This document shows positions 1-64,000 of a DNA stretch of 64,000 nucleotides, piece after piece. Each line of letters starts with the position of its first letter. The first letter of the stretch is position 1. Position numbers and translations under genes: made by a program. Source of the DNA: Martelella mediterranea DSM 17316 (lineage in GTDB: Bacteria > Pseudomonadota > Alphaproteobacteria > Rhizobiales > Rhizobiaceae); contig NZ_CP020330.1 of the NCBI RefSeq assembly GCF_002043005.1, positions 1,630,001 to 1,694,000 of the forward strand, read 5' to 3'. Below the pieces are notes generated by a model. The model had not been told where the DNA came from and did no database searches. It was given only the letters and a program-made list of their open reading frames with translations.

Positions 1-1617
<1,617 letters not shown>

Positions 1618-1970
1618 ATTGTTCATGTTCATCGGCTTCGCCGATGAACACGATCTTTTGTCCTCACGCTGTCGTGGCCTTCGGCCACTACGCTGCGGAC
1701 GGCGCGCTGCGCGACGCAGGCAAGCTGCTGAGGGTAATCCCTCGACAGTCTTCGCCAATGTGCGTTACTGAAGCGACAACACAACAACAGACCTCACGAC
1801 CTTGTATCCTTGCTCCTGCATCGCAGGGGAAGGTCGAAGCCAAAGGCTTCGCAAGGCCGACCGGCCGCCGGCGCTCATGCGCCGCCCCGTCCGGAGCGAA
1901 GCGGCGCAAGCCGCGTCAGCGTGAGGACATCAAAAAAGTCCAGCTTCTCGAAAACATGCTGCATTTGGCC
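1618..1970 (+). other. 23S-5S internal transcribed spacer
   Basis: The spacer contains no tRNA and no credible gene. It is rich in short hairpins built around TTC loops: a perfect 10-bp hairpin at 1627-1649 and GTGGCC/GGCCAC at 1674-1688. A 12-bp perfect inverted repeat (GTCCTCACGCTG at 1660-1671 and its complement at 1917-1928) brackets most of the spacer. It could form a long processing stem of the kind RNase III cuts in precursor rRNA. Confidence 0.75.
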
Positions 1971-2090
1971 GACCTGGTGGTTATGGCGGGGTCCTTAACA
2001 CCCGTTCCCATTCCGAACACGGCCGTGAAATACCCCAGCGCCAATGGTACTTTGTCTTAAGACACGGGAGAGTAGGTCGCTGCCAGGTCT
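1971..2090 (+). rRNA. rrf: 5S ribosomal RNA
   Basis: A 120-nt sequence starts GACCTGGTGG and ends with the complementary CCAGGTC, closing helix I. It carries the conserved CCCATTCCGAACACGG segment of bacterial 5S rRNA. It lies about 350 nt downstream of 23S on the same strand, as expected for an rrn operon. Confidence 0.96.
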
Positions 2091-2136
2091 GCCAAATGCA
2101 GCAAAATATCTTCTCTTAACGGCGACTGCCGATATC

Positions 2137-2163
2137 AAGCCGCCGTAAAGGCGGCTTTCGTCG
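2137..2163 (+). terminator. Rho-independent-like hairpin after 5S
   Basis: AAGCCGCC (2137-2144) pairs with GGCGGCTT (2150-2157) around a GTAAA loop and is followed by TTCGTCGTT. It lies about 50 nt after 5S and probably ends most rrn transcripts. The tRNA further downstream may be read through or have its own promoter. Confidence 0.65.
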
Positions 2164-2304
2164 TTCTAAAACATCAATAACCCGGGCTGGAGCAGCCCCC
2201 GTCGACCCGCAGGAAGCAAAGCTTCCGAGGACCGACAAAACAAAATTCCGGGCGAGGCCAAGGACCATCCGTCTCAACCCTCAATCCCGGAAGCTCAGAA
2301 ATAA

Positions 2305-3267
<963 letters not shown>

Positions 3268-3270
<3 letters not shown>

Positions 3271-3506
3271 GCGCTTATGCCCGTGAAGAACTGGTTGCCG
3301 AACTTGGCGCGGCGTTTCTTTGTACTGATCTGGAATTGACCCCAGAGCCAGGCACCGATCATGCAGCCTATATTCAAAGCTGGCTCAAAGTGCTGAAAGA
3401 AGACAAGCGCGCCATCTTCAGCGCCGCCGCCCATGCGCAGCGCGCCACCGATTTCCTGCATGGTCTGCAAAGCCCTGCGGACGCCAAGGAAGGAGCCGCC
3501 GCGTAA
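3268..3506 (+). pseudogene. ArdC-type antirestriction protein, C-terminal fragment
   Basis: About 79 codons read RAYAREELVAELGAAFLCTD, then a proline/histidine-rich bridge and a SWLKVLKEDKRAIFSAAAHA segment. This is the C-terminal zincin-like domain typical of ArdC/DUF1738 antirestriction proteins on conjugative elements. The N-terminal ssDNA-binding domain and most of the metallopeptidase domain, normally more than 200 residues, are missing. The fragment begins exactly where the oppositely oriented recombinase remnant begins, so both lost their 5' ends at one junction. A GGCGGGCG-type hairpin follows at about 3540-3560. Confidence 0.8.
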
Positions 3507-3586
3507 GCGTCGGTTTCCCTTGCTCTGGCGGGAAAAATCGCGCCCGCCAGAGGCGGGCGCTGGAGATAGAGGTTTGAATATCGCTG

Positions 3587-3613
3587 AATACACTCAATTT
3601 CATTGAGCGTATT
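3587..3613 (+). promoter_or_regulatory. Inverted repeat in the abiE promoter region
   Basis: AATACACTCAAT (3587-3598) and ATTGAGCGTATT (3602-3613) match as inverted arms at 11 of 12 positions. A second related repeat, CTCAG-TATGG-CTGAG at 3659-3673, overlaps the abiEi start codon. AbiEi antitoxins are known to repress their own operon by binding inverted repeats upstream, so these are the likely operators. Confidence 0.65.
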
Positions 3614-3664
3614 GCGATTTTGTCAAACTTGAACATGGTTTGAGAATCGTGTAATATACTCAGT

Positions 3665-4519
3665 ATGGCTGAGCAAAATGCATCACTGTTAAACCGACTT
3701 GAGAAAGATCTGCCCGAAGGGCTGGTCGTGGATGCTGCTTGGCTGGAAGAGCGCGGCATCGCCAGCAATCTCCGCGCCTACTACGTCAAGAACGGCTGGC
3801 TGGAACAGCCCGTGCGCAGCGTCTACAAAAGGCCGCGCGGCACACTGAGCTGGCAGCAAGTCGTCATATCGCTCCAGACCCTGCTTTTGCGAACGCCGTT
3901 CTACGTTGGCGGGCGCACGGCGTTGGAGTTACAGGGCTTTGCCCATTATCTCGCGCATGAGACCAAGACCGTTCATCTCTACGGGCCGGAAAAGCCGCCC
4001 GCATGGCTGGACAAACTGAACCTTCCCCAGCGCTTTGTCTACCACAACAGCGCGACCCTCTTCCGCAATGATCCGATCACGCAGGGGCTTGGCAGTCTTG
4101 CCTGGAATGTCGCGGAGGGAACAGGCCGCGATCTTGCCCGCTTTCAGGGCGGCAGTCTGACCTCTCTTGCCTGGGGGCAATGGGATTGGCCATTGACGCT
4201 TTCCCAGCCCGAGCGCGCCTATCTCGAAATGCTCGATGAACTGCCGCGCCATGAGAGTTTCCATCAGGCCGATATGATCATGCAGAGTGCCGCAAATTTC
4301 AGCCCGAGGCGGCTGCAAAAGCTGCTGACAGATTGCGACAGCGTGAAAGTCAAACGCCTGTTCTTCTATTTTGCGGATCGCCATACCCATGCTTGGCTCA
4401 AGCGTCTGGACAAAACCGCCATCGATCTCGGCAAAGGCAAGCGCATGCTTGTCCCCGGCGGCAAGCTCGATCCGGTCTATCTCATAACCGTGCCGGAGGA
4501 CCTCAATGCCGTTTCGTGA
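3665..4519 (+). CDS. abiEi: AbiEi-family antitoxin (type IV TA)
   Basis: This 284-residue protein has an N-terminal winged-helix region (about 1-60, with LRAYYVKNGWLEQPVRSVYKRP). The larger C-terminal domain is typical of AbiEi antitoxins of the longer proteobacterial type (YVGGRTALELQGFAHYL near 95). AbiEi antagonises the nucleotidyltransferase toxin AbiEii and autoregulates the operon. Its stop overlaps the start of the toxin gene by 14 nt, so the two are translationally coupled. Operator-like repeats lie directly upstream, one across the start codon. The pair looks intact although the flanking genes are broken. Confidence 0.9.
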   Translation: MAEQNASLLNRLEKDLPEGLVVDAAWLEERGIASNLRAYYVKNGWLEQPVRSVYKRPRGTLSWQQVVISLQTLLLRTPFYVGGRTALELQGFAHYLAHETKTVHLYGPEKPPAWLDKLNLPQRFVYHNSATLFRNDPITQGLGSLAWNVAEGTGRDLARFQGGSLTSLAWGQWDWPLTLSQPERAYLEMLDELPRHESFHQADMIMQSAANFSPRRLQKLLTDCDSVKVKRLFFYFADRHTHAWLKRLDKTAIDLGKGKRMLVPGGKLDPVYLITVPEDLNAVS

Positions 4520-5429
4520 TCAGTATCAGGCTCAGGTCCGGCTTCTCATGCGCCTTATTCCCATTGTCGCGCGCGAAGCCTGTTTTGCGCTCAAGGGCGG
4601 AACGGCGATTAATCTTTTTGTGCGCAACCTGCCGCGCCTCTCCGTGGATATCGATCTGATGTATCTGCCCGTGAATGACAGGCCGGAGGCGCTGGCGGAC
4701 ATCGACGCCGCCATGAAGCGTATCAGGGCGGCAGCTCTGGCGGAACTGCCCGGCGCGCGCGTCACCGAAAACGTCCATGATGACGCGATCCTGCGGTTGC
4801 TTGTGATGGCCGAAGGGACACAGGTAAAGATCGAAGTCTCGCCCGTGCTGCGCGGTGTAGTGCATGAACCCTCCACAATCCCTGTCACCGAGGCCGTGGA
4901 AGAGGCTTTCGGCTTTGCGGAAACGAGTGTCGTCTCCTTCGAAGACCTCTTCGCGGGCAAGCTGGTTGCTGCGCTGGACCGTCAGCATCCGCGCGACCTT
5001 TTCGACGTGCGCGGTTTGCTCGCCCATGAGGGGCTCAGCGATGACCTCCGCGAAGCCTTCATCGTTTATCTCCTCAGCCACAACCGCCCTATGGGCGAGG
5101 TGCTGTCAGGCCGCGTCAAAGACCTCGCGAATGAATACCGCAACGGCTTCGAAGGTATGACCGAAGAGGTTGTTGCCATTGATGAGCTGATCGAAACACA
5201 GCATGAAATGATCGAGGTGCTGATCGGCGGCATGCCGGATCACCACCGTGAATTTCTCATCGGCTTCGAGCGCGGCGAACCGGACTGGTCCTTTCTCAAG
5301 ATTGGCCATGTTGCAGAGCTTCCGGCGATCCGCTGGCGGCAGCGCAATCTGGACAAGCTCAAACCGGAGCAACGATCTGCGTTGGTCGAATTGCTGCAAT
5401 CTTCTCTTGAACGGCGCGCACAAAAATAG
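4506..5429 (+). CDS. abiEii: AbiEii-family nucleotidyltransferase toxin
   Basis: This 307-residue protein has the signature of the AbiEii/DUF1814 nucleotidyltransferase fold: LKGGTAINLF (GG at 31-32) followed by SVDIDL with aspartates at 48 and 50, and KIEVSP near 118. Members transfer nucleotides to RNA targets such as tRNA acceptor ends, which stops growth and can abort phage infection. It follows and overlaps the antitoxin gene. No frameshift or missing motif is visible, so the system is probably functional and may have kept this remnant region from being lost. Confidence 0.9.
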   Translation: MPFRDQYQAQVRLLMRLIPIVAREACFALKGGTAINLFVRNLPRLSVDIDLMYLPVNDRPEALADIDAAMKRIRAAALAELPGARVTENVHDDAILRLLVMAEGTQVKIEVSPVLRGVVHEPSTIPVTEAVEEAFGFAETSVVSFEDLFAGKLVAALDRQHPRDLFDVRGLLAHEGLSDDLREAFIVYLLSHNRPMGEVLSGRVKDLANEYRNGFEGMTEEVVAIDELIETQHEMIEVLIGGMPDHHREFLIGFERGEPDWSFLKIGHVAELPAIRWRQRNLDKLKPEQRSALVELLQSSLERRAQK

Positions 5430-5460
5430 CTGCTTCCCGGCGTGAGACCGGAAAGCAGCC
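5430..5460 (-). terminator. Convergent terminator between abiEii and the small minus-strand gene
   Basis: GCTGCTTCCCGG (5430-5441) pairs with CCGGAAAGCAGC (5449-5460) with one mismatch around CGTGAGA. On the minus strand it is followed by TATTTTTG, a good U-tract, so it should end the small gene at 5466-5645. It may also serve abiE from the other side, where the tail is weaker. Confidence 0.75.
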
Positions 5461-5465
5461 GGAGT

Positions 5466-5645
5466 TTACAAGCCAGGAACGCGCGCGGCCAGTTCTGCTT
5501 CGATATTGCGTATCGAAGTCAGAGCAACATCGCGGTCTTGCGATCCGCGTGGCTCAGCGGCAAAGGCATTGAAAGCCTCTTTCAGCAGGCCATGCAATTC
5601 GGTTGTGCTGCGGCTTGCCGCTTCAAAGCGTGAAACGAGTTTCAT
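5466..5645 (-). CDS. Small protein of unknown function (59 aa)
   Basis: The start at 5645 is chosen because AAGGAGG lies eight bases upstream; an upstream in-frame ATG at 5681 has no such site. The product (MKLVSRFEAASRSTTELHGL...) is a small, probably helical cytosolic protein with no domain that I recognise. It ends six bases before a strong terminator on its own strand, which supports a real transcript. Its ribosome-binding site sits inside a perfect hairpin (5651-5670). Confidence 0.6.
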   Translation of the reverse strand: MKLVSRFEAASRSTTELHGLLKEAFNAFAAEPRGSQDRDVALTSIRNIEAELAARVPGL

Positions 5646-5650
5646 CGTAT

Positions 5651-5670
5651 CCTCCTTTGTTTCAAGGAGG
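5651..5670 (-). promoter_or_regulatory. Hairpin that sequesters a Shine-Dalgarno sequence
   Basis: On the minus strand CCTCCTT is followed by a six-base loop and then AAGGAGG, the ribosome-binding site of the 59-aa gene. The pairing is perfect over 7 bp and hides the whole SD. It could keep translation low until the hairpin melts or is displaced. A second hairpin, GGGCC-TTTC-GGCCC, lies just upstream at about 5685-5699. Confidence 0.5.
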
Positions 5671-6196
5671 CCCCGAACCATTCAGGGCCTTTCGGCCCTC
5701 GCACACACCATCATCGGCCCAGCAAAGGCGCTGATGGTTCGGCGGACGATTGAAATGAAAAGGTCAGGATGCGCCTGAAATCCCGGTTGATGCTTGACGG
5801 CAGTTTCTCCGTAAATCTTGGCGCGAACCTATGCAGCATGAACGGAAAAGAGGTGCAGCATTTTGCCTTGCCAGCCGTCTCTGGGATCGGTGGCCACCTC
5901 GCAATTGCTCAAGATCGAGTATTCGTGGAACTGGACATGCCGTTCTCAGGCAAAAAACTCCGGCCTTCATGATCACTGTGGAGGTGGGCTGTTTGCGCGG
6001 AAGCGCCGTTTCACGCTCCTTGTCCCGGCATGGCTTACAGCAAGAACGCCTGAACTCCTGACCGAATGCGGCTCGACCTTCAATGGGCTGCCCGCACCAC
6101 CTGTCTGCGCCAGCCGTGTTGCCCATGAATTCCGATCCTATGCCTCCGGCCTTTGGGAGGGCGTTAGCAAGCCAACCCGAACAAAGGAGATCAAAC
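5671..6196. other. Stretch without a recognisable gene
   Basis: About 520 bases hold only short overlapping open frames with poor starts and no recognisable product. Apart from the GGGCC hairpin near 5690 I see no repeats or RNA genes. It probably holds the promoter of the small plus-strand genes that follow, and perhaps decayed coding sequence. Confidence 0.4.
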
Positions 6197-6424
6197 ATGG
6201 CACGCGAAAACACACAGACCCCCGACGCGCTGAATGCACCGGACTTTCTGGCCTGGCACGTTACCCAGAAGGGTACAAAATCATTCTGGAACAAAGTCGG
6301 GGCAGCTTGGAAGCACAAGGACGGCAAGGGCTATACGCTTCAACTCGAAACCTGCCCGATCAATGGCCGCATCGTCTTGCGTGAACCGCTGGACGAGGCT
6401 TCCACCGACACAGACCGGACATAG
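6197..6424 (+). CDS. Small hypothetical protein (75 aa)
   Basis: The start at 6197 is preceded by AAAGGAGA at a good distance. The product has a TPDALNAPDFLAWHVTQKG segment, a KSFWNKVGAAWKHKDGKGYT segment and a polar tail. The W/K-rich middle with HKDGKG resembles small proteins often seen beside conjugative-element genes in rhizobia, but I know of no assigned function. It is 10 nt upstream of the next gene and probably co-transcribed with it. Confidence 0.65.
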   Translation: MARENTQTPDALNAPDFLAWHVTQKGTKSFWNKVGAAWKHKDGKGYTLQLETCPINGRIVLREPLDEASTDTDRT

Positions 6425-6434
6425 GGAGGGCGCA

Positions 6435-6860
6435 ATGACACATCCGTATTCAGTCGGCCCCTACACCCCCGGCCATCCATGGTACTATCTTTTGGGCGGC
6501 GAGGTTCTCTCGCCCAAAGTGATCCGCTTCGAGGCAAAGCTCAACGGTTATCAGGGATACCGCGCCAACGAAATCCTCGCCATCGCGGCATTGGCAGAGC
6601 CGCAACGGACGCGGAGGCTTCGCCAGATACGTGAAGAAGTCCTTCTCACTTTGCGCGCCGACATCTCGCGCTACCGCGAGGTTGTTCGCGAACTTCATCG
6701 CCATCGTAAGGAAACCGAAGGGCGGTCCGTGCCGTCATGTTCTGCTCCGGTGCACACGAGCGTGAGCCTGAAGCACAATCATATTTACAATGATTTTGCC
6801 CATTTGCTTTTGCTGGACAGTATACCAGAGCAGATAGATCTTTTTCATTATGAAGACTGA
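6435..6860 (+). CDS. Hypothetical protein (141 aa)
   Basis: The start at 6435 is chosen because GGGAGGG lies just upstream and the gene follows the previous stop by 10 nt. The protein begins THPYSVGPYTPGHPWYYLLG and contains a basic helical segment at about 60-95 (QRTRRLRQIREE...). No domain is recognised. The last part is more AT-rich in codon use than the first, and the gene is followed by a very AT-rich stretch. Confidence 0.6.
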   Translation: MTHPYSVGPYTPGHPWYYLLGGEVLSPKVIRFEAKLNGYQGYRANEILAIAALAEPQRTRRLRQIREEVLLTLRADISRYREVVRELHRHRKETEGRSVPSCSAPVHTSVSLKHNHIYNDFAHLLLLDSIPEQIDLFHYED

Positions 6861-6962
6861 TTTATATATTCTATAAAATTATAATAAACAAAATAAATAT
6901 TGATTATAGGTAAAATATATAGATATGTTCTGTAATTATACTTTAATTAATAGGGAGGTCAC
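6861..6962 (+). promoter_or_regulatory. AT-rich promoter-like stretch
   Basis: About 100 bases are extremely AT-rich (ATAAAATTATAATAAACAAA and similar) against the GC-rich surroundings, ending in AGGGAGG, a strong ribosome-binding site for the next gene. Such islands often bind H-NS-like silencers and act as promoters for acquired genes. The exact -10 and -35 cannot be assigned. Confidence 0.4.
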
Positions 6963-7193
6963 ATGACGTCATATTTCAACAAGAAAGCGGCCAAATCAGC
7001 GGCTGTCGTGGGAATTACAGCTGGAATAGCAATCGGCGGATTGGTCGCCATAACCGGCGGTCCTGTCGCTACTATTGCGGTTCCATTTACAATGGCTGCT
7101 GCGCTCTTCCATTACGGCGGCTATTGTATCGGTGCGAACGACGCAGAAAAAAAGCCGCAGTCCACTGAGACGCCGACCACCGCTGCGCCCTGA
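6963..7193 (+). CDS. Small putative membrane protein (76 aa)
   Basis: It starts at 6963 behind AGGGAGG. After a short basic N-terminus (MTSYFNKKAAK) come one or two hydrophobic glycine-rich segments: AVVGITAGIAIGGLVAI, then a second hydrophobic run up to about residue 57. A polar tail ends the protein. It is probably an inner-membrane protein. The glycine-zipper-like pattern (GITAGIAIGG) also resembles small pore-forming or bacteriocin-type peptides, but I see no toxin partner, so this remains open. Confidence 0.6.
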   Translation: MTSYFNKKAAKSAAVVGITAGIAIGGLVAITGGPVATIAVPFTMAAALFHYGGYCIGANDAEKKPQSTETPTTAAP

Positions 7194-7268
7194 TCCTATG
7201 TACAAATCTCTTGCCGAGTAGTATCGTTGTTCATGTTCTATTTGGGGTTGGTGGCAGGAGGTTGGGGT

Positions 7269-7925
7269 ATGCGTTCCGTAGCCTATGGCTTGATCGTGTT
7301 CGCTTTCGTAAATGTGTCAAGTGCTGAAGCGGGTAATCCAGAGTACCGCTGTGATCTTGGGACGGTTGATCATGATGCCAGTGCGGTCGCCTTTCCGGGC
7401 GTTGATGTTGGAGCCTATTCCAATCCGAATGACAAGGTTTGCACCTTTGCCATCGGGGGAGCCTCGCCCGACGGGCCATCAAGCGGCGTTTCTCCGATAG
7501 CTCAAATTCTGGAGCAGGCTCAGACAGGCGAGTTCCAAACCCTATTTCTGAGGCTAATGATTGCGCGACCGTAAGCCAAAGAAACCGATGGGAAATATGT
7601 TGAGGGCGCCTTCTCATTGATGAAAGAAAATGAAGGGGCGATTTCGAATTGCGTCAAAGCGATAATTCTGGTGTCAAAAAGCGGTGACCAAACAAGCCTT
7701 TTCGCTCTGAGCGACGAGTTGCCCAAACCGGAATTCAGTTCTGGAGATGGGGCGTTCACATATGTCTCAAGCGAGAATGACGTTGCTTCGCTCCAGTGTT
7801 CGGTTTTCAGCCCCGTCCACGACGAAACGCTTCGATCAGACTACCCCACGTTTCGGCTGTATGCGCGATCACAAATAGATGGCTCCTCTGATAGTCTATT
7901 TGTCCCTTCGGCGGCGGCGAAATGA
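7269..7925 (+). pseudogene. Broken gene for a secreted protein of unknown function
   Basis: The start at 7269 follows CAGGAGG and encodes a clear signal peptide (RSVAYGLIVFAFVNVSSAEA). The frame stops at 7572-7574, but the same frame continues open to 7925 with natural-looking sequence (KETDGKYVEGAFSLMKENEG). Between about 7530 and 7570 a second frame reads more naturally (NPISEANDCATVS). The simplest reading is a pair of compensating small indels, or one stop codon, in a gene of about 218 codons. The last four bases overlap the next gene (ATGA), so the two formed an operon. Confidence 0.55.
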
Positions 7926-8431
7926 GCGCTGACGACCCCGCTCCAAAGAAATCTCTCCGTGCGCGAATTTGGGAGTTTCATCGCCAAATTGTTCAAGGAC
8001 TGATTGTCGCTGCACTGATCGCCTTTATAGGTGGAGGCTTCTGGTATCTCGAAAGCCGCATCATCGCCAGGCCAGTCAATGCAAAATTGGCAAATAGCAC
8101 TGGACAAACAAGTATCCGTCCGATCTTTGATATTTTGATACGACCAGCCTTCGCAAAATACTGTTCCGAGCCAGCATGGATTAAGTGGTTCGGTAAACGC
8201 CTCTGGGATCAGGAGTGCCGCCGGATCGTCTTTGAGCCGCATGAATTGGCGGACTTACAAACAAGGCGCGTTGATTTTAACGAGTCAGCCGATCCGTTAA
8301 CCCTCATGTTTCTCTTTGAAGAGCGTCACAAAGACTGTATCAAAATTCAAATTGTCGATGATACATACAAGATCACTGAGTCAGAAAACTCTGCCATCCT
8401 ACGGATAAACAACCAGCTTGTTTGTCCTTGA
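7922..8431 (+). CDS. Single-pass membrane protein of unknown function (169 aa)
   Basis: This protein has a basic N-terminus (KKSLRARIWEFHRQ), one transmembrane helix at about 26-46 (GLIVAALIAFIGGGFWYLE) and a C-terminal domain that should lie in the periplasm, with several cysteines. Its start overlaps the end of the preceding broken secreted-protein gene by 4 nt. The pair probably acts together in the envelope. I recognise no family. Confidence 0.65.
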   Translation: MSADDPAPKKSLRARIWEFHRQIVQGLIVAALIAFIGGGFWYLESRIIARPVNAKLANSTGQTSIRPIFDILIRPAFAKYCSEPAWIKWFGKRLWDQECRRIVFEPHELADLQTRRVDFNESADPLTLMFLFEERHKDCIKIQIVDDTYKITESENSAILRINNQLVCP

Positions 8432-8877
8432 CCGCCGCACGCCGGAACATCGGGTCTTTCTAGAACATGAGCCGACTGGAGCGAAGCGAGGATCGACAAG
8501 ATCATGCGACCCAAACAACAATTTGGAGCGGTGATCCGCTTCAACCGGATCGAAACGCGCGGTAGACATGTTTTGAAGATCAATCATTGAGAACCTTGAG
8601 CATGATGTTCAACTGGTGCTCATGTCGTTCTTGGAAGCGGTCCTTTTTAAGGGTTGAACTTTGACGAGAATGACGAGGAGCTTTTTGATGGCACCGGACT
8701 TTCTATGATCCGTTACAGCACCTGAATAATATCAGGCGTCGTTTCGCCGCTGAATTCTTCGCCAATGCTCATACGAAAATTCGTGCGCTTGTGTCCTCTC
8801 CTTTGGGCTCTTTGTAAATTTGCGTCCGATGATTGAAATGAGCTAAAATATTAAAAACAAAACAAAAACGGAAATGG
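8432..8877. other. Gene-free stretch
   Basis: About 446 bases of lower GC contain only short frames with no recognisable product. Nothing repeated or RNA-like stands out. The last 60 bases are A-rich and probably hold the promoter of the gene at 8878. Confidence 0.4.
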
Positions 8878-9630
8878 ATGGTTTATTCTCTGGAGTTCAA
8901 CGCGGTATCTGGCAGTGAGGCGCAAAAGCGCTCTCAGCAGGATTTCGACGATCTTCAGAATGAAGTCGCTGGCCGCGATGTGGGCCGGATCGAACGCTTC
9001 CTGAATGGCGAAGGCAATCACCCGAACTCGGAAAAGCAACGTCGCAAGGCGCGTGAAGAGCAATTGAGCCGCTTCATGATGCTGATGAGCGATCCGGTTT
9101 ACGCCAAGCTTTACGATGACTGGGGCAAGAAGCTGAACGAAACACGTCAGTTTCTGGATGATGCCAGAGATCAACTCGCAGCATTCCGTGCCAGAATTGA
9201 GGCCGAGCGCCTGGATATCGATTCCCGCGCCGTGCGCTTGCCGGATGGAACCCTTGCCTATCGCGGTGAAGATGATCGCGCCTATAACCGTGACGGCACA
9301 CTATCGGACAATCCCGACGCGCAGGACATTATCTGGAGCGAGGACAGCGCCCGCCTCGCTGAAAGCCAGCACAATGACGAACTGGCAGGCCGCGCTGATC
9401 GCCTCGAAAAGAAATTGGATCATGCTGATATGATTCATGGCGAAATGGTCGAGCGCCGCGACAATACCAATGACCCGCAAACGCCGGACGCCATCAAGGC
9501 TGATATGCAAAGCCTTGATGGTATCATTGATGATATTTCCGGCGATTTGGCAGGAATAAAACCAGACAACTCTCCGGGCTATGCGCCGGAGGAAGCCAAT
9601 GGGTTGTCCATCGCGCTCCCTCAGCTATAG
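8878..9630 (+). CDS. Coiled-coil hypothetical protein (250 aa)
   Basis: The protein is highly charged and mostly helical. It opens with MVYSLEFNAVSGSEAQKRSQ, and strong heptad patterns follow at about 15-115 and again near 175-200 (LAGRADRLEKKLDHADMI). There is no signal peptide. I do not recognise the family; it resembles accessory proteins of rhizobial conjugative elements. It ends about 150 bases before an IS3 fragment. No obvious ribosome-binding site lies before the ATG, so the exact start is uncertain. Confidence 0.65.
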   Translation: MVYSLEFNAVSGSEAQKRSQQDFDDLQNEVAGRDVGRIERFLNGEGNHPNSEKQRRKAREEQLSRFMMLMSDPVYAKLYDDWGKKLNETRQFLDDARDQLAAFRARIEAERLDIDSRAVRLPDGTLAYRGEDDRAYNRDGTLSDNPDAQDIIWSEDSARLAESQHNDELAGRADRLEKKLDHADMIHGEMVERRDNTNDPQTPDAIKADMQSLDGIIDDISGDLAGIKPDNSPGYAPEEANGLSIALPQL

Positions 9631-9784
9631 CGGTCAAGCTTACCGCGAGGGAAATCTCCCGCAAACTTTCTGTATATGGGCAAGTATCACGGCATGCGGC
9701 CAAAAATCCTGATGCTCGCGGATAAGACCGAGCATCACGTCCTGTTGCTCCCGCTTTTTCTCCCCCGTTCCATACCAGTCGATC

Positions 9785-10073
9785 ATGCAGCGCATCAGCC
9801 AGTAGCCGCTTGAGCTTGGCGTTCTCGTCTTCCAAAGCCTTGAGACGGGCGGCTTCAGAAACCTCCATGCCACCATATTTGGCCTTGAACTTATAAAAAC
9901 TCGCCGGGCTGAGGCCGTGCTTGCGGCAGATCTCGGACGTCGGAAGTCCGGCTTCCTGTTCCTTGATCATCCCAATAATCTGCGCCTCGGTGAAACGGCT
10001 CTTTCGCATAAATCTGCTCCATATGAATGAGCAAACTCTACATCAAAACGCGGGACCATGCGGGGGCAGGTCA
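9785..10073 (-). mobile_element. IS3-family fragment: start of OrfA and one IS end
   Basis: The minus-strand frame from 10009 encodes the N-terminus of an IS3-family OrfA, with a helix-turn-helix (KSRFTEAQIIGMIKEQEAG, then SEICRKHGLSPASFY) and the leucine zipper region (LKALEDENAKLKRLL). Homology stops at about residue 74, near 9785, where an unrelated frame takes over. The upstream end TGACCTGCCCCCGC (reading from 10073) looks like the IS terminus. The rest of OrfA and all of OrfB are gone, so it is inactive. Confidence 0.8.
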
Positions 10074-10092
10074 ATTCCAGCGAGATCGCCCC

Positions 10093-10475
10093 TGACGTGC
10101 CACTGAGAATTTCCTCCAGAATGGATTAGAGTCCGGCCTATTAAGGGATGGACGAATGAAGAAGCAGAGATTTACGAAAGAGCAGATTATTGGTGTGCTG
10201 AAGGAGCAGGAGGCTGGCGCGAAGGCGGCCGATCTCTGCAGCAAGCACGGGATTTCAGAAGCGACGTTTTATAACTGGAAAGCCAAATTTGGCGGCATGG
10301 AAGTGTCCGAGGCCAGGCGGTTGAAGGCGCTTGAGGACGAGAATGCCAAGCTGAAGAAGCTGCTCGCCGAGCAGATGAGCCGTCCGGCGTCAATCGCATC
10401 TACCGACTGTATCGGGAGGAAGGTCTTTCCTTGCGTAAGCGCAAAGCCAGGAGGCGTGCTGTCGGAAAGGACCTG
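10093..10475 (+). mobile_element. IS3-family remnant with internal deletion
   Basis: A probable IS end, TGACGTGCCACTGAGAATTT, starts at 10093. The frame from 10156 encodes a different IS3-type OrfA (KQRFTKEQIIGVLKEQEAG, then LKALEDENAKLKKLLAEQM). At about 10380 the sequence jumps into a short part of OrfB, read in another frame (VNRIYRLYREEGLSLRKRK, ending ARRRAVG). Everything between, including the catalytic DDE region, is deleted. It is joined directly to an AraC-gene fragment. Confidence 0.8.
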
Positions 10476-10643
10476 CTGGTTTTGCAGGCACGCTCGGTTC
10501 TCGAGATCGCCTATGATGTCGGCTTCAACTCCAAATCCGCCTTCTACACCGCGTTCCGGCGCGACACCGATAAAACGCCGGCGGCCTTCCGCAAGGCGCA
10601 ACAGGCGGACTGCTGCGTAGACCCGAACGAGGCGGCCGGCTGA
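10476..10643 (+). pseudogene. AraC-family regulator, C-terminal fragment
   Basis: About 50 codons read RSVLEIAYDVGFNSKSAFYT and then AFRRDTDKTPAAFRKA. This is the second helix-turn-helix and the family signature at the end of AraC/XylS regulators. The ligand domain and first HTH are missing, and the frame is fused to an IS3 OrfB scrap. The IS therefore removed the 5' part of a host regulator gene. The downstream membrane-protein gene on the other strand may have been its neighbour or target. Confidence 0.8.
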
Positions 10644-10664
10644 GACTGGCGGCCTGCCTTTTCT

Positions 10665-11204
10665 TCAATCGCGGGATGCGGACGCACCGCGCCGTCGCCG
10701 CACTGCCCAGAGGATCAGAAACAGGAGCAGGAGACCGTAGGCGGCGCTGTCAAAGACGGACTTGGCCGTCGTTATCCGGCTGGCGGTTTCAACCTGTTCG
10801 GGCTGAAGGGCCGAGGGGCCTGCCACAAGCATGGCCCTGACGGCGGCGTTCTCCAGATAGTCGAACACCATGCCGGCCACCGGTATTGCGGCGAAGAACA
10901 GCTTCCAGAACCGGTTGAGGGGGGCGAGGCGATAGAGCGCGAGGCCAAGCCCGAGGGCGAGCGCTGCCGGAAAGACAAGATCGAGACGCTGCTGCGGACC
11001 GAGATAAAGCGTCCGTCCCTTTTCCGAAAGCGCCGTTAGGAAGGCGTGCGCTTCGCCAAAGTCATAGCCGCCCGGACGCATGCAGAAAGGCGGAAGCCCG
11101 CCGGAGGCCTGGGCGATCGCCGGCAAGGTCCAGAGCGTCGTGACTGCATAAAGGCAGGCGGCAACCGAAAGGGCAGTCCATGTTGCAATGCCGATGGGTT
11201 TCAT
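10665..11204 (-). CDS. Hypothetical four-helix membrane protein (179 aa)
   Basis: Hydrophobic segments at about 5-31, 78-95, 100-116 and 150-168 suggest four transmembrane helices with a basic C-terminal tail (RRRRGASASRD). No family is recognised with confidence. It lies convergent to the AraC fragment, 22 bases away. Length and codon use look normal for the GC-rich host, so it is probably native chromosome rather than element cargo. Confidence 0.65.
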   Translation of the reverse strand: MKPIGIATWTALSVAACLYAVTTLWTLPAIAQASGGLPPFCMRPGGYDFGEAHAFLTALSEKGRTLYLGPQQRLDLVFPAALALGLGLALYRLAPLNRFWKLFFAAIPVAGMVFDYLENAAVRAMLVAGPSALQPEQVETASRITTAKSVFDSAAYGLLLLFLILWAVRRRRGASASRD

Positions 11205-11244
11205 GGTCTCTGATCTTCAAAACGTCGGTGATATGTTTTTTGCA

Positions 11245-11807
11245 TCAACACTGGGCGGTGGACAGAATGGCCCAGCCCTTTGCCCCCAAATGCAGGGATC
11301 TGTCGCCGGTAAGATGCGCATCGCGTCCCGCAAGCACCGTCTTCGCATCCGGCGCGGTGAAGGATGCCGGTTCGTCGAGATTGAGCGCCAGATAGAGCCG
11401 TTTGCCGTGATGGGCCAGTTCGACGAGGAGCCGGGTGTTTTCGAGCCGAAGCGGCTTCGCGCGCGCCCTGATAAGCCAGGGGTGGCGGCGTCTGAGCCCG
11501 ATCAATTCCTGATGGCGGCGATAGACCGGCCAGCCATCCGGCCAGAGACCCTGCGGGCTTTCGGGAAAGGCCGGGCGGACCGCGTCGTCGCCGCCAACCC
11601 CTTCCGTCTTGATGCCATGAAAGGCCTGCTCGTCGCCGGCATAGACCGAGGGGATGCCGCCGACCGCAAACAGCACGGCAAGCGCCTGCTCCAGCGCGCC
11701 GCCATCCTCAAGACGGCTCGCCAGCCGGGTGACGTCGTGATGGGGGCGCCGGTAAACCCGAGCGGGTAAAGGTGCCAGAAAATCGCGTGTTCGATCCATG
11801 AGGGCAT
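11245..11807 (-). pseudogene. Alpha-amylase family (GH13) gene with a large internal deletion
   Basis: The start at 11807 encodes MPSWIEHAIFWHLYPLGF, the typical opening of a GH13 enzyme. At about 11750 this joins, in another frame, the end of the barrel and C-terminal domain (ALAVLFAVGGIPSVYAGDEQ, then a HPWLIRARAKPL region). Roughly 250 residues with the catalytic Asp/Glu/Asp should lie between and are missing. The gene cannot make an enzyme. The intact TetR gene upstream and a palindrome at 11823-11840 are probably its former control parts. Confidence 0.8.
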
Positions 11808-11822
11808 GGTCCGCCCCGCATT

Positions 11823-11840
11823 ATGTACTGACTGGTACAT
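11823..11840. promoter_or_regulatory. Palindrome before the amylase remnant
   Basis: ATGTAC-TGACTG-GTACAT is a perfect 6-bp inverted repeat between the tetR stop and the amylase start. Its core resembles that of the larger palindrome upstream of tetR (both hold TAC...GTA around a short spacer), so it may be a second site for the same TetR protein. Confidence 0.4.
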
Positions 11841-11847
11841 TGTTCGT

Positions 11848-12447
11848 CTAATCTCCGTTCGAAGAAGCAGGCGGCAGGGCGCCGTTCAGGAACATGGCGA
11901 CCGTGTCGGCCGCCGAGCGCGCATTCAGCGTGGCGAAGCTGTTGAGCGCGATGCCGATATGATTGTTGACCAGGCCGAGAAAGGAGGCCGCCAGCAGCCT
12001 GTGCCGCCCCGTCAACCCGTGACCGGAAGCCTGTTCATGGGCGCGAAAACAGGCGTCGAACGCCTCGAAATGGCGCTGGTGATGCTCTTCGGCCGCCTGC
12101 CGCGCCTCGCTTTCGACCGGCGCGAACCAGAGCGTCAGATAGAAGCGGTAGAGCTGAGGCTCCTCCCGGGCGAAAGCGAATGTCGTCTCCGCAAGCGCAA
12201 CGAGCGCATGATCGAACGGGGTCAGCGCGCAGGCCCGCTCCAGCGCTTCATGCAGGGGCGCAAGCCGTTCCCTCAGCAGGGTTTCGAGAAGGCCGAGCTT
12301 CGAGCCGAAATAATGATAAAGCGTCGGCTTTCCCACGCCGGCATCATTGCAGATCTGCTGAACCCCCACGCCTTCATAGCCATAGGCGGAAAAGAGGCGA
12401 AGTGCCTGATCAAGCAGGAAGATTCTTGTGGGAGGTGCAGGTTTCAT
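11848..12447 (-). CDS. TetR-family transcriptional regulator
   Basis: This 199-residue protein has the TetR helix-turn-helix at about 9-50 (LFSAYGYEGVGVQQICNDAG, then KPTLYHYFGSK) and an all-helical ligand domain. The length is normal for the family. It is followed by the deleted amylase gene and preceded by a near-ideal operator palindrome at 12449-12480, which starts two bases upstream of its ATG. It should repress itself. With its neighbour broken it may now be an orphan regulator. Confidence 0.88.
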   Translation of the reverse strand: MKPAPPTRIFLLDQALRLFSAYGYEGVGVQQICNDAGVGKPTLYHYFGSKLGLLETLLRERLAPLHEALERACALTPFDHALVALAETTFAFAREEPQLYRFYLTLWFAPVESEARQAAEEHHQRHFEAFDACFRAHEQASGHGLTGRHRLLAASFLGLVNNHIGIALNSFATLNARSAADTVAMFLNGALPPASSNGD

Positions 12448-12448
12448 G

Positions 12449-12480
12449 ACGTTTTATATACCGAATGGTATATAAAACGT
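12449..12480. promoter_or_regulatory. TetR operator palindrome
   Basis: A 14-bp perfect inverted repeat (ACGTTTTATATACC / GGTATATAAAACGT) is separated by GAAT. It lies directly before the tetR start codon on the minus strand. Length, symmetry and position fit an autoregulatory TetR operator; the TATATA parts could also serve as a -10 element. Confidence 0.75.
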
Positions 12481-12514
12481 CAACGTGAAATCTGAGTAAG
12501 TACAGTCCTTCGGC

Positions 12515-12580
12515 ATGAAGACGCTGCGCGACCTGCCTGATATCGAGGCGCTGGAGGATGTCGGCCGACTCGGCAGCCGT
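12515..12580 (+). pseudogene. Possible scpB 3' fragment
   Basis: A short frame reads FGMKTLRDLPDIEALEDVGR. It closely resembles the conserved end of the chromosome-segregation protein ScpB (FGL..LRDLPD.EALEDAGLL) in rhizobia. Nothing upstream continues the homology, since the tetR operator lies only 35 bases before it. It is probably debris from a duplication or rearrangement. The assignment rests on about 20 residues. Confidence 0.4.
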
Positions 12581-12642
12581 GCAGGAGGAGGTGATGGCGG
12601 CCGTGGCCGATGGCGAGGAGGAGTGAGCGACTGTCTTTCTGG

Positions 12643-13827
<1,185 letters not shown>

Positions 13828-14104
13828 TCAGTTGAAGGCGGCCCGGAACTGGGTCGCCATCAGTGAAACATAGGCTTCGAGCGGCGGCCGGAGCTCGAAC
13901 GCGCGCGTCCCGGGAAAAGTTGAACAGACGCACCAGGCTCCATTCATGACGACGGGCCTCTGCCAACTCCAGCTCGTTATTTGAGATGTAGAAGGGCGTG
14001 CACTCCCATCCAATCGACGGTGCCTTGTCGGATATCCGCGCTTTCTTTACCGCATTGAACGCTGCGGGGCCGGCGTTCCTGAGGACGATAGTTGCCTCTC
14101 TCAA
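13828..14104 (-). pseudogene. DUF3883 domain gene, C-terminal fragment with frameshift
   Basis: The minus-strand frame from 14104 reads FYISNNELELAEARRHEWSL, then VRLFNFSRDA. This resembles the DUF3883 domain found in restriction and DNA-repair helicase-like proteins. Near 13915 the homology moves to another frame (AFELRPPLEAYVSLMATQFR) that ends at 13828. So the fragment lacks its N-terminus and holds one frameshift. The IS110 element lies against its 3' end. The original protein may have belonged to a defence locus. Confidence 0.55.
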
Positions 14105-14139
14105 GCCAGTTGTCGGGGTGAGTTCGAAGCGAGAGCGCG

Positions 14140-14789
14140 TCAGCCCATATGAGCGGACAATGTTCTGAGCTTCTTTCGCGCCGTTCCGTTGTTGCCGAGT
14201 TGATAGATCGCGAAGCCGGCGGGACGAAAATCGAACGCGTCGAATGGTTGCCGTTCGATTTTCTCGAGGAAGTCCAGAGGCGCCAGGCCTGCGGTCATGT
14301 GGGCAATGAAATTCGCGCCGCTGTGAACCGGCACGTAGTTGGCGACATAGTCGAGCGTGTCGGCGTTTATATGCGGTTCATCCTCGGTTGTCACAAATGC
14401 GCGTCGTCGCCCCGGTCCGCCGTGAAAGGCGCGACCGCATCGATCAAAGCGGATTGCAGGATCAGTACCTCGGGGCCAGGCTGAACCACGATAGCCGCAA
14501 GGCCATGGCCGGGTATGGTGGAAATCGGCATGTGGCCAAGACCGGTCGCCTTGAACGACAGGCTCTCGCGCTTGACGGCTTGCACAACCTCCTCGACTGT
14601 GGCGAACAGTTCGGCAAGCCGCTCCGACCATACATAGCGTTGCAGCAATGTGATGTGCGGCATGTGCAGGGCATCAAGCGCAAATCCCTCCGGGTATGCC
14701 TCGCGCAGCCGGCTGTTCTCGGCGCCGACCCGCTCAATCGCATTGCTGTCCGGTTCGACCAGGATGTCGATGGCTGTGAGGTCATTCAT
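14140..14789 (-). pseudogene. 2'-5' RNA ligase-like (2H phosphoesterase) gene with frameshift
   Basis: The first frame from 14789 holds the motif HMPHITLLQR near residue 43. The second part, in another frame, holds NFIAHMTAGLAPLDFLEK, the second H-x-T motif. Both are needed for 2H phosphoesterases such as the LigT family. The two frames join near 14395, so one indel splits the gene; otherwise its length (about 215 codons) is normal. The start codon overlaps the stop of the upstream phosphatase gene, so the pair was an operon. A sequencing error cannot be excluded. Confidence 0.65.
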
Positions 14790-15601
14790 GTCGTACGCTC
14801 TTCGGTGAGCGCCACCCGCAATTCGCGGAGTGTCCCGCTCTCGATTTTCAGCCCGTCCTCAAAATATGCGTCCAGTGAGCCGAAGGTTCTCCGCATCTCC
14901 TCGAACGCCGCTTCCAGATAGGCGGGCTGAACCCCGAGCACCGGTTTCAGCAGATCCGGGTCGCCTCCGGCCGCCGCGAACCGGTCGAACACCGGCTGAA
15001 GGGCAGGCAATAGCTGCAGGTTGGTGAGCATGTAGTCCTGAAAGACATCGTCCTGCGAGACGCCCAGCAATGATAATGTCGCGGCAGCCGCCCATCCGGT
15101 GCGATCCTTTCCCGTTGCGCAATGGAAAAGCAGAGGTCGGCGGGTTTCGTCCGCCAGGACCAGAAAATAGCGTCGAAAGGCGTCGAGGGCGCTCGGAAGG
15201 GAGACGATGTCGCGATATCCTTGCGCGAAGAGGCTTTCGGCCTTTCCGTCTCCAAGAAGTTCACCCGCATTTCGGGGATCGGCCATGATCATGGGAAGCA
15301 TGGCGGGCGCCGCGTTCCGGGCATCGGCCAGGACGTCGCAATAAAGCTGTGTCGCTCCGTCCGGCAGTCGGTCGGGCTGCGGTTCCCGCTCCGCGACCGT
15401 CCTCAAGTCCACAATGGTTCGCAGCCCGAGCCTCGCCAGGGCCTCCAGCCCGGCGTCGGCGACGGCATGAAGGTCGGTTGAGTGAAAGATCAGGCCGGAA
15501 CGCACCCGACGCCCGTCCCCGGCAGGCCATCCTCCGAGATCCCGAAGATTGTGGACGGCAAGGATATCTATCTGCGTGCCGGGCGGTTGCGTTGCGTGCA
15601 T
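14786..15601 (-). CDS. Tyrosine-protein phosphatase-like (PTP, DUF dual-specificity type)
   Basis: I place the start at 15601 because CAGGAGA lies just upstream; this gives 271 residues. The protein has the N-terminal NLRDLGGWPAGDGRRVRSGL motif of the bacterial atypical tyrosine/lipid phosphatases and the P-loop HCATGKDRTG, with the catalytic Cys at about 161 and Arg at 167. Members dephosphorylate phosphotyrosine or phosphoinositides. Its stop overlaps the start of the 2H-phosphoesterase-like gene. The AraC gene upstream on the same strand is about 130 bases away. Confidence 0.88.
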   Translation of the reverse strand: MHATQPPGTQIDILAVHNLRDLGGWPAGDGRRVRSGLIFHSTDLHAVADAGLEALARLGLRTIVDLRTVAEREPQPDRLPDGATQLYCDVLADARNAAPAMLPMIMADPRNAGELLGDGKAESLFAQGYRDIVSLPSALDAFRRYFLVLADETRRPLLFHCATGKDRTGWAAAATLSLLGVSQDDVFQDYMLTNLQLLPALQPVFDRFAAAGGDPDLLKPVLGVQPAYLEAAFEEMRRTFGSLDAYFEDGLKIESGTLRELRVALTEERTT

Positions 15602-15732
15602 TCGGTTCTCCTGTTCCTGTTGCCCGGTCGCGCAAGCTGCGCGGGCCCGTTCGCTTGGCCCCAATGAACCCTTGAAGCCGAACTTCGCCGAAGCGGCAGG
15701 ACAACAGATTTCGCGGGCCGTCGCCATTCATT

Positions 15733-16878
15733 TCACGCCACGGATCCGCTGCTTCCGCCTGATCCGGATTTCGCGATGACGGAAAAGGCGCTGAACGCAT
15801 CGCGAACTTCGGGCCCGCGAACAGCGTTTTCTCCGGGCGGGAGAGACGAAAACTGTTCTGCGGCGCCATGTGGCCAGTCTCTCGTCCGAAATTCCCGCGG
15901 TCCGTAGCCGGTTACCTTTCTGAACGCGCGCGCGAAATTGGCGGGGGAGGAATATCCCATCTCAGCCGAAACCGCGGTGATGGTTCCCTCGGTGTGTCGA
16001 AGCAGCTCGATCGCCCTCTGGGTCCTGATCGCATTCACCATGCCGCGAAAATCGGCGCTGGTCCGGTTCAGCTCGCGCTGCAGTGTCCGCACGCTGGTGT
16101 CCATCGCGCGCGCCGTGCTGTCCAGAGAGACGCGGCCGGTGCGGACTTGCGTGCGGATCTGCTCGATGACCACGTCCAGCAGATCGCGCGGAGCGCCGCC
16201 CCGCCTTGCTCGCATGACATCCTCGATGGTGACGATCGATCTTGCGTCACGGCGTGCCGTCGCCGCGAGATGATGGCGTTCGATCACAACCGTCACTGCT
16301 CGCGCTCCAAAGATGACGGGGCACTGGAACACCGTTTCGAACGCTGCTGTCTGGCGGGGCTTCGCGATGTCGAGTTCCACCCGTAGCGGTTTCCAGTCGG
16401 CGGGCAGATAGGCTCTCATCACGCTGAGAAGCACGCCGGCCGCCGCAACCGCGATCGCGTCGTACCCCTCACAGCCGGCAAGGGCAAAAGCATAGCTGTA
16501 TCGCACTTCGTTGCCGACAATGGCGACCGACATTCCATCGCCCGTGCTGTGATAGGGCAGGGCGGTGATCGCCCGCTCAATGGCAAGGCCCAGCGTTTCC
16601 GCGCCAAGCAGGTAGCGACCATAGCTGCCGTAATTGGCGGCATTCATCGCGGGCACCATCAGGATGCCGATATTGGGTTCGCCCGCCGCTCTTGCCGCGA
16701 CGTTCAGAAACGAGACCACCGCCGCATGCGGAATGAAACAGTTCTGATCTTCAAGAAGCTCGAGATCGAAGCCCGCGGCGCGATTGGCCTGCCGCAGCGC
16801 CCGCTCCCCCAGTTCCTGACGGACAAAGTAGGGTACGCCATGCAGTATGCGGCTGGAAATAACGGGTATTTCAGTCAT
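15733..16878 (-). CDS. AraC-family regulator (OruR/Arabinose_bd N-terminal type)
   Basis: This 381-residue protein has an N-terminal arabinose-binding-like domain at about 20-200, and two helix-turn-helices at about 255-345 (VSLDSTARAMDTSVRTLQRE; ITAVSAEMGYSSPANFARAF). The tail is longer than usual and low in complexity (SGSGGSSGSVA). It is divergent from the DUF1254 genes across a 487-base gap and is the obvious candidate to control them. The phosphatase gene downstream on its own strand could also be its target. Confidence 0.88.
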   Translation of the reverse strand: MTEIPVISSRILHGVPYFVRQELGERALRQANRAAGFDLELLEDQNCFIPHAAVVSFLNVAARAAGEPNIGILMVPAMNAANYGSYGRYLLGAETLGLAIERAITALPYHSTGDGMSVAIVGNEVRYSYAFALAGCEGYDAIAVAAAGVLLSVMRAYLPADWKPLRVELDIAKPRQTAAFETVFQCPVIFGARAVTVVIERHHLAATARRDARSIVTIEDVMRARRGGAPRDLLDVVIEQIRTQVRTGRVSLDSTARAMDTSVRTLQRELNRTSADFRGMVNAIRTQRAIELLRHTEGTITAVSAEMGYSSPANFARAFRKVTGYGPREFRTRDWPHGAAEQFSSLPPGENAVRGPEVRDAFSAFSVIAKSGSGGSSGSVA

Positions 16879-17365
16879 ATCTGCAAATCCTACGTCGGAG
16901 GCGAGTTTGGCGCAAAATGAGTGGTTACGAATTTCTTTCGTTGCTACGTCTTGTCGTGTGGATGTTCCTGAGAAGCGAAGTCTCCTTCAGGGCATGCGCA
17001 CAGATACGACCTTAGCCGCGTAAGCCACAGGCCATCGACACGTGAATATCAGGCGAGCCGATCAGTCGTCGCCCGTCATGTTTCTAATGGTCGTGCCTTT
17101 CACGCAAATGACAGATCTGGATACAGTTGAGATTCTTCTCCCTCAAGTAAAGGGAGAATATTTCGTCTTGCCTGTATCCCCAAGCATTTTCGGGCGGCGC
17201 TGTCCGTCTTGATTGGCCGGCAGCCATGCGCCGTGGCGAGCCTTGTGGAGCGCGTTCATAAAAGTGGATGCCGGGTCTCGGTCCGGACGCGCATGAAAAC
17301 AAAGAGAAAGAGCATCGCCGGTGGTCCGGTTCTTCACCGCAAGTGCTCCATGGAAGGATTGAGCT
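16879..17365. promoter_or_regulatory. Intergenic region between araC and the DUF1254 module
   Basis: There is no gene here. A perfect 8-bp stem-loop lies at 17136-17158: TTCTCCCT, a seven-base loop, then AGGGAGAA. It could be an AraC-protein binding site or a hairpin in the leader of the DUF1254 mRNA. A ribosome-binding site GGAAGGA precedes the gene at 17366. Confidence 0.45.
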
Positions 17366-18802
17366 ATGATGATGCGAACTGGCAGGCTTGTCGGCAAGGT
17401 GATGCTGGGTCTGGCGGGATCTCTCGTCGCATTTTCGGTGCAGACGGCCAATGCAGAAGACTGGCCAAGCATTGTCGAGGCGAAGCAGATCGCCGAGGAA
17501 GGCTACGTCTACGGGCTGCCGATCGTGATGAATTACGCGATCATGTACGACTATGCGGTCGATCGCGACTCAGATCAGTTCAAGGCCCCCTTCAACGAGA
17601 TCAAGAACGAGGCGCGGGTCTACACTTACAAGGACACGACGATCATCAGTCCGAACAGCGATACGCCCTACTCGGTTGCGTCTCTCGATCTGCGGGCGGA
17701 ACCGGTCGTTCTGTCGGTCCCGGCGGTCGACAAGCGCTACTACTCGGTGCAGCTCGTCGACGGCAATACCTATAATTTCGGCTACATCGGCAGCCGCGCG
17801 ACAGGCAGCGACGCCGGCGACTACATGATCGCCGGTCCGGACTGGAGCGGGGAGACGCCGGAGGGCATCAAGAAGGTGTTCCGCGCCTCCACGCAGTTTT
17901 CGCTGGCGATCTATCGCACGCAGCTCTTCGGCCCCGATGACATGCCCAATGTCGAAAAGGTCCAGGCCGGCTACAAGGTGCAGACGCTTTCCGCCTACGC
18001 TGGCGAACCCGCCCCGGCGGCCGCCCCGGCCGTCGATTTCCCGAAGGTCGACAAGGAACTCGTCAAGACCAATTTCTTCGAATATCTGGACTTCGCACTT
18101 CAGTTCGCCCCTGCGTCTTCCGCCGAAACGGAGATCCGCGCCAAGCTCGCCAAGATCGGCGTCGGCCCGGGCAAGTCGTTCCAGTTCAAGGACATGCCGC
18201 TTGAGCACCGGCTCGAAGTCGCCCTCGGCATGCGTGACGGGGACGAAAAGGTGAAGGCGTACCTCGCCGACAAGCTGTACAAGGCGAATGGGTGGTCGAT
18301 AAGCGATCTTTGGGGCGATGCCGCGTTCATCGACGGCGACTGGATCAAACGGGCGGCGGGTGCATCCGCCGGCATCTATGGCAATGATGCCGCCGAGGCG
18401 GTCTACATCCTGGGCAGGAACCTCGCCAATGGCGACCTGCTCGATGGCAGCAAGCAAAGCTATACGCTGACGTTTCCGGCAGGAGAACTGCCGCCGGTCG
18501 AAGCGTTCTGGTCGATCACCATGTACGACGGCAAGACGCAGTTGCTGATCGAGAATCCGATCAACCGTTACCTGATCAATTCGCCGATGCTGCCGGAACT
18601 GAAGAAGAATACGGATGGTTCGCTGACGCTCTACATTCAGAAGGACACTCCTGGCGCGGACAAGGAATCGAACTGGCTTCCGGCGCCGGACGGGCCGATC
18701 TATCTGGCGATGCGCATGTATTGGCCGAAGACCGGAAAACCCTCCGTCCTGCCGGTCGGGCAGGGCACCTGGCAGCCGCCGGCCCTCGAAACGGCGAAAT
18801 AG
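17366..18802 (+). CDS. DUF1254/DUF1214 secreted protein
   Basis: This 478-residue protein has a signal peptide (to about ANAEDW at residue 31). The N-terminal DUF1254 domain shows the family pattern AEEGYVYGLPIVMNYAIMYD and SPNSDTPYSVASLDLR, and a C-terminal DUF1214 domain follows (FWSITMYDGKTQLLIENPIN). Family members are periplasmic and induced by various compounds, but their reaction is not established. It lies 170 bases before a second member and divergent from an AraC gene. The pair probably arose by old duplication, since their sequences now differ strongly. Confidence 0.88.
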   Translation: MMMRTGRLVGKVMLGLAGSLVAFSVQTANAEDWPSIVEAKQIAEEGYVYGLPIVMNYAIMYDYAVDRDSDQFKAPFNEIKNEARVYTYKDTTIISPNSDTPYSVASLDLRAEPVVLSVPAVDKRYYSVQLVDGNTYNFGYIGSRATGSDAGDYMIAGPDWSGETPEGIKKVFRASTQFSLAIYRTQLFGPDDMPNVEKVQAGYKVQTLSAYAGEPAPAAAPAVDFPKVDKELVKTNFFEYLDFALQFAPASSAETEIRAKLAKIGVGPGKSFQFKDMPLEHRLEVALGMRDGDEKVKAYLADKLYKANGWSISDLWGDAAFIDGDWIKRAAGASAGIYGNDAAEAVYILGRNLANGDLLDGSKQSYTLTFPAGELPPVEAFWSITMYDGKTQLLIENPINRYLINSPMLPELKKNTDGSLTLYIQKDTPGADKESNWLPAPDGPIYLAMRMYWPKTGKPSVLPVGQGTWQPPALETAK

Positions 18803-18812
18803 GCAGACGACC

Positions 18813-18837
18813 TCGCGCCGCTCATGGGGCGGCGCGA
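18813..18837 (+). other. Intercistronic stem-loop
   Basis: TCGCGCCGC (18813-18821) and GCGGCGCGA (18829-18837) form a perfect 9-bp stem around TCATGGG. No T-run follows. It lies 10 bases after the first DUF1254 stop, so it may protect the upstream mRNA end or reduce read-through into the second gene. Confidence 0.55.
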
Positions 18838-18972
18838 CAGCCGGCGAGGACCGGGCCCGACGCTTCCGTTCGGTCTTCGACGCGCAATGCCATCAAACCT
18901 TTCGGGACTGATGTTTCCGGATGGCGCAAGCGGTTTCAGGCGGAATGATGCCCACGTGGAGGAAAGAGAACA

Positions 18973-20487
18973 ATGGTGCCCATGAAAAACCTGGTCTGCG
19001 TCACTTTTGCGGTGATGCTTGCGGGCGCAGTCCGCGCCGAGGCGCCGCCCGTCATGAAGATGACGACGACCATCCCTGAAGCCATTGTCACGCCGGAAAG
19101 CGTGGAGACCCGTCTTGGAACGCTGAACTTCTTCGACGGCTATCCGGACGATGCCACCGCGAACCTGGTCTACGACAACCTTGATTTCATGCGCGGCGTC
19201 GAGGCATTCCTGAACGCCATGCCCGGGGCTTCGGCGGAAGCGATGCGGGTCGGGTTCGCAAGCCAGGGCGCGGACAACAACCAGTCCGTTCTGGTTTTCG
19301 AGGATCTGATGGACTCGCATTCGCTGTTCCTGACCGGGAACACGGAAAGCGTCTACAATCTGGCCTGGCTCGACACCAAGGCGGGGCCGCTGGTGATCGA
19401 AACGCCGCCGAACATCCTCGGCTTCATCGACAGCCACTGGTTCGAATATGTCGGCGATATCGGCAATGCCGGTCCTGACAAGGGCAAGGGCGGCAAGTAT
19501 CTGCTGTTGCCCCCGGGCTATGACGGCGAGGTGCCGGATGGCTATTTCGTGCTGCGCTCGCCCACCTACGGAAACCTTCTGTTCTTCAGGGGGTTCATGG
19601 AGGATGGAAGCACCAAGACGGCGGTCGACAACACCAGGAAGTTCACCAGGATTTACCCGCTGTCGGAAGCCGACAACCCGCCGCCGATGACCTTCATCAA
19701 CGCGTCCGGAAAGGTGTTCAACACCATCCATGCCAATGATTTCCATTTCTACGAGGAAGTGAACGATATCGTTCAGCATGAACCGAACGATGCCTACCAT
19801 CCCGAGGTGCTCGGTCAGCTCGCCGCGATCGGGATCGTCAAGGGCAAGCCTTTCGCGCCCGACGAGCGGATGAAGAAGATCCTCACCGATGCCGTGGCCG
19901 TTGGCAACGCCACGGCCCGCACGATAACCTTCAGGACACGCATCGAGGAGGCCTATTACTATCCCGACAGCGCCTGGTTTACCGGGTTCGTCGGCGGTAG
20001 CTATGAATTCCTTCTTGAGCCCGGTGTTCGCTTCCTCGACGCCCGGACGCTGTTTCACTATTACGCGACCGGGATAACGCCGGCTATGGCGATCAAGCGA
20101 GTCGGCGTCGGTTCACAATATGCGGCCGCGACCATGGATGGCGACAAGAAACCTTTCGACGGCGGTTCGACCTACAGGCTTCATCTGCCCCCGAACATCC
20201 CGGCCAAGGATTTCTGGTCGCTCGTTGTCTATGACAACCAGACCCGCTCGATGCTGCAGACCGACCACCCGTTTCCGAGCATCGGCAGTGACAAGAAGGA
20301 TATCGTCGTCAACGCCGACTCGTCCGTCGATATCTGGTTCGGCCCGACGGCGCCGGAAGGCCACGAGACCAACTGGGTTCAGACGGTGCCAGGAAAGGGG
20401 TGGAATGTCGTGTTGCGGCTCTATGGTCCATTGGAATCATGGTTTGACAAGTCGTGGAAACCGGGTGAAATCGAACGGGTCGATTGA
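18973..20487 (+). CDS. DUF1254/DUF1214 secreted protein, second copy
   Basis: This 504-residue protein has a short signal peptide (NLVCVTFAVMLAGAVRAEA). DUF1254 (NLVYDNLDFMRGVEAFLNAM; NTESVYNLAWLDTKAGPLVI) is followed by DUF1214 (FWSLVVYDNQTRSMLQTDHP). GAGGAAAGAG precedes the first ATG; a second ATG four codons on is also possible. The family often occurs in tandem pairs of divergent members. Shared context suggests that both act on the same unknown periplasmic substrate. Confidence 0.88.
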   Translation: MVPMKNLVCVTFAVMLAGAVRAEAPPVMKMTTTIPEAIVTPESVETRLGTLNFFDGYPDDATANLVYDNLDFMRGVEAFLNAMPGASAEAMRVGFASQGADNNQSVLVFEDLMDSHSLFLTGNTESVYNLAWLDTKAGPLVIETPPNILGFIDSHWFEYVGDIGNAGPDKGKGGKYLLLPPGYDGEVPDGYFVLRSPTYGNLLFFRGFMEDGSTKTAVDNTRKFTRIYPLSEADNPPPMTFINASGKVFNTIHANDFHFYEEVNDIVQHEPNDAYHPEVLGQLAAIGIVKGKPFAPDERMKKILTDAVAVGNATARTITFRTRIEEAYYYPDSAWFTGFVGGSYEFLLEPGVRFLDARTLFHYYATGITPAMAIKRVGVGSQYAAATMDGDKKPFDGGSTYRLHLPPNIPAKDFWSLVVYDNQTRSMLQTDHPFPSIGSDKKDIVVNADSSVDIWFGPTAPEGHETNWVQTVPGKGWNVVLRLYGPLESWFDKSWKPGEIERVD

Positions 20488-20613
20488 ATGGATAGCGCTT
20501 CCGACGTAGGGATTGAGCGCCGGACGCCGGTATTTCCAAGCCGTCGACCCGATGGCCCGGCATCGTTTGTCTGAAAGCAGACCGATTGGGTTGGCGGCGT
20601 GAATTGGTTTTGA

Positions 20614-21057
20614 GTGGCCCTGGTGAACGAACAACCCATCGTCAGCGATCTCGTCGCGATCGTGCAAACATCCCTCGCGCCCGTCTTCCTGCTGGCGGGC
20701 ACCGCGGGCTTTGTGAGTATCTATACGATACGTCTGGGGAGAGTTTCGGACCGTTTGAACGAGATCGCGGACAGCGGACGGGCGCTGCGCGAACAGGACC
20801 CGGACCTGCGGCTAAGGGCGCTGACGCTTGTGGTCGCCATGATCCTCGGCGCGGTTGCGGCGATCTGCACGGGCAGCGCGATCCTGAACCTGCTGGCGGG
20901 CGCGCTCGAGATCGGGTTGCGCGAGGAAAACCTGTTGTGGCTCTTCGGCGGCGCGATCGTATCGCTGATTGCGTCGCTCGTCGCATTTCTGTTCGAGCTG
21001 CTGGTCTGCGCCCGAACGATGTTGCGGCAGTTGAGAATGGATCGAATGCACAGATGA
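20614..21057 (+). CDS. DUF2721 membrane protein
   Basis: It starts with GTG at 20614, or at a nearby GTG. This 147-residue protein has three hydrophobic segments at about 17-38, 67-93 and 105-128. The pattern LAPVFLLAGTAGFVSIYTIR followed by GRVSDRLNEI is typical of DUF2721, an inner-membrane family with no assigned role. It lies 126 bases after the second DUF1254 gene, on the same strand, and probably belongs to the same unit. Confidence 0.8.
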   Translation: MALVNEQPIVSDLVAIVQTSLAPVFLLAGTAGFVSIYTIRLGRVSDRLNEIADSGRALREQDPDLRLRALTLVVAMILGAVAAICTGSAILNLLAGALEIGLREENLLWLFGGAIVSLIASLVAFLFELLVCARTMLRQLRMDRMHR

Positions 21058-21145
21058 CATGAATGATCGGACAAGTCCGGCAGGACAAAGCCGGTGGTGG
21101 CGGTTGAACAACTGAACCGCATGCGACAACAGTATGGGAGACAAC

Positions 21146-21937
21146 ATGAAAATCCGCCTGGTTTCGTCTCTTGCCGCGATCGGCGTCTGCCTGGCATTTC
21201 AGCAGGGTCGGGCAGCAGACATCTACCTGCCGATGACGCCAAACGTCCAGGAGGCCTCCACGCCCGAGGGCTGGACGTTTACGTTCGCGCCTTATTTCTG
21301 GGCTGCCGGAATTTCGGGCGACATTGCCCAGTTCGGGCTTCCGCAAGTGACCGTCGACGCAAGTTTCGACAATATCTTCGACCATCTCGACATCGGCCTG
21401 ATGGCGATCGGCGAAGCGCGCTACGGGCCATACAGCGTGATCGGCGATGCCATCTATATCAAGCTGTCCGGTCAGACCGGTTCGCCGGTTGGAAACACCG
21501 CCGCCTCCGTCAAGCTGGAAACCAGCACTTTCGCAGGCCTGCTCGGCGCCGGCTATACCTTCGCGGAGGATGAGAAATACCGGCTTGAAGTCGTCGGCGG
21601 TCTGCGGGTCTGGTCCGTCGACAGCACGCTTTCCATCACCGGCGGCGTTTTCGACGGCCGGTCTAGAAGCGACAGCGCCACATGGGTGGATGCCATGGCG
21701 GGCCTTCGCGGCAGCTATTTCCTCACGCCGAAAGTCTATTTGACCGGGTGGGGCTTTATCGGCGCCGGCGGCGCCGATCTCGACTGGGATGTGGCTGCGA
21801 CGATCGGCTACCGGTTCAACGACACGGTTTCAGCAGTTGCCGGATACCGCGCCCTCGGGGTCGACTACAACAGCGATGGCTTCGTCTTCAACGTCGTGGA
21901 GCAAGGACCGATCATCGGGCTTTCGCTGCGGTTTTGA
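21146..21937 (+). CDS. Outer-membrane beta-barrel protein
   Basis: The start at 21146 is chosen over an in-frame ATG 12 bases earlier because GGGAGA is spaced for it. The 263-residue protein has a signal peptide (MKIRLVSSLAAIGVCLAFQQ, cut near GRA). Alternating aromatic and small residues form amphipathic strands, and it ends GLSLRF, with the terminal phenylalanine needed for insertion by the Bam machinery. Length fits an 8- to 12-strand barrel. Its position after the DUF1254 pair suggests a channel or surface protein for the same process. Confidence 0.82.
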   Translation: MKIRLVSSLAAIGVCLAFQQGRAADIYLPMTPNVQEASTPEGWTFTFAPYFWAAGISGDIAQFGLPQVTVDASFDNIFDHLDIGLMAIGEARYGPYSVIGDAIYIKLSGQTGSPVGNTAASVKLETSTFAGLLGAGYTFAEDEKYRLEVVGGLRVWSVDSTLSITGGVFDGRSRSDSATWVDAMAGLRGSYFLTPKVYLTGWGFIGAGGADLDWDVAATIGYRFNDTVSAVAGYRALGVDYNSDGFVFNVVEQGPIIGLSLRF

Positions 21938-22128
21938 GTATCTCCTGCATATGATCCCGATGCCCGGGAAATCACATGCTTTCTTGACAAAACGCATTTG
22001 GCGGCTGGCTTGGCCGAAGCAGTTCGATTAGGGTAAACGAGGGCGCGATCCTGGGGCGCGCGCGGTCGCCTTCGCAAGGCATGGTCCGTGGGATCAATGT
22101 CGTGCTGTGGGCCACGCGAAAGGCCTGC

Positions 22129-22875
22129 TCAAGGCTCCTCCTTGCGCCCTATCCAACTGGCAAGAACGGCGTCGATGCCCTGTGATGGCTTTGCCGGCGG
22201 GCGTTTGAAACTGCCGCGACTGGCGCCTTTGGGGTAGAGGCGGGCGAGGCCTGCGGCCTGGATGGTTGCGGCTCTGATCGGGTCGATCAGCATGGCCGGG
22301 ACGTCATTTTCGATTTCGCCTGCAAGGCCGGCGATCGGGGCGCCGGCGAGGATGAGGCAGTCTGCCTTTCGGCTGGCGGTGATGCAGGTTTTGAGGAGCG
22401 GCGTGCGGAGATCTTCGGCAACCGTGCCGATGTTTTCAAAGCTGTCCTCCGGCGTGAAGGTGCCGGAAAACCGGGCGCCGAGACCCATCCGTGTCACCTT
22501 TTCGCCGTACCAGGGGGCAAGTTGCGGTGTGAAGGTGACGAAGGCGAAGCGTTCGCCAAGCGAGAGTGCCGTCACCATCGCCGCTTCGCTCATGCCGGTG
22601 ACGGGAATATCGAAGAGCTCGCGGGCGGCACTGAGGCCCGGATCGCCGAAGGCGGCAATGATTGCCGCATCGAATGTGCCTGCCTTCTCCGCCAGCATCG
22701 ACAGCACCTCGGCCCCTGCAAGCTGAGCTTCCGCGCGCGAGGAGATATAGGCGAAGCCCCGGCGTGCGGTCATTGTCACCAGCTCCGCGTCGGGTGGCAG
22801 GACTGTTCTCGCCGCGGCGGCGAGGCGTTCCGTCAGGGCTTGCGTCGTGTTCGGGTTAATCAGCAGGAGCCGCAT
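22129..22875 (-). CDS. Asp/Glu/hydantoin racemase-like protein without catalytic cysteines
   Basis: This 248-residue protein has the fold signature of hydantoin/allantoin racemases (LLLINPNTTQALTERLAAAA; FDAAIIAAFGDPGLSAARE; DIPVTGMSEAAM). In the active enzymes one cysteine sits in I-A-C-F-G-D-P-G and the other in L-G-C-A-G-M-A. Here position 75 is alanine and the second site reads LAGAPIAG, so neither cysteine is present. It is translated in overlap with the TRAP large subunit gene (ATGA), last in the operon. It may be a lyase, an isomerase with another mechanism or a binding protein. Confidence 0.8.
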   Translation of the reverse strand: MRLLLINPNTTQALTERLAAAARTVLPPDAELVTMTARRGFAYISSRAEAQLAGAEVLSMLAEKAGTFDAAIIAAFGDPGLSAARELFDIPVTGMSEAAMVTALSLGERFAFVTFTPQLAPWYGEKVTRMGLGARFSGTFTPEDSFENIGTVAEDLRTPLLKTCITASRKADCLILAGAPIAGLAGEIENDVPAMLIDPIRAATIQAAGLARLYPKGASRGSFKRPPAKPSQGIDAVLASWIGRKEEP

Positions 22876-24155
22876 CAGTAACCGAGCCTTTCCGGAAGCC
22901 AGGTCACAAGTTCCGGCACCAGCATGCAGACCAGCAGCACGGCATACATGGCGGCGATGAAGGGCCAGCTTTCGCGCACCAGTTCACCCATCTTCACCCC
23001 TGTCACGCCGCAGATGACGAAGAGCACCACGCCGACCGGCGGCGTCAGCATGCCGATCACCAGGTTGAGAACGAAGAGGAAGCCGAAATGCAGCGGATCG
23101 ATGCCATATTGCAGGGCGACCGGGTGGAACAGCGGCACCAGCATGATGTAGGCGGCGTTCGATTCCAGGAACATGCCGACCAGAAGCAACATCACGGCGA
23201 TCAGGCAGAGGAAGGCGAACGGATTGTCGGTCAGCCCCTGCATGAAGCCGGCAAGCTTCATCGGCAGAAGGTCGATGGTGAAGAGAAAGGTGACGGTCGC
23301 GGCAAAGGCGATCATCGCGCCGACCAGCGCCGAGGTCTTCGCCGCATCGAGCAGCACATGCGGCAGGTCTGCGAGCTTGAGCCGCCGTGTAACGAAGAAA
23401 CCGAGAAAGAGCGCGTAGCAGACACCGGCGGCGGCCCCTTCCGTCGGCGTGAAAACGCCGCCGACAATGCCGCCGATGACGATGACCGGCATCAGGAAGA
23501 CGACGAGGTTGCGGCGTGTCTGGAGCCAGATATTCGAAAATGTGATGGGTTGGCCCGCCAGCGGATAGTCGCGCTTCCAGGCAATGAACCAGCAAAGCGC
23601 CATGAAGGTCAGAAACAGCAGGATACCGGGGATGACGCCCGACATGAACATGCCGCCGACCGAAACCGAGGAACCGGCCATGAAGGCATAGACGATCATG
23701 GCGCCGGATGGCGGGATGATCGGCCCGAGATTGGCGGCGGCAGCGACAATGCCGGACGAAAAGCCGAGGCCGTACTGCTTCTTCAGCGATGGCACCAGCG
23801 TGGAGGCCAGCGCCGAGGCATCGGCCACCGCTGCACCCGAGACAGAGGCAAGGCCCGCGCCGGAAACGATGGTCACCTGGGCCAGTCCTCCGCGCACACG
23901 GCCGATGAAGGCATTGGCGAAATCGATCAGCCGTTCCATGATGCCGCCCTTCAGCATAAGCTCACCGGCAATCATGAACAGAGGGATCGACATCAGCGGG
24001 AAGGAATTGACGGCGTTGAGAATGCGCGGCGCCATGACGTTGACATCGAAACCCGCGATCCAGAGCCCGACAAGCGCTGCAACGCCAAGCGAAAAGGCAA
24101 GCGGCATGCCGAGAAACGCAAGGGCCAGAAAGCTGGCGATGACGATCAGGCTCAT
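22875..24155 (-). CDS. dctM: TRAP transporter large permease (DctM)
   Basis: This 426-residue polytopic protein has about 12 hydrophobic helices and family motifs such as FPLMSIPLFMIAGELMLKGG and AAAANLGPIIPPSGAMIVYA. It forms the Na+-driven transport core together with the small subunit and is fed by the periplasmic DctP. It overlaps the small-subunit gene by 4 nt upstream and the racemase-like gene by 1 nt downstream, so all are one transcript. Confidence 0.93.
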   Translation of the reverse strand: MSLIVIASFLALAFLGMPLAFSLGVAALVGLWIAGFDVNVMAPRILNAVNSFPLMSIPLFMIAGELMLKGGIMERLIDFANAFIGRVRGGLAQVTIVSGAGLASVSGAAVADASALASTLVPSLKKQYGLGFSSGIVAAAANLGPIIPPSGAMIVYAFMAGSSVSVGGMFMSGVIPGILLFLTFMALCWFIAWKRDYPLAGQPITFSNIWLQTRRNLVVFLMPVIVIGGIVGGVFTPTEGAAAGVCYALFLGFFVTRRLKLADLPHVLLDAAKTSALVGAMIAFAATVTFLFTIDLLPMKLAGFMQGLTDNPFAFLCLIAVMLLLVGMFLESNAAYIMLVPLFHPVALQYGIDPLHFGFLFVLNLVIGMLTPPVGVVLFVICGVTGVKMGELVRESWPFIAAMYAVLLVCMLVPELVTWLPERLGY

Positions 24156-24637
24156 GGGCTTGGCTCCGCCGGATAGAGCGAAAGATAAAGAAGGTGGAGC
24201 GTGGCATGGGCCGCGCCGATGATGATCGGGAAGAAGAACACGCTCGAGGTCAGATCGATCGTGCCGAGGCGTTCCGACCAGGTGACTTGCGCGGTGATGA
24301 TCGAAGTCCAGAACACGATGATCATCAGCACGGCGGCGATCAGGTTCATCAGCCGCGCCAGGGTCCGGCGCGGCATGGCCGGCAGGCGGGAGACCAGCAT
24401 GTCGATGCTGACATGGGTTCCCTCGCGAATGCCGAGCGGGATGGCGATGAAGATCGTCGCGACGAAGGCGAGCCGGCTGATTTCATCGGCCCAGTCAAAC
24501 GAGCTGTTGAAGACATAGCGCATCACCACCTGGGCAGAGACGACGATGACCATGATGGCAGCGCTCGTCATGACGAGGATGCGGGCGCACCAGTCGGCGC
24601 CCGCAAGGATTTTTGAGAAGAGGTGGTCGAAAACCAT
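24152..24637 (-). CDS. dctQ: TRAP transporter small permease (DctQ)
   Basis: The start at 24637 gives 161 residues and four transmembrane helices, normal for DctQ; an upstream in-frame ATG at 24670 would overlap dctP. Motifs such as VVSAQVVMRYVFNSSFDWAD and EEISRLAFV-like helix ends are present. It joins DctM in the inner membrane. It lies between dctP (4-nt gap) and dctM (4-nt overlap). Confidence 0.9.
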   Translation of the reverse strand: MVFDHLFSKILAGADWCARILVMTSAAIMVIVVSAQVVMRYVFNSSFDWADEISRLAFVATIFIAIPLGIREGTHVSIDMLVSRLPAMPRRTLARLMNLIAAVLMIIVFWTSIITAQVTWSERLGTIDLTSSVFFFPIIIGAAHATLHLLYLSLYPAEPSP

Positions 24638-24641
24638 CGGT

Positions 24642-25637
24642 TTACATATTGGATTTGGCGGTTTCATCATCGAGCAGCTGGACCAGATCGGGGTCGATCC
24701 TGCTCTTCGTGTCAGCAGCCACGCCTGCAGTCTTCTCGCGCAGTGCTGCGGCCAGTTCGGGTGAAACCTCGGTGAAAGTCATGCCTTTTTCGACAAGCTG
24801 GTCAAGCCCTGCGGCATCCTGCTCTTCGGCGAGTTCGCGCTGATAGGCGATCGCCGTGCCGATGGCATCGATGACGATCTGCTGGGTATCGCTGTCGAGC
24901 CCTTCAAACCATTCCTTGTTGCCGACAACGGAGATGAAGTCGAAGAAGTGGCCGGTGTTGGAGACGTATTTCTGCACTTCGGCATAGCCGGCGACATTGA
25001 TGATGGCGAAGGGGTTTTCCTCACCGTCGATGACGCCCTGTTCAAGCGCGGAATAGAGCTCCTTCACATCCATGGCGACCGGATTGGCACCAAGCGCGCG
25101 GAAGGTGGCGAGATGGGTCTCGTTTGGCTGCAGGCGGATTTTCAGGCCCTCGATATCCTCGACCGTCTCGATCGGGCGTACATTGTTGGTGAGCTGGCGG
25201 AAGCCGAGCTCCATATAGCCGAGCGACGTCATGCCCTCATCGGCGAGCTTTTCGTCAAGGGCTGCACCCACGGGGCCATCGACGATGGAAAAGGCCTGTT
25301 CGCGATCCTTGAACTGGAAGGGCAGGCCGATGATTTCGAGGCCGGGCACTGTGCGGGTGAGGTAAGCGGTGCCGACCCACATCATCTCGATCGAGCCGAG
25401 CTTCACGGCTTGCACGTTTTCCGCCGCGCCGCCGAGCTGCTGGGCGGGGAAGATGTTGACGTCGATTTCGCCATTGGAAAGGCGCTCGACCTCTTCCTCG
25501 AATTTCGCCATGGCGAGCGATGAGGAATGTTCGGCGGCAAAGTTTCCGGCGACGCGGATGGTCTGCTTGGCATGAGCGGCGGTGACGCCGGAAAGGGCGA
25601 GCGCCGCGGTGGCGAAAAGGGTAAGGACTGTTTTCAT
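24642..25637 (-). CDS. dctP: TRAP transporter substrate-binding protein (DctP)
   Basis: The start at 25637 encodes a clean signal peptide (KTVLTLFATAALALSGVTAA, cut near AHA); the upstream extension lacks one. The mature protein has the family core EDIEGLKIRLQPNETHLATF, with the arginine that usually binds a carboxylate, and EGLDSDTQQIV near the end. It binds an organic acid in the periplasm. The UraD-like gene seven bases upstream suggests a ureide or purine-derived acid as the ligand. Confidence 0.92.
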   Translation of the reverse strand: MKTVLTLFATAALALSGVTAAHAKQTIRVAGNFAAEHSSSLAMAKFEEEVERLSNGEIDVNIFPAQQLGGAAENVQAVKLGSIEMMWVGTAYLTRTVPGLEIIGLPFQFKDREQAFSIVDGPVGAALDEKLADEGMTSLGYMELGFRQLTNNVRPIETVEDIEGLKIRLQPNETHLATFRALGANPVAMDVKELYSALEQGVIDGEENPFAIINVAGYAEVQKYVSNTGHFFDFISVVGNKEWFEGLDSDTQQIVIDAIGTAIAYQRELAEEQDAAGLDQLVEKGMTFTEVSPELAAALREKTAGVAADTKSRIDPDLVQLLDDETAKSNM

Positions 25638-25644
25638 GGCTGGG

Positions 25645-26199
25645 TTACTCCAGGGTTTCAGCTTGGGCGAGGGAGGAGGCGGGCGAACCACCGAAAAGCC
25701 GGTTCACCCGCGATTCAATCACCGAGGCGATTTCGGCCAGGGTCAGGGCATGCTCTTCGAGCGCCGAGTGATCGAGGCGGCGCGTGAAGGTCTCGAACAG
25801 CGTCCCGAGATCGGGAACGCGGTGAAGGGCGATGATGAAGGGGTAGCCGAAGCGGGCGCTGTAGGCCGTGTTGAGGGCTGCAAGCCGCGCCGCTTCTTCC
25901 CGCGAAAGAGCAAGCAGGCCGAGGCGCGCCTGTTCGCCGGTGGAAGCGGCGGTCATGCGACCGGCCATGGCTTCGCTGCCGGCCAGTTCGGGGTGGACGG
26001 AAAAGAGGGCGCGCTGCCGCCTCACGCCGGAGCGGTAGATCGTCTCCATCAGCGCTTCGGCAAGCGCCGCGCTGTCGGCGAACGGCCTTGCCGCCAGGCT
26101 GGCCTCGCAGACCCAGGCCGAACGTTCGACAAGCGGCTCCATCATGGAAAGCGCCTGGTCATCTGCTGCGGCGTTGAGGGTCATTATGGCGCTGTTCAT
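25645..26199 (-). CDS. uraD: OHCU decarboxylase-like protein (UraD)
   Basis: This 184-residue protein starts at 26199. It shows the UraD pattern: FSVHPELAGSEAMAG with the active-site His at about 69, STGEQARLGLLALS with Glu at about 89, and LNTAYSARFGYPFIIALH. UraD decarboxylates OHCU to S-allantoin in urate breakdown. The upstream enzymes of that route are not in the window. It is the first gene of the operon that includes the TRAP transporter and racemase-like protein, and it is divergent from a LysR gene. Confidence 0.85.
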   Translation of the reverse strand: MNSAIMTLNAAADDQALSMMEPLVERSAWVCEASLAARPFADSAALAEALMETIYRSGVRRQRALFSVHPELAGSEAMAGRMTAASTGEQARLGLLALSREEAARLAALNTAYSARFGYPFIIALHRVPDLGTLFETFTRRLDHSALEEHALTLAEIASVIESRVNRLFGGSPASSLAQAETLE

Positions 26200-26267
26200 G
26201 TCTTTGGCTGCCCGGTCTGATTGCAATGCACTTCTGTTGACCGCAATGCTACGCGCATTCCTTCATG

Positions 26268-26298
26268 ACTCTCCATGTTATTAAAGGTAACTCTCCAT
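26268..26298. promoter_or_regulatory. Direct repeats between uraD and lysR
   Basis: ACTCTCCAT occurs at 26268-26276 and again at 26290-26298, a 22-bp period, which is two turns of the helix. A TATAGT-like -10 element for the LysR gene follows at about 26305. Position in the divergent promoter region fits control by the LysR protein, although the classic T-N11-A form is not obvious. Confidence 0.45.
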
Positions 26299-26321
26299 TC
26301 TAATTTATAGTATGGTTGGTC

Positions 26322-27260
26322 ATGGCGCTTCATCTCGTACCCCGCAGTCTCCAATATGTCGAAGCGGTTTCGACCCACGGTTCGATCCAGGCGGCCTCGC
26401 GCGCCATCGGCATCGCGGCCTCGGCCATCGACCGGCAGATCAAGCTTCTGGAGGCGCGGCTCGAGGTGCAGCTCTTCGACCGCACCGCGACCGGCATGTC
26501 GCTGTCACCCGCAGGCGAGATGTTCGTGGTCCTGGCGCGGCGCTGGAATGCCGACGAAAACCGCATCTGGTCGGATGTGAAGCAGATGCAGGGCGTCAAT
26601 CTCGGCCATATTCGGCTGGTGGCGATGGACAGCCTGGCAAACGGCGTGCTGCCGCGCTTCCTGCATCATGTCGCCGACGTCTATCCGAAAGTGCGCATCG
26701 ACGTGGAAATCGCCACGCCGGATGATGCCGTGACGGCGCTTCGGGCTGACGAGGCCGATATCGCGCTGGCTTTCAACATGAAGCCCCAGCGCGACATACA
26801 TGTCCTCTGGACCGACGACCTGCCGCTCCATTGCATCGCCGCGCCCCGCCATCCGATCGCCGGCCGGAAGGAGGTGAAGCTTGCCACGGTGCGCGACCAC
26901 GCGATTGCCGTACAAAGCCCGGCGCTGGCGATCCGGCGAATACTGGAGGCCCATCACGGCTGGATTTTTTCCGAGAACCGCCCGCCCGTGGTGACCAATT
27001 CGCTGCAGCTTCTCAAACAGCTCGTCCTTTCCGGCAGCCATGTGGCGCTGACCTCCGAACTCGACACCGCCCAGGAACTGCTCGACGGCACGCTGGTCGC
27101 CATTCCGGTGAAGGGGCTCACCATCGGCCCGCAAACCATCTCGCTCGGTATCAGCGCCCGCCGCCCCCTGCCACTGATCGCCACAAAGGTGGCCGATCTC
27201 CTGGCAAAGGATGTGGCTGGGATCCTCTCGGAAGTGCGCGCAAGAGAGACGAAGGCGTGA
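26322..27260 (+). CDS. LysR-family regulator
   Basis: This 312-residue protein (counting from the ATG at 26322) has the LysR helix-turn-helix at about 10-60 (YVEAVSTHGSIQAASRAIGI, then AASAIDRQIKLLEARL) and a periplasmic-binding-like effector domain. The start two codons upstream (26316) is also possible. It is divergent from the uraD-TRAP operon and is its likely regulator. Confidence 0.88.
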   Translation: MALHLVPRSLQYVEAVSTHGSIQAASRAIGIAASAIDRQIKLLEARLEVQLFDRTATGMSLSPAGEMFVVLARRWNADENRIWSDVKQMQGVNLGHIRLVAMDSLANGVLPRFLHHVADVYPKVRIDVEIATPDDAVTALRADEADIALAFNMKPQRDIHVLWTDDLPLHCIAAPRHPIAGRKEVKLATVRDHAIAVQSPALAIRRILEAHHGWIFSENRPPVVTNSLQLLKQLVLSGSHVALTSELDTAQELLDGTLVAIPVKGLTIGPQTISLGISARRPLPLIATKVADLLAKDVAGILSEVRARETKA

Positions 27261-27321
27261 GGATCCCGAGCGCGCGTCTTGTCCGGTTTGTTATCTTTCA
27301 GACCGAAATTCCTGCACATGG

Positions 27322-27351
27322 TGGCCTGAAGGCAGGCCGCAGGCCATTTTT
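27322..27351 (+). terminator. Terminator after lysR
   Basis: TGGCCTG (27322-27328) pairs with CAGGCCA (27340-27346), with an inner repeat GGCCTG-AAGG-CAGGCC as an alternative stem, and TTTTT follows. It lies about 60 bases after the LysR stop. Confidence 0.7.
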
Positions 27352-27583
27352 GCCAAACTTGAGATGCCCAACGTCCGGGCTGACAAAACAGTGTCCAAAT
27401 CCTGCACCGGCGACCAACACTATTTTACCAGAAATATCAAATATTTAACTCTCTCCTGGTGAGGCCTTTTTGCTGTTTTGCGCCGATACACCCGTCGCGA
27501 GATGCAACAGACCCGCAATCGCACCATGAAGGTCGATACCGAGAAGGGTGCCTCCCTGTCCGCCGGCATGCCGCGTTTGTGCG
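27352..27583. other. Intergenic stretch with a tRNA-3'-end-like fragment
   Basis: No gene is seen. At about 27395-27418 the sequence CCAAATCCTGCACCGGCGAC continues CAACAC and resembles the T-arm and acceptor end of a tRNA, including the CCA and the following AAC seen after tRNA-fMet at 2381. No cloverleaf can be completed upstream. It could be a relic attachment site. Confidence 0.3.
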
Positions 27584-28495
27584 CTAGCCCAGTTGTGGCG
27601 AAACCTGTTTGCGGATCCAGTTGATGAACTGGACGGTCAGAGGTTTGATTTCTCCTGCCGGGACTGCAACGAAATAGCTTCTTTCCTGCATGTCCGGCGC
27701 CGAAACGATTTCGGCAAGCGACCCTTGCTGAAGCTCTCGTTCGATCAGGTAGGTCGGCAGGATCGCGGCGCCGAGACCGGCAACGGCCGCGCTGATGAGG
27801 AGAGAGAACTGGTCGAAATAGCTGCCGGTTCGCAATGATCCCTCCACCGTGGGCAGCGTCTGGCGCAAAGCGTCCCATAGCAGCGGCCGCGACGACAGGT
27901 GCAGACGGGGTGCATGGAACAGGTTGGCGGGTTCACGCAGACCGAATTCATCGATCAGCCTGGGTGCTGCGACGACCGCCAGTTTCTCCTTGCACAGATG
28001 GGTCAGGCGCGCGCCGGGCCAGTCTTCGACACCGAAATGAATGGCAAGATCGACAGCGTTCTCCACCATATTGAAGGGTTCCGTGCGGCTTTGAACCACC
28101 AGTTCAAGATCCGGCTTGTCGGTCTTGAAATTTGTGAGCCGGGGTATGAGCCATCGGGCGCCGAATGTCGGCAGGACCGCAATGCTCAGGACCTCCTTGC
28201 GGCTTCCCGCAGCGACGGCGTTGCCGATCGTCTGGCGCAATCGCCCAAGGTCGAGCGTCAGTTCCCGATAGAGGTTTCGTCCCGCATCCGTCAGGCCAAC
28301 TCCGCGCCCCTGACGCAGGAAGAGCGCCGCGCCAATCTGCTCTTCCAGCTCTTTGACATGTCGGCTGACGGCCCCTTGTGTCAGCCCCAACTCTTCGGCG
28401 GCCTCGGTGAAGCTTTGGTGCTTTGCCGCGGCTTCGAAACACCGCAGGAGCGCGAGGGAGGGCAGTGGATTGGAGATCTGCATCAGAGGACTCAT
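27584..28495 (-). CDS. LysR-family regulator (GcvA-like)
   Basis: This 303-residue protein has a helix-turn-helix at about 15-70 (SLALLRCFEAAAKHQSFTEA; LGLTQGAVSRHVKELE) and an effector domain of the GcvA type (VLPTFGARWLIPRLTNF). It is divergent from gcdH, 236 bases away. A divergent LysR gene of this type is a frequent partner of glutaryl-CoA dehydrogenase genes, so it probably senses glutarate or a related acid. Confidence 0.88.
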   Translation of the reverse strand: MSPLMQISNPLPSLALLRCFEAAAKHQSFTEAAEELGLTQGAVSRHVKELEEQIGAALFLRQGRGVGLTDAGRNLYRELTLDLGRLRQTIGNAVAAGSRKEVLSIAVLPTFGARWLIPRLTNFKTDKPDLELVVQSRTEPFNMVENAVDLAIHFGVEDWPGARLTHLCKEKLAVVAAPRLIDEFGLREPANLFHAPRLHLSSRPLLWDALRQTLPTVEGSLRTGSYFDQFSLLISAAVAGLGAAILPTYLIERELQQGSLAEIVSAPDMQERSYFVAVPAGEIKPLTVQFINWIRKQVSPQLG

Positions 28496-28731
28496 TAAGT
28501 TAACTCATGCAAAAATGCCTTTTGTTCGTATTTTATGCAAGTCAAATCCGGTTCAAGATGCGCAGGCTCTCTGGAGGGATGAGTTGCGGGGGTGGGTCGA
28601 CGCAGTGATCGTTCGGACCAGGACGACGCCGGCCAGCGCGGTGGAGAATATTCAAGCGCCTGGTCGACCCTTTCGGGGATGATTTGAAATCGGCCTGTTC
28701 CGACAGGTGACGCACTGGGAGGCAATGCGAA

Positions 28732-29934
28732 ATGAGTGACGGTCACGGACCTTCTCTGTCCAGGTTCACGTGGGAAGATCCGTTCTTGCTCGAGGATCAG
28801 TTGAGCGATGAGGAGCGCCTGATCCGCGATGCCGCCCATGGCTATGCCCAGGACAACCTGCAGCGACGCGTAATCGCAGCCTATCGGGATGAGACGACAG
28901 ACCCGGATATCTTCCGCGAAATGGGCGAGATGGGCCTTCTGGGCGTCACCGTGCCCGAGGAATATGGCGGGGTTGGCGCCTCCTATGTCGCCTATGGTCT
29001 CGTTGCGCGTGAGGTTGAGAGAGTCGATAGCGGCTATCGCTCGATGATGAGCGTCCAGTCCTCGTTGGTGATGTATCCGATCCATGCCTACGGCTCCGAG
29101 GACCAACGCCGGAAATACCTTCCGAAACTGGCCTCGGGCGAATTCATCGGCTGCTTCGGGTTGACCGAACCAGATGCAGGGTCGGATCCGGGGGGCATGC
29201 GGACCACGGCCAGAAAGACCGATGGCGGCTACGTGCTGAATGGCACCAAGATGTGGATCTCGAACGCGCCGATCGCCGATGTTTTCGTTGTCTGGGCCAA
29301 GTCCGAAGCGCATGGCGGCAAGATCCGTGGCTTCGTCCTCGACAGGGGGCTAAAAGGTCTGTCGGCGCCCAAGATCGCCGGCAAGCTGAGCTTGCGTGCC
29401 TCCGTGACCGGCGAGATCGTCATGGACAATGTCGAGGTCGGGGAAGACGCGATCCTGCCCGGCGTCGAGGGATTGAAAGGACCGTTCGGGTGTCTGAACC
29501 GGGCGCGCTACGGCATCGCCTGGGGCGCGATGGGTGCAGCCGAGTTCTGCTGGCAGGCCGCGCGGCAATACGGCCTGGACCGCAAGCAGTTCGGCCGGCC
29601 GCTTGCCCAGACCCAATTGTTCCAGAAGAAACTGGCGGACATGCAGACCGAGATCGCACTTGGCCTTCAGGCCGCGCTGCGCGTCGGTCGGCTCATGGAT
29701 GAAGGTCGGGCCGCGCCCGAGATGATATCGCTGATCAAACGCAACAACTGCGGCAAGGCCCTGGACATAGCCCGCGCCTCACGCGACATGCATGGCGGCA
29801 ACGGCATATCGGAAGAGTTCCAGGTGATGCGGCACATGATCAATCTCGAGACCGTCAACACCTATGAAGGGACGCATGACGTCCACGCGCTGATCCTCGG
29901 GCGGGCCCAGACAGACCTGCAGGCCTTCTTCTGA
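28732..29934 (+). CDS. gcdH: Glutaryl-CoA dehydrogenase
   Basis: This 400-residue acyl-CoA dehydrogenase starts behind GGGAGG. N-terminal pattern [23 protein letters not shown] signature [20 protein letters not shown] and the end [17 protein letters not shown], with the catalytic glutamate, all fit glutaryl-CoA dehydrogenases rather than other members. It oxidises and decarboxylates glutaryl-CoA to crotonyl-CoA, the last special step of lysine, tryptophan and glutarate breakdown. It is followed within 3 bases by the E1-like gene. Confidence 0.92.
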
Positions 29935-29936
29935 GG

Positions 29937-32135
29937 ATGGGCCCGATGGATCGCTCGACAATCGTTCACGAAAACTTCCTGCGGCGGGTCGCCCAACAGG
30001 ACCTGCCCGCCGGAAAGGCGCCGGCCGGACCGCTTTCACGCGAGGGCGCCGTGTCCCTCTTCCGCTCCGGATGCCTTTGCCGGGCGCTGGATCGCACCAG
30101 CCGGAAGATGCAGGAGGAAAAACAGGGCTTCTACACGATCGGCTCCTCCGGTCACGAGGGAATGGCTGCCGTGGCAGCGGCCTTGCGGCCGACCGATATG
30201 GCCTTTCTTCACTACCGCGATGCGGCGTTTCAGATCCATCGCGCCAGCCAGGTGCCGGGCCAGTCCGTGACCTGGGACATGCTTTTGTCCTTTGCCTGTT
30301 CCGCCGAAGACCCGATCTCCGGGGGGCGGCACAAGGTGCTGGGATCGAAGATACTGGCCATTCCGCCGCAGACGTCCACGATCGCCAGTCACCTGCCAAA
30401 GGCGGTTGGCGCGGCCTATTCGATTGGGCTTGCCCGTCGTCACCCTCCCGAACACAAGGTCCTGGAGGATGACGGGATCGTCATGTGTTCATTTGGGGAT
30501 GCGTCGAGCAATCACTCCACCGCCCAGGGCGCCTTCAACGCCGCGCAATGGACAGATTACCAATCGGTTCCGTTGCCGCTGCTTTTCGTCTGCGAGGACA
30601 ACGGCATCGGGATATCGACGCGGACACCGAAAGGCTGGATCGCCGCAACCTTCTCGGCCCGCCCCGGCCTGAAATACTTCGCCTGCGACGGGCTCGACAT
30701 CTTCGACACCTACCGCGTGGCGCGTGCGGCGGCGCACTACGTCCGCACCCGCCGCAAGCCGGCTTTCCTGCACATTCGCACGATCCGTCTCTACGGTCAT
30801 GCCGGCGCAGATGTGGCCACGACCTATCTGTCGCGCGACTTCGTGGAAGCGGAAGAGGCGAACGACCCGTTGCTGCACACCGTGCGGCTCCTGGCCGAAG
30901 CGGGCGCCGCGACGCCGGCGGAGAGCCTCGAAATCTATGTCGAGACTGCGGAAAGGGTCGAGCGCATCGCAGCCGAGGCTGTCACCCGCCCCCGGCTGTC
31001 GACGGCCGGCGAGGTCATGGCCAGCATCATACCGCCGCCACGCGCCTGCAAGCCGACCAACGGCCCGGGCGCCGAGGACAGGGCGCGGGTCTTGGGCGGC
31101 GATCTGAAGGCGATGGCCGAACCCCAGACCATGTCGCGGCTCATCAACTGGGCGCTGACCGACCTGATGCTCGACCACGGCGAGATTGTGATGATGGGCG
31201 AGGATGTCGGCCGCAAGGGCGGCGTCTACGGCGTGACGCAGAAGCTGATGGCGCGTTTCGGCGCGTCCCGGGTCATCGACACGCTGCTTGACGAACAATC
31301 CATCCTCGGGCTCGGGCTTGGGCTCGCCCACAACGGCTTCCTGCCCGTCCCCGAAATCCAGTTCCTCGCCTATCTGCACAATGCGGAGGACCAGCTTCGC
31401 GGGGAGGCCGCGACGCTGCCGTTCTTCTCGAACGGGCAGTACACCAATCCGATGGTGCTGCGCATCGCAGGGCTTGGCTACCAGAAGGGCTTTGGCGGGC
31501 ATTTTCACAATGACAATTCGGTGGCGGTGCTTCGCGATATTCCGGGGCTGATCCTGGCGTGTCCATCCAACGGCGCGGATGCCGCGATGATGCTGCGCGA
31601 ATGTGTTCGGCTGGCCCGGGAGGAACAGAGGTTGGTCGTGTTCCTGGAACCGATCGCGCTCTACCACACGCGCGACCTGCATGAGGCGGGCGACAAGGGA
31701 TGGATGACGACTTATCCCGACCGGTCACAACGTGTCGCGCTCGGCGAGGTCGGTATCCATGGCGACGGCGACGACCTTGCGATTGTCACCTTCGGCAACG
31801 GCGCCTACCTGTCTCTGCAGGCGAAGCGGGAATTGGAGCTATTGGGAATCGCAACGCGCGTGATCGATCTTCGCTGGCTGTCTCCACTGCCGGAGGAAGC
31901 CATCGAAAAGGCGGTGGCCGGCTGCAAGCATGTGCTGATCGTGGACGAGACCCGCCGGACCGGCGGCCTGGCGGAATCGCTCATGGCGCTGATGACCGAA
32001 CGCACCACGATCCCGCATGTGCGCCTGTGCGCCGAGGACAGTTTCATCGCCACCGGCCCGTCCTATGCCGCGACGATGCCCTCGGCAGAGGCGATCGTGG
32101 CCGCCGCCCGCGCCCTGACGGGAGCATCGGCATGA
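29937..32135 (+). CDS. Fused alpha-beta 2-oxoacid dehydrogenase E1 (ThDP enzyme)
   Basis: This protein of up to 732 residues joins an E1-alpha domain (about 35-340) and an E1-beta domain (about 395-730; [40 protein letters not shown]). The ThDP/Mg motif reads [10 protein letters not shown] near 185 and CEDNGIGIS near 219, so the usual GDG...NN is GDA...DN; relatives of this fused type show the same form. The ATG at 29946 has better RBS spacing than the one at 29937. No E2 or E3 gene lies nearby. With gcdH, a 2-oxoadipate-like substrate giving glutaryl-CoA is attractive but unproven. Confidence 0.85.
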
Positions 32136-33175
32136 AGACAGCCGCCATCATCTGTCCCGGTCGGGGAACCTACAACAAGTCGGAGCTTGGCTATCTCGGG
32201 CGGCACTTTCCCGATCCGGGCCTGCTTGCGCAATTCGACGCGCTGAGAAGCGCCGAGGGACAACCGACGCTCGGAGAACTCGACGGGGCCACCCGCTTCT
32301 CGATGGCCACGCACACTCGCGGCGACAATGCGGCGGGGCTGATCTATGCCGCGACGCTCGGCGACTTTCTGTCGATTGATCGCGAGCGCGTGAAGATCGT
32401 CGCGGTCACCGGCAATTCCATGGGATGGTACTCGGCGCTCGCTTGCGCCGGCGCCGTTTCGGCTCTGGACGGCTTCACGATTGCCAACACAATGGGCACG
32501 CTGATGCACGAGGCGATGATCGGCGGACAGGTGATCTATCCATTCGTCGGAGACGACTGGCGCCCGGATCCAGCCCGTAAGACGGCGCTGCTGGCGATTG
32601 TCGATGCCATCGCGGCGAAACCCGACCACTTCCTTTCAGTGTCGATCGATCTTGGCGGAATGCTGGTGCTTGCCGGCAATGAGGCGGGACTGGCAGCGTT
32701 TGAGGCAGCGGTCGAGCCCCTGCAGGGCAGGTTCCCCATGCGCCTTGGCAATCACGCGGCGTTTCACACGGAATTGCAGGCGCCGGTCGCCGCGCAGGGC
32801 CGCGCGATGCTGTCGCCCGCGCTTTTCACGCAACCCGATCTGCCGCTGATAGACGGGCGTGGCGAGATCTGGTGGCCGAAGACGGTCAGCACCGATGCGC
32901 TCCGGGACTACACGCTGGGGGCCCAGGTCACGGAAAGCTATGATTTCACCCGCGCCGTCACGGTCCTCGCGCGCGAGTTCGCTCCCGATCTCTTCATCGT
33001 CACCGGCCCCGGAACCACCCTTGGCGGCGCGGTTGCACAGTCGCTCATTCTCGCGAACTGGCGCGGCATGACCGGCAAGGAGGATTTCAAATCCGTCCAG
33101 GAGGCCTCACCGGTTCTGGCTTCCATGGGTCTGCCGGAACAGCGAGCCACGATATCGGGAGCAGGAATGCGATGA
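32132..33175 (+). CDS. FabD-like ACP/CoA acyltransferase
   Basis: This 347-residue protein begins [20 protein letters not shown] and overlaps the E1 gene by 4 nt (ATGA). It has the acyltransferase fold: nucleophile motif GNSMG with Ser at about 96 (FabD has GHSLG) and the catalytic His in NHAAFHTELQ at about 212. Usual role is malonyl transfer between CoA and ACP. There are no fatty-acid genes here, so it more likely handles an acyl-CoA of this pathway or edits acyl groups on an unseen carrier. Confidence 0.8.
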   Translation: MKTAAIICPGRGTYNKSELGYLGRHFPDPGLLAQFDALRSAEGQPTLGELDGATRFSMATHTRGDNAAGLIYAATLGDFLSIDRERVKIVAVTGNSMGWYSALACAGAVSALDGFTIANTMGTLMHEAMIGGQVIYPFVGDDWRPDPARKTALLAIVDAIAAKPDHFLSVSIDLGGMLVLAGNEAGLAAFEAAVEPLQGRFPMRLGNHAAFHTELQAPVAAQGRAMLSPALFTQPDLPLIDGRGEIWWPKTVSTDALRDYTLGAQVTESYDFTRAVTVLAREFAPDLFIVTGPGTTLGGAVAQSLILANWRGMTGKEDFKSVQEASPVLASMGLPEQRATISGAGMR

Positions 33176-33222
33176 CTGTTCCCATGCTCGGCACGAATTC
33201 AGCGCACGCGGTCCGGTCCCGG

Positions 33223-33930
33223 TCAGGAAAGGCTGTCATGGTTCGCCGGCAGCGCCCCGGCTTTTTCAAGGCTGGCGATGAACCGGGCCTTGCCGCGCAA
33301 GACATGCTCTTCCGACACCGCGCCAGCCGTTTCCGCATCGCCTTTCCGGAAGGCCTCCAGCATCAGCCGGTGGTCGTCGTTGCGTTCGCGAAAGCCGCTT
33401 TCCGTGGCGAGCGACTGGCTTCGGAAGAGATGCGACTGAAGCACAAGCCGTCGTTGCAGAACAATGAACGGACGGTTCCCTGTGGCCGAGGCAATGGCGT
33501 CGTGAAACTGGGTGTTCAGCCTGAAATAGGCGTCAATGTCGTTGTCGCCGATCGCCGCGTCCATCTTCGCGATCAGGCGGTCAAGCCCGTCCATCTGGCG
33601 ATGCGAAAGGTTCCGCGCGGCTTCGCGCCCCCCGAGCCGCCACAGCGCGGCGCGGACGTCGTACTCGTGGAGCACGTCCTGCAGTTTCACCCGTCTGACA
33701 ATGACGCCCCGGTTGGGGACGACCTCGACCAGGCCGGCCTCCTGAAGAATCCGGCAGGCTTCCCGAATGGGGCCACGGCTGACATCCCACTGAGCCGCAA
33801 GAGTTTTTTCTTTCAGGCGGTCGCCGGCCTTGAGATTCCCTTCGAGGATCAGATGCTCCAGCCGCTCAAGCAGCAGGTCCACAAGGGGACGGTCTTCGCG
33901 GTTGGCCTCCTGGCGCAGATCGGGCGTCAC
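33223..33930 (-). CDS. GntR-family regulator (FadR/FCD type)
   Basis: The start is taken as GTG at 33930, because GGAGG lies eight bases upstream and the longer frame reads into promoter DNA. The 235-residue protein has a GntR winged helix at about 20-75 (LKAGDRLKEKTLAAQWDVSR; GPIREACRILQEAGL) and an FCD ligand domain with the metal-binding His pattern (FHDAIASATGNR). It is divergent from tctC at 34432 and convergent with the FabD-like gene. It probably controls the transporter and dehydratase genes to its right. Confidence 0.87.
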   Translation of the reverse strand: MTPDLRQEANREDRPLVDLLLERLEHLILEGNLKAGDRLKEKTLAAQWDVSRGPIREACRILQEAGLVEVVPNRGVIVRRVKLQDVLHEYDVRAALWRLGGREAARNLSHRQMDGLDRLIAKMDAAIGDNDIDAYFRLNTQFHDAIASATGNRPFIVLQRRLVLQSHLFRSQSLATESGFRERNDDHRLMLEAFRKGDAETAGAVSEEHVLRGKARFIASLEKAGALPANHDSLS

Positions 33931-34431
33931 AGGTCGTCCTCCATTGGCTTCTCCTCCCAAAAGTGTCAGCACTATATGATAGTTGTTGACATAATTGATA
34001 TAGTGATTACAAATTTTACAAAACCGCAGGTTGTTTTTGCGATAGGCTTCAGGGAGGTTTCGCCGACGGCGAAAAGAGAGGTGATGCCTGGCTTCGCGAC
34101 CCGGGGAGGGTTTGCGCAAGGCACCTCGTGGGGCCCCGGCGCCGGCCCGGCCAGATATTCGTTCAGGGAGAGATCGGATCGGCTGTGGCACGGGGCAGCG
34201 CGTGCAAGTGGAGGATCACGCCGTCCCGGACATCGGAGCGTGACCATGCCGCGTTCTGAAAGGACGGCAACTGCCCGAGGAGGATCGGTCAGAATAATCT
34301 AGCGCATCGACCCAAAGATCGGGATCGATCTTCGGAAGGAATGATGCCTGGATTCAGTAGGTTAGAGCGTCACGCGTGCGTCCGGATGGATACACGGCGC
34401 TCTGAAGGGATCTAAAGGGAGGAGAGACCAT
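33931..34431. promoter_or_regulatory. Divergent promoter region gntR / tctC with inverted repeat
   Basis: CACTATAT (33970-33977) and ATATAGTG (33998-34005) are perfect 8-bp inverted arms around a 20-base AT-rich centre that includes TTGTTGACATAATTG. The site lies 40 bases before the GntR start, which fits autoregulation. The rest of the 500 bases has no gene. GGGAGGAGAGA before 34432 is the tctC ribosome-binding site. Confidence 0.5.
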
Positions 34432-35382
34432 ATGAAACTGTTGTTGAGGTCCGTGGCGGCCATTGCGTTGTTGATTGGAGGCGGCGCTGCTGCCCAGACA
34501 TATCCTGAAAAGCCTATCCGATTGATCGTTCCGTTCGATCAGGGCGGTCTTACCAGCAACTCTGCCAGGATAATGGCCAAGGCGATCGAGGACAATGATC
34601 TGCTGCCTGTGCCGATCATCATCAGCTATGTGCCCGGTGCGGCCGGGACCATTGGCGCGCGCCAGGTGAAAGATTCCAAGCCGGATGGCTATACCGCGCT
34701 GATCTGGCATGTCGCTGCCAACGGTGCACAGGCCATGGGCAACGTCAACTTCGGCCCCGACGATTTCAAACTCGTCGCTGGCACCGACCGCCAGTGCTAC
34801 ATGCTTGTCGTGCGGGAATCGTCGGAATATCAGACCCTTCCCGAGCTTCTGGAAGCCGCGAAGGCAAATCCCGATACGATAATTTCGGCAGACAATCTGG
34901 GTGGCGCGAACCACATCGCGTCCGTGCTTGCCGAGGACGCTTTGCCCGGCGCGACTTTCAGGCACGTCCAGTTCGGCGGGACCGCCAAGACCTATCCCGC
35001 ATTGCTCGGCGGACACGCGGAGGTCAACGCGACCTCTACCTCTTCACTGTCGAGCACGTCGACCAACGGGCTGCGTGTGCTCGGCTACATGGGACCCGAA
35101 CGGCATCCCGATTACCCGGATGTACCGACGTTCCACGAGCTCGGCTACGATACCGAGTTCTGCATGTACAGCTGGTGGTTCATGCCCAAGGACACGCCGG
35201 AAGACCGGGTCGCCGTGTTCCGCGACGCCATGGTCAAGGCCATGGATACCGACTACATGCGCCAGCAGACCAAGGCGCAGGGTGTCGAGCACATCATCCT
35301 TACCGGCGACGAACTGAACGCCGCAATGGAGACCGAGAAGACCAAGATCTCGGCGATCGGGGCGCGTCTGCGCGGCGAATAG
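34432..35382 (+). CDS. tctC: TctC-type solute-binding protein (first tct set)
   Basis: This 316-residue protein has a signal peptide (KLLLRSVAAIALLIGGGAAA, cut near AQT) and the family core YPEKPIRLIVPFDQGG and PIIISYVPGAAGTIGARQV. TctC proteins bind carboxylates in the periplasm for the TctAB membrane pair. Genes tctB and tctA follow on the same strand. The ligand is not certain; the neighbouring dehydratase genes suggest a sugar acid. Confidence 0.92.
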   Translation: MKLLLRSVAAIALLIGGGAAAQTYPEKPIRLIVPFDQGGLTSNSARIMAKAIEDNDLLPVPIIISYVPGAAGTIGARQVKDSKPDGYTALIWHVAANGAQAMGNVNFGPDDFKLVAGTDRQCYMLVVRESSEYQTLPELLEAAKANPDTIISADNLGGANHIASVLAEDALPGATFRHVQFGGTAKTYPALLGGHAEVNATSTSSLSSTSTNGLRVLGYMGPERHPDYPDVPTFHELGYDTEFCMYSWWFMPKDTPEDRVAVFRDAMVKAMDTDYMRQQTKAQGVEHIILTGDELNAAMETEKTKISAIGARLRGE

Positions 35383-35390
35383 GGTCCGTT

Positions 35391-35420
35391 TTGCACCGCT
35401 CCCGAAATGGGGCGGTGCAA
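35391..35420 (+). other. Stem-loop after tctC
   Basis: TTGCACCGCTCC (35391-35402) pairs with GGGGCGGTGCAA (35409-35420) with one G-U, loop CGAAAT. No U-tract follows. It lies nine bases after the tctC stop and probably limits read-through or protects the tctC mRNA. The other two tct sets in the window have the same arrangement. Confidence 0.7.
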
Positions 35421-35442
35421 GGCTAACAAGAGATTTGGAAAC

Positions 35443-35934
35443 ATGAACGACAAACAGTCTTCCGGCTGGTTTGAGATTGGCGTCTATTCGGTGCTGCTTT
35501 GCGTCGTGGCGTCGGTCTTCTGGTCGACGCTCGGTCTGCCCGCTTCGACGCGCGAGCCTCTCGGGTCCGCATCCCTCCCGCAAATCGTCTCGGTGATTAT
35601 CGGGATCTTTTGCGTGATCCTGATCTGGCGCGCGCTTGCCGCGATGCGCCCTGCGGTCGGGCGGACGCCCGCGCCGAATGACGAAGCGGTGAGCCATCGG
35701 CGTCGGACCGACAAGGCCGCAATCTGTCTGGGCATTGCGATCGCGTTCGCTTTGGCGCTCCAGCTTCGGCTGCTGAACGCGGCCATTCTGACGCCTGCGT
35801 TTCTTCTCTCGCTGATGCTGGTCCTGCACGGATTTCGACCTCGCACGATCCTGCCCTCGGTGGCGATCTCGCTGATTGTCGGGATCGTCACGGTCTACGC
35901 GTTCAAGAACTTCTTCTACATCGACCTACCTTAG
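35443..35934 (+). CDS. tctB: TctB-type small membrane subunit (first set)
   Basis: The start at 35443 gives 163 residues with four hydrophobic segments at about 9-30, 44-62, 89-105 and 113-158. The weak sequence conservation and LP-containing helices are typical of TctB. It pairs with TctA to carry solute across the inner membrane. The region upstream holds the stem-loop, and the ribosome-binding site is weak. Confidence 0.85.
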   Translation: MNDKQSSGWFEIGVYSVLLCVVASVFWSTLGLPASTREPLGSASLPQIVSVIIGIFCVILIWRALAAMRPAVGRTPAPNDEAVSHRRRTDKAAICLGIAIAFALALQLRLLNAAILTPAFLLSLMLVLHGFRPRTILPSVAISLIVGIVTVYAFKNFFYIDLP

Positions 35935-35949
35935 GCAGGGACGACGATC

Positions 35950-37452
35950 ATGGATGCCTTTATTTCCGCAACAGCACATATCCTGACCCCGGCGCCGTTA
36001 TTCTGGTGCTTCCTCGGCGTCACTCTCGGAGCGGTCGTCGGCGCGATCCCGGGACTGAGCGGGTCGATGCTGATCACGATGACCGTGCCGCTGACCTTTT
36101 TCATGGGAAGCTATTACGACGCGCTGATCCTTCTGGTCGCCATGTATGTCGGCTCGGTCAGCGGCGGCCTGGTCTCGGCCACGCTCCTGCGCATGCCGGG
36201 AACACCCGCCTCGGTGATGACGACCCTGGACGGTTACCCGATGGCGCAGCGCGGCGAGGCCGGCCGCGCGCTCGGCCTTGGCATTACGGCCAGCTTTGTC
36301 GGTGGTCTCATCTCCTGGATATTCCTGATCACCCTTTCGCCGACACTGGCGGTCTGGGCCACCTATTTCGGGCCCTGGGAATACTTCACGATGGTTCTCA
36401 TGGCGCTGGTGCTGATTGCCTCCCTGAGCCAGGGTTCGATGGTGAAAGGCCTGCTTGCCGGCTTCCTTGGAATGCTCGCCTCCATGCCGGGGGTCGACCC
36501 CAGTACCGGCATGTTGCGATTGACCTTCGGATTCGATTCCTGGGCGGGCGGGTTCAACCTGCTGCCGGTTCTGCTGGGCGTGTTTGTCGTCAGCCAGGTC
36601 CTGAAGTACATCATTGACGCCGAACGGCCGGTGATGCGGATTACCGCCTCGAACAAGGGAATCTTCATGAGCCTTGCCGACTGGAAGCGGCAGGCGGTAA
36701 ACCTGATCCGTTCCTCGGTGATCGGAACCTGGATCGGCATCCTGCCGGGGATCGGGGCCTCGATCGGCTCGATCTGCGCCTATACGGCCGCCAAGAATCT
36801 CTCCAAGACGCCCGAGAAGTTCGGCACGGGATGCGAAGACGGCGTTGTGGCATCGGAGGCCGCCAACAACGCGACCATCGGCGGCGCGCTCGTGCCGCTG
36901 GTGACGATGGGCATCCCCGGAAGCGTGATCGACGCCATCCTGATCGGCGCTCTACTGATGCACAATCTGCAACCGGGTCCGCTGCTTTTCGTGACCAACC
37001 CCGAGGTGCCCTACACCATCATTTCCACGCATCTGATCGCCAACGTCATGATGCTGGGCGTGATGCTGCTGTCGGTGAAATGGATGTCGAAGCTGATCCT
37101 GGTTCCGACCGCCTATCTGATGCCGATCATTCTGATGTTCTGCCTGATCGGTTCCTATTCCTTGCAGAACCGCCCGTTCGATGTCTGGGTGACGCTTGCA
37201 TTCGGGGTGATCGGGTTCGTCCTCGAAAAGGTCAAGGTTCCGCTGGCACCGTTCGTGATTGGCTTCATTCTGGCCGTCCTTGCGGAATCCGAGCTTCGCT
37301 CGGGTCTGATGGCCTCGGCAGGCTCGATCGAGCCGCTCTTCACCCGACCCGTGGCGGCTCTGTTCCTGGCGGTCTCGGTCATCATGCTGATCTGGTCGTT
37401 CTGGGGCGAATGGCGCGGCGCGCGCCTGCGCAAGCGGGATCTGATCGAATGA
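35950..37452 (+). CDS. tctA: TctA-type large membrane subunit (first set)
   Basis: This 500-residue protein has about 12 helices and the two conserved TctA repeats: GAVVGAIPGLSGSMLITMTV near 30 and GIGASIGSICAYTAAKNLSK near 265, plus LLRMPGTPASVMTTLDGYPM. It is the transport channel of the tripartite tricarboxylate transporter. Its last 4 bases overlap the start of a small frame at 37449. Confidence 0.93.
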   Translation: MDAFISATAHILTPAPLFWCFLGVTLGAVVGAIPGLSGSMLITMTVPLTFFMGSYYDALILLVAMYVGSVSGGLVSATLLRMPGTPASVMTTLDGYPMAQRGEAGRALGLGITASFVGGLISWIFLITLSPTLAVWATYFGPWEYFTMVLMALVLIASLSQGSMVKGLLAGFLGMLASMPGVDPSTGMLRLTFGFDSWAGGFNLLPVLLGVFVVSQVLKYIIDAERPVMRITASNKGIFMSLADWKRQAVNLIRSSVIGTWIGILPGIGASIGSICAYTAAKNLSKTPEKFGTGCEDGVVASEAANNATIGGALVPLVTMGIPGSVIDAILIGALLMHNLQPGPLLFVTNPEVPYTIISTHLIANVMMLGVMLLSVKWMSKLILVPTAYLMPIILMFCLIGSYSLQNRPFDVWVTLAFGVIGFVLEKVKVPLAPFVIGFILAVLAESELRSGLMASAGSIEPLFTRPVAALFLAVSVIMLIWSFWGEWRGARLRKRDLIE

Positions 37453-37613
37453 ACGACGCGACGATCGAGTGCATGGACGGCTTTGACGAAACCTTGATCT
37501 TCGACGCCCTGGAAGGGCAGTCGATGGTCGTCACCAATGGCGCAATCCCTGTGCCGCAGGGACACGGGCTGTCCCTTGATCGAAACCTTCTAGCTGAACT
37601 GGCAATAGCATGA
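37449..37613 (+). pseudogene. Short frame like the C-terminus of an enolase-superfamily enzyme
   Basis: Fifty-four codons end in NGAIPVPQGHGLSLDRNLLA. This resembles the last residues of mandelate racemase/muconate lactonising-type sugar-acid dehydratases (VPDGPGLGVELD). The barrel is missing, so it is either a remnant or a small coupled peptide. It overlaps tctA (ATGA) at its start and the UxaA-like gene (ATGA) at its end, so the fusion left translation coupling intact. A sugar-acid dehydratase once here would fit its neighbours. Confidence 0.5.
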
Positions 37614-38770
37614 GTCAAGAGTTTCAGGGTTTCCGTCGCGCGGACGGATCCGTCGGCGTGCGCAATGACCTGCTGATCTTGTCGACGACGGGACTGACAG
37701 GGCCAGCCGCTCGGCGCATCGGAAAGGCGCTTCCGGCGGCCAAGGTCGTCACAACGCCCTTTGGCAGCGGTGTGGTCGGCGATGACGGCGCCCTGCGAAA
37801 CCGGATGCTGCTTGGCTTTGCGCGTCATCCAAACGTTGGCGCCGTGTTGCTTCTGAGCGGCAAACAACCCGAGGCTGAGGAATACCGCGATCAGATCGTT
37901 GCGACCGGACGACCGGTCGAACTGTTGCTTCTCGACGAGAACCGTCAGGATTCCCTTCGGTTGACGGATTTGGGCATCCGCGTTGGCGCCCGGCTCATGC
38001 GTCAGCTCAGCCGCCAGCTTCGCAGCCCGGCTTCGATTTCCGAGCTGCTTCTGGCGGGCGAATGCGGGCGCTCCGATCCCAGTTCGGGTCTTGCGGCCAA
38101 TCCGCTGGTTGGCCGCATCGCTGATCATGTCGTCGCTGAGGGTGGCCGGTTCGTCGCCGGGGAGACAATGGAATGGTTCGGGGCCGAACATGTCCTCAAT
38201 CGGCGGGCGGCTTCGCCCGAAATCGCGGAAGCGATCCAAGGCGCCGTGGCCCGACGCATGGACCACGCGAAATCCGCGGGCATAGACCTGATCGGCAACA
38301 ACCCCAGCCCGACCAACATCGCGGGCGGGCTGACAACCCTTGAAGAGAAGTCGCTCGGCGCGATCCACAAGACAGGCACAAGCCCGATCCTCGGTTTGCT
38401 CGCGCACGGCCAAGCCCCGGCGGGGCCGGGATGCTGGCTCATGGATCAGCCGTTTTATGCACCGGAATCGCTATCCGGATTCACGGCGGCGGGCGCCCAT
38501 ATCGTTCTGTTCACGACCGGACCCGGCAATAGCTATTGCAGCCTGCTCGCCCCGACCATCAAGATTTCGGCCAATGTCGACACCTGCATGAACCTTCCCG
38601 AGCAGATCGATTTCGATGCCAGCGGCCTCCTGCTCGGAACCCTCTCGATGGACGAAGCGACCGAGCGGCTGACAAAACACATCCTGGAGACGGCTTCCGG
38701 CGCCTCGACCTTCGGCGAGATCCTGGAGGAAGGCGAAGAAGTCGTAACCCGCATCGGAGCATCGCTGTAA
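37610..38770 (+). CDS. UxaA-family dehydratase, large subunit
   Basis: This 386-residue protein matches the C-terminal catalytic part of altronate/galactarate dehydratases (FRRADGSVGVRNDLLILSTT; ECGRSDPSSGLAANPLVGR; GLTTLEEKSLGAIHKTGTSP). The N-terminal SAF domain is absent and is supplied by the next gene. Such split enzymes remove water, or sulfite in sulfolactate sulfo-lyase, from hydroxy acids with an Fe or Mg centre. It probably breaks down the acid that the tct system imports. The exact substrate is unknown. Confidence 0.85.
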   Translation: MSQEFQGFRRADGSVGVRNDLLILSTTGLTGPAARRIGKALPAAKVVTTPFGSGVVGDDGALRNRMLLGFARHPNVGAVLLLSGKQPEAEEYRDQIVATGRPVELLLLDENRQDSLRLTDLGIRVGARLMRQLSRQLRSPASISELLLAGECGRSDPSSGLAANPLVGRIADHVVAEGGRFVAGETMEWFGAEHVLNRRAASPEIAEAIQGAVARRMDHAKSAGIDLIGNNPSPTNIAGGLTTLEEKSLGAIHKTGTSPILGLLAHGQAPAGPGCWLMDQPFYAPESLSGFTAAGAHIVLFTTGPGNSYCSLLAPTIKISANVDTCMNLPEQIDFDASGLLLGTLSMDEATERLTKHILETASGASTFGEILEEGEEVVTRIGASL

Positions 38771-39057
38771 TGGAGAATACGCGTCAAAAGGTCATCGTTC
38801 AGGACGGCTCCGACTCTGTCGGTGTCGCCCTTGTCCCGCTCAAGGCGGGCGAGGTCCTGGATGTCCGCACGGGCACAGAGACACGACCATTAAGGATCCA
38901 GAACGACATCCCCCGCTACCACAAGTTCGCGGTCGTTGACCTGCCCGACGGCGCGGAGGTCCGGAAGAATGGCGAAGTCATTGGCCGCATGATGCGTCCG
39001 GCAAGGATCGGCGAACACGTTCACACACACAACCTGACCGGACTGACTATGAAGTGA
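38770..39057 (+). CDS. UxaA-family dehydratase, small SAF subunit
   Basis: This 95-residue protein begins at 38770, sharing one base with the stop of the large subunit. It holds the SAF fold of the UxaA N-terminus: DGSDSVGVALVPLKAGE and the end HVHTHNLTGL, with the HxH motif. In one-chain enzymes and in suyAB this small part comes first; here its gene comes second. It should form a complex with the large subunit. Confidence 0.85.
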   Translation: MENTRQKVIVQDGSDSVGVALVPLKAGEVLDVRTGTETRPLRIQNDIPRYHKFAVVDLPDGAEVRKNGEVIGRMMRPARIGEHVHTHNLTGLTMK

Positions 39058-39576
39058 GGCGCAGCGAGAGCAACCTTGCCAATGGCGACACAGTCACAAA
39101 TCGTTGAAAACGCCCAATGTGCGAGTTCCGGTGACAAACATAAATCGACCGCATGCGCAAGCAACTGATCAGACCCATGAGAGGGTTCAAGACGAGGAGA
39201 ACGGCATAGGCGCAGCCTCATGCGTAGCGTCGGGTTAACCAGTCTGTCGTGAGCGGGTTGGTATTTGGTGGCAATGACCGAAGTCGTGCCTGCTCACGTC
39301 TGACGCCACTGCTTTCCCGCCGAGATCATCGCCGGAGTTAAGCTAATCCGACCTTGTTTTCAAATTCCATCTTCTGGTTCGGCCTTAGAGCGCCGGATTG
39401 AAAATGGGGTTGTAAAGAGGATTTCTATTCTCGGGCTGCTAACGAACCGAAGCGGATTTTATATAGGCGAAGCCCGATTGCAGTCACGATCTCGTTGATC
39501 GGGATCCAGGACTTGCGGACGTGGCGGATGGCCATACAGCCTGCATGACCACCCGCCGCCGCTTCATTCCGGCAGA
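39058..39576. other. Intergenic stretch between convergent operons
   Basis: About 520 bases separate two converging operons. I see no recognisable gene. A short minus-strand frame ending at 39425 (RHVRKSWIPINEIVTAIGLR) looks protein-like but matches nothing I know and may be insertion-sequence debris. Confidence 0.4.
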
Positions 39577-41115
39577 TCAGTCCCGAACGCCGCCTTCGTC
39601 GTCCAGTCTCATTCTCTTCAGCTGCCGCAGACGGCCGAGGAAGATCGGCAGGACGAAACCGACGATGGCGATGGCCCAAAGCGTGATCGACAGCGGTGAA
39701 GCGAAGAGCGTGAGGTAGTCGCCATTGGCGATATTCACGGCGCGGCGGAAATTCACCTCCATCTCGTTTCCGAGAAGCGTGCCGAGAATGACCGGGACGA
39801 GCGGCACGTCCAGCTTGCGCAGGACCCAGCCCATGATGCCGAAACCGACCATGACGAGCAGGTCGAAGCTCGAGCCGGAGATGCCGTAGATCCCGACGAA
39901 GGAGATCATGGCTACGATCGGCATGAGGATGCGCGGCGGCACCAGCAACAGGCGCGTGAAGAAGCCGACCATGGGTATGTTCATGGCGAGCAGCATGAAA
40001 TTGGCGATGAACAGCGCCGCGATCAGCCCCCAGACCACGTCCGGGTTTTGCGAGAACAGCAGCGGGCCGGGCGTGATGTTGAGCGACAGCAGAACGGCGA
40101 GCAGAACCGCGGTCGTGCCGGAGCCGGGAACGCCAAGCGCCAGCATTGGCACCAGCGCGCCACCGGCGGCCGCGTTGTTACCTGCTTCCGGCGCAGCCAC
40201 GCCGCGCGGATCGCCCTTGCCGAACGTGCCCTCGCGGTCGACCAGCCGCTTTTCCATCGAATAGGAGATAAACGATCCGAGCGAGGCGCCCGCGCCCGGC
40301 AAGACGCCGGCGATGAAGCCAAGGCCCGTGGTGCGCAACATGGTCGGCGTGCATGAACGGATCAGTTTCCATGACGGCGTAATCCGGCCGATTTTCATCT
40401 TGGGCTTCGCGGAAATGTCGCTATCGGTGCCCCGATGCTCCAGGAAGACGAAGACCTCCGACAGGGCGAACAGGCCGACGATGGCGACGAGGAAGTCGAT
40501 CCCGTCATAAAGATGCACCTCGCCGAAGGTGAAGCGGGGGACGCCGGTCTGGGTATCAACGCCGATCATTGCCAGCGCAAGCCCCAGTGCCGCCGCAAAG
40601 GCGGCTTTCGCCTGGTTGGTCGACGAGATGCCGCCGAGCGTCGCGAAGGCCAGCGTGAACAGCGCGAAATATTCGGCAGGACCGAACAGAAGCGCCACCT
40701 TGACCAGCTGCGGCGCCAGAAGGACGAGGCCCCATGTGGCGAAAAACGAGCCGACGAAGGAGGCGATGCCGGACAGCGCCAGCGCCTCCCCGGCGCGGCC
40801 CTGCTGGGCCATCGGATAACCGTCGAGACAGGTCATCATCGCGGGCTCATCGCCGGGAATGTTCAGCAGGATCGACGAGATACGGCCGCCATACATGGCG
40901 CCGTAATAGACCGAGGTCAGCAATATCAGCGACGGCGTGGCGCCGAGGCCGAGCGTGAATGCGAGCGGGATAAGAATGGCGACGCCATTCGACGGCCCCA
41001 GACCGGGAAGCGCCCCCATGATCGTGCCGAGAAAGCAACCGAGCAGCGCGAGCGCGAGGTTCTGCCAGGTCAGGGCGACGACGAAGCCATCGGCCAGTGA
41101 AGAAAGCGTTTCCAT
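39577..41115 (-). CDS. tctA: TctA-type large membrane subunit (second set)
   Basis: This 512-residue polytopic protein has the TctA motifs GTIMGALPGLGPSNGVAILI and GAGASLGSFISYSMEKRLVD, plus ILLNIPGDEPAMMTCLDGYP. It is the membrane channel of the second tripartite tricarboxylate transporter. It lies 10 bases after tctB on the same strand. The GD-E in the third motif differs from the GTPA of the other two sets, which may reflect another substrate. Confidence 0.93.
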   Translation of the reverse strand: METLSSLADGFVVALTWQNLALALLGCFLGTIMGALPGLGPSNGVAILIPLAFTLGLGATPSLILLTSVYYGAMYGGRISSILLNIPGDEPAMMTCLDGYPMAQQGRAGEALALSGIASFVGSFFATWGLVLLAPQLVKVALLFGPAEYFALFTLAFATLGGISSTNQAKAAFAAALGLALAMIGVDTQTGVPRFTFGEVHLYDGIDFLVAIVGLFALSEVFVFLEHRGTDSDISAKPKMKIGRITPSWKLIRSCTPTMLRTTGLGFIAGVLPGAGASLGSFISYSMEKRLVDREGTFGKGDPRGVAAPEAGNNAAAGGALVPMLALGVPGSGTTAVLLAVLLSLNITPGPLLFSQNPDVVWGLIAALFIANFMLLAMNIPMVGFFTRLLLVPPRILMPIVAMISFVGIYGISGSSFDLLVMVGFGIMGWVLRKLDVPLVPVILGTLLGNEMEVNFRRAVNIANGDYLTLFASPLSITLWAIAIVGFVLPIFLGRLRQLKRMRLDDEGGVRD

Positions 41116-41125
41116 CGGTTCCTCC

Positions 41126-41557
41126 TCAGAATCCGAACGGGCCGCGGGCCAGGGAAAGACCGAGAACCAGGTGGAAGATAATGTAGATGCCGACCGATGT
41201 GCCGATGCCGATGATGAGACTTTCGACCGGGCGCGAGCCGAGGCGCCAGGTCAGGTAAGACGCGGCGACTGCCGTGGCGATCACGAATCCGGCAACCGGC
41301 AGCAGCTCCGCATAGGCGGCGAGAACCAGCACGGCCAGGCCGATCTCCGCAAGACGTCCGGCGCGCGGCCAGTGCGGCTCGGGGTCCGGCTTCAACAGGA
41401 AGTAGACCGAGGAAATACCCATCACGGCGGCGATGATGTAGGGAAAGACTTTCGGGCCGACGGCGTCAGTCAGAAAGCTTTCCTGGATGATCGAGGCCTG
41501 CCAGGCGAAGAGGATGGCGATAACCAAGCCGATCCCGCCAAAAATGCGATCGCTCAT
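41126..41557 (-). CDS. tctB: TctB-type small membrane subunit (second set)
   Basis: This 143-residue protein has four hydrophobic helices and a short N-terminus (MSDRIFGGIGLVIAILFAWQ). Size and place between tctC and tctA identify it as TctB. Confidence 0.88.
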   Translation of the reverse strand: MSDRIFGGIGLVIAILFAWQASIIQESFLTDAVGPKVFPYIIAAVMGISSVYFLLKPDPEPHWPRAGRLAEIGLAVLVLAAYAELLPVAGFVIATAVAASYLTWRLGSRPVESLIIGIGTSVGIYIIFHLVLGLSLARGPFGF

Positions 41558-41589
41558 TCTATCCTCACAATAAACGATGATACTGTCAG

Positions 41590-41613
41590 GCCCCCGCAGC
41601 GGCGTGCGAGGGC
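41590..41613 (-). other. Stem-loop after tctC (second set)
   Basis: On the minus strand GCCCTCGCA pairs with TGCGGGGGC (one G-U) around CGCCGC. It lies about 20 bases after the tctC stop and before tctB, the same place as in the other two tct sets. Confidence 0.6.
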
Positions 41614-41635
41614 GCTTTTCCGGTATTGCGGACGG

Positions 41636-42628
41636 TTACTGCAGGATGCCGATCTGTTTCGACAGGTCGGTGATGTTCTGCACCGATTCAGCCACGAACT
41701 GCTGGAATTCCTCGCCCTGCAGGTCGAGAGGGGCAAGCCCGTTCCGTTCCATCACGGCCTTCCATTCATCGGAGCCATAGAGCGTGCCCACTGCATCGAC
41801 CCAGTAGTTGTAGGCTGCGTCGCTCATCTTGCCCGGGCCGTAAAAACCGCGCCAGTTGGCGCCGATCGCATCGATGCCCTGCTCCCTGGCGGTCGGGAAT
41901 TCGGAGAACTCGCCGCTGAGGCGTTCGGGGGCCAGGACGGCAAGCACCTTGATGTCGCCGGATTCGACGAAGCCCTTGGCTTCGGAGAGGTCGCCGGTAA
42001 AGGCCTGGAGCGAACCGGCAAGGAGCTGCGTGACGGCTTCGCCGCCACCGGCGAAGGCGATGTACTTGACCTTGCGCACGTCCTCGATGCCGGCCTTCTG
42101 CGCAGCGATCAGCACCTTGAGATGATCCCAGCCGCCCACGGCCGAACCGCCGCCGATCGCGACCGAGGTCGGGTCTTCCTTGATCTGATCCATCAGTTGC
42201 GGAAGCGTATCGATGTCGCTATCGGCAGCGACCGCAATGACGCCGTAGTCGGCGCCGACGGCCCCGATCCAGCGCACCTCGTCCATCGTGTTGCCCGGAA
42301 ACGCGTTCTGCGCGAGGCGCGTGGCCGTCGCGGATGAGGCAGCGACGATGAGGTCGTTGTCGTCATTTCGCTTGTTCACGACTTCGGCAAACGCCACGCC
42401 GCCGCCGCCGCCCGAAAGGTTCACGACCTGCATGGTGGACGGGATGATATCGAGATCCTGCATGGTCTTGCCCACCTGCCGGCAGGTAAAGTCCCAGCCG
42501 CCGCCGGGATTGGCGGGAGCGATACATTCGGGATTTTCGGGCGTGAAATCCTGCGCGGAAACCGCAAGCGGTGCAAGGGTGAGTGCGGCGGCAACCAGAA
42601 GGCTGCGCCCGGGAAATGAAAAATTCAT
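41636..42628 (-). CDS. tctC: TctC-type solute-binding protein (second set)
   Basis: This 330-residue protein has a signal peptide (to about VSAQD at residue 26). The mature part shows CIAPANPGGGWDFTCRQVGK and VVNLSGGGGGVAFAEVVNKR. The P-A-N-P-G-G-G-W-D form with two cysteines is the variety found in tctDE-linked citrate-type systems. It is first in a tctCBA operon and divergent from tctD, 160 bases away. Confidence 0.92.
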   Translation of the reverse strand: MNFSFPGRSLLVAAALTLAPLAVSAQDFTPENPECIAPANPGGGWDFTCRQVGKTMQDLDIIPSTMQVVNLSGGGGGVAFAEVVNKRNDDNDLIVAASSATATRLAQNAFPGNTMDEVRWIGAVGADYGVIAVAADSDIDTLPQLMDQIKEDPTSVAIGGGSAVGGWDHLKVLIAAQKAGIEDVRKVKYIAFAGGGEAVTQLLAGSLQAFTGDLSEAKGFVESGDIKVLAVLAPERLSGEFSEFPTAREQGIDAIGANWRGFYGPGKMSDAAYNYWVDAVGTLYGSDEWKAVMERNGLAPLDLQGEEFQQFVAESVQNITDLSKQIGILQ

Positions 42629-42700
42629 GTTCTCTCCTCCAAAAAAGCATGACCGGACATCTTTGTTTGCTGCCCGATCGGCTCACCCTATCAGGACAAG

Positions 42701-42717
42701 CTGTCACCAACCTGTCA
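42701..42717 (+). promoter_or_regulatory. PHO-box-like direct repeat in the tctC/tctD promoter region
   Basis: CTGTCA at 42701-42706 and again at 42712-42717 gives the 11-bp period at which OmpR/PhoB-type dimers bind. The whole site, CTGTCACCAACCTGTCAT, even resembles a PhoB box. TctD is a member of this regulator class, so it is the likely binder; a real PhoB site is the alternative. Confidence 0.5.
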
Positions 42718-42789
42718 TCGCTTGCCAGGGAGACTTTCGCCCTGGTGGAGGCGGGTATACTGTAGCCGGCGGAGGAGCAGCGAAACGAA

Positions 42790-43464
42790 ATGCGGGTACT
42801 GATCGTGGAGGACGCGGCGGATGTCGCCGAGGCCGTGGCGGCGAGCCTGGCGCGGGCAGGCTTTGTCTGCGATATCGCTGCGGACATCGCGCACGCGGCG
42901 GCTTTTCTCGAAGCGCAGGCGTTCGACGTGATCGTGCTCGACATCAACCTGCCGGACGGGGACGGTCGTGGATTTTTGCGCAGCCTGCGCCGCGATGACA
43001 ACCGCACGCCGGTCCTGATGCTGACGGCGCGCTTCGACGTATCCTCGCGCGTCGGCGCACTGGACGAAGGCGCGGACGACTATCTGGTCAAGCCATTCGA
43101 CCTGCGCGAACTGGAGGCGCGGCTGCGTGTGCTGACGCGCCGCAATCGCGGCCTGGCCGACAGCCAGCTCACGCTGGGCCGACTGGTGATCGACACGGCC
43201 GGACAGACCGTGCGATGCGACGGCGACCTCGTCGGCATGACCCGCCGCGAAATGGCGCTGCTCAATCTTCTCGCGGCCCATCGCGGTCAGATCATGTCCA
43301 AGGAGCGCCTTTTCGACGGCCTGTTTTCATTCGACAACACGGATGTCGGCCTGAATACGGTGGAGCTTTACGTGGCCCGGCTGCGCAAGAAGCTGGCGGG
43401 CGCCGGCGTCGCGATCGAGACGCATCGCGGTCTTGGATACCGGCTGGATGTCCGCGATGAGTAA
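42790..43464 (+). CDS. tctD: Response regulator TctD
   Basis: This 224-residue OmpR-class regulator has a receiver domain with phospho-acceptor Asp at about 51 (VIVLDINLPDGDG) and Lys at 101 (LVKPFDLRELEA), then a winged-helix output domain (TRREMALLNLLAAHRGQIMS; NTVELYVARLRKKL). It is divergent from tctCBA and overlaps the sensor kinase gene, the classic tctDE layout, so it should switch on the transporter. Confidence 0.92.
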   Translation: MRVLIVEDAADVAEAVAASLARAGFVCDIAADIAHAAAFLEAQAFDVIVLDINLPDGDGRGFLRSLRRDDNRTPVLMLTARFDVSSRVGALDEGADDYLVKPFDLRELEARLRVLTRRNRGLADSQLTLGRLVIDTAGQTVRCDGDLVGMTRREMALLNLLAAHRGQIMSKERLFDGLFSFDNTDVGLNTVELYVARLRKKLAGAGVAIETHRGLGYRLDVRDE

Positions 43465-44824
43465 GGCGGCCGGCCTGCGCGGAACACTGTCACTCAAGAG
43501 CCGTGTCGCGCTCGCGATGGCCGCCGTGCTGGCCGTCGGCGGCGCGATGGTTCTGGTGGCAGCCCTTGCCTATGGCCGCCAGGCCGCGCGCGAGGCCTAT
43601 GACCGGCTGCTTGTCGGCGCGGCGAGCGACATCGCGGAATCCATCACGGTACGCGACGGCGCAGCACTGGTCGACATGCCGATCTCGGCGTTCGAGCTGC
43701 TGGCGCTCGCGCCCGATGACCGGATCAGCTACCGCATCGTCGGTCCGGACGGAGAGACATTGACCGGTTACGATACCGCGCCCTTGCCACGGGCGGAAGG
43801 CGATGTCGTGTTCTATGACGGGGCGTTCGGGAGCGAAAAAGCGCGCTATGTCAGTCTTGTGCGCCGGTTTGCGGAACGCAGTTTTTCGGGACCGGTGCAG
43901 GTCATCGTGGGTCAGACATTGAAGGCGCGCACGGAACTGGCCCGCGATATCGCGCAGAACGCGCTCATCGTTCTGGGTGCAGCCGGCGCGGCCATGGCGT
44001 TCTTTGCGTGGTTGGTGATGCGCTCGGCGCTTCTGCCTCTGCCGCGTATCGGTTTCGCGCTCAGGCAACGCGACCCGACAGACCTGACCCCCATCGATCT
44101 GTCCGCTCCGTCCGAAGTCGCAACGCTCGTCGAGTCGCTGAACGGATTCATGGCACGTCTCGACCATCAGATGACAACCAACCGAAACCTGATCGGCGAT
44201 GCCGCGCACCAGCTTCGCACCCCCGTTGCCGCCATTCGTGCGCAAGCCCAGTTGGCAGCGGAAGAACCCGATGCCACGCGTCGGGAAAAAATGGTGGCCC
44301 GCATTCATGAGCGCGCAGTGAGCCTCAGTCACCTGCTGGACCAGATGCTGAACCATGCGATGATCATACACCGCGCGGATACGGCCCCCCGCGCGCTCGT
44401 CGACCTCCGCGATGTCGCGATTGAGGCTTTCGAGGCGAACGAGCCGGGTGCTTTCGGGAAACAGTACGCGGTTTCCCTCGACCTTCCTGACTCACCGGTG
44501 ATGGTCCGTGGCGACATGATGTCACTTGCCGAGGCGGCCAAGAACCTGCTCGGCAATGCCCTCAATCACGGGCGCCCGCCGGTGCGGATCGGTGTGCGCA
44601 GCGGCGACCGCGCGATCCTTTGGGTGTACGATAAGGGCGATGGCCCGCCAGCGGAGATTCTCGACGAGCCGGGCATGCGTTTCGCCGGCGATCAGAGCAA
44701 GGGAAGCGGCGGTCTGGGGCTCGCGATCGCGCATGCGGTTGCTGCGAGCCACGCCGGGTGGATATCGTTTCATGCCACCGGAGGCGGGTTCGAGGCCGCC
44801 CTCGACCTGCCCAAGGACGGATAA
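43457..44824 (+). CDS. tctE: Sensor histidine kinase TctE
   Basis: The start at 43457 overlaps tctD by 8 nt. The 455-residue protein has two membrane helices at about 15-38 and 165-190 and a periplasmic sensor part between. The kinase core has the phospho-His motif GDAAHQLRTPVAAIRAQ, an N-box (NLLGNALNHG) and a G-box (GSGGLGLAIAHAVAASH). It should sense the carboxylate and phosphorylate TctD. A binding-protein gene follows four bases later. Confidence 0.92.
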   Translation: MSKAAGLRGTLSLKSRVALAMAAVLAVGGAMVLVAALAYGRQAAREAYDRLLVGAASDIAESITVRDGAALVDMPISAFELLALAPDDRISYRIVGPDGETLTGYDTAPLPRAEGDVVFYDGAFGSEKARYVSLVRRFAERSFSGPVQVIVGQTLKARTELARDIAQNALIVLGAAGAAMAFFAWLVMRSALLPLPRIGFALRQRDPTDLTPIDLSAPSEVATLVESLNGFMARLDHQMTTNRNLIGDAAHQLRTPVAAIRAQAQLAAEEPDATRREKMVARIHERAVSLSHLLDQMLNHAMIIHRADTAPRALVDLRDVAIEAFEANEPGAFGKQYAVSLDLPDSPVMVRGDMMSLAEAAKNLLGNALNHGRPPVRIGVRSGDRAILWVYDKGDGPPAEILDEPGMRFAGDQSKGSGGLGLAIAHAVAASHAGWISFHATGGGFEAALDLPKDG

Positions 44825-44828
44825 CGAT

Positions 44829-45881
44829 ATGCGCCATCTCGCTTGTGTTCTTTTCCTCGTCTGGCCCTTTCCCGCCGCGGCGCAGGAACTGTCGGAGACG
44901 TTCGGGCCGGCCGCGGCAGAACCGCTCGTCATCCGCTCGACCACGGATCTTACGGCCATGAGGCCGGTGCTCGAGAACTATCTGGCGGGAAACCCGAATC
45001 TCAGGATCGAATATGAGCAGTGGGGCTCCAACGATCTCTACGAGCTTACAGCCACGGACTGCGCCGGAGGGATCGCCGGCGCCGACCTCGTCATCAGTTC
45101 GGCGGTCGACCAGATGGTGCGGCTGGTCAATGACGGCTGCGCCGCGACATACCGATCCGATCAGACCGCATCGCTTCCAAGCGAGCTCAGATGGCGCGAC
45201 CAGCTCTGGGGTATCTCGCGCGAGCCCGCGGTGATGGTCTACAATGCCGAGCTGGTGCCCGCCATGGACGTCCCGCGATCGCGCTTCGACCTTCTCGATC
45301 TGCTTCGCCCGGAAACCAGCCGCTACCGGGGGCGGCTGGCGACCTATGATATCGAGACATCCGGGCTCGGCTATCTCCTGGCTTTTGCCGATTCGCTCGA
45401 GGCAACCACCTTTGGCGGCCTGATGGAGTCCTTCGGCCGCAGCGGCGCGGTCGCGACCTGCTGTTCCGCCGAAATCATCGATGCGGTGATTGAGGGCAAG
45501 TACCTCATTGCCTACAATATTCTTGGGTCCTATGCGCTGGCCCGCGCCGAGAAAGACCCACGGCTCGGCATCATCGCGCCCAGCGACTACACGCTCATCC
45601 TTTCGCGCGGTGCGATGATACCGCGCGATGCCGCCGCGAAGGCGCTGGCCGCGGACTTTCTCGATTACCTTCTTTCGCGCGCCGGCCGCGAAGCGCTCGA
45701 AAAGGCGCTGCTGCTGGTCCGGTTGGACGATGACGATGGTTCGCCGCTCGAATTGCCGGAGGCGGCGCAGTCCAACGAACGCCTGATCCCGCTTTCTCCG
45801 ACGCTTCTGATCGCGCTCGACAGGCAGAAGCGATATATTTTCCGCGAACGTTGGCGCGCCGCATTTCCAAACGAAGAGTGA
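44829..45881 (+). CDS. Periplasmic binding protein linked to TctDE
   Basis: This 350-residue protein starts at 44829, four bases after tctE, and has a signal peptide (RHLACVLFLVWPFPAAAQEL). The mature part resembles AfuA/FbpA-type extracellular binding proteins (PLVIRSTTDLTAMRPVLENY; WGISREPAVMVYNAELVP). No permease or ATPase gene is near, so it probably is not part of an ABC importer. Binding proteins in tctDE operons may present a ligand to the sensor kinase; I infer that role here. Confidence 0.85.
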   Translation: MRHLACVLFLVWPFPAAAQELSETFGPAAAEPLVIRSTTDLTAMRPVLENYLAGNPNLRIEYEQWGSNDLYELTATDCAGGIAGADLVISSAVDQMVRLVNDGCAATYRSDQTASLPSELRWRDQLWGISREPAVMVYNAELVPAMDVPRSRFDLLDLLRPETSRYRGRLATYDIETSGLGYLLAFADSLEATTFGGLMESFGRSGAVATCCSAEIIDAVIEGKYLIAYNILGSYALARAEKDPRLGIIAPSDYTLILSRGAMIPRDAAAKALAADFLDYLLSRAGREALEKALLLVRLDDDDGSPLELPEAAQSNERLIPLSPTLLIALDRQKRYIFRERWRAAFPNEE

Positions 45882-45927
45882 CAAGCTCGTCCCCTTCCAG
45901 ACCAGATGTCATCGCGCTAGCGTCTCG

Positions 45928-46523
45928 TTACCGAGTAATCGATCCAACTCGGGCCCTCCTCTGTCTCAAAAGCGCATTTAGCCGTTCCAGGCTCGCAGAA
46001 TCACATCGAGGATTGCCCTGCCCGGCCGCCACGCCCAAAGGAAGTAGCAAGACTCTTCTGCCGGCGCAGGTCTCCCTCATACCGCAGCCGTTCGGCATAG
46101 GTCGGAAGCTTTGGGTCAACCACACTGCTGCCGGCCGCCTGTCTGATATTGCACGTCGATTTGCTGACAGTATCCAGAAACGCCTGGCTCGAATTTCCCA
46201 TGAGGTGCCGTCAGTTGGCGATTTGATCAGCATGAGGCAAAGCCTTCGCGACTGCTTCGCCCTATCCACCGCCGCGACCCCGCGTAAAAATCGAGATCGA
46301 CGGATGTTCGGCAAGCCATGCACGCGCCATATCCACCGCGCGATCCAGCAACTATGTAGCGGATTTCCGCTGCTCGAGATCGCAAACGATCGTTCCATAG
46401 GTCTGGCCCCGTCGGAAGGCAAAGCCATCGGCTTGGTCTCCCACATTCAGGGCAAAGTGCTGACAAAGAACGCGACCGCAATAGAATCTTTACGCCTATA
46501 TCGGCAATTTGCACGGTCTCCAC
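45928..46523 (-). pseudogene. ISL3-family transposase remnant
   Basis: On the minus strand several frames hold pieces of an ISL3 transposase. These are the zinc-finger start (VKILLRSRSLSALCPECGRP, near 46490), a middle part, and GNSSQAFLDTVSKSTCNIRQ near 46180. The pieces are in different frames and the C-terminal half is missing. It is an old, inactive insertion that fills the gap between the tctE unit and the dehydrogenase cluster. Confidence 0.55.
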
Positions 46524-46540
46524 CCTAGCTGCGAAATACT

Positions 46541-47731
46541 CTAAGCTGATGGCACGCGCAGATCATGCGGCGACACGATCCCCATAAGGGCCATGTCTCG
46601 ATCGATCTCGTCTCGCAGCAGCCCCATGGCATGGCTGACGCCCGCCTCGCCATCGGTTGCGGCGGCATACAGCAAGGGCCGGCCGACGAAGACGAAATCC
46701 GCTCCCAGCATGATTGCCCGGAGTACATCGGTGCCCCGCCGGATACCGCTATCCAGCATCACTGTCATGTCGGGAACGGCCTTTCTGATCGCCGGCAAAG
46801 CCACGATGGGGGCCACGGCGCCGTCGAGTTGACGCCCGCCATGATTGGAGACGATGATGCCGTCACAACCGGTTTGCCGTGCCAGTCTCGCATCTTCCGG
46901 CGAGAGCACGCCTTTGAGAATGAGCTTGCCCGAAAAGCGTGCGCGGATCAGCTTCAGGTGTTCCCATGTGAGCTTGTCGCGCGCGATCGTCGAGCGCACC
47001 AGATTGCGGGAAAAGAGTGGCGGCCCCTGCACCGATTCCATGTTTTCGAAATGCGGCATACCGCGCTTGAAAAGCTCGCGCCCGAGCGTTCCGATCGTCC
47101 AGCGGGGATGGGTCATGCCCTGCCAGATCAGTTGCGGGGTGATGCGGAAGGGGGCGTCAAATCCATTACGGGCGTTGTTTTCCCGGTTGCCTGTCACGGG
47201 GACATCGCCGGTTATCACCAGATGATCGAAGCCAGCGGCTGCGACCCGATCCACCAGCGCAAGGATACGGTCGTCGTCGCCCGGAACATAGGCCTGAAAC
47301 CAGCGGCTCCCGGCTTCGCGCGCCACCCGTTCCAATGGCGTCAGCGAGGCGGCGGAACAGATCGCGAAACTGCCCGCGCTCCGCGCTCCCCTGGCGAGAG
47401 CGACATCGCCATCATACGCCACGAGAGCGCTGAAGCCCATGGGCGCAATGCCGAAAGGCACGCCGTAGCTGTTGCCGAACAGCCGGGTCTTCTGGCTGCG
47501 CGTCGACACATCCCGCATGATCCGGGGTTCGAAGCTTATAGCCTGAAACGCCGCGCGATTGGCGCGAAGACTGCTGTTGGTTTCGACGCCGCCGCTGACA
47601 TAGCCGAACATCGACAATGGCAGCAGGCGGCGCGCGCGCACTTCGAAATCATCAAGTGAAAGTGCGCGGCGCAGTCGTCTCGGCGTCCGGTCCGCCTTGC
47701 GTTGGGCGATGCCGATCGATGACGGCGTCAT
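46541..47731 (-). CDS. FMN-dependent alpha-hydroxyacid dehydrogenase
   Basis: This 396-residue protein of the lactate/glycolate oxidase family has LSLDDFEVRARRLLPLSMFG, the FMN site TGDVPVTGNRENNARNG, the catalytic His in SNHGGRQLDG near 285 and DSGIRRGTDVLRAIMLGADF. It oxidises an L-2-hydroxy acid to the 2-oxo acid. It is last in a minus-strand cluster after the RraA-like gene, with which its start nearly abuts. Confidence 0.88.
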   Translation of the reverse strand: MTPSSIGIAQRKADRTPRRLRRALSLDDFEVRARRLLPLSMFGYVSGGVETNSSLRANRAAFQAISFEPRIMRDVSTRSQKTRLFGNSYGVPFGIAPMGFSALVAYDGDVALARGARSAGSFAICSAASLTPLERVAREAGSRWFQAYVPGDDDRILALVDRVAAAGFDHLVITGDVPVTGNRENNARNGFDAPFRITPQLIWQGMTHPRWTIGTLGRELFKRGMPHFENMESVQGPPLFSRNLVRSTIARDKLTWEHLKLIRARFSGKLILKGVLSPEDARLARQTGCDGIIVSNHGGRQLDGAVAPIVALPAIRKAVPDMTVMLDSGIRRGTDVLRAIMLGADFVFVGRPLLYAAATDGEAGVSHAMGLLRDEIDRDMALMGIVSPHDLRVPSA

Positions 47732-48409
47732 CTATTCGAATTCGCAGCCACGGGCGTTGAGCGTGTTCAACACCCAGCTACGGTCGTCCGTTCGCGCGGC
47801 GATGCGGGCGATTTCTTCCTGCTCCGCGGCAAACTTCTTCTTCGTGGCGGCCAGGACGGTTTCGACCTCGTCATAGGGAATGCTGAGCACGCCATCGCCA
47901 TCGGCGATGATCAGGTCGCCCGGCTCGATGACCATGCCCTCGATGGCGATCGCCGTGTTGATTTCGCCGGGGCCGTCCTTGTAGGGCCCGCGATGTGTGA
48001 CGCCAGCGGCGTAGACCGGGAACTTCATCCGGTTGATTTCCTCGGCATCGCGAATGGCACCATAGATGATGATGCCGGCAACCTTGTTGCGCTGGGCGAT
48101 TCCGACCATGATCTCGCCCATCGTCGCGGTGGTGAGGTCGCCGCCTGCATCGACGACGATGACATCGCCCGGCTCGGCGATATCGAGCGCGTGATGCAGC
48201 ATGAGATTGTCGCCGGGACGCGCGCGCACCGTAAGCGCCGGGCCCGCCAGAACGCCGTCGGGATCATGGATCGGGCGCAACCTGGAGCCGCCGGCAAACA
48301 TGCGCGACATGCAGTCGCTGGCATTGGCGACGGGCAGTTTGCTGAATTCTTCCGCAAGCGCGGCGCTGACCGCGCGGCGACGTTTCCTTACACAAAACCC
48401 GATGGTCAT
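47732..48409 (-). CDS. RraA/HMG-aldolase family protein
   Basis: This 225-residue protein has the RraA fold with GDVIVVDAGGDLTTATMGEI and IYGAIRDAEEI, where the G-x-x-R-D motif binds the metal and substrate in 4-hydroxy-4-methyl-2-oxoglutarate aldolases. In a catabolic cluster an aldolase or oxaloacetate decarboxylase role is more likely than RNase E inhibition. It overlaps the hydroxyacid dehydrogenase gene upstream by 4 nt. Confidence 0.86.
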   Translation of the reverse strand: MTIGFCVRKRRRAVSAALAEEFSKLPVANASDCMSRMFAGGSRLRPIHDPDGVLAGPALTVRARPGDNLMLHHALDIAEPGDVIVVDAGGDLTTATMGEIMVGIAQRNKVAGIIIYGAIRDAEEINRMKFPVYAAGVTHRGPYKDGPGEINTAIAIEGMVIEPGDLIIADGDGVLSIPYDEVETVLAATKKKFAAEQEEIARIAARTDDRSWVLNTLNARGCEFE

Positions 48410-49341
48410 GCGTTTTCTCCTTCCAAAGCGTTGAGAGCGTCCAGAACCTTCTGGACGATGATCAGTCCGGTGCGGCGCAAACCGGCATTCGTGGATGCGC
48501 CGATATGAGGGGTGGCGATGAAGCGGCCGGAGCCGGCAAGCAGCGGGTTGTCGCGCGCCGGCGGTTCCACTTCGAACACGTCGGAGGCGGCGGCGGCGAC
48601 CTGTCCCGAGGCAAGCGCGTCTGCCAGCGCCTGTTCGTTGACGATCCCGCCTCGCGCGCAGTTGACGATCACCGCGCCGGGCAGGAGCATGGACAGCTGC
48701 GACCTGTCGATCAGGTTTCGGGTTTCAGGCAGCAATGGCAGATGCAGGAACAGAAGATCCGTTCGCTGCAGGAGGGCCGGAGTGTCGGCCTCGCGCCGGA
48801 CACCCGCTGGCCAGGTCTCCTGTGTCAAGGCCGGATCATAGCCCGCCACATCAGCGCCGAACCCGCCAACCAGCCGCGCTGCCACCGCTCGCCCGATGGC
48901 GCCCATCCCGAGAATGCCGATCTTGCGCTCCGATACCTCGAAACCCTGCGGAATGTCGGAGCGTTTCGGCGCGTCGTGCCTCAGCGACTGATCATGCAGG
49001 TCCGGCGAGCGCAACAGCAGCATCGCGAACAGCACCGCCAGATCTGCAACGGATTCCGCATTCGCGCCATCGGCGCGGAAGACCTGCAGATTGCGCCCCC
49101 TTGCCACGTCCATGTCGATATTGTCGGTGCCCGCACCGTGCTTGCCGATCACTTTCAGACCGGGCAGGTTTTCGAGCAGCGGTCTGTCGACCTTGTGGGC
49201 GCGCACGACGATTGCGGTGACATCGCCGCGGCGTGCTTCGGGGAGAGGGCCGGGCCCCATCACGTCGGCCGCGCCTTTGAGCATCGCCATGGCGTCGGGA
49301 TGGATATGCTCGGTTACCCAGATGACGTTACGCCTTTGCAT
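48406..49341 (-). CDS. D-2-hydroxyacid dehydrogenase (NAD-dependent)
   Basis: This 311-residue protein has the NAD motif GILGMGAIGRAVAARLVGG near 146, the catalytic Arg in NCARGGIVNEQALADAL and the His in ATPHIGASTNAG near 286. This is the phosphoglycerate/D-lactate dehydrogenase family. It overlaps the RraA-like gene downstream (ATGA) and the DUF1932 gene upstream (14 nt). It should interconvert a D-2-hydroxy acid and its 2-oxo acid. Confidence 0.88.
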   Translation of the reverse strand: MQRRNVIWVTEHIHPDAMAMLKGAADVMGPGPLPEARRGDVTAIVVRAHKVDRPLLENLPGLKVIGKHGAGTDNIDMDVARGRNLQVFRADGANAESVADLAVLFAMLLLRSPDLHDQSLRHDAPKRSDIPQGFEVSERKIGILGMGAIGRAVAARLVGGFGADVAGYDPALTQETWPAGVRREADTPALLQRTDLLFLHLPLLPETRNLIDRSQLSMLLPGAVIVNCARGGIVNEQALADALASGQVAAAASDVFEVEPPARDNPLLAGSGRFIATPHIGASTNAGLRRTGLIIVQKVLDALNALEGENA

Positions 49342-50215
49342 CGGCGTTTTCCGTTTTGGGCGTGAAATGAAGGCTCAGCCAGGAGAGTGCCTCTTCCGGC
49401 GATATGTCGGGGCCTGTGCCGGCGGCTGCCGTTCGTGTGAACATCTTACGGGTTGCGGGAAGCATATAGGATGTGAACCCCGCCTCCTGCATCATTTCTT
49501 CCACGGCTGCGACCTCATGGGTCCGCCTGCCGGCATGTTTGGGGTGGGTGCGCAGCATTTCATCAAGAAATGCCGGCATGTCGATATCTGCGAGGTCGGC
49601 GAGCGCAATGCTCAGCCCGTCGCTCTGGCCGAGCGTGGCTGCGGCAAGCCGGGTTTCGACAAAAAGCGCTTCCAGCCCCTTCATGAACAAGCTGCGCAGC
49701 AGTTTCAGCTGGCTCGCGCTTCCGGGCGCTCCGTCAATGCACGAGATCCGGCAGCCAAGCGGCCGCAGCATGGCGGCGGCGGTTTCTGCCTGCTTTCCGG
49801 CGAAAACCATCGGCGTTGCCAGTCCGCCCAGTCCGACCGCGCCTAGAACCGTGCCATCGATGAACCGCTCGCCAAGGATAAGTGCGCCTTCCTGCATGGC
49901 GCCGGGGGCAGACGAGGTCAGATCCAGAACCGGGCAGGTTCCGGTGCGGGCGGCCAGCTCCCGAATGATACCGAGAGTGGCGGCAGCAGGAGAAAGGATG
50001 ATCACCAGATCGAACGCGCCGAGATCGCCCGGCAGTTTCGTATCCAGAACAATGCCGGCTGCAAGGGCGGTCTTTTGTGATTTGCCATCGGCAAAGGGAT
50101 CCATGGCGGTGACGTCGGCGCCTGCCCGGCGAAAGCCGACGGCATAGGCCCTGCCTGCGGCACCATAGCCCGCAATCAATAACCGCACGGTGTTTGATGG
50201 TTGCAGATCAGTCAA
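49328..50215 (-). CDS. NAD(P)-dependent dehydrogenase with DUF1932
   Basis: This 295-residue protein has an N-terminal Rossmann domain (VRLLIAGYGAAGRAYAVGFR) and a helical DUF1932 domain (SASQLKLLRSLFMKGLEALF) of the 6-phosphogluconate/3-hydroxyisobutyrate dehydrogenase superfamily. DUF1932 members act on phosphogluconate-like or hydroxy acids in catabolic loci. It is the first gene of the four-gene minus-strand cluster and divergent from the third tct set. Confidence 0.85.
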   Translation of the reverse strand: MTDLQPSNTVRLLIAGYGAAGRAYAVGFRRAGADVTAMDPFADGKSQKTALAAGIVLDTKLPGDLGAFDLVIILSPAAATLGIIRELAARTGTCPVLDLTSSAPGAMQEGALILGERFIDGTVLGAVGLGGLATPMVFAGKQAETAAAMLRPLGCRISCIDGAPGSASQLKLLRSLFMKGLEALFVETRLAAATLGQSDGLSIALADLADIDMPAFLDEMLRTHPKHAGRRTHEVAAVEEMMQEAGFTSYMLPATRKMFTRTAAAGTGPDISPEEALSWLSLHFTPKTENADAKA

Positions 50216-50338
50216 GCGAGCCTCCTCCTGAACCTCGTACTCTTTGGCTCACGAAAGAACAAAAATCGAGACAAAAATCAATACGAATTTCTCCCGCTTA
50301 TCGGAAGAGTACCATCGAATGTGAACGGGAACATAAAA

Positions 50339-50365
50339 AATATCTAATAATAACAATTAGATATT
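50339..50365. promoter_or_regulatory. Inverted repeat in the divergent DUF1932 / tctC promoter region
   Basis: AATATCTAAT (50339-50348) and ATTAGATATT (50356-50365) are perfect 10-bp inverted arms around AATAACA in an AT-rich segment. TATAATAATAT just after it can act as a -10 element for tctC. The GntR protein encoded at 53677 is the likely binder, which would link both operons. Confidence 0.55.
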
Positions 50366-50476
50366 ATAATAATATCGGATAGATTCAAAAAAATCTTCCC
50401 AGTTCTCGTCGCTTCAAGTAGGTTAAATTGTATCCAGAAATGCCCGGGAGGAGCCGGGCGACAAGGAGGAAAAAGA

Positions 50477-51433
50477 ATGAAGACACTCGCTATCGCATCC
50501 GCGATTCTGGCTTTGGGTATCTCTGCGGCCCATGCGGAATACCCCGACCGCCCGATCAATATGATCGTGTCCTACAGCGCTGGCGGCGGTACTGACATCG
50601 CGGCGCGCACGCTTGCGCCCTTTATCGAAAAATACCTTGGCGACGACGCGTCCATCGTGGTTCTGAACAAGCCGGGTGCTGGCGGCGAGATCGGCTTCAC
50701 CGAACTGGCGCAGTCCAAGCCCGACGGTTACACGATCGGCTTCATCAACACGCCGAACCTCCTGACAATTCCCATCCAGCGCAAGGCCCGCTATTCGCTG
50801 GAGAGCCTCACGCCGATCGCCAATGTGATCGACGATCCGGATGCCTTCAGCTTCCTGCCAAGCAGCAATATCAAGTCGCTCGAAGAGCTGATCGCCTACG
50901 CCAAGGAGCATCCGGGCGAAGTCACCTACGGCACCACCGGTCTCGGCTCTGACGACCATCTTTCCGCTCTCGAATTCGAGCGGAAAACAGGCGTCAAGCT
51001 GAAGCATATTCCGTTTCCGGGTAATGCCGATGTGCGCACGGCAGTGCTTGGCGGTCATGTGATGATGGCCAGCATGAACATTTCCGAGACGATTGCCGAC
51101 GTCCACGAAGGCAATCTGGTTGTCCTCGGCCAGATGGCGGCCGAGCGCTGGGACGGGGCTCCCGATGTCCCGACCTTCCGCGAACAGGGTTATGATATCA
51201 TTATGGGCTCGATGCGCGGCATCGGCGCGCCGGCCAACCTGCCTGATGATATCAAGGCCAAGCTGGAAGCCGCGGTGAAGGCCGCCGTCGAAGATCCGGA
51301 ATTCCAGGAGAAGGCAAAACAGCAGCATCTGGCTCTGTCCTACCTCGACTCCAAGGATTTTATTGCCGAACTCCAGTCTCTGAATGCAACCTTCGAGGAA
51401 CTGTGGAAAACAGAACCCTGGGTACAGCAGTAA
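50477..51433 (+). CDS. tctC: TctC-type solute-binding protein (third set)
   Basis: This 318-residue protein follows AAGGAGG. The signal peptide ends near AAHAEY (residue 20), and the family core YPDRPINMIVSYSAGGGTDI and VLNKPGAGGEIGFTELAQSK is clear. It brings a carboxylate to TctAB. Together with the divergent dehydrogenase/aldolase cluster it suggests import of a hydroxylated di- or tricarboxylate. Confidence 0.92.
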   Translation: MKTLAIASAILALGISAAHAEYPDRPINMIVSYSAGGGTDIAARTLAPFIEKYLGDDASIVVLNKPGAGGEIGFTELAQSKPDGYTIGFINTPNLLTIPIQRKARYSLESLTPIANVIDDPDAFSFLPSSNIKSLEELIAYAKEHPGEVTYGTTGLGSDDHLSALEFERKTGVKLKHIPFPGNADVRTAVLGGHVMMASMNISETIADVHEGNLVVLGQMAAERWDGAPDVPTFREQGYDIIMGSMRGIGAPANLPDDIKAKLEAAVKAAVEDPEFQEKAKQQHLALSYLDSKDFIAELQSLNATFEELWKTEPWVQQ

Positions 51434-51439
51434 ACATCT

Positions 51440-51463
51440 CTGCGGGGCCTCTGCGCCCCGCAG
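51440..51463 (+). other. Stem-loop after tctC (third set)
   Basis: CTGCGGGGC and GCCCCGCAG form a perfect 9-bp stem around CTCTGC, followed by CATTTCTTCC. It starts six bases after the tctC stop. It may act as a partial terminator that lets only some transcripts reach tctB and tctA. Confidence 0.7.
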
Positions 51464-51484
51464 CATTTCTTCCGGGAGGATGTC

Positions 51485-51943
51485 ATGGAAAGAGCTAAGG
51501 TCGAAACCGGGGCAGCCCTGGTTTCGCTTCTCTTCAGTGCGCTCGGCCTGTTCGAGGCCTGGGGTTATTCCGGCGAAGGCGGAATGATGCCGCGCGCCAT
51601 TATGGCACTGATGGTTGCGCTTTCGGCAATCTGGTGTCTGCAATCCGTCGCCTCTCTGGGGCGTCATCCCGACCGGGTCATCTCGATTACGCCGCAGCAG
51701 TTTCGCGGCGCCGTCCTGTTGACGGTCGCGGGCCTCGGACTCGTGTTCGGCATGCAGTATCTCGGCTTCTACTCGACGGCGATCGTCATTTTGCCGGCAG
51801 TGGCGTATGGCCTCGGCTACCGGGAGCCGAAGGGCCTCGTGATTGCCACGGCGCTGTTCATCGCGCTGCTGATCGTCGTATTCCGCATCTTCCTTGCTGT
51901 TCCGCTGCCTGCGGAACGCCTGCTCTCGACTTTCGGAGGCTAG
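51485..51943 (+). CDS. tctB: TctB-type small membrane subunit (third set)
   Basis: This 152-residue protein follows GGGAGG and has four hydrophobic helices (for example GAVLLTVAGLGLVFGMQYLG). It has the size and place of TctB, between tctC and tctA, one base from the latter. Confidence 0.88.
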   Translation: MERAKVETGAALVSLLFSALGLFEAWGYSGEGGMMPRAIMALMVALSAIWCLQSVASLGRHPDRVISITPQQFRGAVLLTVAGLGLVFGMQYLGFYSTAIVILPAVAYGLGYREPKGLVIATALFIALLIVVFRIFLAVPLPAERLLSTFGG

Positions 51944-51944
51944 G

Positions 51945-53462
51945 ATGGGTCAGGTTTTTCAGCACATCCTCGACGCGATTCCCCTTCTGCTTGCGCCCAT
52001 GACCATCCTGGCGATGATTGGCGGCACGGCGATCGGGATTGCGGTCGGCGCATTGCCGGGTCTGTCGGCGACCATGGGTATTGCCGTTCTCATTCCGCTG
52101 ACCTTCACCATGTCTCCGGTGGCCGCCCTCGGCATGATCGCCGGTATCTATAACGGCGCGATGTATGGCGGTTCGATCCCCGCCATCCTCTTGCGCATTC
52201 CGGGCACGCCGGCCGGCGTTGCCACCGTGTTTGACGGCTATCCGATGGCGCAGAAGGGGCAGGCAAACCTTGCCCTTCGCATATCGCTCGTATCGTCCAG
52301 CATCGGCTCCGCCGTCAGCGCCGTCGCGCTGCTTGTACTTGCGCCGCCATTGTCGATGATCGCCCTGAAGTTCAGTGCCGCCAATTATTTCTGGCTGGCG
52401 ATCTTCGGCATGATGACCATCGCGGTCCTGTTGTCGTCCAATCCGGTCAAGGGACTTCTTTCCGCCGGTTTTGGGCTGTTCGTGGGCATGATCGGCATCG
52501 ACATGCTGACCGGCATCGAGCGGTTCGCCTTCAACAGGCTGGAACTGCTCAGCGGCGTTGACATCATCGTCCTGTTGACGGGCCTTTATGCCATTCCGCC
52601 CGCGATCGATCTGGCGCTGAGCCCGATCAAGACGGATACGGACGTCAGGCCTGTGCAGCAGGGTGATACGGTGCGCTTTCGCTGGTCGAGCCTCATTCCG
52701 GTCTGGATCAAGGCATCGCTGATCGGCGTGATTACAGGCATCATCCCCGCGCTCGGCGGCAATGTCGCGGCCCTTTTTGCGTGGAACGAGCAGCGGCGCA
52801 GCGACCCTGACAAGGAAAAATACGGCAAGGGCGCGCCTGAAGGCATCGCCGCGCCCGAATGCGCCAACAATGCCGATACCGCCGCAACGCTCATTCCGGC
52901 GCTGACACTCGGCATTCCCGGCAGTTCGGTTGCAGCCGTCATCCTCGGGGCACTTCTGGTGCATGGCCTGGTGCCCGGACCGCAGCTGTTCCGGGAAAAT
53001 GCCGACATTACTTACGGATTCATGCTTGCCATGCTCGTGACATCGGGACTGATGCTGCTTCTCGGCCGCTTTGGCGCGCGCGCCTTCGTCAACGTGCTTA
53101 AGATGCCCCCCCAGCTGCTTGCACCGATGATATTCATCCTCGCCACGGTTGGCGTCTATGCCATCCATAACAGCATGTTCGAGGTCTGGATGATGCTCGG
53201 CTTCGGCATTCTGGGCTATTTCATGGAAAAGCTGAACATCCCGACCGCGCCTGCGGTTCTGGCTGTGATCCTCGGCCCCATCGCAGAGGAAAATCTGCGG
53301 CGCGCCTTGCTGATTTCCAACAACGGCGTTATCGGCATTTTCCAGGGAACGATCTCGATCATCCTGATCGCGCTGATCCTCGCAACGACTGTCCTGCCGA
53401 TCCTTAACCGGCTGATGTCGCGCAAGAAGCGCGAGGCTGTCGCCGCCGGTTCGCAAGAGTAG
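51945..53462 (+). CDS. tctA: TctA-type large membrane subunit (third set)
   Basis: The start at 51945 follows GGAGG in the tctB end. The 505-residue protein has GIAVGALPGLSATMGIAVLI, ILLRIPGTPAGVATVFDGYP and GIIPALGGNVAALFAWNEQR, the TctA marks. About 12 helices form the transport channel. A strong terminator follows at 53480. Confidence 0.93.
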   Translation: MGQVFQHILDAIPLLLAPMTILAMIGGTAIGIAVGALPGLSATMGIAVLIPLTFTMSPVAALGMIAGIYNGAMYGGSIPAILLRIPGTPAGVATVFDGYPMAQKGQANLALRISLVSSSIGSAVSAVALLVLAPPLSMIALKFSAANYFWLAIFGMMTIAVLLSSNPVKGLLSAGFGLFVGMIGIDMLTGIERFAFNRLELLSGVDIIVLLTGLYAIPPAIDLALSPIKTDTDVRPVQQGDTVRFRWSSLIPVWIKASLIGVITGIIPALGGNVAALFAWNEQRRSDPDKEKYGKGAPEGIAAPECANNADTAATLIPALTLGIPGSSVAAVILGALLVHGLVPGPQLFRENADITYGFMLAMLVTSGLMLLLGRFGARAFVNVLKMPPQLLAPMIFILATVGVYAIHNSMFEVWMMLGFGILGYFMEKLNIPTAPAVLAVILGPIAEENLRRALLISNNGVIGIFQGTISIILIALILATTVLPILNRLMSRKKREAVAAGSQE

Positions 53463-53479
53463 AAACACGGCTGATCTGT

Positions 53480-53508
53480 AAATGGCCACGCGCAGACTTG
53501 GCCATTTT
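53480..53508 (+). terminator. Terminator after the third tct set
   Basis: AAATGGCCA (53480-53488) and TGGCCATTT (53499-53507) form a perfect 9-bp stem with a 10-base loop, followed by TTGC. It separates tctA from the gntR gene. Confidence 0.75.
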
Positions 53509-53676
53509 GCTTCCAGACTGTGCTAACCTCATTCCCGATCAAGGCTGGACGCCGTGTGTTCGTTCGGGCGCACAAGGGCTGCTTCGGCCGACTGGATTTG
53601 CGCATCGCGCCTTTCGCGGGCCGGTCCCGATTTTCGGGATGACGGCAAGCCGGAGAGCGCGGAGAAGGAAGAGAAG

Positions 53677-54321
53677 ATGAAAGTTTCCGAGGTTGTCTAC
53701 TCCAAGCTCAGGCGGCGGCTGGTTTCCGGATACTATCTCCCCGGCAGCCAGTTAAAGGAGGAGGCCCTTGCCCAGGACTTCGACGTCAGCCGTACTCCCG
53801 TTCGCAATGCCATCGCACGGCTGACATCCGAAGGTCTTCTGATACCCGGCGAAAAGCGCGGCGCGCTCGTGACGCCCTGGGGGATGGAGAACACTGCCGA
53901 TGTGTTCGCGCTTCGTGTCCTTCTTGAAGGGCACGGCGCCTATCTTTGCGCCAAGAAAGCAAGTGACGAGCAGATTGCGGTGATGGAACAGACCTGCGAG
54001 GAAATGGAGAGGCAGTTTTCCGTCAAGGGTGCCGACTGGATCAAGAAGATGGATCAGGGCAATCGCGTCATTCACGAAATGCTCTACGAAGCTTCGGGCA
54101 GCCCCTATCTGAGGCTATCGGGCAAACATCTGCTCGAAGTGCCGCAGGTGATCGGCGGCTTCTTCATTTACGAGGATGCCGATGTCGAGGAAAGCCTCCG
54201 CCAGCATCGGGAGATCGTCAAGGCCATCAAGCTGCATAATGGTGACTGGGCGCGCTCGGCGGTCGCCTGCCACCTGAATGCCGCGCTGGAGCGCTTCAGG
54301 CGGCGAACGTCGGAAGAGTGA
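53677..54321 (+). CDS. GntR-family regulator (FCD type)
   Basis: The start at 53677 opens the GntR domain directly (MKVSEVVYSKLRRRLVSGYY); the longer frame lacks homology. The 214-residue protein has a winged helix (QDFDVSRTPVRNAIARLTSE) and an FCD ligand domain with the metal-binding pattern. It follows the third tct set and probably regulates it and the divergent dehydrogenase cluster. Confidence 0.87.
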   Translation: MKVSEVVYSKLRRRLVSGYYLPGSQLKEEALAQDFDVSRTPVRNAIARLTSEGLLIPGEKRGALVTPWGMENTADVFALRVLLEGHGAYLCAKKASDEQIAVMEQTCEEMERQFSVKGADWIKKMDQGNRVIHEMLYEASGSPYLRLSGKHLLEVPQVIGGFFIYEDADVEESLRQHREIVKAIKLHNGDWARSAVACHLNAALERFRRRTSEE

Positions 54322-54509
54322 TCTGATGCGGTGGATACCCCCATCCAGCGGCATCGCGCATACAAAGCGTCGATTTGCACTTCAAACGGTTCTGCCTCAA
54401 AGCCTGTGATTCAAGGACAGCATTCTCGCCCTCATCAATTCCGGGCCGGCAGGGCCATAGGCATCGTCAACTGAGCGGAATGTGGCACTTGATGTGCGAA
54501 TGACAGGCC

Positions 54510-55035
54510 ATGACAGACCGTGATCCGCGATATCGTCGCCATCGCTTCCCCCTGAAGTCGTTGCCCACGCCGTGTGGCTCTATTTCCGGTTTCCTCTGAG
54601 CCTGCGACTGGTCGTGGGCTTGCTGGCTGCTCGCGGGATCATTGTCTCTCACCAAACCGTCCGGCTGTGGGCGGAGAAATTCGGCCGCACCTTTGCCAAC
54701 GCAATCCGTCGTAAATCGTCCGGTCAGCTTGGGGACAAGTGCCATCTGGATGAAGCCGTTGTTTCAATGCGTGGCAAGACGCACTGGCTGTGGCGCGCCG
54801 TTGATCAGGACGGTTTCGTCTTGGATGTTCTTGATCAAAGCCAACGAAACGCCAAGCGCCTGATGCGAAAGCTCTTGAAGGACCATGGCCGATCGTCGCA
54901 GGTGATGATCACGGACAAGCTGCGACCCTACGACGCGGCAAAGCGAGAAATCATGCCTTGTGTCGAGCATCACTCCCGCAAAGGGTTGAACAATCGGGCG
55001 GAGAATTCTCACCGGCCGGTCAGGCGGCGAAGCAT
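54510..55035 (+). pseudogene. IS6-family transposase, frameshifted and truncated
   Basis: The start at 54510 reads MTDRDPRYRRHRFPL and then leaves the family sequence at a run of five Cs (54548-54552); one more C would restore the usual PPEVVAHAVWLYFRF. The other frame continues from about 54556 with the DDE motifs: CHLDEAVVSMRGKTHWLWRA, then MITDKLRPYDAAKREIMP and NNRAENSHRPVRRR. The last 60 or so residues are missing after 55035. It is inactive. Confidence 0.8.
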
Positions 55036-55089
55036 GATCGATGAAACAGGCCGGTGGCATTGTCTGCCCTCGTTGCAGTTAAGTTTACG

Positions 55090-55146
55090 ATGCCACAGAA
55101 GCAGATCAATGAGTTGCTGCCTTGGAATTATTTCGCCAAGGTCTGA
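55090..55146 (+). pseudogene. IS66 TnpC tail fragment
   Basis: Eighteen codons, MPQKQINELLPWNYFAKV, match the usual end of the IS66 transposase TnpC (INELLPW). Nothing else of the element is evident. It lies against the truncated IS6 gene. The call rests on a very short match. Confidence 0.4.
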
Positions 55147-55437
55147 CCAGAACACCGCATACGGTGATCTGGGGCGATGGAGACCGCTCCTATGGCTGGA
55201 GCCAGCCATAGGCGCTCTGGAAAGCCATCCCCGGCTGCCGGCTCGCCGAAGTGCCGGGCGGCGCGCACAATGTTCAATGGAAAATCCGGAGATTTCAATC
55301 CAATCGTTTCGGACTTCCCGGGCAACTGAAACGACGAGTTGCGGCCGATAGCCGGGACTCAGCCTGTTGACAAAGTCCCCTTTTCCGGCAGAGAGCGTGG
55401 CAAGGTCGTGATGACCCACGAGGTTTGTCAACAAACA
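55147..55437. other. Gene-free stretch after IS debris
   Basis: About 290 bases hold no credible gene. The sequence may include further insertion-sequence ends, but I cannot define any. A palindromic part, TATGGCTGGAGCCAGCCATA near 55191, stands out as a perfect inverted repeat of 10-bp arms. Confidence 0.4.
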
Positions 55438-55462
55438 GAGCCCCGGCAGGTCGCCAGGGCTC
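55438..55462 (-). terminator. Terminator of the sugar ABC transporter operon
   Basis: On the minus strand GAGCCCTGGC pairs with GCCGGGGCTC (one G-U) around GACCT and is followed by TGTTTGTT. It lies about 55 bases after the binding-protein stop. Confidence 0.75.
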
Positions 55463-55517
55463 GCTTCGCAGCGTTCTTCAGGCGGTGGTCGCCTGATACG
55501 CTTGGGAGAATGTCGAC

Positions 55518-56567
55518 CTACTGCCGGTCGGGCAGGGGCATCCAGTCGGGCGTGGCGACATCGGCGTGGGCGAAGGCAGGCAGCTTTTCGCTGAGCTCCT
55601 GCATGTTCTTGATGTCGTCATCAAGAAGCACCTGCTGGGTGATCAGCGTCGGCGGCACGATAACGTTGTGGCCGGGGTCTTCGCCGGCGAGCATCATTGC
55701 CAGCGCGCGGACGGACACTTCGCCGACGACAGCCGGATTGGTGGCCGCGGTGGCGGCCCAGGCGCTGCCGGGTTCGCGCATGGCGGCGATATCGGATGTC
55801 GAGACGTCAGCCGAATATATCTTGATCGCATCCGACATGCCGGCTTCGTCGACGGCGATCTTCACGCCCTTGGCGAACTCGTCATAGGGCGCGAACATGA
55901 CGGTGATGTTCGGGTTTGCCGAGAGAACCGAGCGCGCCTGGTTGGCAACCGAGTTGGCGATCGGATTGTCGAGCGTGCCGAAAGTGGCCACTTCATCGAT
56001 GCCCGGATACTTCTCCTTGAACTCCTGCCAGACCTCGTCGCGGCGGTCGAGCGGCGCGATGCCGGGGACGTAGACATAGCCGGCCTTGAAGCTGTCGCCA
56101 TTGTCCTCGATCGCCTGTTCCAGCGCCAGACGGGCGAGATCATGGTCCGACTGTTCGATCTGCGGAATGGCGTCGTTTTCGACGTTTACGTCGAAGGCAA
56201 CCACATCAATGCCGGCATCGACGGCGCGCTGTGCGGCTTCGCGCATGCTTTCCGTCAGGCCGTGCTGGATGATGATGCCATCAACGCCGAGCGCGATCGC
56301 CTGATCCACCATGTCGGCCTGCAGGGCGGCATCCTGGCGGCTGTCGAGCACGCGAAGATTGAGGCCGAGCGCCTTCGACTGGGCTTCGACGCCAGCCAGA
56401 TAGGACTGGAAGAAGTCGCCGGTCGAAAGATAGCGCACCAGCGCGATGGTGACGTCCTCCGGCTTGTCGAAGGGGGCCGGCATGTCGGCCGCCAGCGCCG
56501 GCATCGCGGCGGCGGAAAGCATTGCGCTCGCCGCCATGGTGTTGAACAGTCTGCGTGTGATTTTCAT
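55518..56567 (-). CDS. Sugar ABC transporter substrate-binding protein (RbsB-like)
   Basis: This 349-residue protein has a signal peptide (RRLFNTMAASAMLSAAAMPA, cut near LAAD) and the type I periplasmic binding fold (FFQSYLAGVEAQSKALGLNL; VDGIIIQHGLTESMREAAQR; DVVAFDVNVENDAIPQIEQS). It binds a pentose-like ligand for the permease and ATPase genes upstream on the same strand. Because mtnK and mtnA lie divergent, the ligand may be 5-methylthioribose or a related 5-deoxypentose. Confidence 0.9.
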   Translation of the reverse strand: MKITRRLFNTMAASAMLSAAAMPALAADMPAPFDKPEDVTIALVRYLSTGDFFQSYLAGVEAQSKALGLNLRVLDSRQDAALQADMVDQAIALGVDGIIIQHGLTESMREAAQRAVDAGIDVVAFDVNVENDAIPQIEQSDHDLARLALEQAIEDNGDSFKAGYVYVPGIAPLDRRDEVWQEFKEKYPGIDEVATFGTLDNPIANSVANQARSVLSANPNITVMFAPYDEFAKGVKIAVDEAGMSDAIKIYSADVSTSDIAAMREPGSAWAATAATNPAVVGEVSVRALAMMLAGEDPGHNVIVPPTLITQQVLLDDDIKNMQELSEKLPAFAHADVATPDWMPLPDRQ

Positions 56568-56659
56568 GTTGTCATTCCTCCACGTCTGAGATCCAGTTTT
56601 AAGATCGCTTGCGCCTCCTCCCGCAGTGCCCGATACCGGCGCCAGTATCGGTCCTGTCG

Positions 56660-56681
56660 ACGGGCGGTGAACACCGCCCGT
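56660..56681 (-). other. Stem-loop between permease and binding-protein genes
   Basis: ACGGGCGGTG and CACCGCCCGT form a perfect 10-bp stem with a minimal loop, without a U-tract. It lies just after the permease stop and upstream of the binding-protein gene. It may stabilise the separate binding-protein transcript or mark an internal promoter region. Confidence 0.6.
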
Positions 56682-56698
56682 TCATGTTCAGTGCCCGG

Positions 56699-57772
56699 TC
56701 AATGCTTGTGCCGGGTCGACAGCGCGAAGGTGAACACCAGCGCGATCACCAGCACCGCGCCCTTGACGAAGTCCTGGGTGTAATAGGGCGCGTTCATCAT
56801 CGTCAGCCCCTGAAGCAGAATGCCGACAAACAGCGCGCCGATGGCCGTGCCGAAGGCATTGGGCTTGGCAGCGCCGAGCACGGCAAAGCCGATCAGCGCC
56901 GCGGCCACCGCATCCAGCAGAAGATTGTTGCCGGAGGCGATATCGCCGCGGCCGAGACGGGCGGCCAGAAGAATGCCGCCGATCGAGGCGAACTCGGCCG
57001 AAATCACATAGGCGAGGATCTTGTAGCCGTTGACCGGCGCGCCGGCGAGCGCTGCGGCGCGCTCATTGGAGCCGACGGCATACATCATCCGGCCGAACCG
57101 GGTGAATTCCAGAAACAACCAGATCGCGATCGCCAGAACGATCAGCACCACAACCGATACCGGTACGAGATTGGGCAGGATGAAATCGAAGCGGTGGCGG
57201 CCGAGCGCCAGAAAGGCGGCGCTGAACGCGCCCTCGGCCTGCGAGCCATCCGGCAGCGTCATGCCGGTCGCAATCGACCGGCCTTCGGTCGGAATGCGCT
57301 GGAGGCCGAGAAGCAGGAACATCATGCCGAGCGTCGCCAGGAGATCGGGAACGCGACCGTAGACGATCAGAACGCCGTTGATCAGGCCTATCAACCCGCC
57401 AATGACGAGGCAGACGGCAACGGCTTCGAACGCATTGCCGCCCATGACCACCATGACGTATGAAGAGGCCATCAGCGCCGTGGTCGCCACCGAGCCGATC
57501 GAAAGGTCGAAGCCGCCGACCACCAGCGTCGCCGTGACGCCGAGCGCCAGAATGCCGGTGATCGACACCGATTGCAGGATGAAGACCGCGCTCTGCGGCG
57601 AGCCAAAACCCGGAGCGGCGATCGAAAACACCAGAACCAGCGCCAACAGCAGCGTCAGAAAGCCATAGCGGATTGCCAGCGCGCGGACATTGCCCGACTG
57701 GCGGCCGCCAGGCTTTTCGGCCGGATTCGCGGCGGTGAGCTTCTGGGCGAGGGCGTTTTCTTTGTTGGTCAT
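56699..57772 (-). CDS. Sugar ABC transporter permease (RbsC-like)
   Basis: This 357-residue protein has about ten hydrophobic helices and the family motifs GGFDLSIGSVATTALMASSY and GSNERAAALAGAPVNGYKIL. It overlaps the ATPase gene by 4 nt. It forms the membrane channel of a carbohydrate importer of the RbsABC class. Confidence 0.92.
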   Translation of the reverse strand: MTNKENALAQKLTAANPAEKPGGRQSGNVRALAIRYGFLTLLLALVLVFSIAAPGFGSPQSAVFILQSVSITGILALGVTATLVVGGFDLSIGSVATTALMASSYVMVVMGGNAFEAVAVCLVIGGLIGLINGVLIVYGRVPDLLATLGMMFLLLGLQRIPTEGRSIATGMTLPDGSQAEGAFSAAFLALGRHRFDFILPNLVPVSVVVLIVLAIAIWLFLEFTRFGRMMYAVGSNERAAALAGAPVNGYKILAYVISAEFASIGGILLAARLGRGDIASGNNLLLDAVAAALIGFAVLGAAKPNAFGTAIGALFVGILLQGLTMMNAPYYTQDFVKGAVLVIALVFTFALSTRHKH

Positions 57773-59274
57773 TGGCTCACCATTTCCAGACGCCCGGCGA
57801 TCTGGGCGAGAAGTGTATCAAGGTCGACATCGAGATTCCGGTGCTCGCCGACAATCGTGTGCTCGGACATCACCAGAATGCGGTCGGCAATCTCGAACGC
57901 CTCGTCGAGTTCGGTCAGGAACACCAGCGTGGCACGCCCGCCCGCCGATTGCCTGAGCGTCGATGCGATATCGCGGCGGGCGGCAATATCGACGCCCTGG
58001 AACGGTTCATCGAGGATCAGCAGCCGCGCGTCATGGCTCAGCCAGCGTCCGACCATCACCTTTTGCTGGTTGCCGCCGGACAGCGTCTGCATGGCATCGC
58101 GTTCCGTGCGGCAGACGACATTGAGCCCGGTGATCTGATCGCGCGCCTGCGCCTTTTCCCGCGACCGGCTCATGATCCCGAAGGAGGACAGGCGCCGCAG
58201 AAACGGCAGGCTGATGTTTTCGTAGATGTTGAAATCGGGCACGATCCCGCTGACCGCGCGATCCTTGGCCACCAGGAACACCCCGTTTGCGATGGCCGCG
58301 CCCGTGTTTTTCGGCGCGTAGCTCTTGCCCTCCAGCCTCATCTGCCCGCCATGGGGCCGGCGCGCGCCGAACAGCGTTTCCGCAAGCGCGGTCTTGCCGA
58401 CGCCGACAAGGCCGGTGACCGCGACGATTTCACCCTCCCGCAGCGACAGCGAGAAAGGCTTCTTGCCGGGCGCGATCCGGAGATCCTTTGCCGAGAAAAC
58501 CTCGGCCCCGCCATCACGGACATCGACATGGCCATGGCCGATGGCGCGGCCGAGCATGGCGTCGACAGCGCCCTTGTAATCGAGTTCCGGACCTTCGAAC
58601 ACGCCGGAGATACGGCCATCGCGCAGCGTAACGATGGTATCGGCCAGCCGGCGGATATCCGACATGCGATGCGAAATATAGAGGATCGCAACGCCATCGG
58701 CGCGCAAGCGGTCAAGTAGAGCGAACAGCCGGTCCGCCTCCGCGCTCGAAAGCGACGAGGTCGGCTCGTCGAGAATGAGAACGCGCGGCTTGTGGGCCAT
58801 GGCGCGGGCAATCGCCACCATCTGGCGGTCGGCCAGCGACAGGTCGGATACCTGGGCCGACAGGTCGAGCGAGAGCCCCATGGCTTCGGCGACGACGCGG
58901 GCCTGTTTGCGGATTTTGTAAGGATTGAAGAACACCGAAGCGCCGCGCCCGGTCAGCCGGTCGAGCACAAGATTGGTCGCGACATCGAGATCGGCGGCAA
59001 CGCCGTCATTGATGTTCTGATGCACGGTGACGACGCCGGCGCGGATGGCTTCCGCCGGGGTAGCGGGGGTGAAAGGCTTGCCGGCAAGCGTGATCGTGCC
59101 ACTGTCGGGGCGATAGAGCCCGGTGACGGTGCGCACCAGCGTGGATTTACCAGCGCCGTTCGCTCCCATCAGCACGGTCACTTCTCCGGAGCGCAAGCGC
59201 AGATCGACGCCATCCAGCACCTGGATCGGCCCGAACGCCTTGCGCAGCCCGTCTATGCGGAACACTGCGGTCAT
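57769..59274 (-). CDS. Sugar ABC transporter ATPase (RbsA-like, two domains)
   Basis: Two nucleotide-binding domains make up 501 residues. The first has Walker A GANGAGKSTLVRTVTG near 37, and LSLADRQMVAIARAM with Walker B LILDEPTSSL. The second has a degenerate Walker A, GLVGVGKTALAETLFG, and LSGGNQQKVMVGRW with LILDEPFQGVD. The ATG at 59274 fits the RBS better than the one at 59283. It is first in the operon, next to the shared operator. Confidence 0.93.
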   Translation of the reverse strand: MTAVFRIDGLRKAFGPIQVLDGVDLRLRSGEVTVLMGANGAGKSTLVRTVTGLYRPDSGTITLAGKPFTPATPAEAIRAGVVTVHQNINDGVAADLDVATNLVLDRLTGRGASVFFNPYKIRKQARVVAEAMGLSLDLSAQVSDLSLADRQMVAIARAMAHKPRVLILDEPTSSLSSAEADRLFALLDRLRADGVAILYISHRMSDIRRLADTIVTLRDGRISGVFEGPELDYKGAVDAMLGRAIGHGHVDVRDGGAEVFSAKDLRIAPGKKPFSLSLREGEIVAVTGLVGVGKTALAETLFGARRPHGGQMRLEGKSYAPKNTGAAIANGVFLVAKDRAVSGIVPDFNIYENISLPFLRRLSSFGIMSRSREKAQARDQITGLNVVCRTERDAMQTLSGGNQQKVMVGRWLSHDARLLILDEPFQGVDIAARRDIASTLRQSAGGRATLVFLTELDEAFEIADRILVMSEHTIVGEHRNLDVDLDTLLAQIAGRLEMVSQ

Positions 59275-59321
59275 GAAAATCATTTCCTCCCGCTACCATC
59301 CTAGAGATCAAAATCATCAAA

Positions 59322-59387
59322 TGTCAACAGCAATGACATTTGACAGAAAATAAAAATAGCAATTGTCATTGCTGTTGACAAATGACA
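59322..59387. promoter_or_regulatory. Double operator between the ABC and mtnK operons
   Basis: TGTCAACAGCAATGACA (59322-59338) is repeated exactly inverted at 59364-59380. Each copy is itself TGTCA-N7-TGACA, and half sites TTTGACA and AATGACA follow on the outer and inner sides. The two copies lie about 42 bp (four helix turns) apart in an AT-rich centre between divergent genes. It should bind a repressor that controls both operons, perhaps by looping; the regulator gene is not seen in the window. Confidence 0.75.
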
Positions 59388-59456
59388 GAGCGCGGCGCTA
59401 CCGTGTTGAAAAGCCCCGCGAGCGCATATCGTCGGGGCGCATTTGGGAGGATGTCT

Positions 59457-60725
59457 ATGGCGCTGGAACAGGCCTTTGCGGCCCTTGAGCCTGAAACCCT
59501 GCCGTCACGGCTGGGAACGCTCGAAATCCTGACGGAAAAGCTGGGTCCGCCTTCGGGCTGGAAGGTTCGGGAGGTCGGCGACGGCAATCTGAACCTCGTC
59601 TTCATCGTCGAGGGCGGCGGCAAAAGCATGATCGTCAAGCAGGCGCTGCCCTATGTGCGGCTTGTGGGCGAAGGCTGGCCGCTGCCGCTGACCCGATCGT
59701 TCTTCGAATACAACGCCCTCATCCGCCAGGCCGACCGCGCGCCGGGAAGCGTGCCGGAAGTCTTCTATTTCGATGAGCGTCAGGCGATCATCGTTCAGGA
59801 ATTCCTGAGCCCGCATATCATCCTGAGACGAGCGCTGATCGAAGGGCAGGTACTGCCACGGCTTGCCGAAGATCTCGGCCTGTTCATGGCGCGCACGCTT
59901 TTCCGCGGCTCCGACCTTTCGTTGGAGGCGGCGGCGCGCAAGAAGGACATGGCGCTGTTTGCCGGCAATGACGCGCTGTGCGACATCACCGAGGCACTGG
60001 TCTTCACCGACCCCTATTACGATGCCGAGATGAACAGCCATACGACGCCCGAACTCGACGGCATCGTGGCAAGGCTCAGGGCCGACCGCGACCTGAAGGT
60101 GACGGCGCAGGAAATGAAGCAGGCCTTCGTCACCCGCGCCGAGACCATGCTGCATGGCGACCTCCATACCGGCTCGATCATGGTCACCGAGGACGAGACG
60201 CGGGTGATCGACCCCGAATTCGCCTATTACGGCCCGATGGCCTTCGATGTCGGCATGCTGCTCGCCAACTACTGGATGAGCTTCTTCTCGCAGCGCGGCC
60301 ATGAACAGAACGGCGCGCGTGGGAATGTGCGCCGCCACCTGCTGAATACAATCACGGGCACATGGACCGCTTTCCGCGACGAGTTTTCGCGGCTGTGGCG
60401 CGAGGAGCGCACCGGCATTCTGTTCCAGCGCGCGCTTTATGAGGATCAGGGTGATACGCTCGGCGCGGAACAGGCGCTGGAACGGTTCCTGCATGCGCTG
60501 TTCGAGGACATGCTGGGCTTTGCCGGGCTGGAAATCCATCGCCGTATTCTGGGCCTCGCCCATAATGCCGATTTCGAGACCATTGCGGATAGGGCTCAAA
60601 AGGCGCGTTGCGAAACCGCCGCGCTGGAATTCGGCCGCCATATCGCCGTCAACCGCCGCCATATCAGCAGCCTTGACGCACTGGAAAGACTGGCCAGCCG
60701 GCTGGAAGAGGAGAGCGCCCCATGA
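59457..60725 (+). CDS. mtnK: S-methyl-5-thioribose kinase
   Basis: I choose the start at 59457 because GGGAGG ends seven bases upstream; the ATG at 59451 is too close to it. The 422-residue protein has [20 protein letters not shown] at the N-lobe, the catalytic [11 protein letters not shown] and the metal-binding [16 protein letters not shown], as in MtnK. It phosphorylates 5-methylthioribose, and possibly other 5-deoxyriboses, at C1 using ATP. It overlaps mtnA by 4 nt. Confidence 0.92.
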
Positions 60726-61816
60726 AGGTTGGCGATAAACACTACCGCACGATCTGGCCGCATCAGGATGGCCTTTCCGTAGAGATCATCGACCAGCGCT
60801 GGCTGCCGCATGATTTCCGTGTCGTCACCCTGTCCACGGTCGACGAGATCGCCACCGCGATCGCCGACATGTGGGTGCGCGGCGCGCCGCTGATCGGCGT
60901 GACGGCGGCCTATGGCATCGCCATCGCCATGGCGGATGATCCCACTGACGCTCATCTCAATGCGACCTGCAACAAGCTGCACGCAACGCGGCCGACGGCC
61001 ATCAATCTCAAATGGGCGCTCGATGAAATGCGGCACACGCTCTCGATCGTCGCGACCGACAAGCGTGCGGAGGCGGCCTACCGCCGCGCCGCCGAAATCG
61101 CCGATGAGGATGTGGAGCTGAACCGCGCGATCGGCCGCCACGGGCTGGAGATCATCAAGGAAATCGCGGCGAAGAAGAAGCCGGGCGAACCGGTCAATAT
61201 CCTCACCCATTGCAATGCCGGCTGGCTTGCCACCGTCGATTACGGCACGGCGACCGCGCCGATCTACCTGGCAATGGAGGCCGGCATTCCGGTCCACGTC
61301 TTCGTCGATGAAACCCGCCCGCGCAATCAGGGCGCGCAGCTGACCGCCTGGGAAATGGACGGCCATGGCGTGCCGCATGACCTGATCGTGGACAATGCCG
61401 GCGGCCATCTTATGCAGCATGGCGAGATCGACATGGTGATTGTGGGCACCGACCGGACCACCGCATCCGGTGATGTCTGCAACAAGATCGGCACATATCT
61501 CAAGGCGCTGGCGGCCAAGGATAACGGCGTGCCGTTCTATGTCGCGCTGCCATCGCCCACCATCGACTGGACAGTCCGTGACGGCGTCGCGGAAATCCCG
61601 ATCGAGGAGCGCAACGGCGACGAGGTGAGCTTTGTGCAGGGTGAGAACTCCGCGGGCGAGATCATCTCGGTGCGCATTTCGCCAAAGGGCACGCCGGCCC
61701 GCAACCCGGCCTTCGACGTCACCCCCGCCCGCCTTGTCACCGGCCTGATCACCGAACGCGGCATCGCCGAAGCATCCGCCCCAGGCCTTGCCCGCCTCTT
61801 TGAAAAAGAAAACTAG
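60722..61816 (+). CDS. mtnA: S-methyl-5-thioribose-1-phosphate isomerase
   Basis: This 364-residue protein has [20 protein letters not shown], the catalytic Cys at about 164 in [12 protein letters not shown], and the Asp at about 244 in [17 protein letters not shown]. These match MtnA, which converts methylthioribose 1-phosphate to methylthioribulose 1-phosphate. It follows mtnK with an overlap, and the transketolase gene starts three bases after it. Confidence 0.92.
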
Positions 61817-61819
61817 ACC

Positions 61820-62755
61820 ATGTCCCTGACCAACGAAAAATCCACCGAGGATATCGCGCATGGTATCCGCAAGCGGGTGTTCCTGCACACGATGCGCAAC
61901 AATGGCGGCTATCTGAGCCAGGCCTGTTCTGCCGCCGAAAGCCTCGCCTTTCTTTATAACGAGGCGCTTCATCTGGGCGCGCCGACGCTGCCGCCGGTTC
62001 CCAAACCCTTTGCCGGCGTGCCGTCGGCCCACAACCCGGATGCGTTTACCGGCGCAGGCTATCACGGCCCGTTCGCGCCGGACTATGACCGCTTCTTCGT
62101 CTCGCCCGCCCATTATGCGCTGGTGATCTATTCGGCGCTGATCGAGGTCGGCCGCATGGATGAGAACGCGCTCGACCATTTCAACAAGGATGGCGGCTCG
62201 GTGGAAATGATCGGGGCCGAGCACAGCCCCGGCATGGAAGTCACCACCGGTTCGCTGGCGCAGGGGCTTTCCATGGCCTCCGGGGTCGCCTTCGCCCGCA
62301 AGCGCGCCGGCGACAAGGGCAAGGTCTGGGTCTATATGTCCGACGGCGAGTTCCAGGAGGGCCAGACCTGGGAATGCCTGTCGGCCATGCGCCACCACGA
62401 AATTGACAACATCCGGGTGATCGTCGACGTCAACCGTCAGCAATGCGACGGCGCCATGTCCTCGGTTCAGGAGCTTTACGACCTGCCGGAACGGATTGCC
62501 GCCTTCGGCGCGACCTGCCGCTCGATCGACGGGCATGACCTCGACGCCATGCGCAAGGCCGCCGACAGCGCCGAGCCCGGCAAGCCGCTGGTGATCCTTG
62601 CCAATACTTCACCGTTTCAGGGCATGGACTTCCTGAAGAAACGCTTCCCGCGCCTGCATTACGTTCGCTTCAAGAGCGAAGCCGAACGCAAGGAGATGCG
62701 CGACGCGCTGGCGAAAGAGCTCGGCGTCGACATGCACGAAATCGAAGAGGCCTGA
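61820..62755 (+). CDS. Transketolase, N-terminal (ThDP) subunit
   Basis: This 311-residue protein equals the first domain of transketolase, with SAAESLAFLYNEAL, GAEHSPGMEVTTGSLAQGLS and the ThDP motif MSDGEFQEGQTWE...VDVNRQQCDG near 173-215. It needs the next gene product for a complete active site. Split transketolases of this type occur in catabolic operons, for example for apulose 4-phosphate. Here, after mtnA, it more likely splits a methylthio- or deoxy-ketopentose phosphate. Confidence 0.88.
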   Translation: MSLTNEKSTEDIAHGIRKRVFLHTMRNNGGYLSQACSAAESLAFLYNEALHLGAPTLPPVPKPFAGVPSAHNPDAFTGAGYHGPFAPDYDRFFVSPAHYALVIYSALIEVGRMDENALDHFNKDGGSVEMIGAEHSPGMEVTTGSLAQGLSMASGVAFARKRAGDKGKVWVYMSDGEFQEGQTWECLSAMRHHEIDNIRVIVDVNRQQCDGAMSSVQELYDLPERIAAFGATCRSIDGHDLDAMRKAADSAEPGKPLVILANTSPFQGMDFLKKRFPRLHYVRFKSEAERKEMRDALAKELGVDMHEIEEA

Positions 62756-62757
62756 TC

Positions 62758-63759
62758 ATGGTGGACATCGTCAACAGACCCTACGCCACGGCGTTTGAAA
62801 CCTTCGCCACCGCGCGGCCCGAGGTGATGTGCCTTTCGGCCGACCTCACCTCGTCCTGCGAGGTCGATGGTTTTCGCGACCGCCATCCCGACCAGTTCCT
62901 GTCCATGGGCATGGCCGAGCAGAACATGCTGTCCTTCGCCGGCGGGCTGGCGATGCAGGGCTACCGGCCCTTCATCCACACCTTCGCGGTGTTTCTCTAT
63001 CGCCGTCCTTATGACCAGCTCATCAACTCGATCGCCTATTCCAACCGCAAGGTGCGGATGATGGGCTTTCTGCCCGGCATTACCACGCCTGGCGGCATCA
63101 CCCATCAGGCAATCGAGGATATCGCGGTGATGCGCGCCATCCCCAACATGACGGTGCTGGAAACCGGTGACGCGACCGAAGTGGAAACCGTGCTCGAGGT
63201 CGCCGACAGCATTGACGGGCCGGTCTATGTGCGCGTGCTGCGCGGCCAGGTGCCGCGGCTGTTTGCGACCCCGTTTGCGTTCAACGAACTCCGTACGCTC
63301 AGCAAGGGCGACGATGTGCTCGTGCTAACATCCGGCGTTTGCACGGAAGAGGCGCTGCGCGCCACGGCAGCGCTTTCGGCAAAGGGCGTTGGCGTCCATC
63401 ACCTCCATGCCTCAACGCTGAAGCCCTTCGACCGCGACACCTTCATCGAGGCCGCACGCGGCAAGAAGGGCGTGGTCACGCTCGAAAATCATATCATCAC
63501 CGGTGGCCTCGGCACGATCGCGGCAGAGATCATCGCGGAGGAAGGGCTTGGCGTGAAGCTTCGCCGCCTCGGGCTCAACGACACCTTCGCCCATGGCGCA
63601 TCCAAACCCTATCTGATGAAGAAATACGGTCTCGACGCCGGCGCTCTGGTCGCCGCGATCGAAGATGTGCTCGGCCAGAAGCTCGATATCAGCGATGATG
63701 CCTTGCAGGCGGTGCGCCTCGACGCGGTCCATTCGGCCGAAAAGGCGGAGGCGCTCTGA
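62758..63759 (+). CDS. Transketolase, C-terminal subunit
   Basis: This 333-residue protein holds the pyrimidine-binding domain with the catalytic Glu in SMGMAEQNMLSFAGGLAMQ near 62, and the C-terminal domain (VLVLTSGVCTEEALRATAAL). It forms the heteromeric enzyme with the preceding subunit. The stop overlaps the start of the RuBisCO-like gene by one base. Confidence 0.88.
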   Translation: MVDIVNRPYATAFETFATARPEVMCLSADLTSSCEVDGFRDRHPDQFLSMGMAEQNMLSFAGGLAMQGYRPFIHTFAVFLYRRPYDQLINSIAYSNRKVRMMGFLPGITTPGGITHQAIEDIAVMRAIPNMTVLETGDATEVETVLEVADSIDGPVYVRVLRGQVPRLFATPFAFNELRTLSKGDDVLVLTSGVCTEEALRATAALSAKGVGVHHLHASTLKPFDRDTFIEAARGKKGVVTLENHIITGGLGTIAAEIIAEEGLGVKLRRLGLNDTFAHGASKPYLMKKYGLDAGALVAAIEDVLGQKLDISDDALQAVRLDAVHSAEKAEAL

Positions 63760-64000
63760 TGGCGAACCGGTTTTCGGCGGGCTATCTGATTTCTGATGCT
63801 GACTACGAGACCGCGAAACAGCGCGCGCTCAACATCACGGTCGAGCAGACCGTCGAGATCCCGCGCGATATCGTGCCCGCCGGCTATGTCGAGGATGAAA
63901 TCCTCGGCCGGCTGGAGGCGCTGGAGGCGGCGGACGGTGGCTACATCGCCGAGATATCCTACAGTCTCGACGATGTCGGCGGCGACTTCCTGCAGCTTCT
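63759..64000 (+). CDS. RuBisCO-like protein, 5' part
   Basis: The first 80 codons are seen before the window ends. FSAGYLISDADYETAKQRAL, then VEQTVEIPRDIV and EDEILGRLEAL, followed by YSLDDVGGDFLQLL, match the N-terminal domain of form IV RuBisCO-like proteins (AxEQSVE..., GRVE, G.DL.QLLN). Such proteins act as enolases or isomerases on methylthioribulose 1-phosphate or as decarboxylases. Catalytic residues lie beyond the window end, so the subtype is undetermined. Confidence 0.78.
   Translation, partial: MANRFSAGYLISDADYETAKQRALNITVEQTVEIPRDIVPAGYVEDEILGRLEALEAADGGYIAEISYSLDDVGGDFLQL

Follow-up and report, generated by a model that had tools for sequence, protein, structure and literature searches.

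We propose that an operon at the end of a 64,000-nucleotide stretch of Martelella mediterranea DNA (the whole of which is called the window here) serves the catabolism and sulfur salvage of imported 5-methylthioribose by way of TktAB, a split transketolase-like enzyme consisting of TktA and TktB; we put the chances of this at about even, and the reactions are those we infer from sequence. Other 5-substituted riboses are probably also handled by the locus. Gene order, protein families, replacement of a cupin, a gene fusion and alternative upstream modules can all be read from the letters. A preliminary description of the window had suggested a new methylthioribose or 5-deoxypentose pathway, and comparative genomics bears out part of that interpretation, namely a pathway of the methylthioribose type in which MtnK and MtnA are combined with an isomerase-type RuBisCO-like protein (RLP) and an RLP-linked split transketolase. 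No report joining a transketolase to MtnK and an RLP was present among the literature matches listed, with most subscription journals lying outside the coverage of the search. If true, the proposal would add a branch to the recycling of methionine/SAM by-products, one whose sulfur sugar is turned into central carbon and a volatile thiol by a split transketolase-like enzyme instead of by a cupin, dioxygenase or aldolase. Further, it would give a probable function to an alphaproteobacterial RLP family, for which a literature search found no reported role, and would point to a marine route for oxidized or sulfated sulfur polyols that ends in the same enzyme.

Organization of the locus

As shown in Table 1, the open reading frames of a divergent sugar importer and of a tight operon, mtnK-mtnA-tktA-tktB-RLP, lie where the preliminary description had placed them (55518-64000), and the tight spacing it reported is borne out by the junctions from mtnK to RLP, which are a 4-nt overlap, a 3-nt gap, a 2-nt gap and a 1-nt overlap. 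The RLP gene runs on past position 64000 along the same contig and is complete there, encoding 371 aa (L003:8759-9874). We note that the true start of mtnK is probably 59451, not 59382, because annotated relatives are ~423 aa long and 59380 is the last position of the promoter palindrome. The palindrome, TGTCA-N7-TGACA, was found in 11 of 11 rhizobial/Devosia-type loci, the window among them, against 0.04 matches expected in the window. Because the same block recurs on plasmids of Agrobacterium, Mariluticola, Ensifer, NT-25 and Pararhizobium, the grouping of these genes is not due to chance. For comparison, 58 TktAB loci were pooled from several searches (a contig scan with a single protein query, not an alignment, gave only 4), and an RLP gene was present within 1.1 kb in 47 of them. 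These 47 RLP-linked loci also held MtnA (42), MtnK (38) and a homologue of the binding protein (37).

Table 1. Features of the locus; positions are those of the window unless prefixed L003.
Feature	Position	Strand	Basis or location
Periplasmic sugar-binding protein (Peripla_BP_4, RbsB-like)	55518..56567	-	ORF and family match
ABC permease, RbsC-like	56699..57772	-	ORF and family match
ABC ATPase, RbsA/AraG-like	57769..59283	-	ORF and family match
Palindromic site TGTCA-N7-TGACA, first arm	59322..59338	.	divergent promoter
Palindromic site, second arm, identical to first arm in inverted orientation	59364..59380	.	divergent promoter
mtnK, 5-methylthioribose kinase	59382..60725	+	TIGR01767, 483.7 bits, cut-off 275 (NCBIfam)
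mtnA, 5-methylthioribose-1-phosphate isomerase	60722..61816	+	TIGR00512, 433.9 bits, cut-off 279 (NCBIfam)
tktA, N-terminal half, split transketolase-like ThDP enzyme	61820..62755	+	below-cut-off transketolase models (NCBIfam)
tktB, C-terminal half of split transketolase-like enzyme	62758..63759	+	below-cut-off transketolase models (NCBIfam)
RLP, first 80 codons (242 nt) in window	63759..64000	+	
SorC-type regulator	L003:9978-10931		3' of RLP, outside window
Aldolase/short-chain dehydrogenase, 684 aa	L003:10994-13048		after SorC-type regulator, outside window

The RLP and its neighboring enzyme

In the sampled loci, TktB adjoined 15 of 16 RLPs that were at least 41% identical to the window RLP, and none of the 16 had a cupin, whereas RLPs with 34-39% identity were accompanied by a cupin in 23 of 25 cases and never by TktB (0/25). 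This mutual exclusion implies that the split transketolase occupies the place of the cupin methylsulfurylase of the MTA-isoprenoid shunt. The best solved relative of the cupin is 3jzv (named Rru_A2000, 176.8 bits), which we take to be the R. rubrum methylsulfurylase; no NCBIfam model fits this cupin. A single branch of the RLP tree (SH-aLRT 100) separates 47 Tkt-linked from 24 cupin-linked RLPs, and 3qfw, presumably R. palustris RLP1, is less close to the window RLP than to a cupin-linked RLP (227.8 and 456.6 bits, respectively). The window RLP nevertheless retains the residues that form the signature of the class (DeepYkr) to which the proven 5-methylthioribulose-1-phosphate 1,3-isomerases belong, as do the 24 cupin-linked RLPs. 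The locus thus resembles the MTA-isoprenoid shunt of Rhodospirillum rubrum and Rhodopseudomonas palustris, in which, according to PMC5893883, MtnA is followed by an RLP 1,3-isomerase and the RLPs of both organisms produce 1-(methylthio)xylulose 5-phosphate. It differs in that its RLP forms a separate subfamily with common signature residues, in having a split transketolase-like enzyme instead of the cupin, and in having methylthioribose import and MtnK, not MtnP.

The retained signature residues would also suit an ordinary MTA-isoprenoid shunt whose cupin is encoded elsewhere and whose transketolase does unrelated sugar-phosphate work. However, no cupin was matched in the host genome (by a search that had no positive control) or in the fetched stretches of the 47 RLP-linked loci, and tktAB, which forms a discrete clade, lies next to the RLP gene and in other loci occurs fused to mtnA (an MtnA-TktA fusion is present in three protein clusters), so we regard this explanation as very improbable. 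A kinship with apiose and apionate degradation, in which an AptAB-type transketolase would act with an OiaX-type RLP, is hardly credible. Split transketolases and RLPs do occur in both, and AptAB, the split transketolase for apulose 4-phosphate, is likewise a two-chain enzyme for an unusual ketose phosphate. However, the RLP does not place with the apionate decarboxylases, whereas the preliminary description had named such a placement as refuting its own proposal: the OiaX score of the RLP is 69.7 bits against a cut-off of 700, and the signature residues differ. Further, the genome holds a separate OiaX (L004, 782.3 bits) and, beside a glycerol-kinase-like FGGY kinase, a second, apulose-like split transketolase. 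The TktB of this candidate AptAB is only ~31% identical to that of the window, which belongs to a separate clade and has another kinase and context. MtnW, the enolase belonging to the universal salvage pathway, was also rejected as the identity of the RLP (139.5 bits, cut-off 513.6, and 177.5 bits, cut-off 409). The RLPs of loci L041, L120 and L121 were revealed by tblastn, and in L053 an RLP of the Tkt clade adjoins an enolase-superfamily protein and has no TktAB beside it.

TktAB as a proposed specialized ThDP enzyme

The canonical transketolase columns H66, D155, H261, E411 and H473, which we take to serve ThDP/Mg binding and, for Glu411 and His473, catalysis, are retained in 56 of 56 TktAB, as is the metal Asn within a D-x-N motif (56/56; the column labeled N185 is its neighbor). 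TktA carries a family-specific insertion (within residues 50-86) and an EHSPG motif, and TktB keeps the catalytic Glu and His and has Gly in place of the Asp of DGxTH. The donor/acceptor contacts are changed: His26 is Tyr and His100 is Ile in 56/56, and the equivalent of Asp469 is gone, Gly preceding GxTH in 56/56, whereas the transketolase and DXS of the same genome have Asp. With the contacts His26, His100 and Asp469 all replaced, TktAB is, as judged from its residues, not a canonical transketolase. Some of these losses are not peculiar to TktAB: Tyr at the His26 position also occurs in 16 of 28 other split transketolases, and none of the 28 has Asp before GxTH (Tyr in 15, Leu in 13). DXP synthase was rejected as the identity of TktB (DXS score 165.5, cut-off 465.95); both DXS and an unrelated transketolase are ruled out by the TktB clade and its linkage to the RLP.

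In the proposed pathway, the importer would take up 5-methylthioribose, MtnK would form the 1-phosphate, MtnA would convert it to 5-methylthioribulose 1-phosphate, and the RLP would yield 1-(methylthio)xylulose 5-phosphate by shifting the carbonyl, the three enzymes being assigned by family membership. TktA and TktB would then cut the C2-C3 bond, keeping the CH3S-CH2-C(OH)= unit on ThDP. Release of glyceraldehyde 3-phosphate by this cleavage is likely; expulsion of methanethiol is the likeliest fate of the ThDP-bound two-carbon unit but the step we are least sure of, with a little under an even chance. It would leave acetyl-ThDP, and from this acetyl phosphate, acetate or acetyl-CoA, so that TktAB would do the sulfur-releasing job of the shunt cupin but send the carbon to central metabolism. 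Against the proposal, no gene for acetyl phosphate use was noticed beside the operon. Phosphoketolase loses water and sulfoacetaldehyde acetyltransferase (Xsc) loses sulfite on the ThDP adduct, and the elimination to acetyl-ThDP proposed here is alike, although these are different ThDP enzymes and methanethiol as the leaving group of TktAB is what we infer.

Alternatively, TktAB may be a true transferase, as the preliminary description had it, that passes CH3S-CH2-CO (or, starting from 1-deoxyxylulose 5-phosphate, CH3-CO) to an acceptor aldose; the products would be glyceraldehyde 3-phosphate and a 1-substituted ketose, excreted or processed elsewhere. The closest solved structures are indeed transketolases (6yaj, 210.5 bits; 6yak, 104.8 bits), and the split enzymes known for the odd sugars apulose 4-phosphate and sulfofructose are transferases. 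The two-chain sulfo-transketolase SqwGH also handles a sulfur-bearing sugar, but its substrate is a sulfonated hexose with a C1-OH donor. However, transfer would lock the sulfur in a ketose although TktAB takes the place of a methanethiol-releasing cupin, no conserved acceptor-making or downstream gene was recognized, and the invariant Ile at the His100 position and Gly before GxTH argue against it; we consider it rather unlikely. Methanethiol elimination fits the cupin replacement better than two-carbon transfer does. A bolder view is that TktAB is a new ThDP-dependent C-S lyase, a 'thio-xylulose-5-phosphate phosphoketolase', whose products from 1-(methylthio)xylulose 5-phosphate would be an acetyl unit, methanethiol and glyceraldehyde 3-phosphate, and that it is the common end point of several modules; this view is possible but falls short of an even chance.

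Other proposed upstream modules and a possible aldolase branch

The modules feeding TktAB would be imported methylthioribose, imported methylthio-nucleosides together with their S-oxides, and marine sulfated or sulfoxide-bearing pentitols, the last with SsuA-like importer, sulfatase-like, BisC-like, xylulokinase-like and 4-epimerase-like proteins. No paper was found in a literature search on dimethylarsinoylribitol sulfate, which we assume to be a candidate arsenic analogue, as a feed of the sulfatase module. All 11 of the 58 TktAB loci that have no RLP also lack MtnK and MtnA, and the 9 of them present in the TktB tree all fall within the clade. A BisC-type S/N-oxide reductase is present in 7 of the 11 and a xylulokinase-like kinase in 6, findings that suggest a C1-substituted xylulose 5-phosphate as the TktAB substrate; three loci (L161, L162 and L184) have neither. 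BisC is near TktAB in only 2 of the 47 RLP-linked loci. These BisC proteins score under the family cut-off, and enzymes of the family reduce N-oxides too.

The bifunctional aldolase/dehydrogenase (1076.3 bits to NF006192; 507.7 to RhaD, cut-off 567.75), found in only 12 of the 47 RLP-linked loci, and the SorC-type regulator offer a possible second branch that resembles the DHAP shunt of E. coli ATCC 25922 (mtnK-mtnA-ald2), which groups MtnK and MtnA with a class II aldolase. Unlike that shunt, the locus has its aldolase in one protein with a short-chain dehydrogenase and contains RLP and TktAB in addition, and the MTA sulfur of the E. coli pathway ends up as 2-methylthioethanol (PMC10986504). 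The linked enzyme would split 5-deoxyribulose 1-phosphate or any overflow into DHAP and an aldehyde, and could by itself dispose of 5-methylthioribulose 1-phosphate; an aldolase route of R. palustris also yields methanethiol (PMC5893883).

An alternative is that the physiological substrate is 5-deoxyribose, with the RLP forming 1-deoxyxylulose 5-phosphate and TktAB acting in reverse-DXS fashion or as a side branch. In the DHAP shunt, 5-deoxyribose compounds are substrates of MtnK and MtnA (PMC10986504), and a RhaD-like aldolase/dehydrogenase suits deoxy-ketose 1-phosphates. Such a route nevertheless seems decidedly improbable, as an S/N-oxide reductase is near TktAB in 9 of the 58 loci, a two-carbon unit without a leaving group has no obvious outlet, and the aldolase alone would suffice. 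In favor of the methylthioribose proposal, a Ponticoccus locus unites a nucleoside importer, PNP, deaminase, MtnA, BisC-like reductase, TktAB and RLP. Its deaminase scores best, among named nucleoside deaminases, with the 5'-deoxyadenosine deaminase model (301.1, against 220.3 for the MTA/SAH model, both under cut-off), which favors 5-deoxyribose, and the PNP encoded there is an inosine-type one, so that 5'-deoxynucleosides may be substrates.

To return to 5-methylthioribose, no MTA nucleosidase or MTAP scored over cut-off in the host genome (weaker matches, 24.8 and 91.6 bits), so that import, not host MTA, looks like the source of the sugar. An O-acetylhomoserine sulfhydrylase is over cut-off in the host, as it is in 9 of 14 control genomes, and its support is correspondingly weak.

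The gene set and its divergent promoter

The window lies in a genome of 5.69 Mb. The positions given in the preliminary description for the importer, mtnK, mtnA, tktA, tktB and the start of the RuBisCO-like protein (RLP) gene were confirmed by the open reading frames, and the successive junctions from mtnK to the RLP gene measure -4, +3, +2 and -1 nt. Sequence past 64000 completed the RLP at 371 aa and revealed that the gene set goes on with a regulator and an aldolase/short-chain dehydrogenase (SDR). The latter scored 1076.3 bits against NF006192 (cut-off 639) and, because its RhaD score of 507.7 is under the cut-off of 567.75, is RhaD-like without being filed as RhaD; 5-deoxyribose may be a substrate that it serves. 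By eye, an ORF adjoining the importer (54572-55351) is IS6-type transposase-like, and ORF translations at 50477-54321 read as tripartite tricarboxylate transporter genes with a GntR-type regulator.

The divergent promoter (98 bp) contains two TGTCA-N7-TGACA arms, each an exact inverted copy of the other, where 0.04 matches are expected within the window. The motif was present in 11/11 rhizobial/Devosia-type loci, window counted, and in 17/60 loci overall that encode the split transketolase-like enzyme (TktA plus TktB; TktAB), and is therefore a lineage feature; it was found in none of 14 control loci. The copies in L045 and L165 are located outside the divergent promoter.

Features of the gene set and a separate OiaX gene
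Feature	Position	Remark
Palindrome arms	59322-59338 and 59364-59380	TGTCA-N7-TGACA
SorC/DeoR-like sugar-binding regulator	beyond window end	
Class II aldolase/SDR	beyond window end	684 aa
OiaX	L004:9142-10404	782.3 bits; contig C2 of the same genome; importer-like ORFs upstream

Class and neighbours of the RLP

The closest RLP outside this genome, encoded in a Martelella MAG, has 94% identity. The best solved relative of the window RLP is 3qfw (227.8 bits), which we take to be R. palustris RLP1; an RLP sampled from those linked to the cupin, the putative methylsulfurylase of the MTA-isoprenoid shunt, scored 456.6 bits against it. Both catalytic lysines, the metal Asp (roles that we presume for these columns) and GRF are present in every Tkt-linked (47) and cupin-linked (24) RLP, and the KxDH histidine in 46/47 and 24/24, respectively; Glu stands there in OiaX (3-oxo-isoapionate-4-phosphate decarboxylase) and in five of eight other RLPs. 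One RLP (L087:2750-3856) is without the stretch bearing the conserved His-Pro, perhaps through an assembly gap or gene decay. Placement with the apionate-type enzymes, which the preliminary description had set against its own methylthioribose-type pathway, was rejected, as the window RLP scored 69.7 bits against OiaX (cut-off 700); the genome encodes a separate OiaX.

RLP matches were collected across the order (249 genomes) and the class (385 genomes). The loci read numbered 46, made up of 30 of 46 places from the order search and all 16 new places from the class search (the 16 order-search places left out were all <=35% identical, four of them 34-35% over part of their length). At an RLP identity of at least 41%, TktB was adjacent in 15/16 loci, counting the window and L016 (TktB partial, at the end of its contig), with L019 the sole exception, and the cupin in none; at 34-39%, the cupin was adjacent in 23/25, with L032 and L070 (contig end) as exceptions, and TktB in none. 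Five RLPs of <=30% identity adjoined neither. The cupin query, taken from Terrarubrum, was named by no NCBIfam model; its best solved relative is Rru_A2000 of R. rubrum (3jzv; 176.8 bits), presumably the methylsulfurylase of that organism. In a tree of 80 RLPs, made by a quick method with L042, L063 and L064 as long branches, one change suffices for the tkt/cupin labels (SH-aLRT 100); with the outgroup used, the Tkt-linked RLPs of L042, L086 and L087 were placed beside the cupin set (88).

We also noted a Tkt-linked-clade RLP that adjoins an enolase-superfamily protein and an ABC importer, with no transketolase (L053:9743-10789), and one that adjoins an MtnK-like kinase and an iron-alcohol-dehydrogenase-family protein, with neither cupin nor transketolase (L063:7053-10806).

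The TktAB family and its loci

By score, TktAB forms a discrete, cleanly separated family (TktA 270-649 bits in the family vs <=154 outside; TktB 334-680 vs <=234), and in the TktB tree 56 members were separated from 28 other split transketolases (SH-aLRT 99). Among solved structures, the split transketolase 6yaj/6yak is nearest. Assuming transketolase residue roles for the compared columns, the columns of the metal Asp, the catalytic Glu and three His are unchanged in 56/56, the E. coli His26 and His100 columns are Tyr and Ile in 56/56, and the residue before GxTH is Gly in 56/56 but Asp in the genome's own transketolase and DXS. A TktA insertion of ~27 residues (56/56) and EHSPG (54/56) were in 0/28 of the others. 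Tyr at the His26 column is common to 16/28 of these and Asp before GxTH occurs in 0/28; neither that Tyr nor the missing Asp therefore sets TktAB apart, and its special features are EHSPG, the insertion and the change of His100 to Ile. Another split transketolase family (L117, L110, L115 and relatives) has Tyr at the His26 position and is 35-41% identical to the window TktB. The genome's second split transketolase (L124; G000:C1:488000-502000) adjoins a glycerol-kinase-like FGGY kinase, an ABC importer, a SorC regulator and dehydrogenases, a set that looks like an apulose-type pathway.

In an alphaproteobacterial locus (L086), MtnA and TktA form a single 656-aa protein (IF-2B 45-332, Transketolase_N 441-626) beside TktB, RLP, a SorC regulator, a nucleoside transporter and PNP; three protein clusters among the 120 listed hold this fusion (P0121, which is L086 itself, and P0122 and P0123, 82-83% identity). 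The Ponticoccus alexandrii locus encodes a PnrA-type nucleoside importer, an inosine-type PNP with the palindrome upstream, a nucleoside-deaminase-like amidohydrolase, mtnA, a BisC-family S/N-oxide reductase (901.2 bits, under its cut-off of 1017.55), tktA, tktB and RLP. The closest solved relative of the amidohydrolase is an MTA/SAH deaminase, and its scores (5'-deoxyadenosine deaminase model 301.1, MTA/SAH model 220.3) are both under cut-off. Pelagibacterium has the rhizobial block with PNP, deaminase and nucleoside importer adjoining.

TktB occurred in 31/345 genomes of the Rhodobacteraceae-like family, and 30 neighbourhoods were fetched, with RLP adjacent in 22 and not in 8; two more were already collected (L119 without RLP, L122 with). 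For eight genomes lacking an RLP at the locus, one of them 83% complete, a search of the rest of the genome found no RLP match in seven and a 25% match in the eighth. The 58 TktAB loci come from several searches rather than a random sample, and some of their genes are out of sight beyond contig ends. Those linked to an RLP (47) hold MtnA (42), MtnK (38), aldolase/SDR (12), BisC (2), FGGY kinase (2) and no cupin; the 11 RLP-free ones hold BisC (7), xylulokinase-like FGGY kinase (6), 4-epimerase-like (4) and sulfatase-like (3) proteins and no MtnA, MtnK or aldolase/SDR. BisC-family genes occupy >=58 places in 47/149 genomes of the Rhodobacteraceae-like family, and since ~0.2% per 20-kb stretch (calculated by hand) is expected, 7/11 is far above background, although L190 and L191 were found through similarity to L119. 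The tree included nine of the 11 RLP-free TktB and placed all nine inside the TktAB clade; one RLP-free TktB is 90% identical to Ponticoccus TktB.

The whole second module lies on plasmids of Paracoccus seriniphilus and Marinovum algicola: an SsuA-like importer, sulfatase-like protein, BisC-like reductase, FGGY kinase, Zn-dehydrogenase, L-ribulose-5-phosphate 4-epimerase-like protein, SorC regulator and TktAB. The names are family-level because the six protein kinds scored by NCBIfam all fall under their own cut-offs. Four loci (L190, L191, L163 and L164) share the BisC-like reductase, xylulokinase-like kinase, dehydrogenase, 4-epimerase-like protein and TktAB, with an SsuA-like importer (none seen in L164) and a sulfatase-like protein (none seen in L163); the nutrient suggested by this set is a sulfated, S-oxidised pentitol.

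Proposed substrate and fate of the sulfur

The locus variants indicate the TktAB substrate class. Two unlike feeding routes, MtnK/MtnA/RLP and dehydrogenase/xylulokinase-like kinase/4-epimerase-like protein, converge on the family, and the product both can share is a xylulose-type ketose 5-phosphate changed at C1. Because S/N-oxide reductases lie beside both routes and TktAB occupies the position that a methanethiol-releasing cupin has in related loci, the best candidate is 1-(methylthio)xylulose 5-phosphate. According to PMC5893883, this compound and 1-(methylthio)ribulose 5-phosphate are formed (3:1) from 5-(methylthio)ribulose 1-phosphate by R. palustris RLP1 and the R. rubrum RLP, after which a cupin leads to methanethiol and DXP.

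TktAB would cleave C2-C3 to yield glyceraldehyde 3-phosphate. If it transferred the remaining unit, the sulfur would remain trapped in a ketose, whereas it would be freed if methanethiol were eliminated, the step that we tentatively favor. In the E. coli DHAP shunt, according to PMC10986504, the MTA sulfur ends as 2-methylthioethanol, and an added sulfur-releasing branch would therefore be useful, although in R. palustris an aldolase route gives methanethiol as well (PMC5893883). MtnK/MtnA/RLP use and split transketolases acting on odd sugars are already known kinds; their union, absent among the papers listed by full-text searches that covered few subscription papers, and the proposed reaction appear new. 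The host O-acetylhomoserine sulfhydrylase, which scored over its cut-off and is also in 9/14 control genomes, could capture methanethiol.
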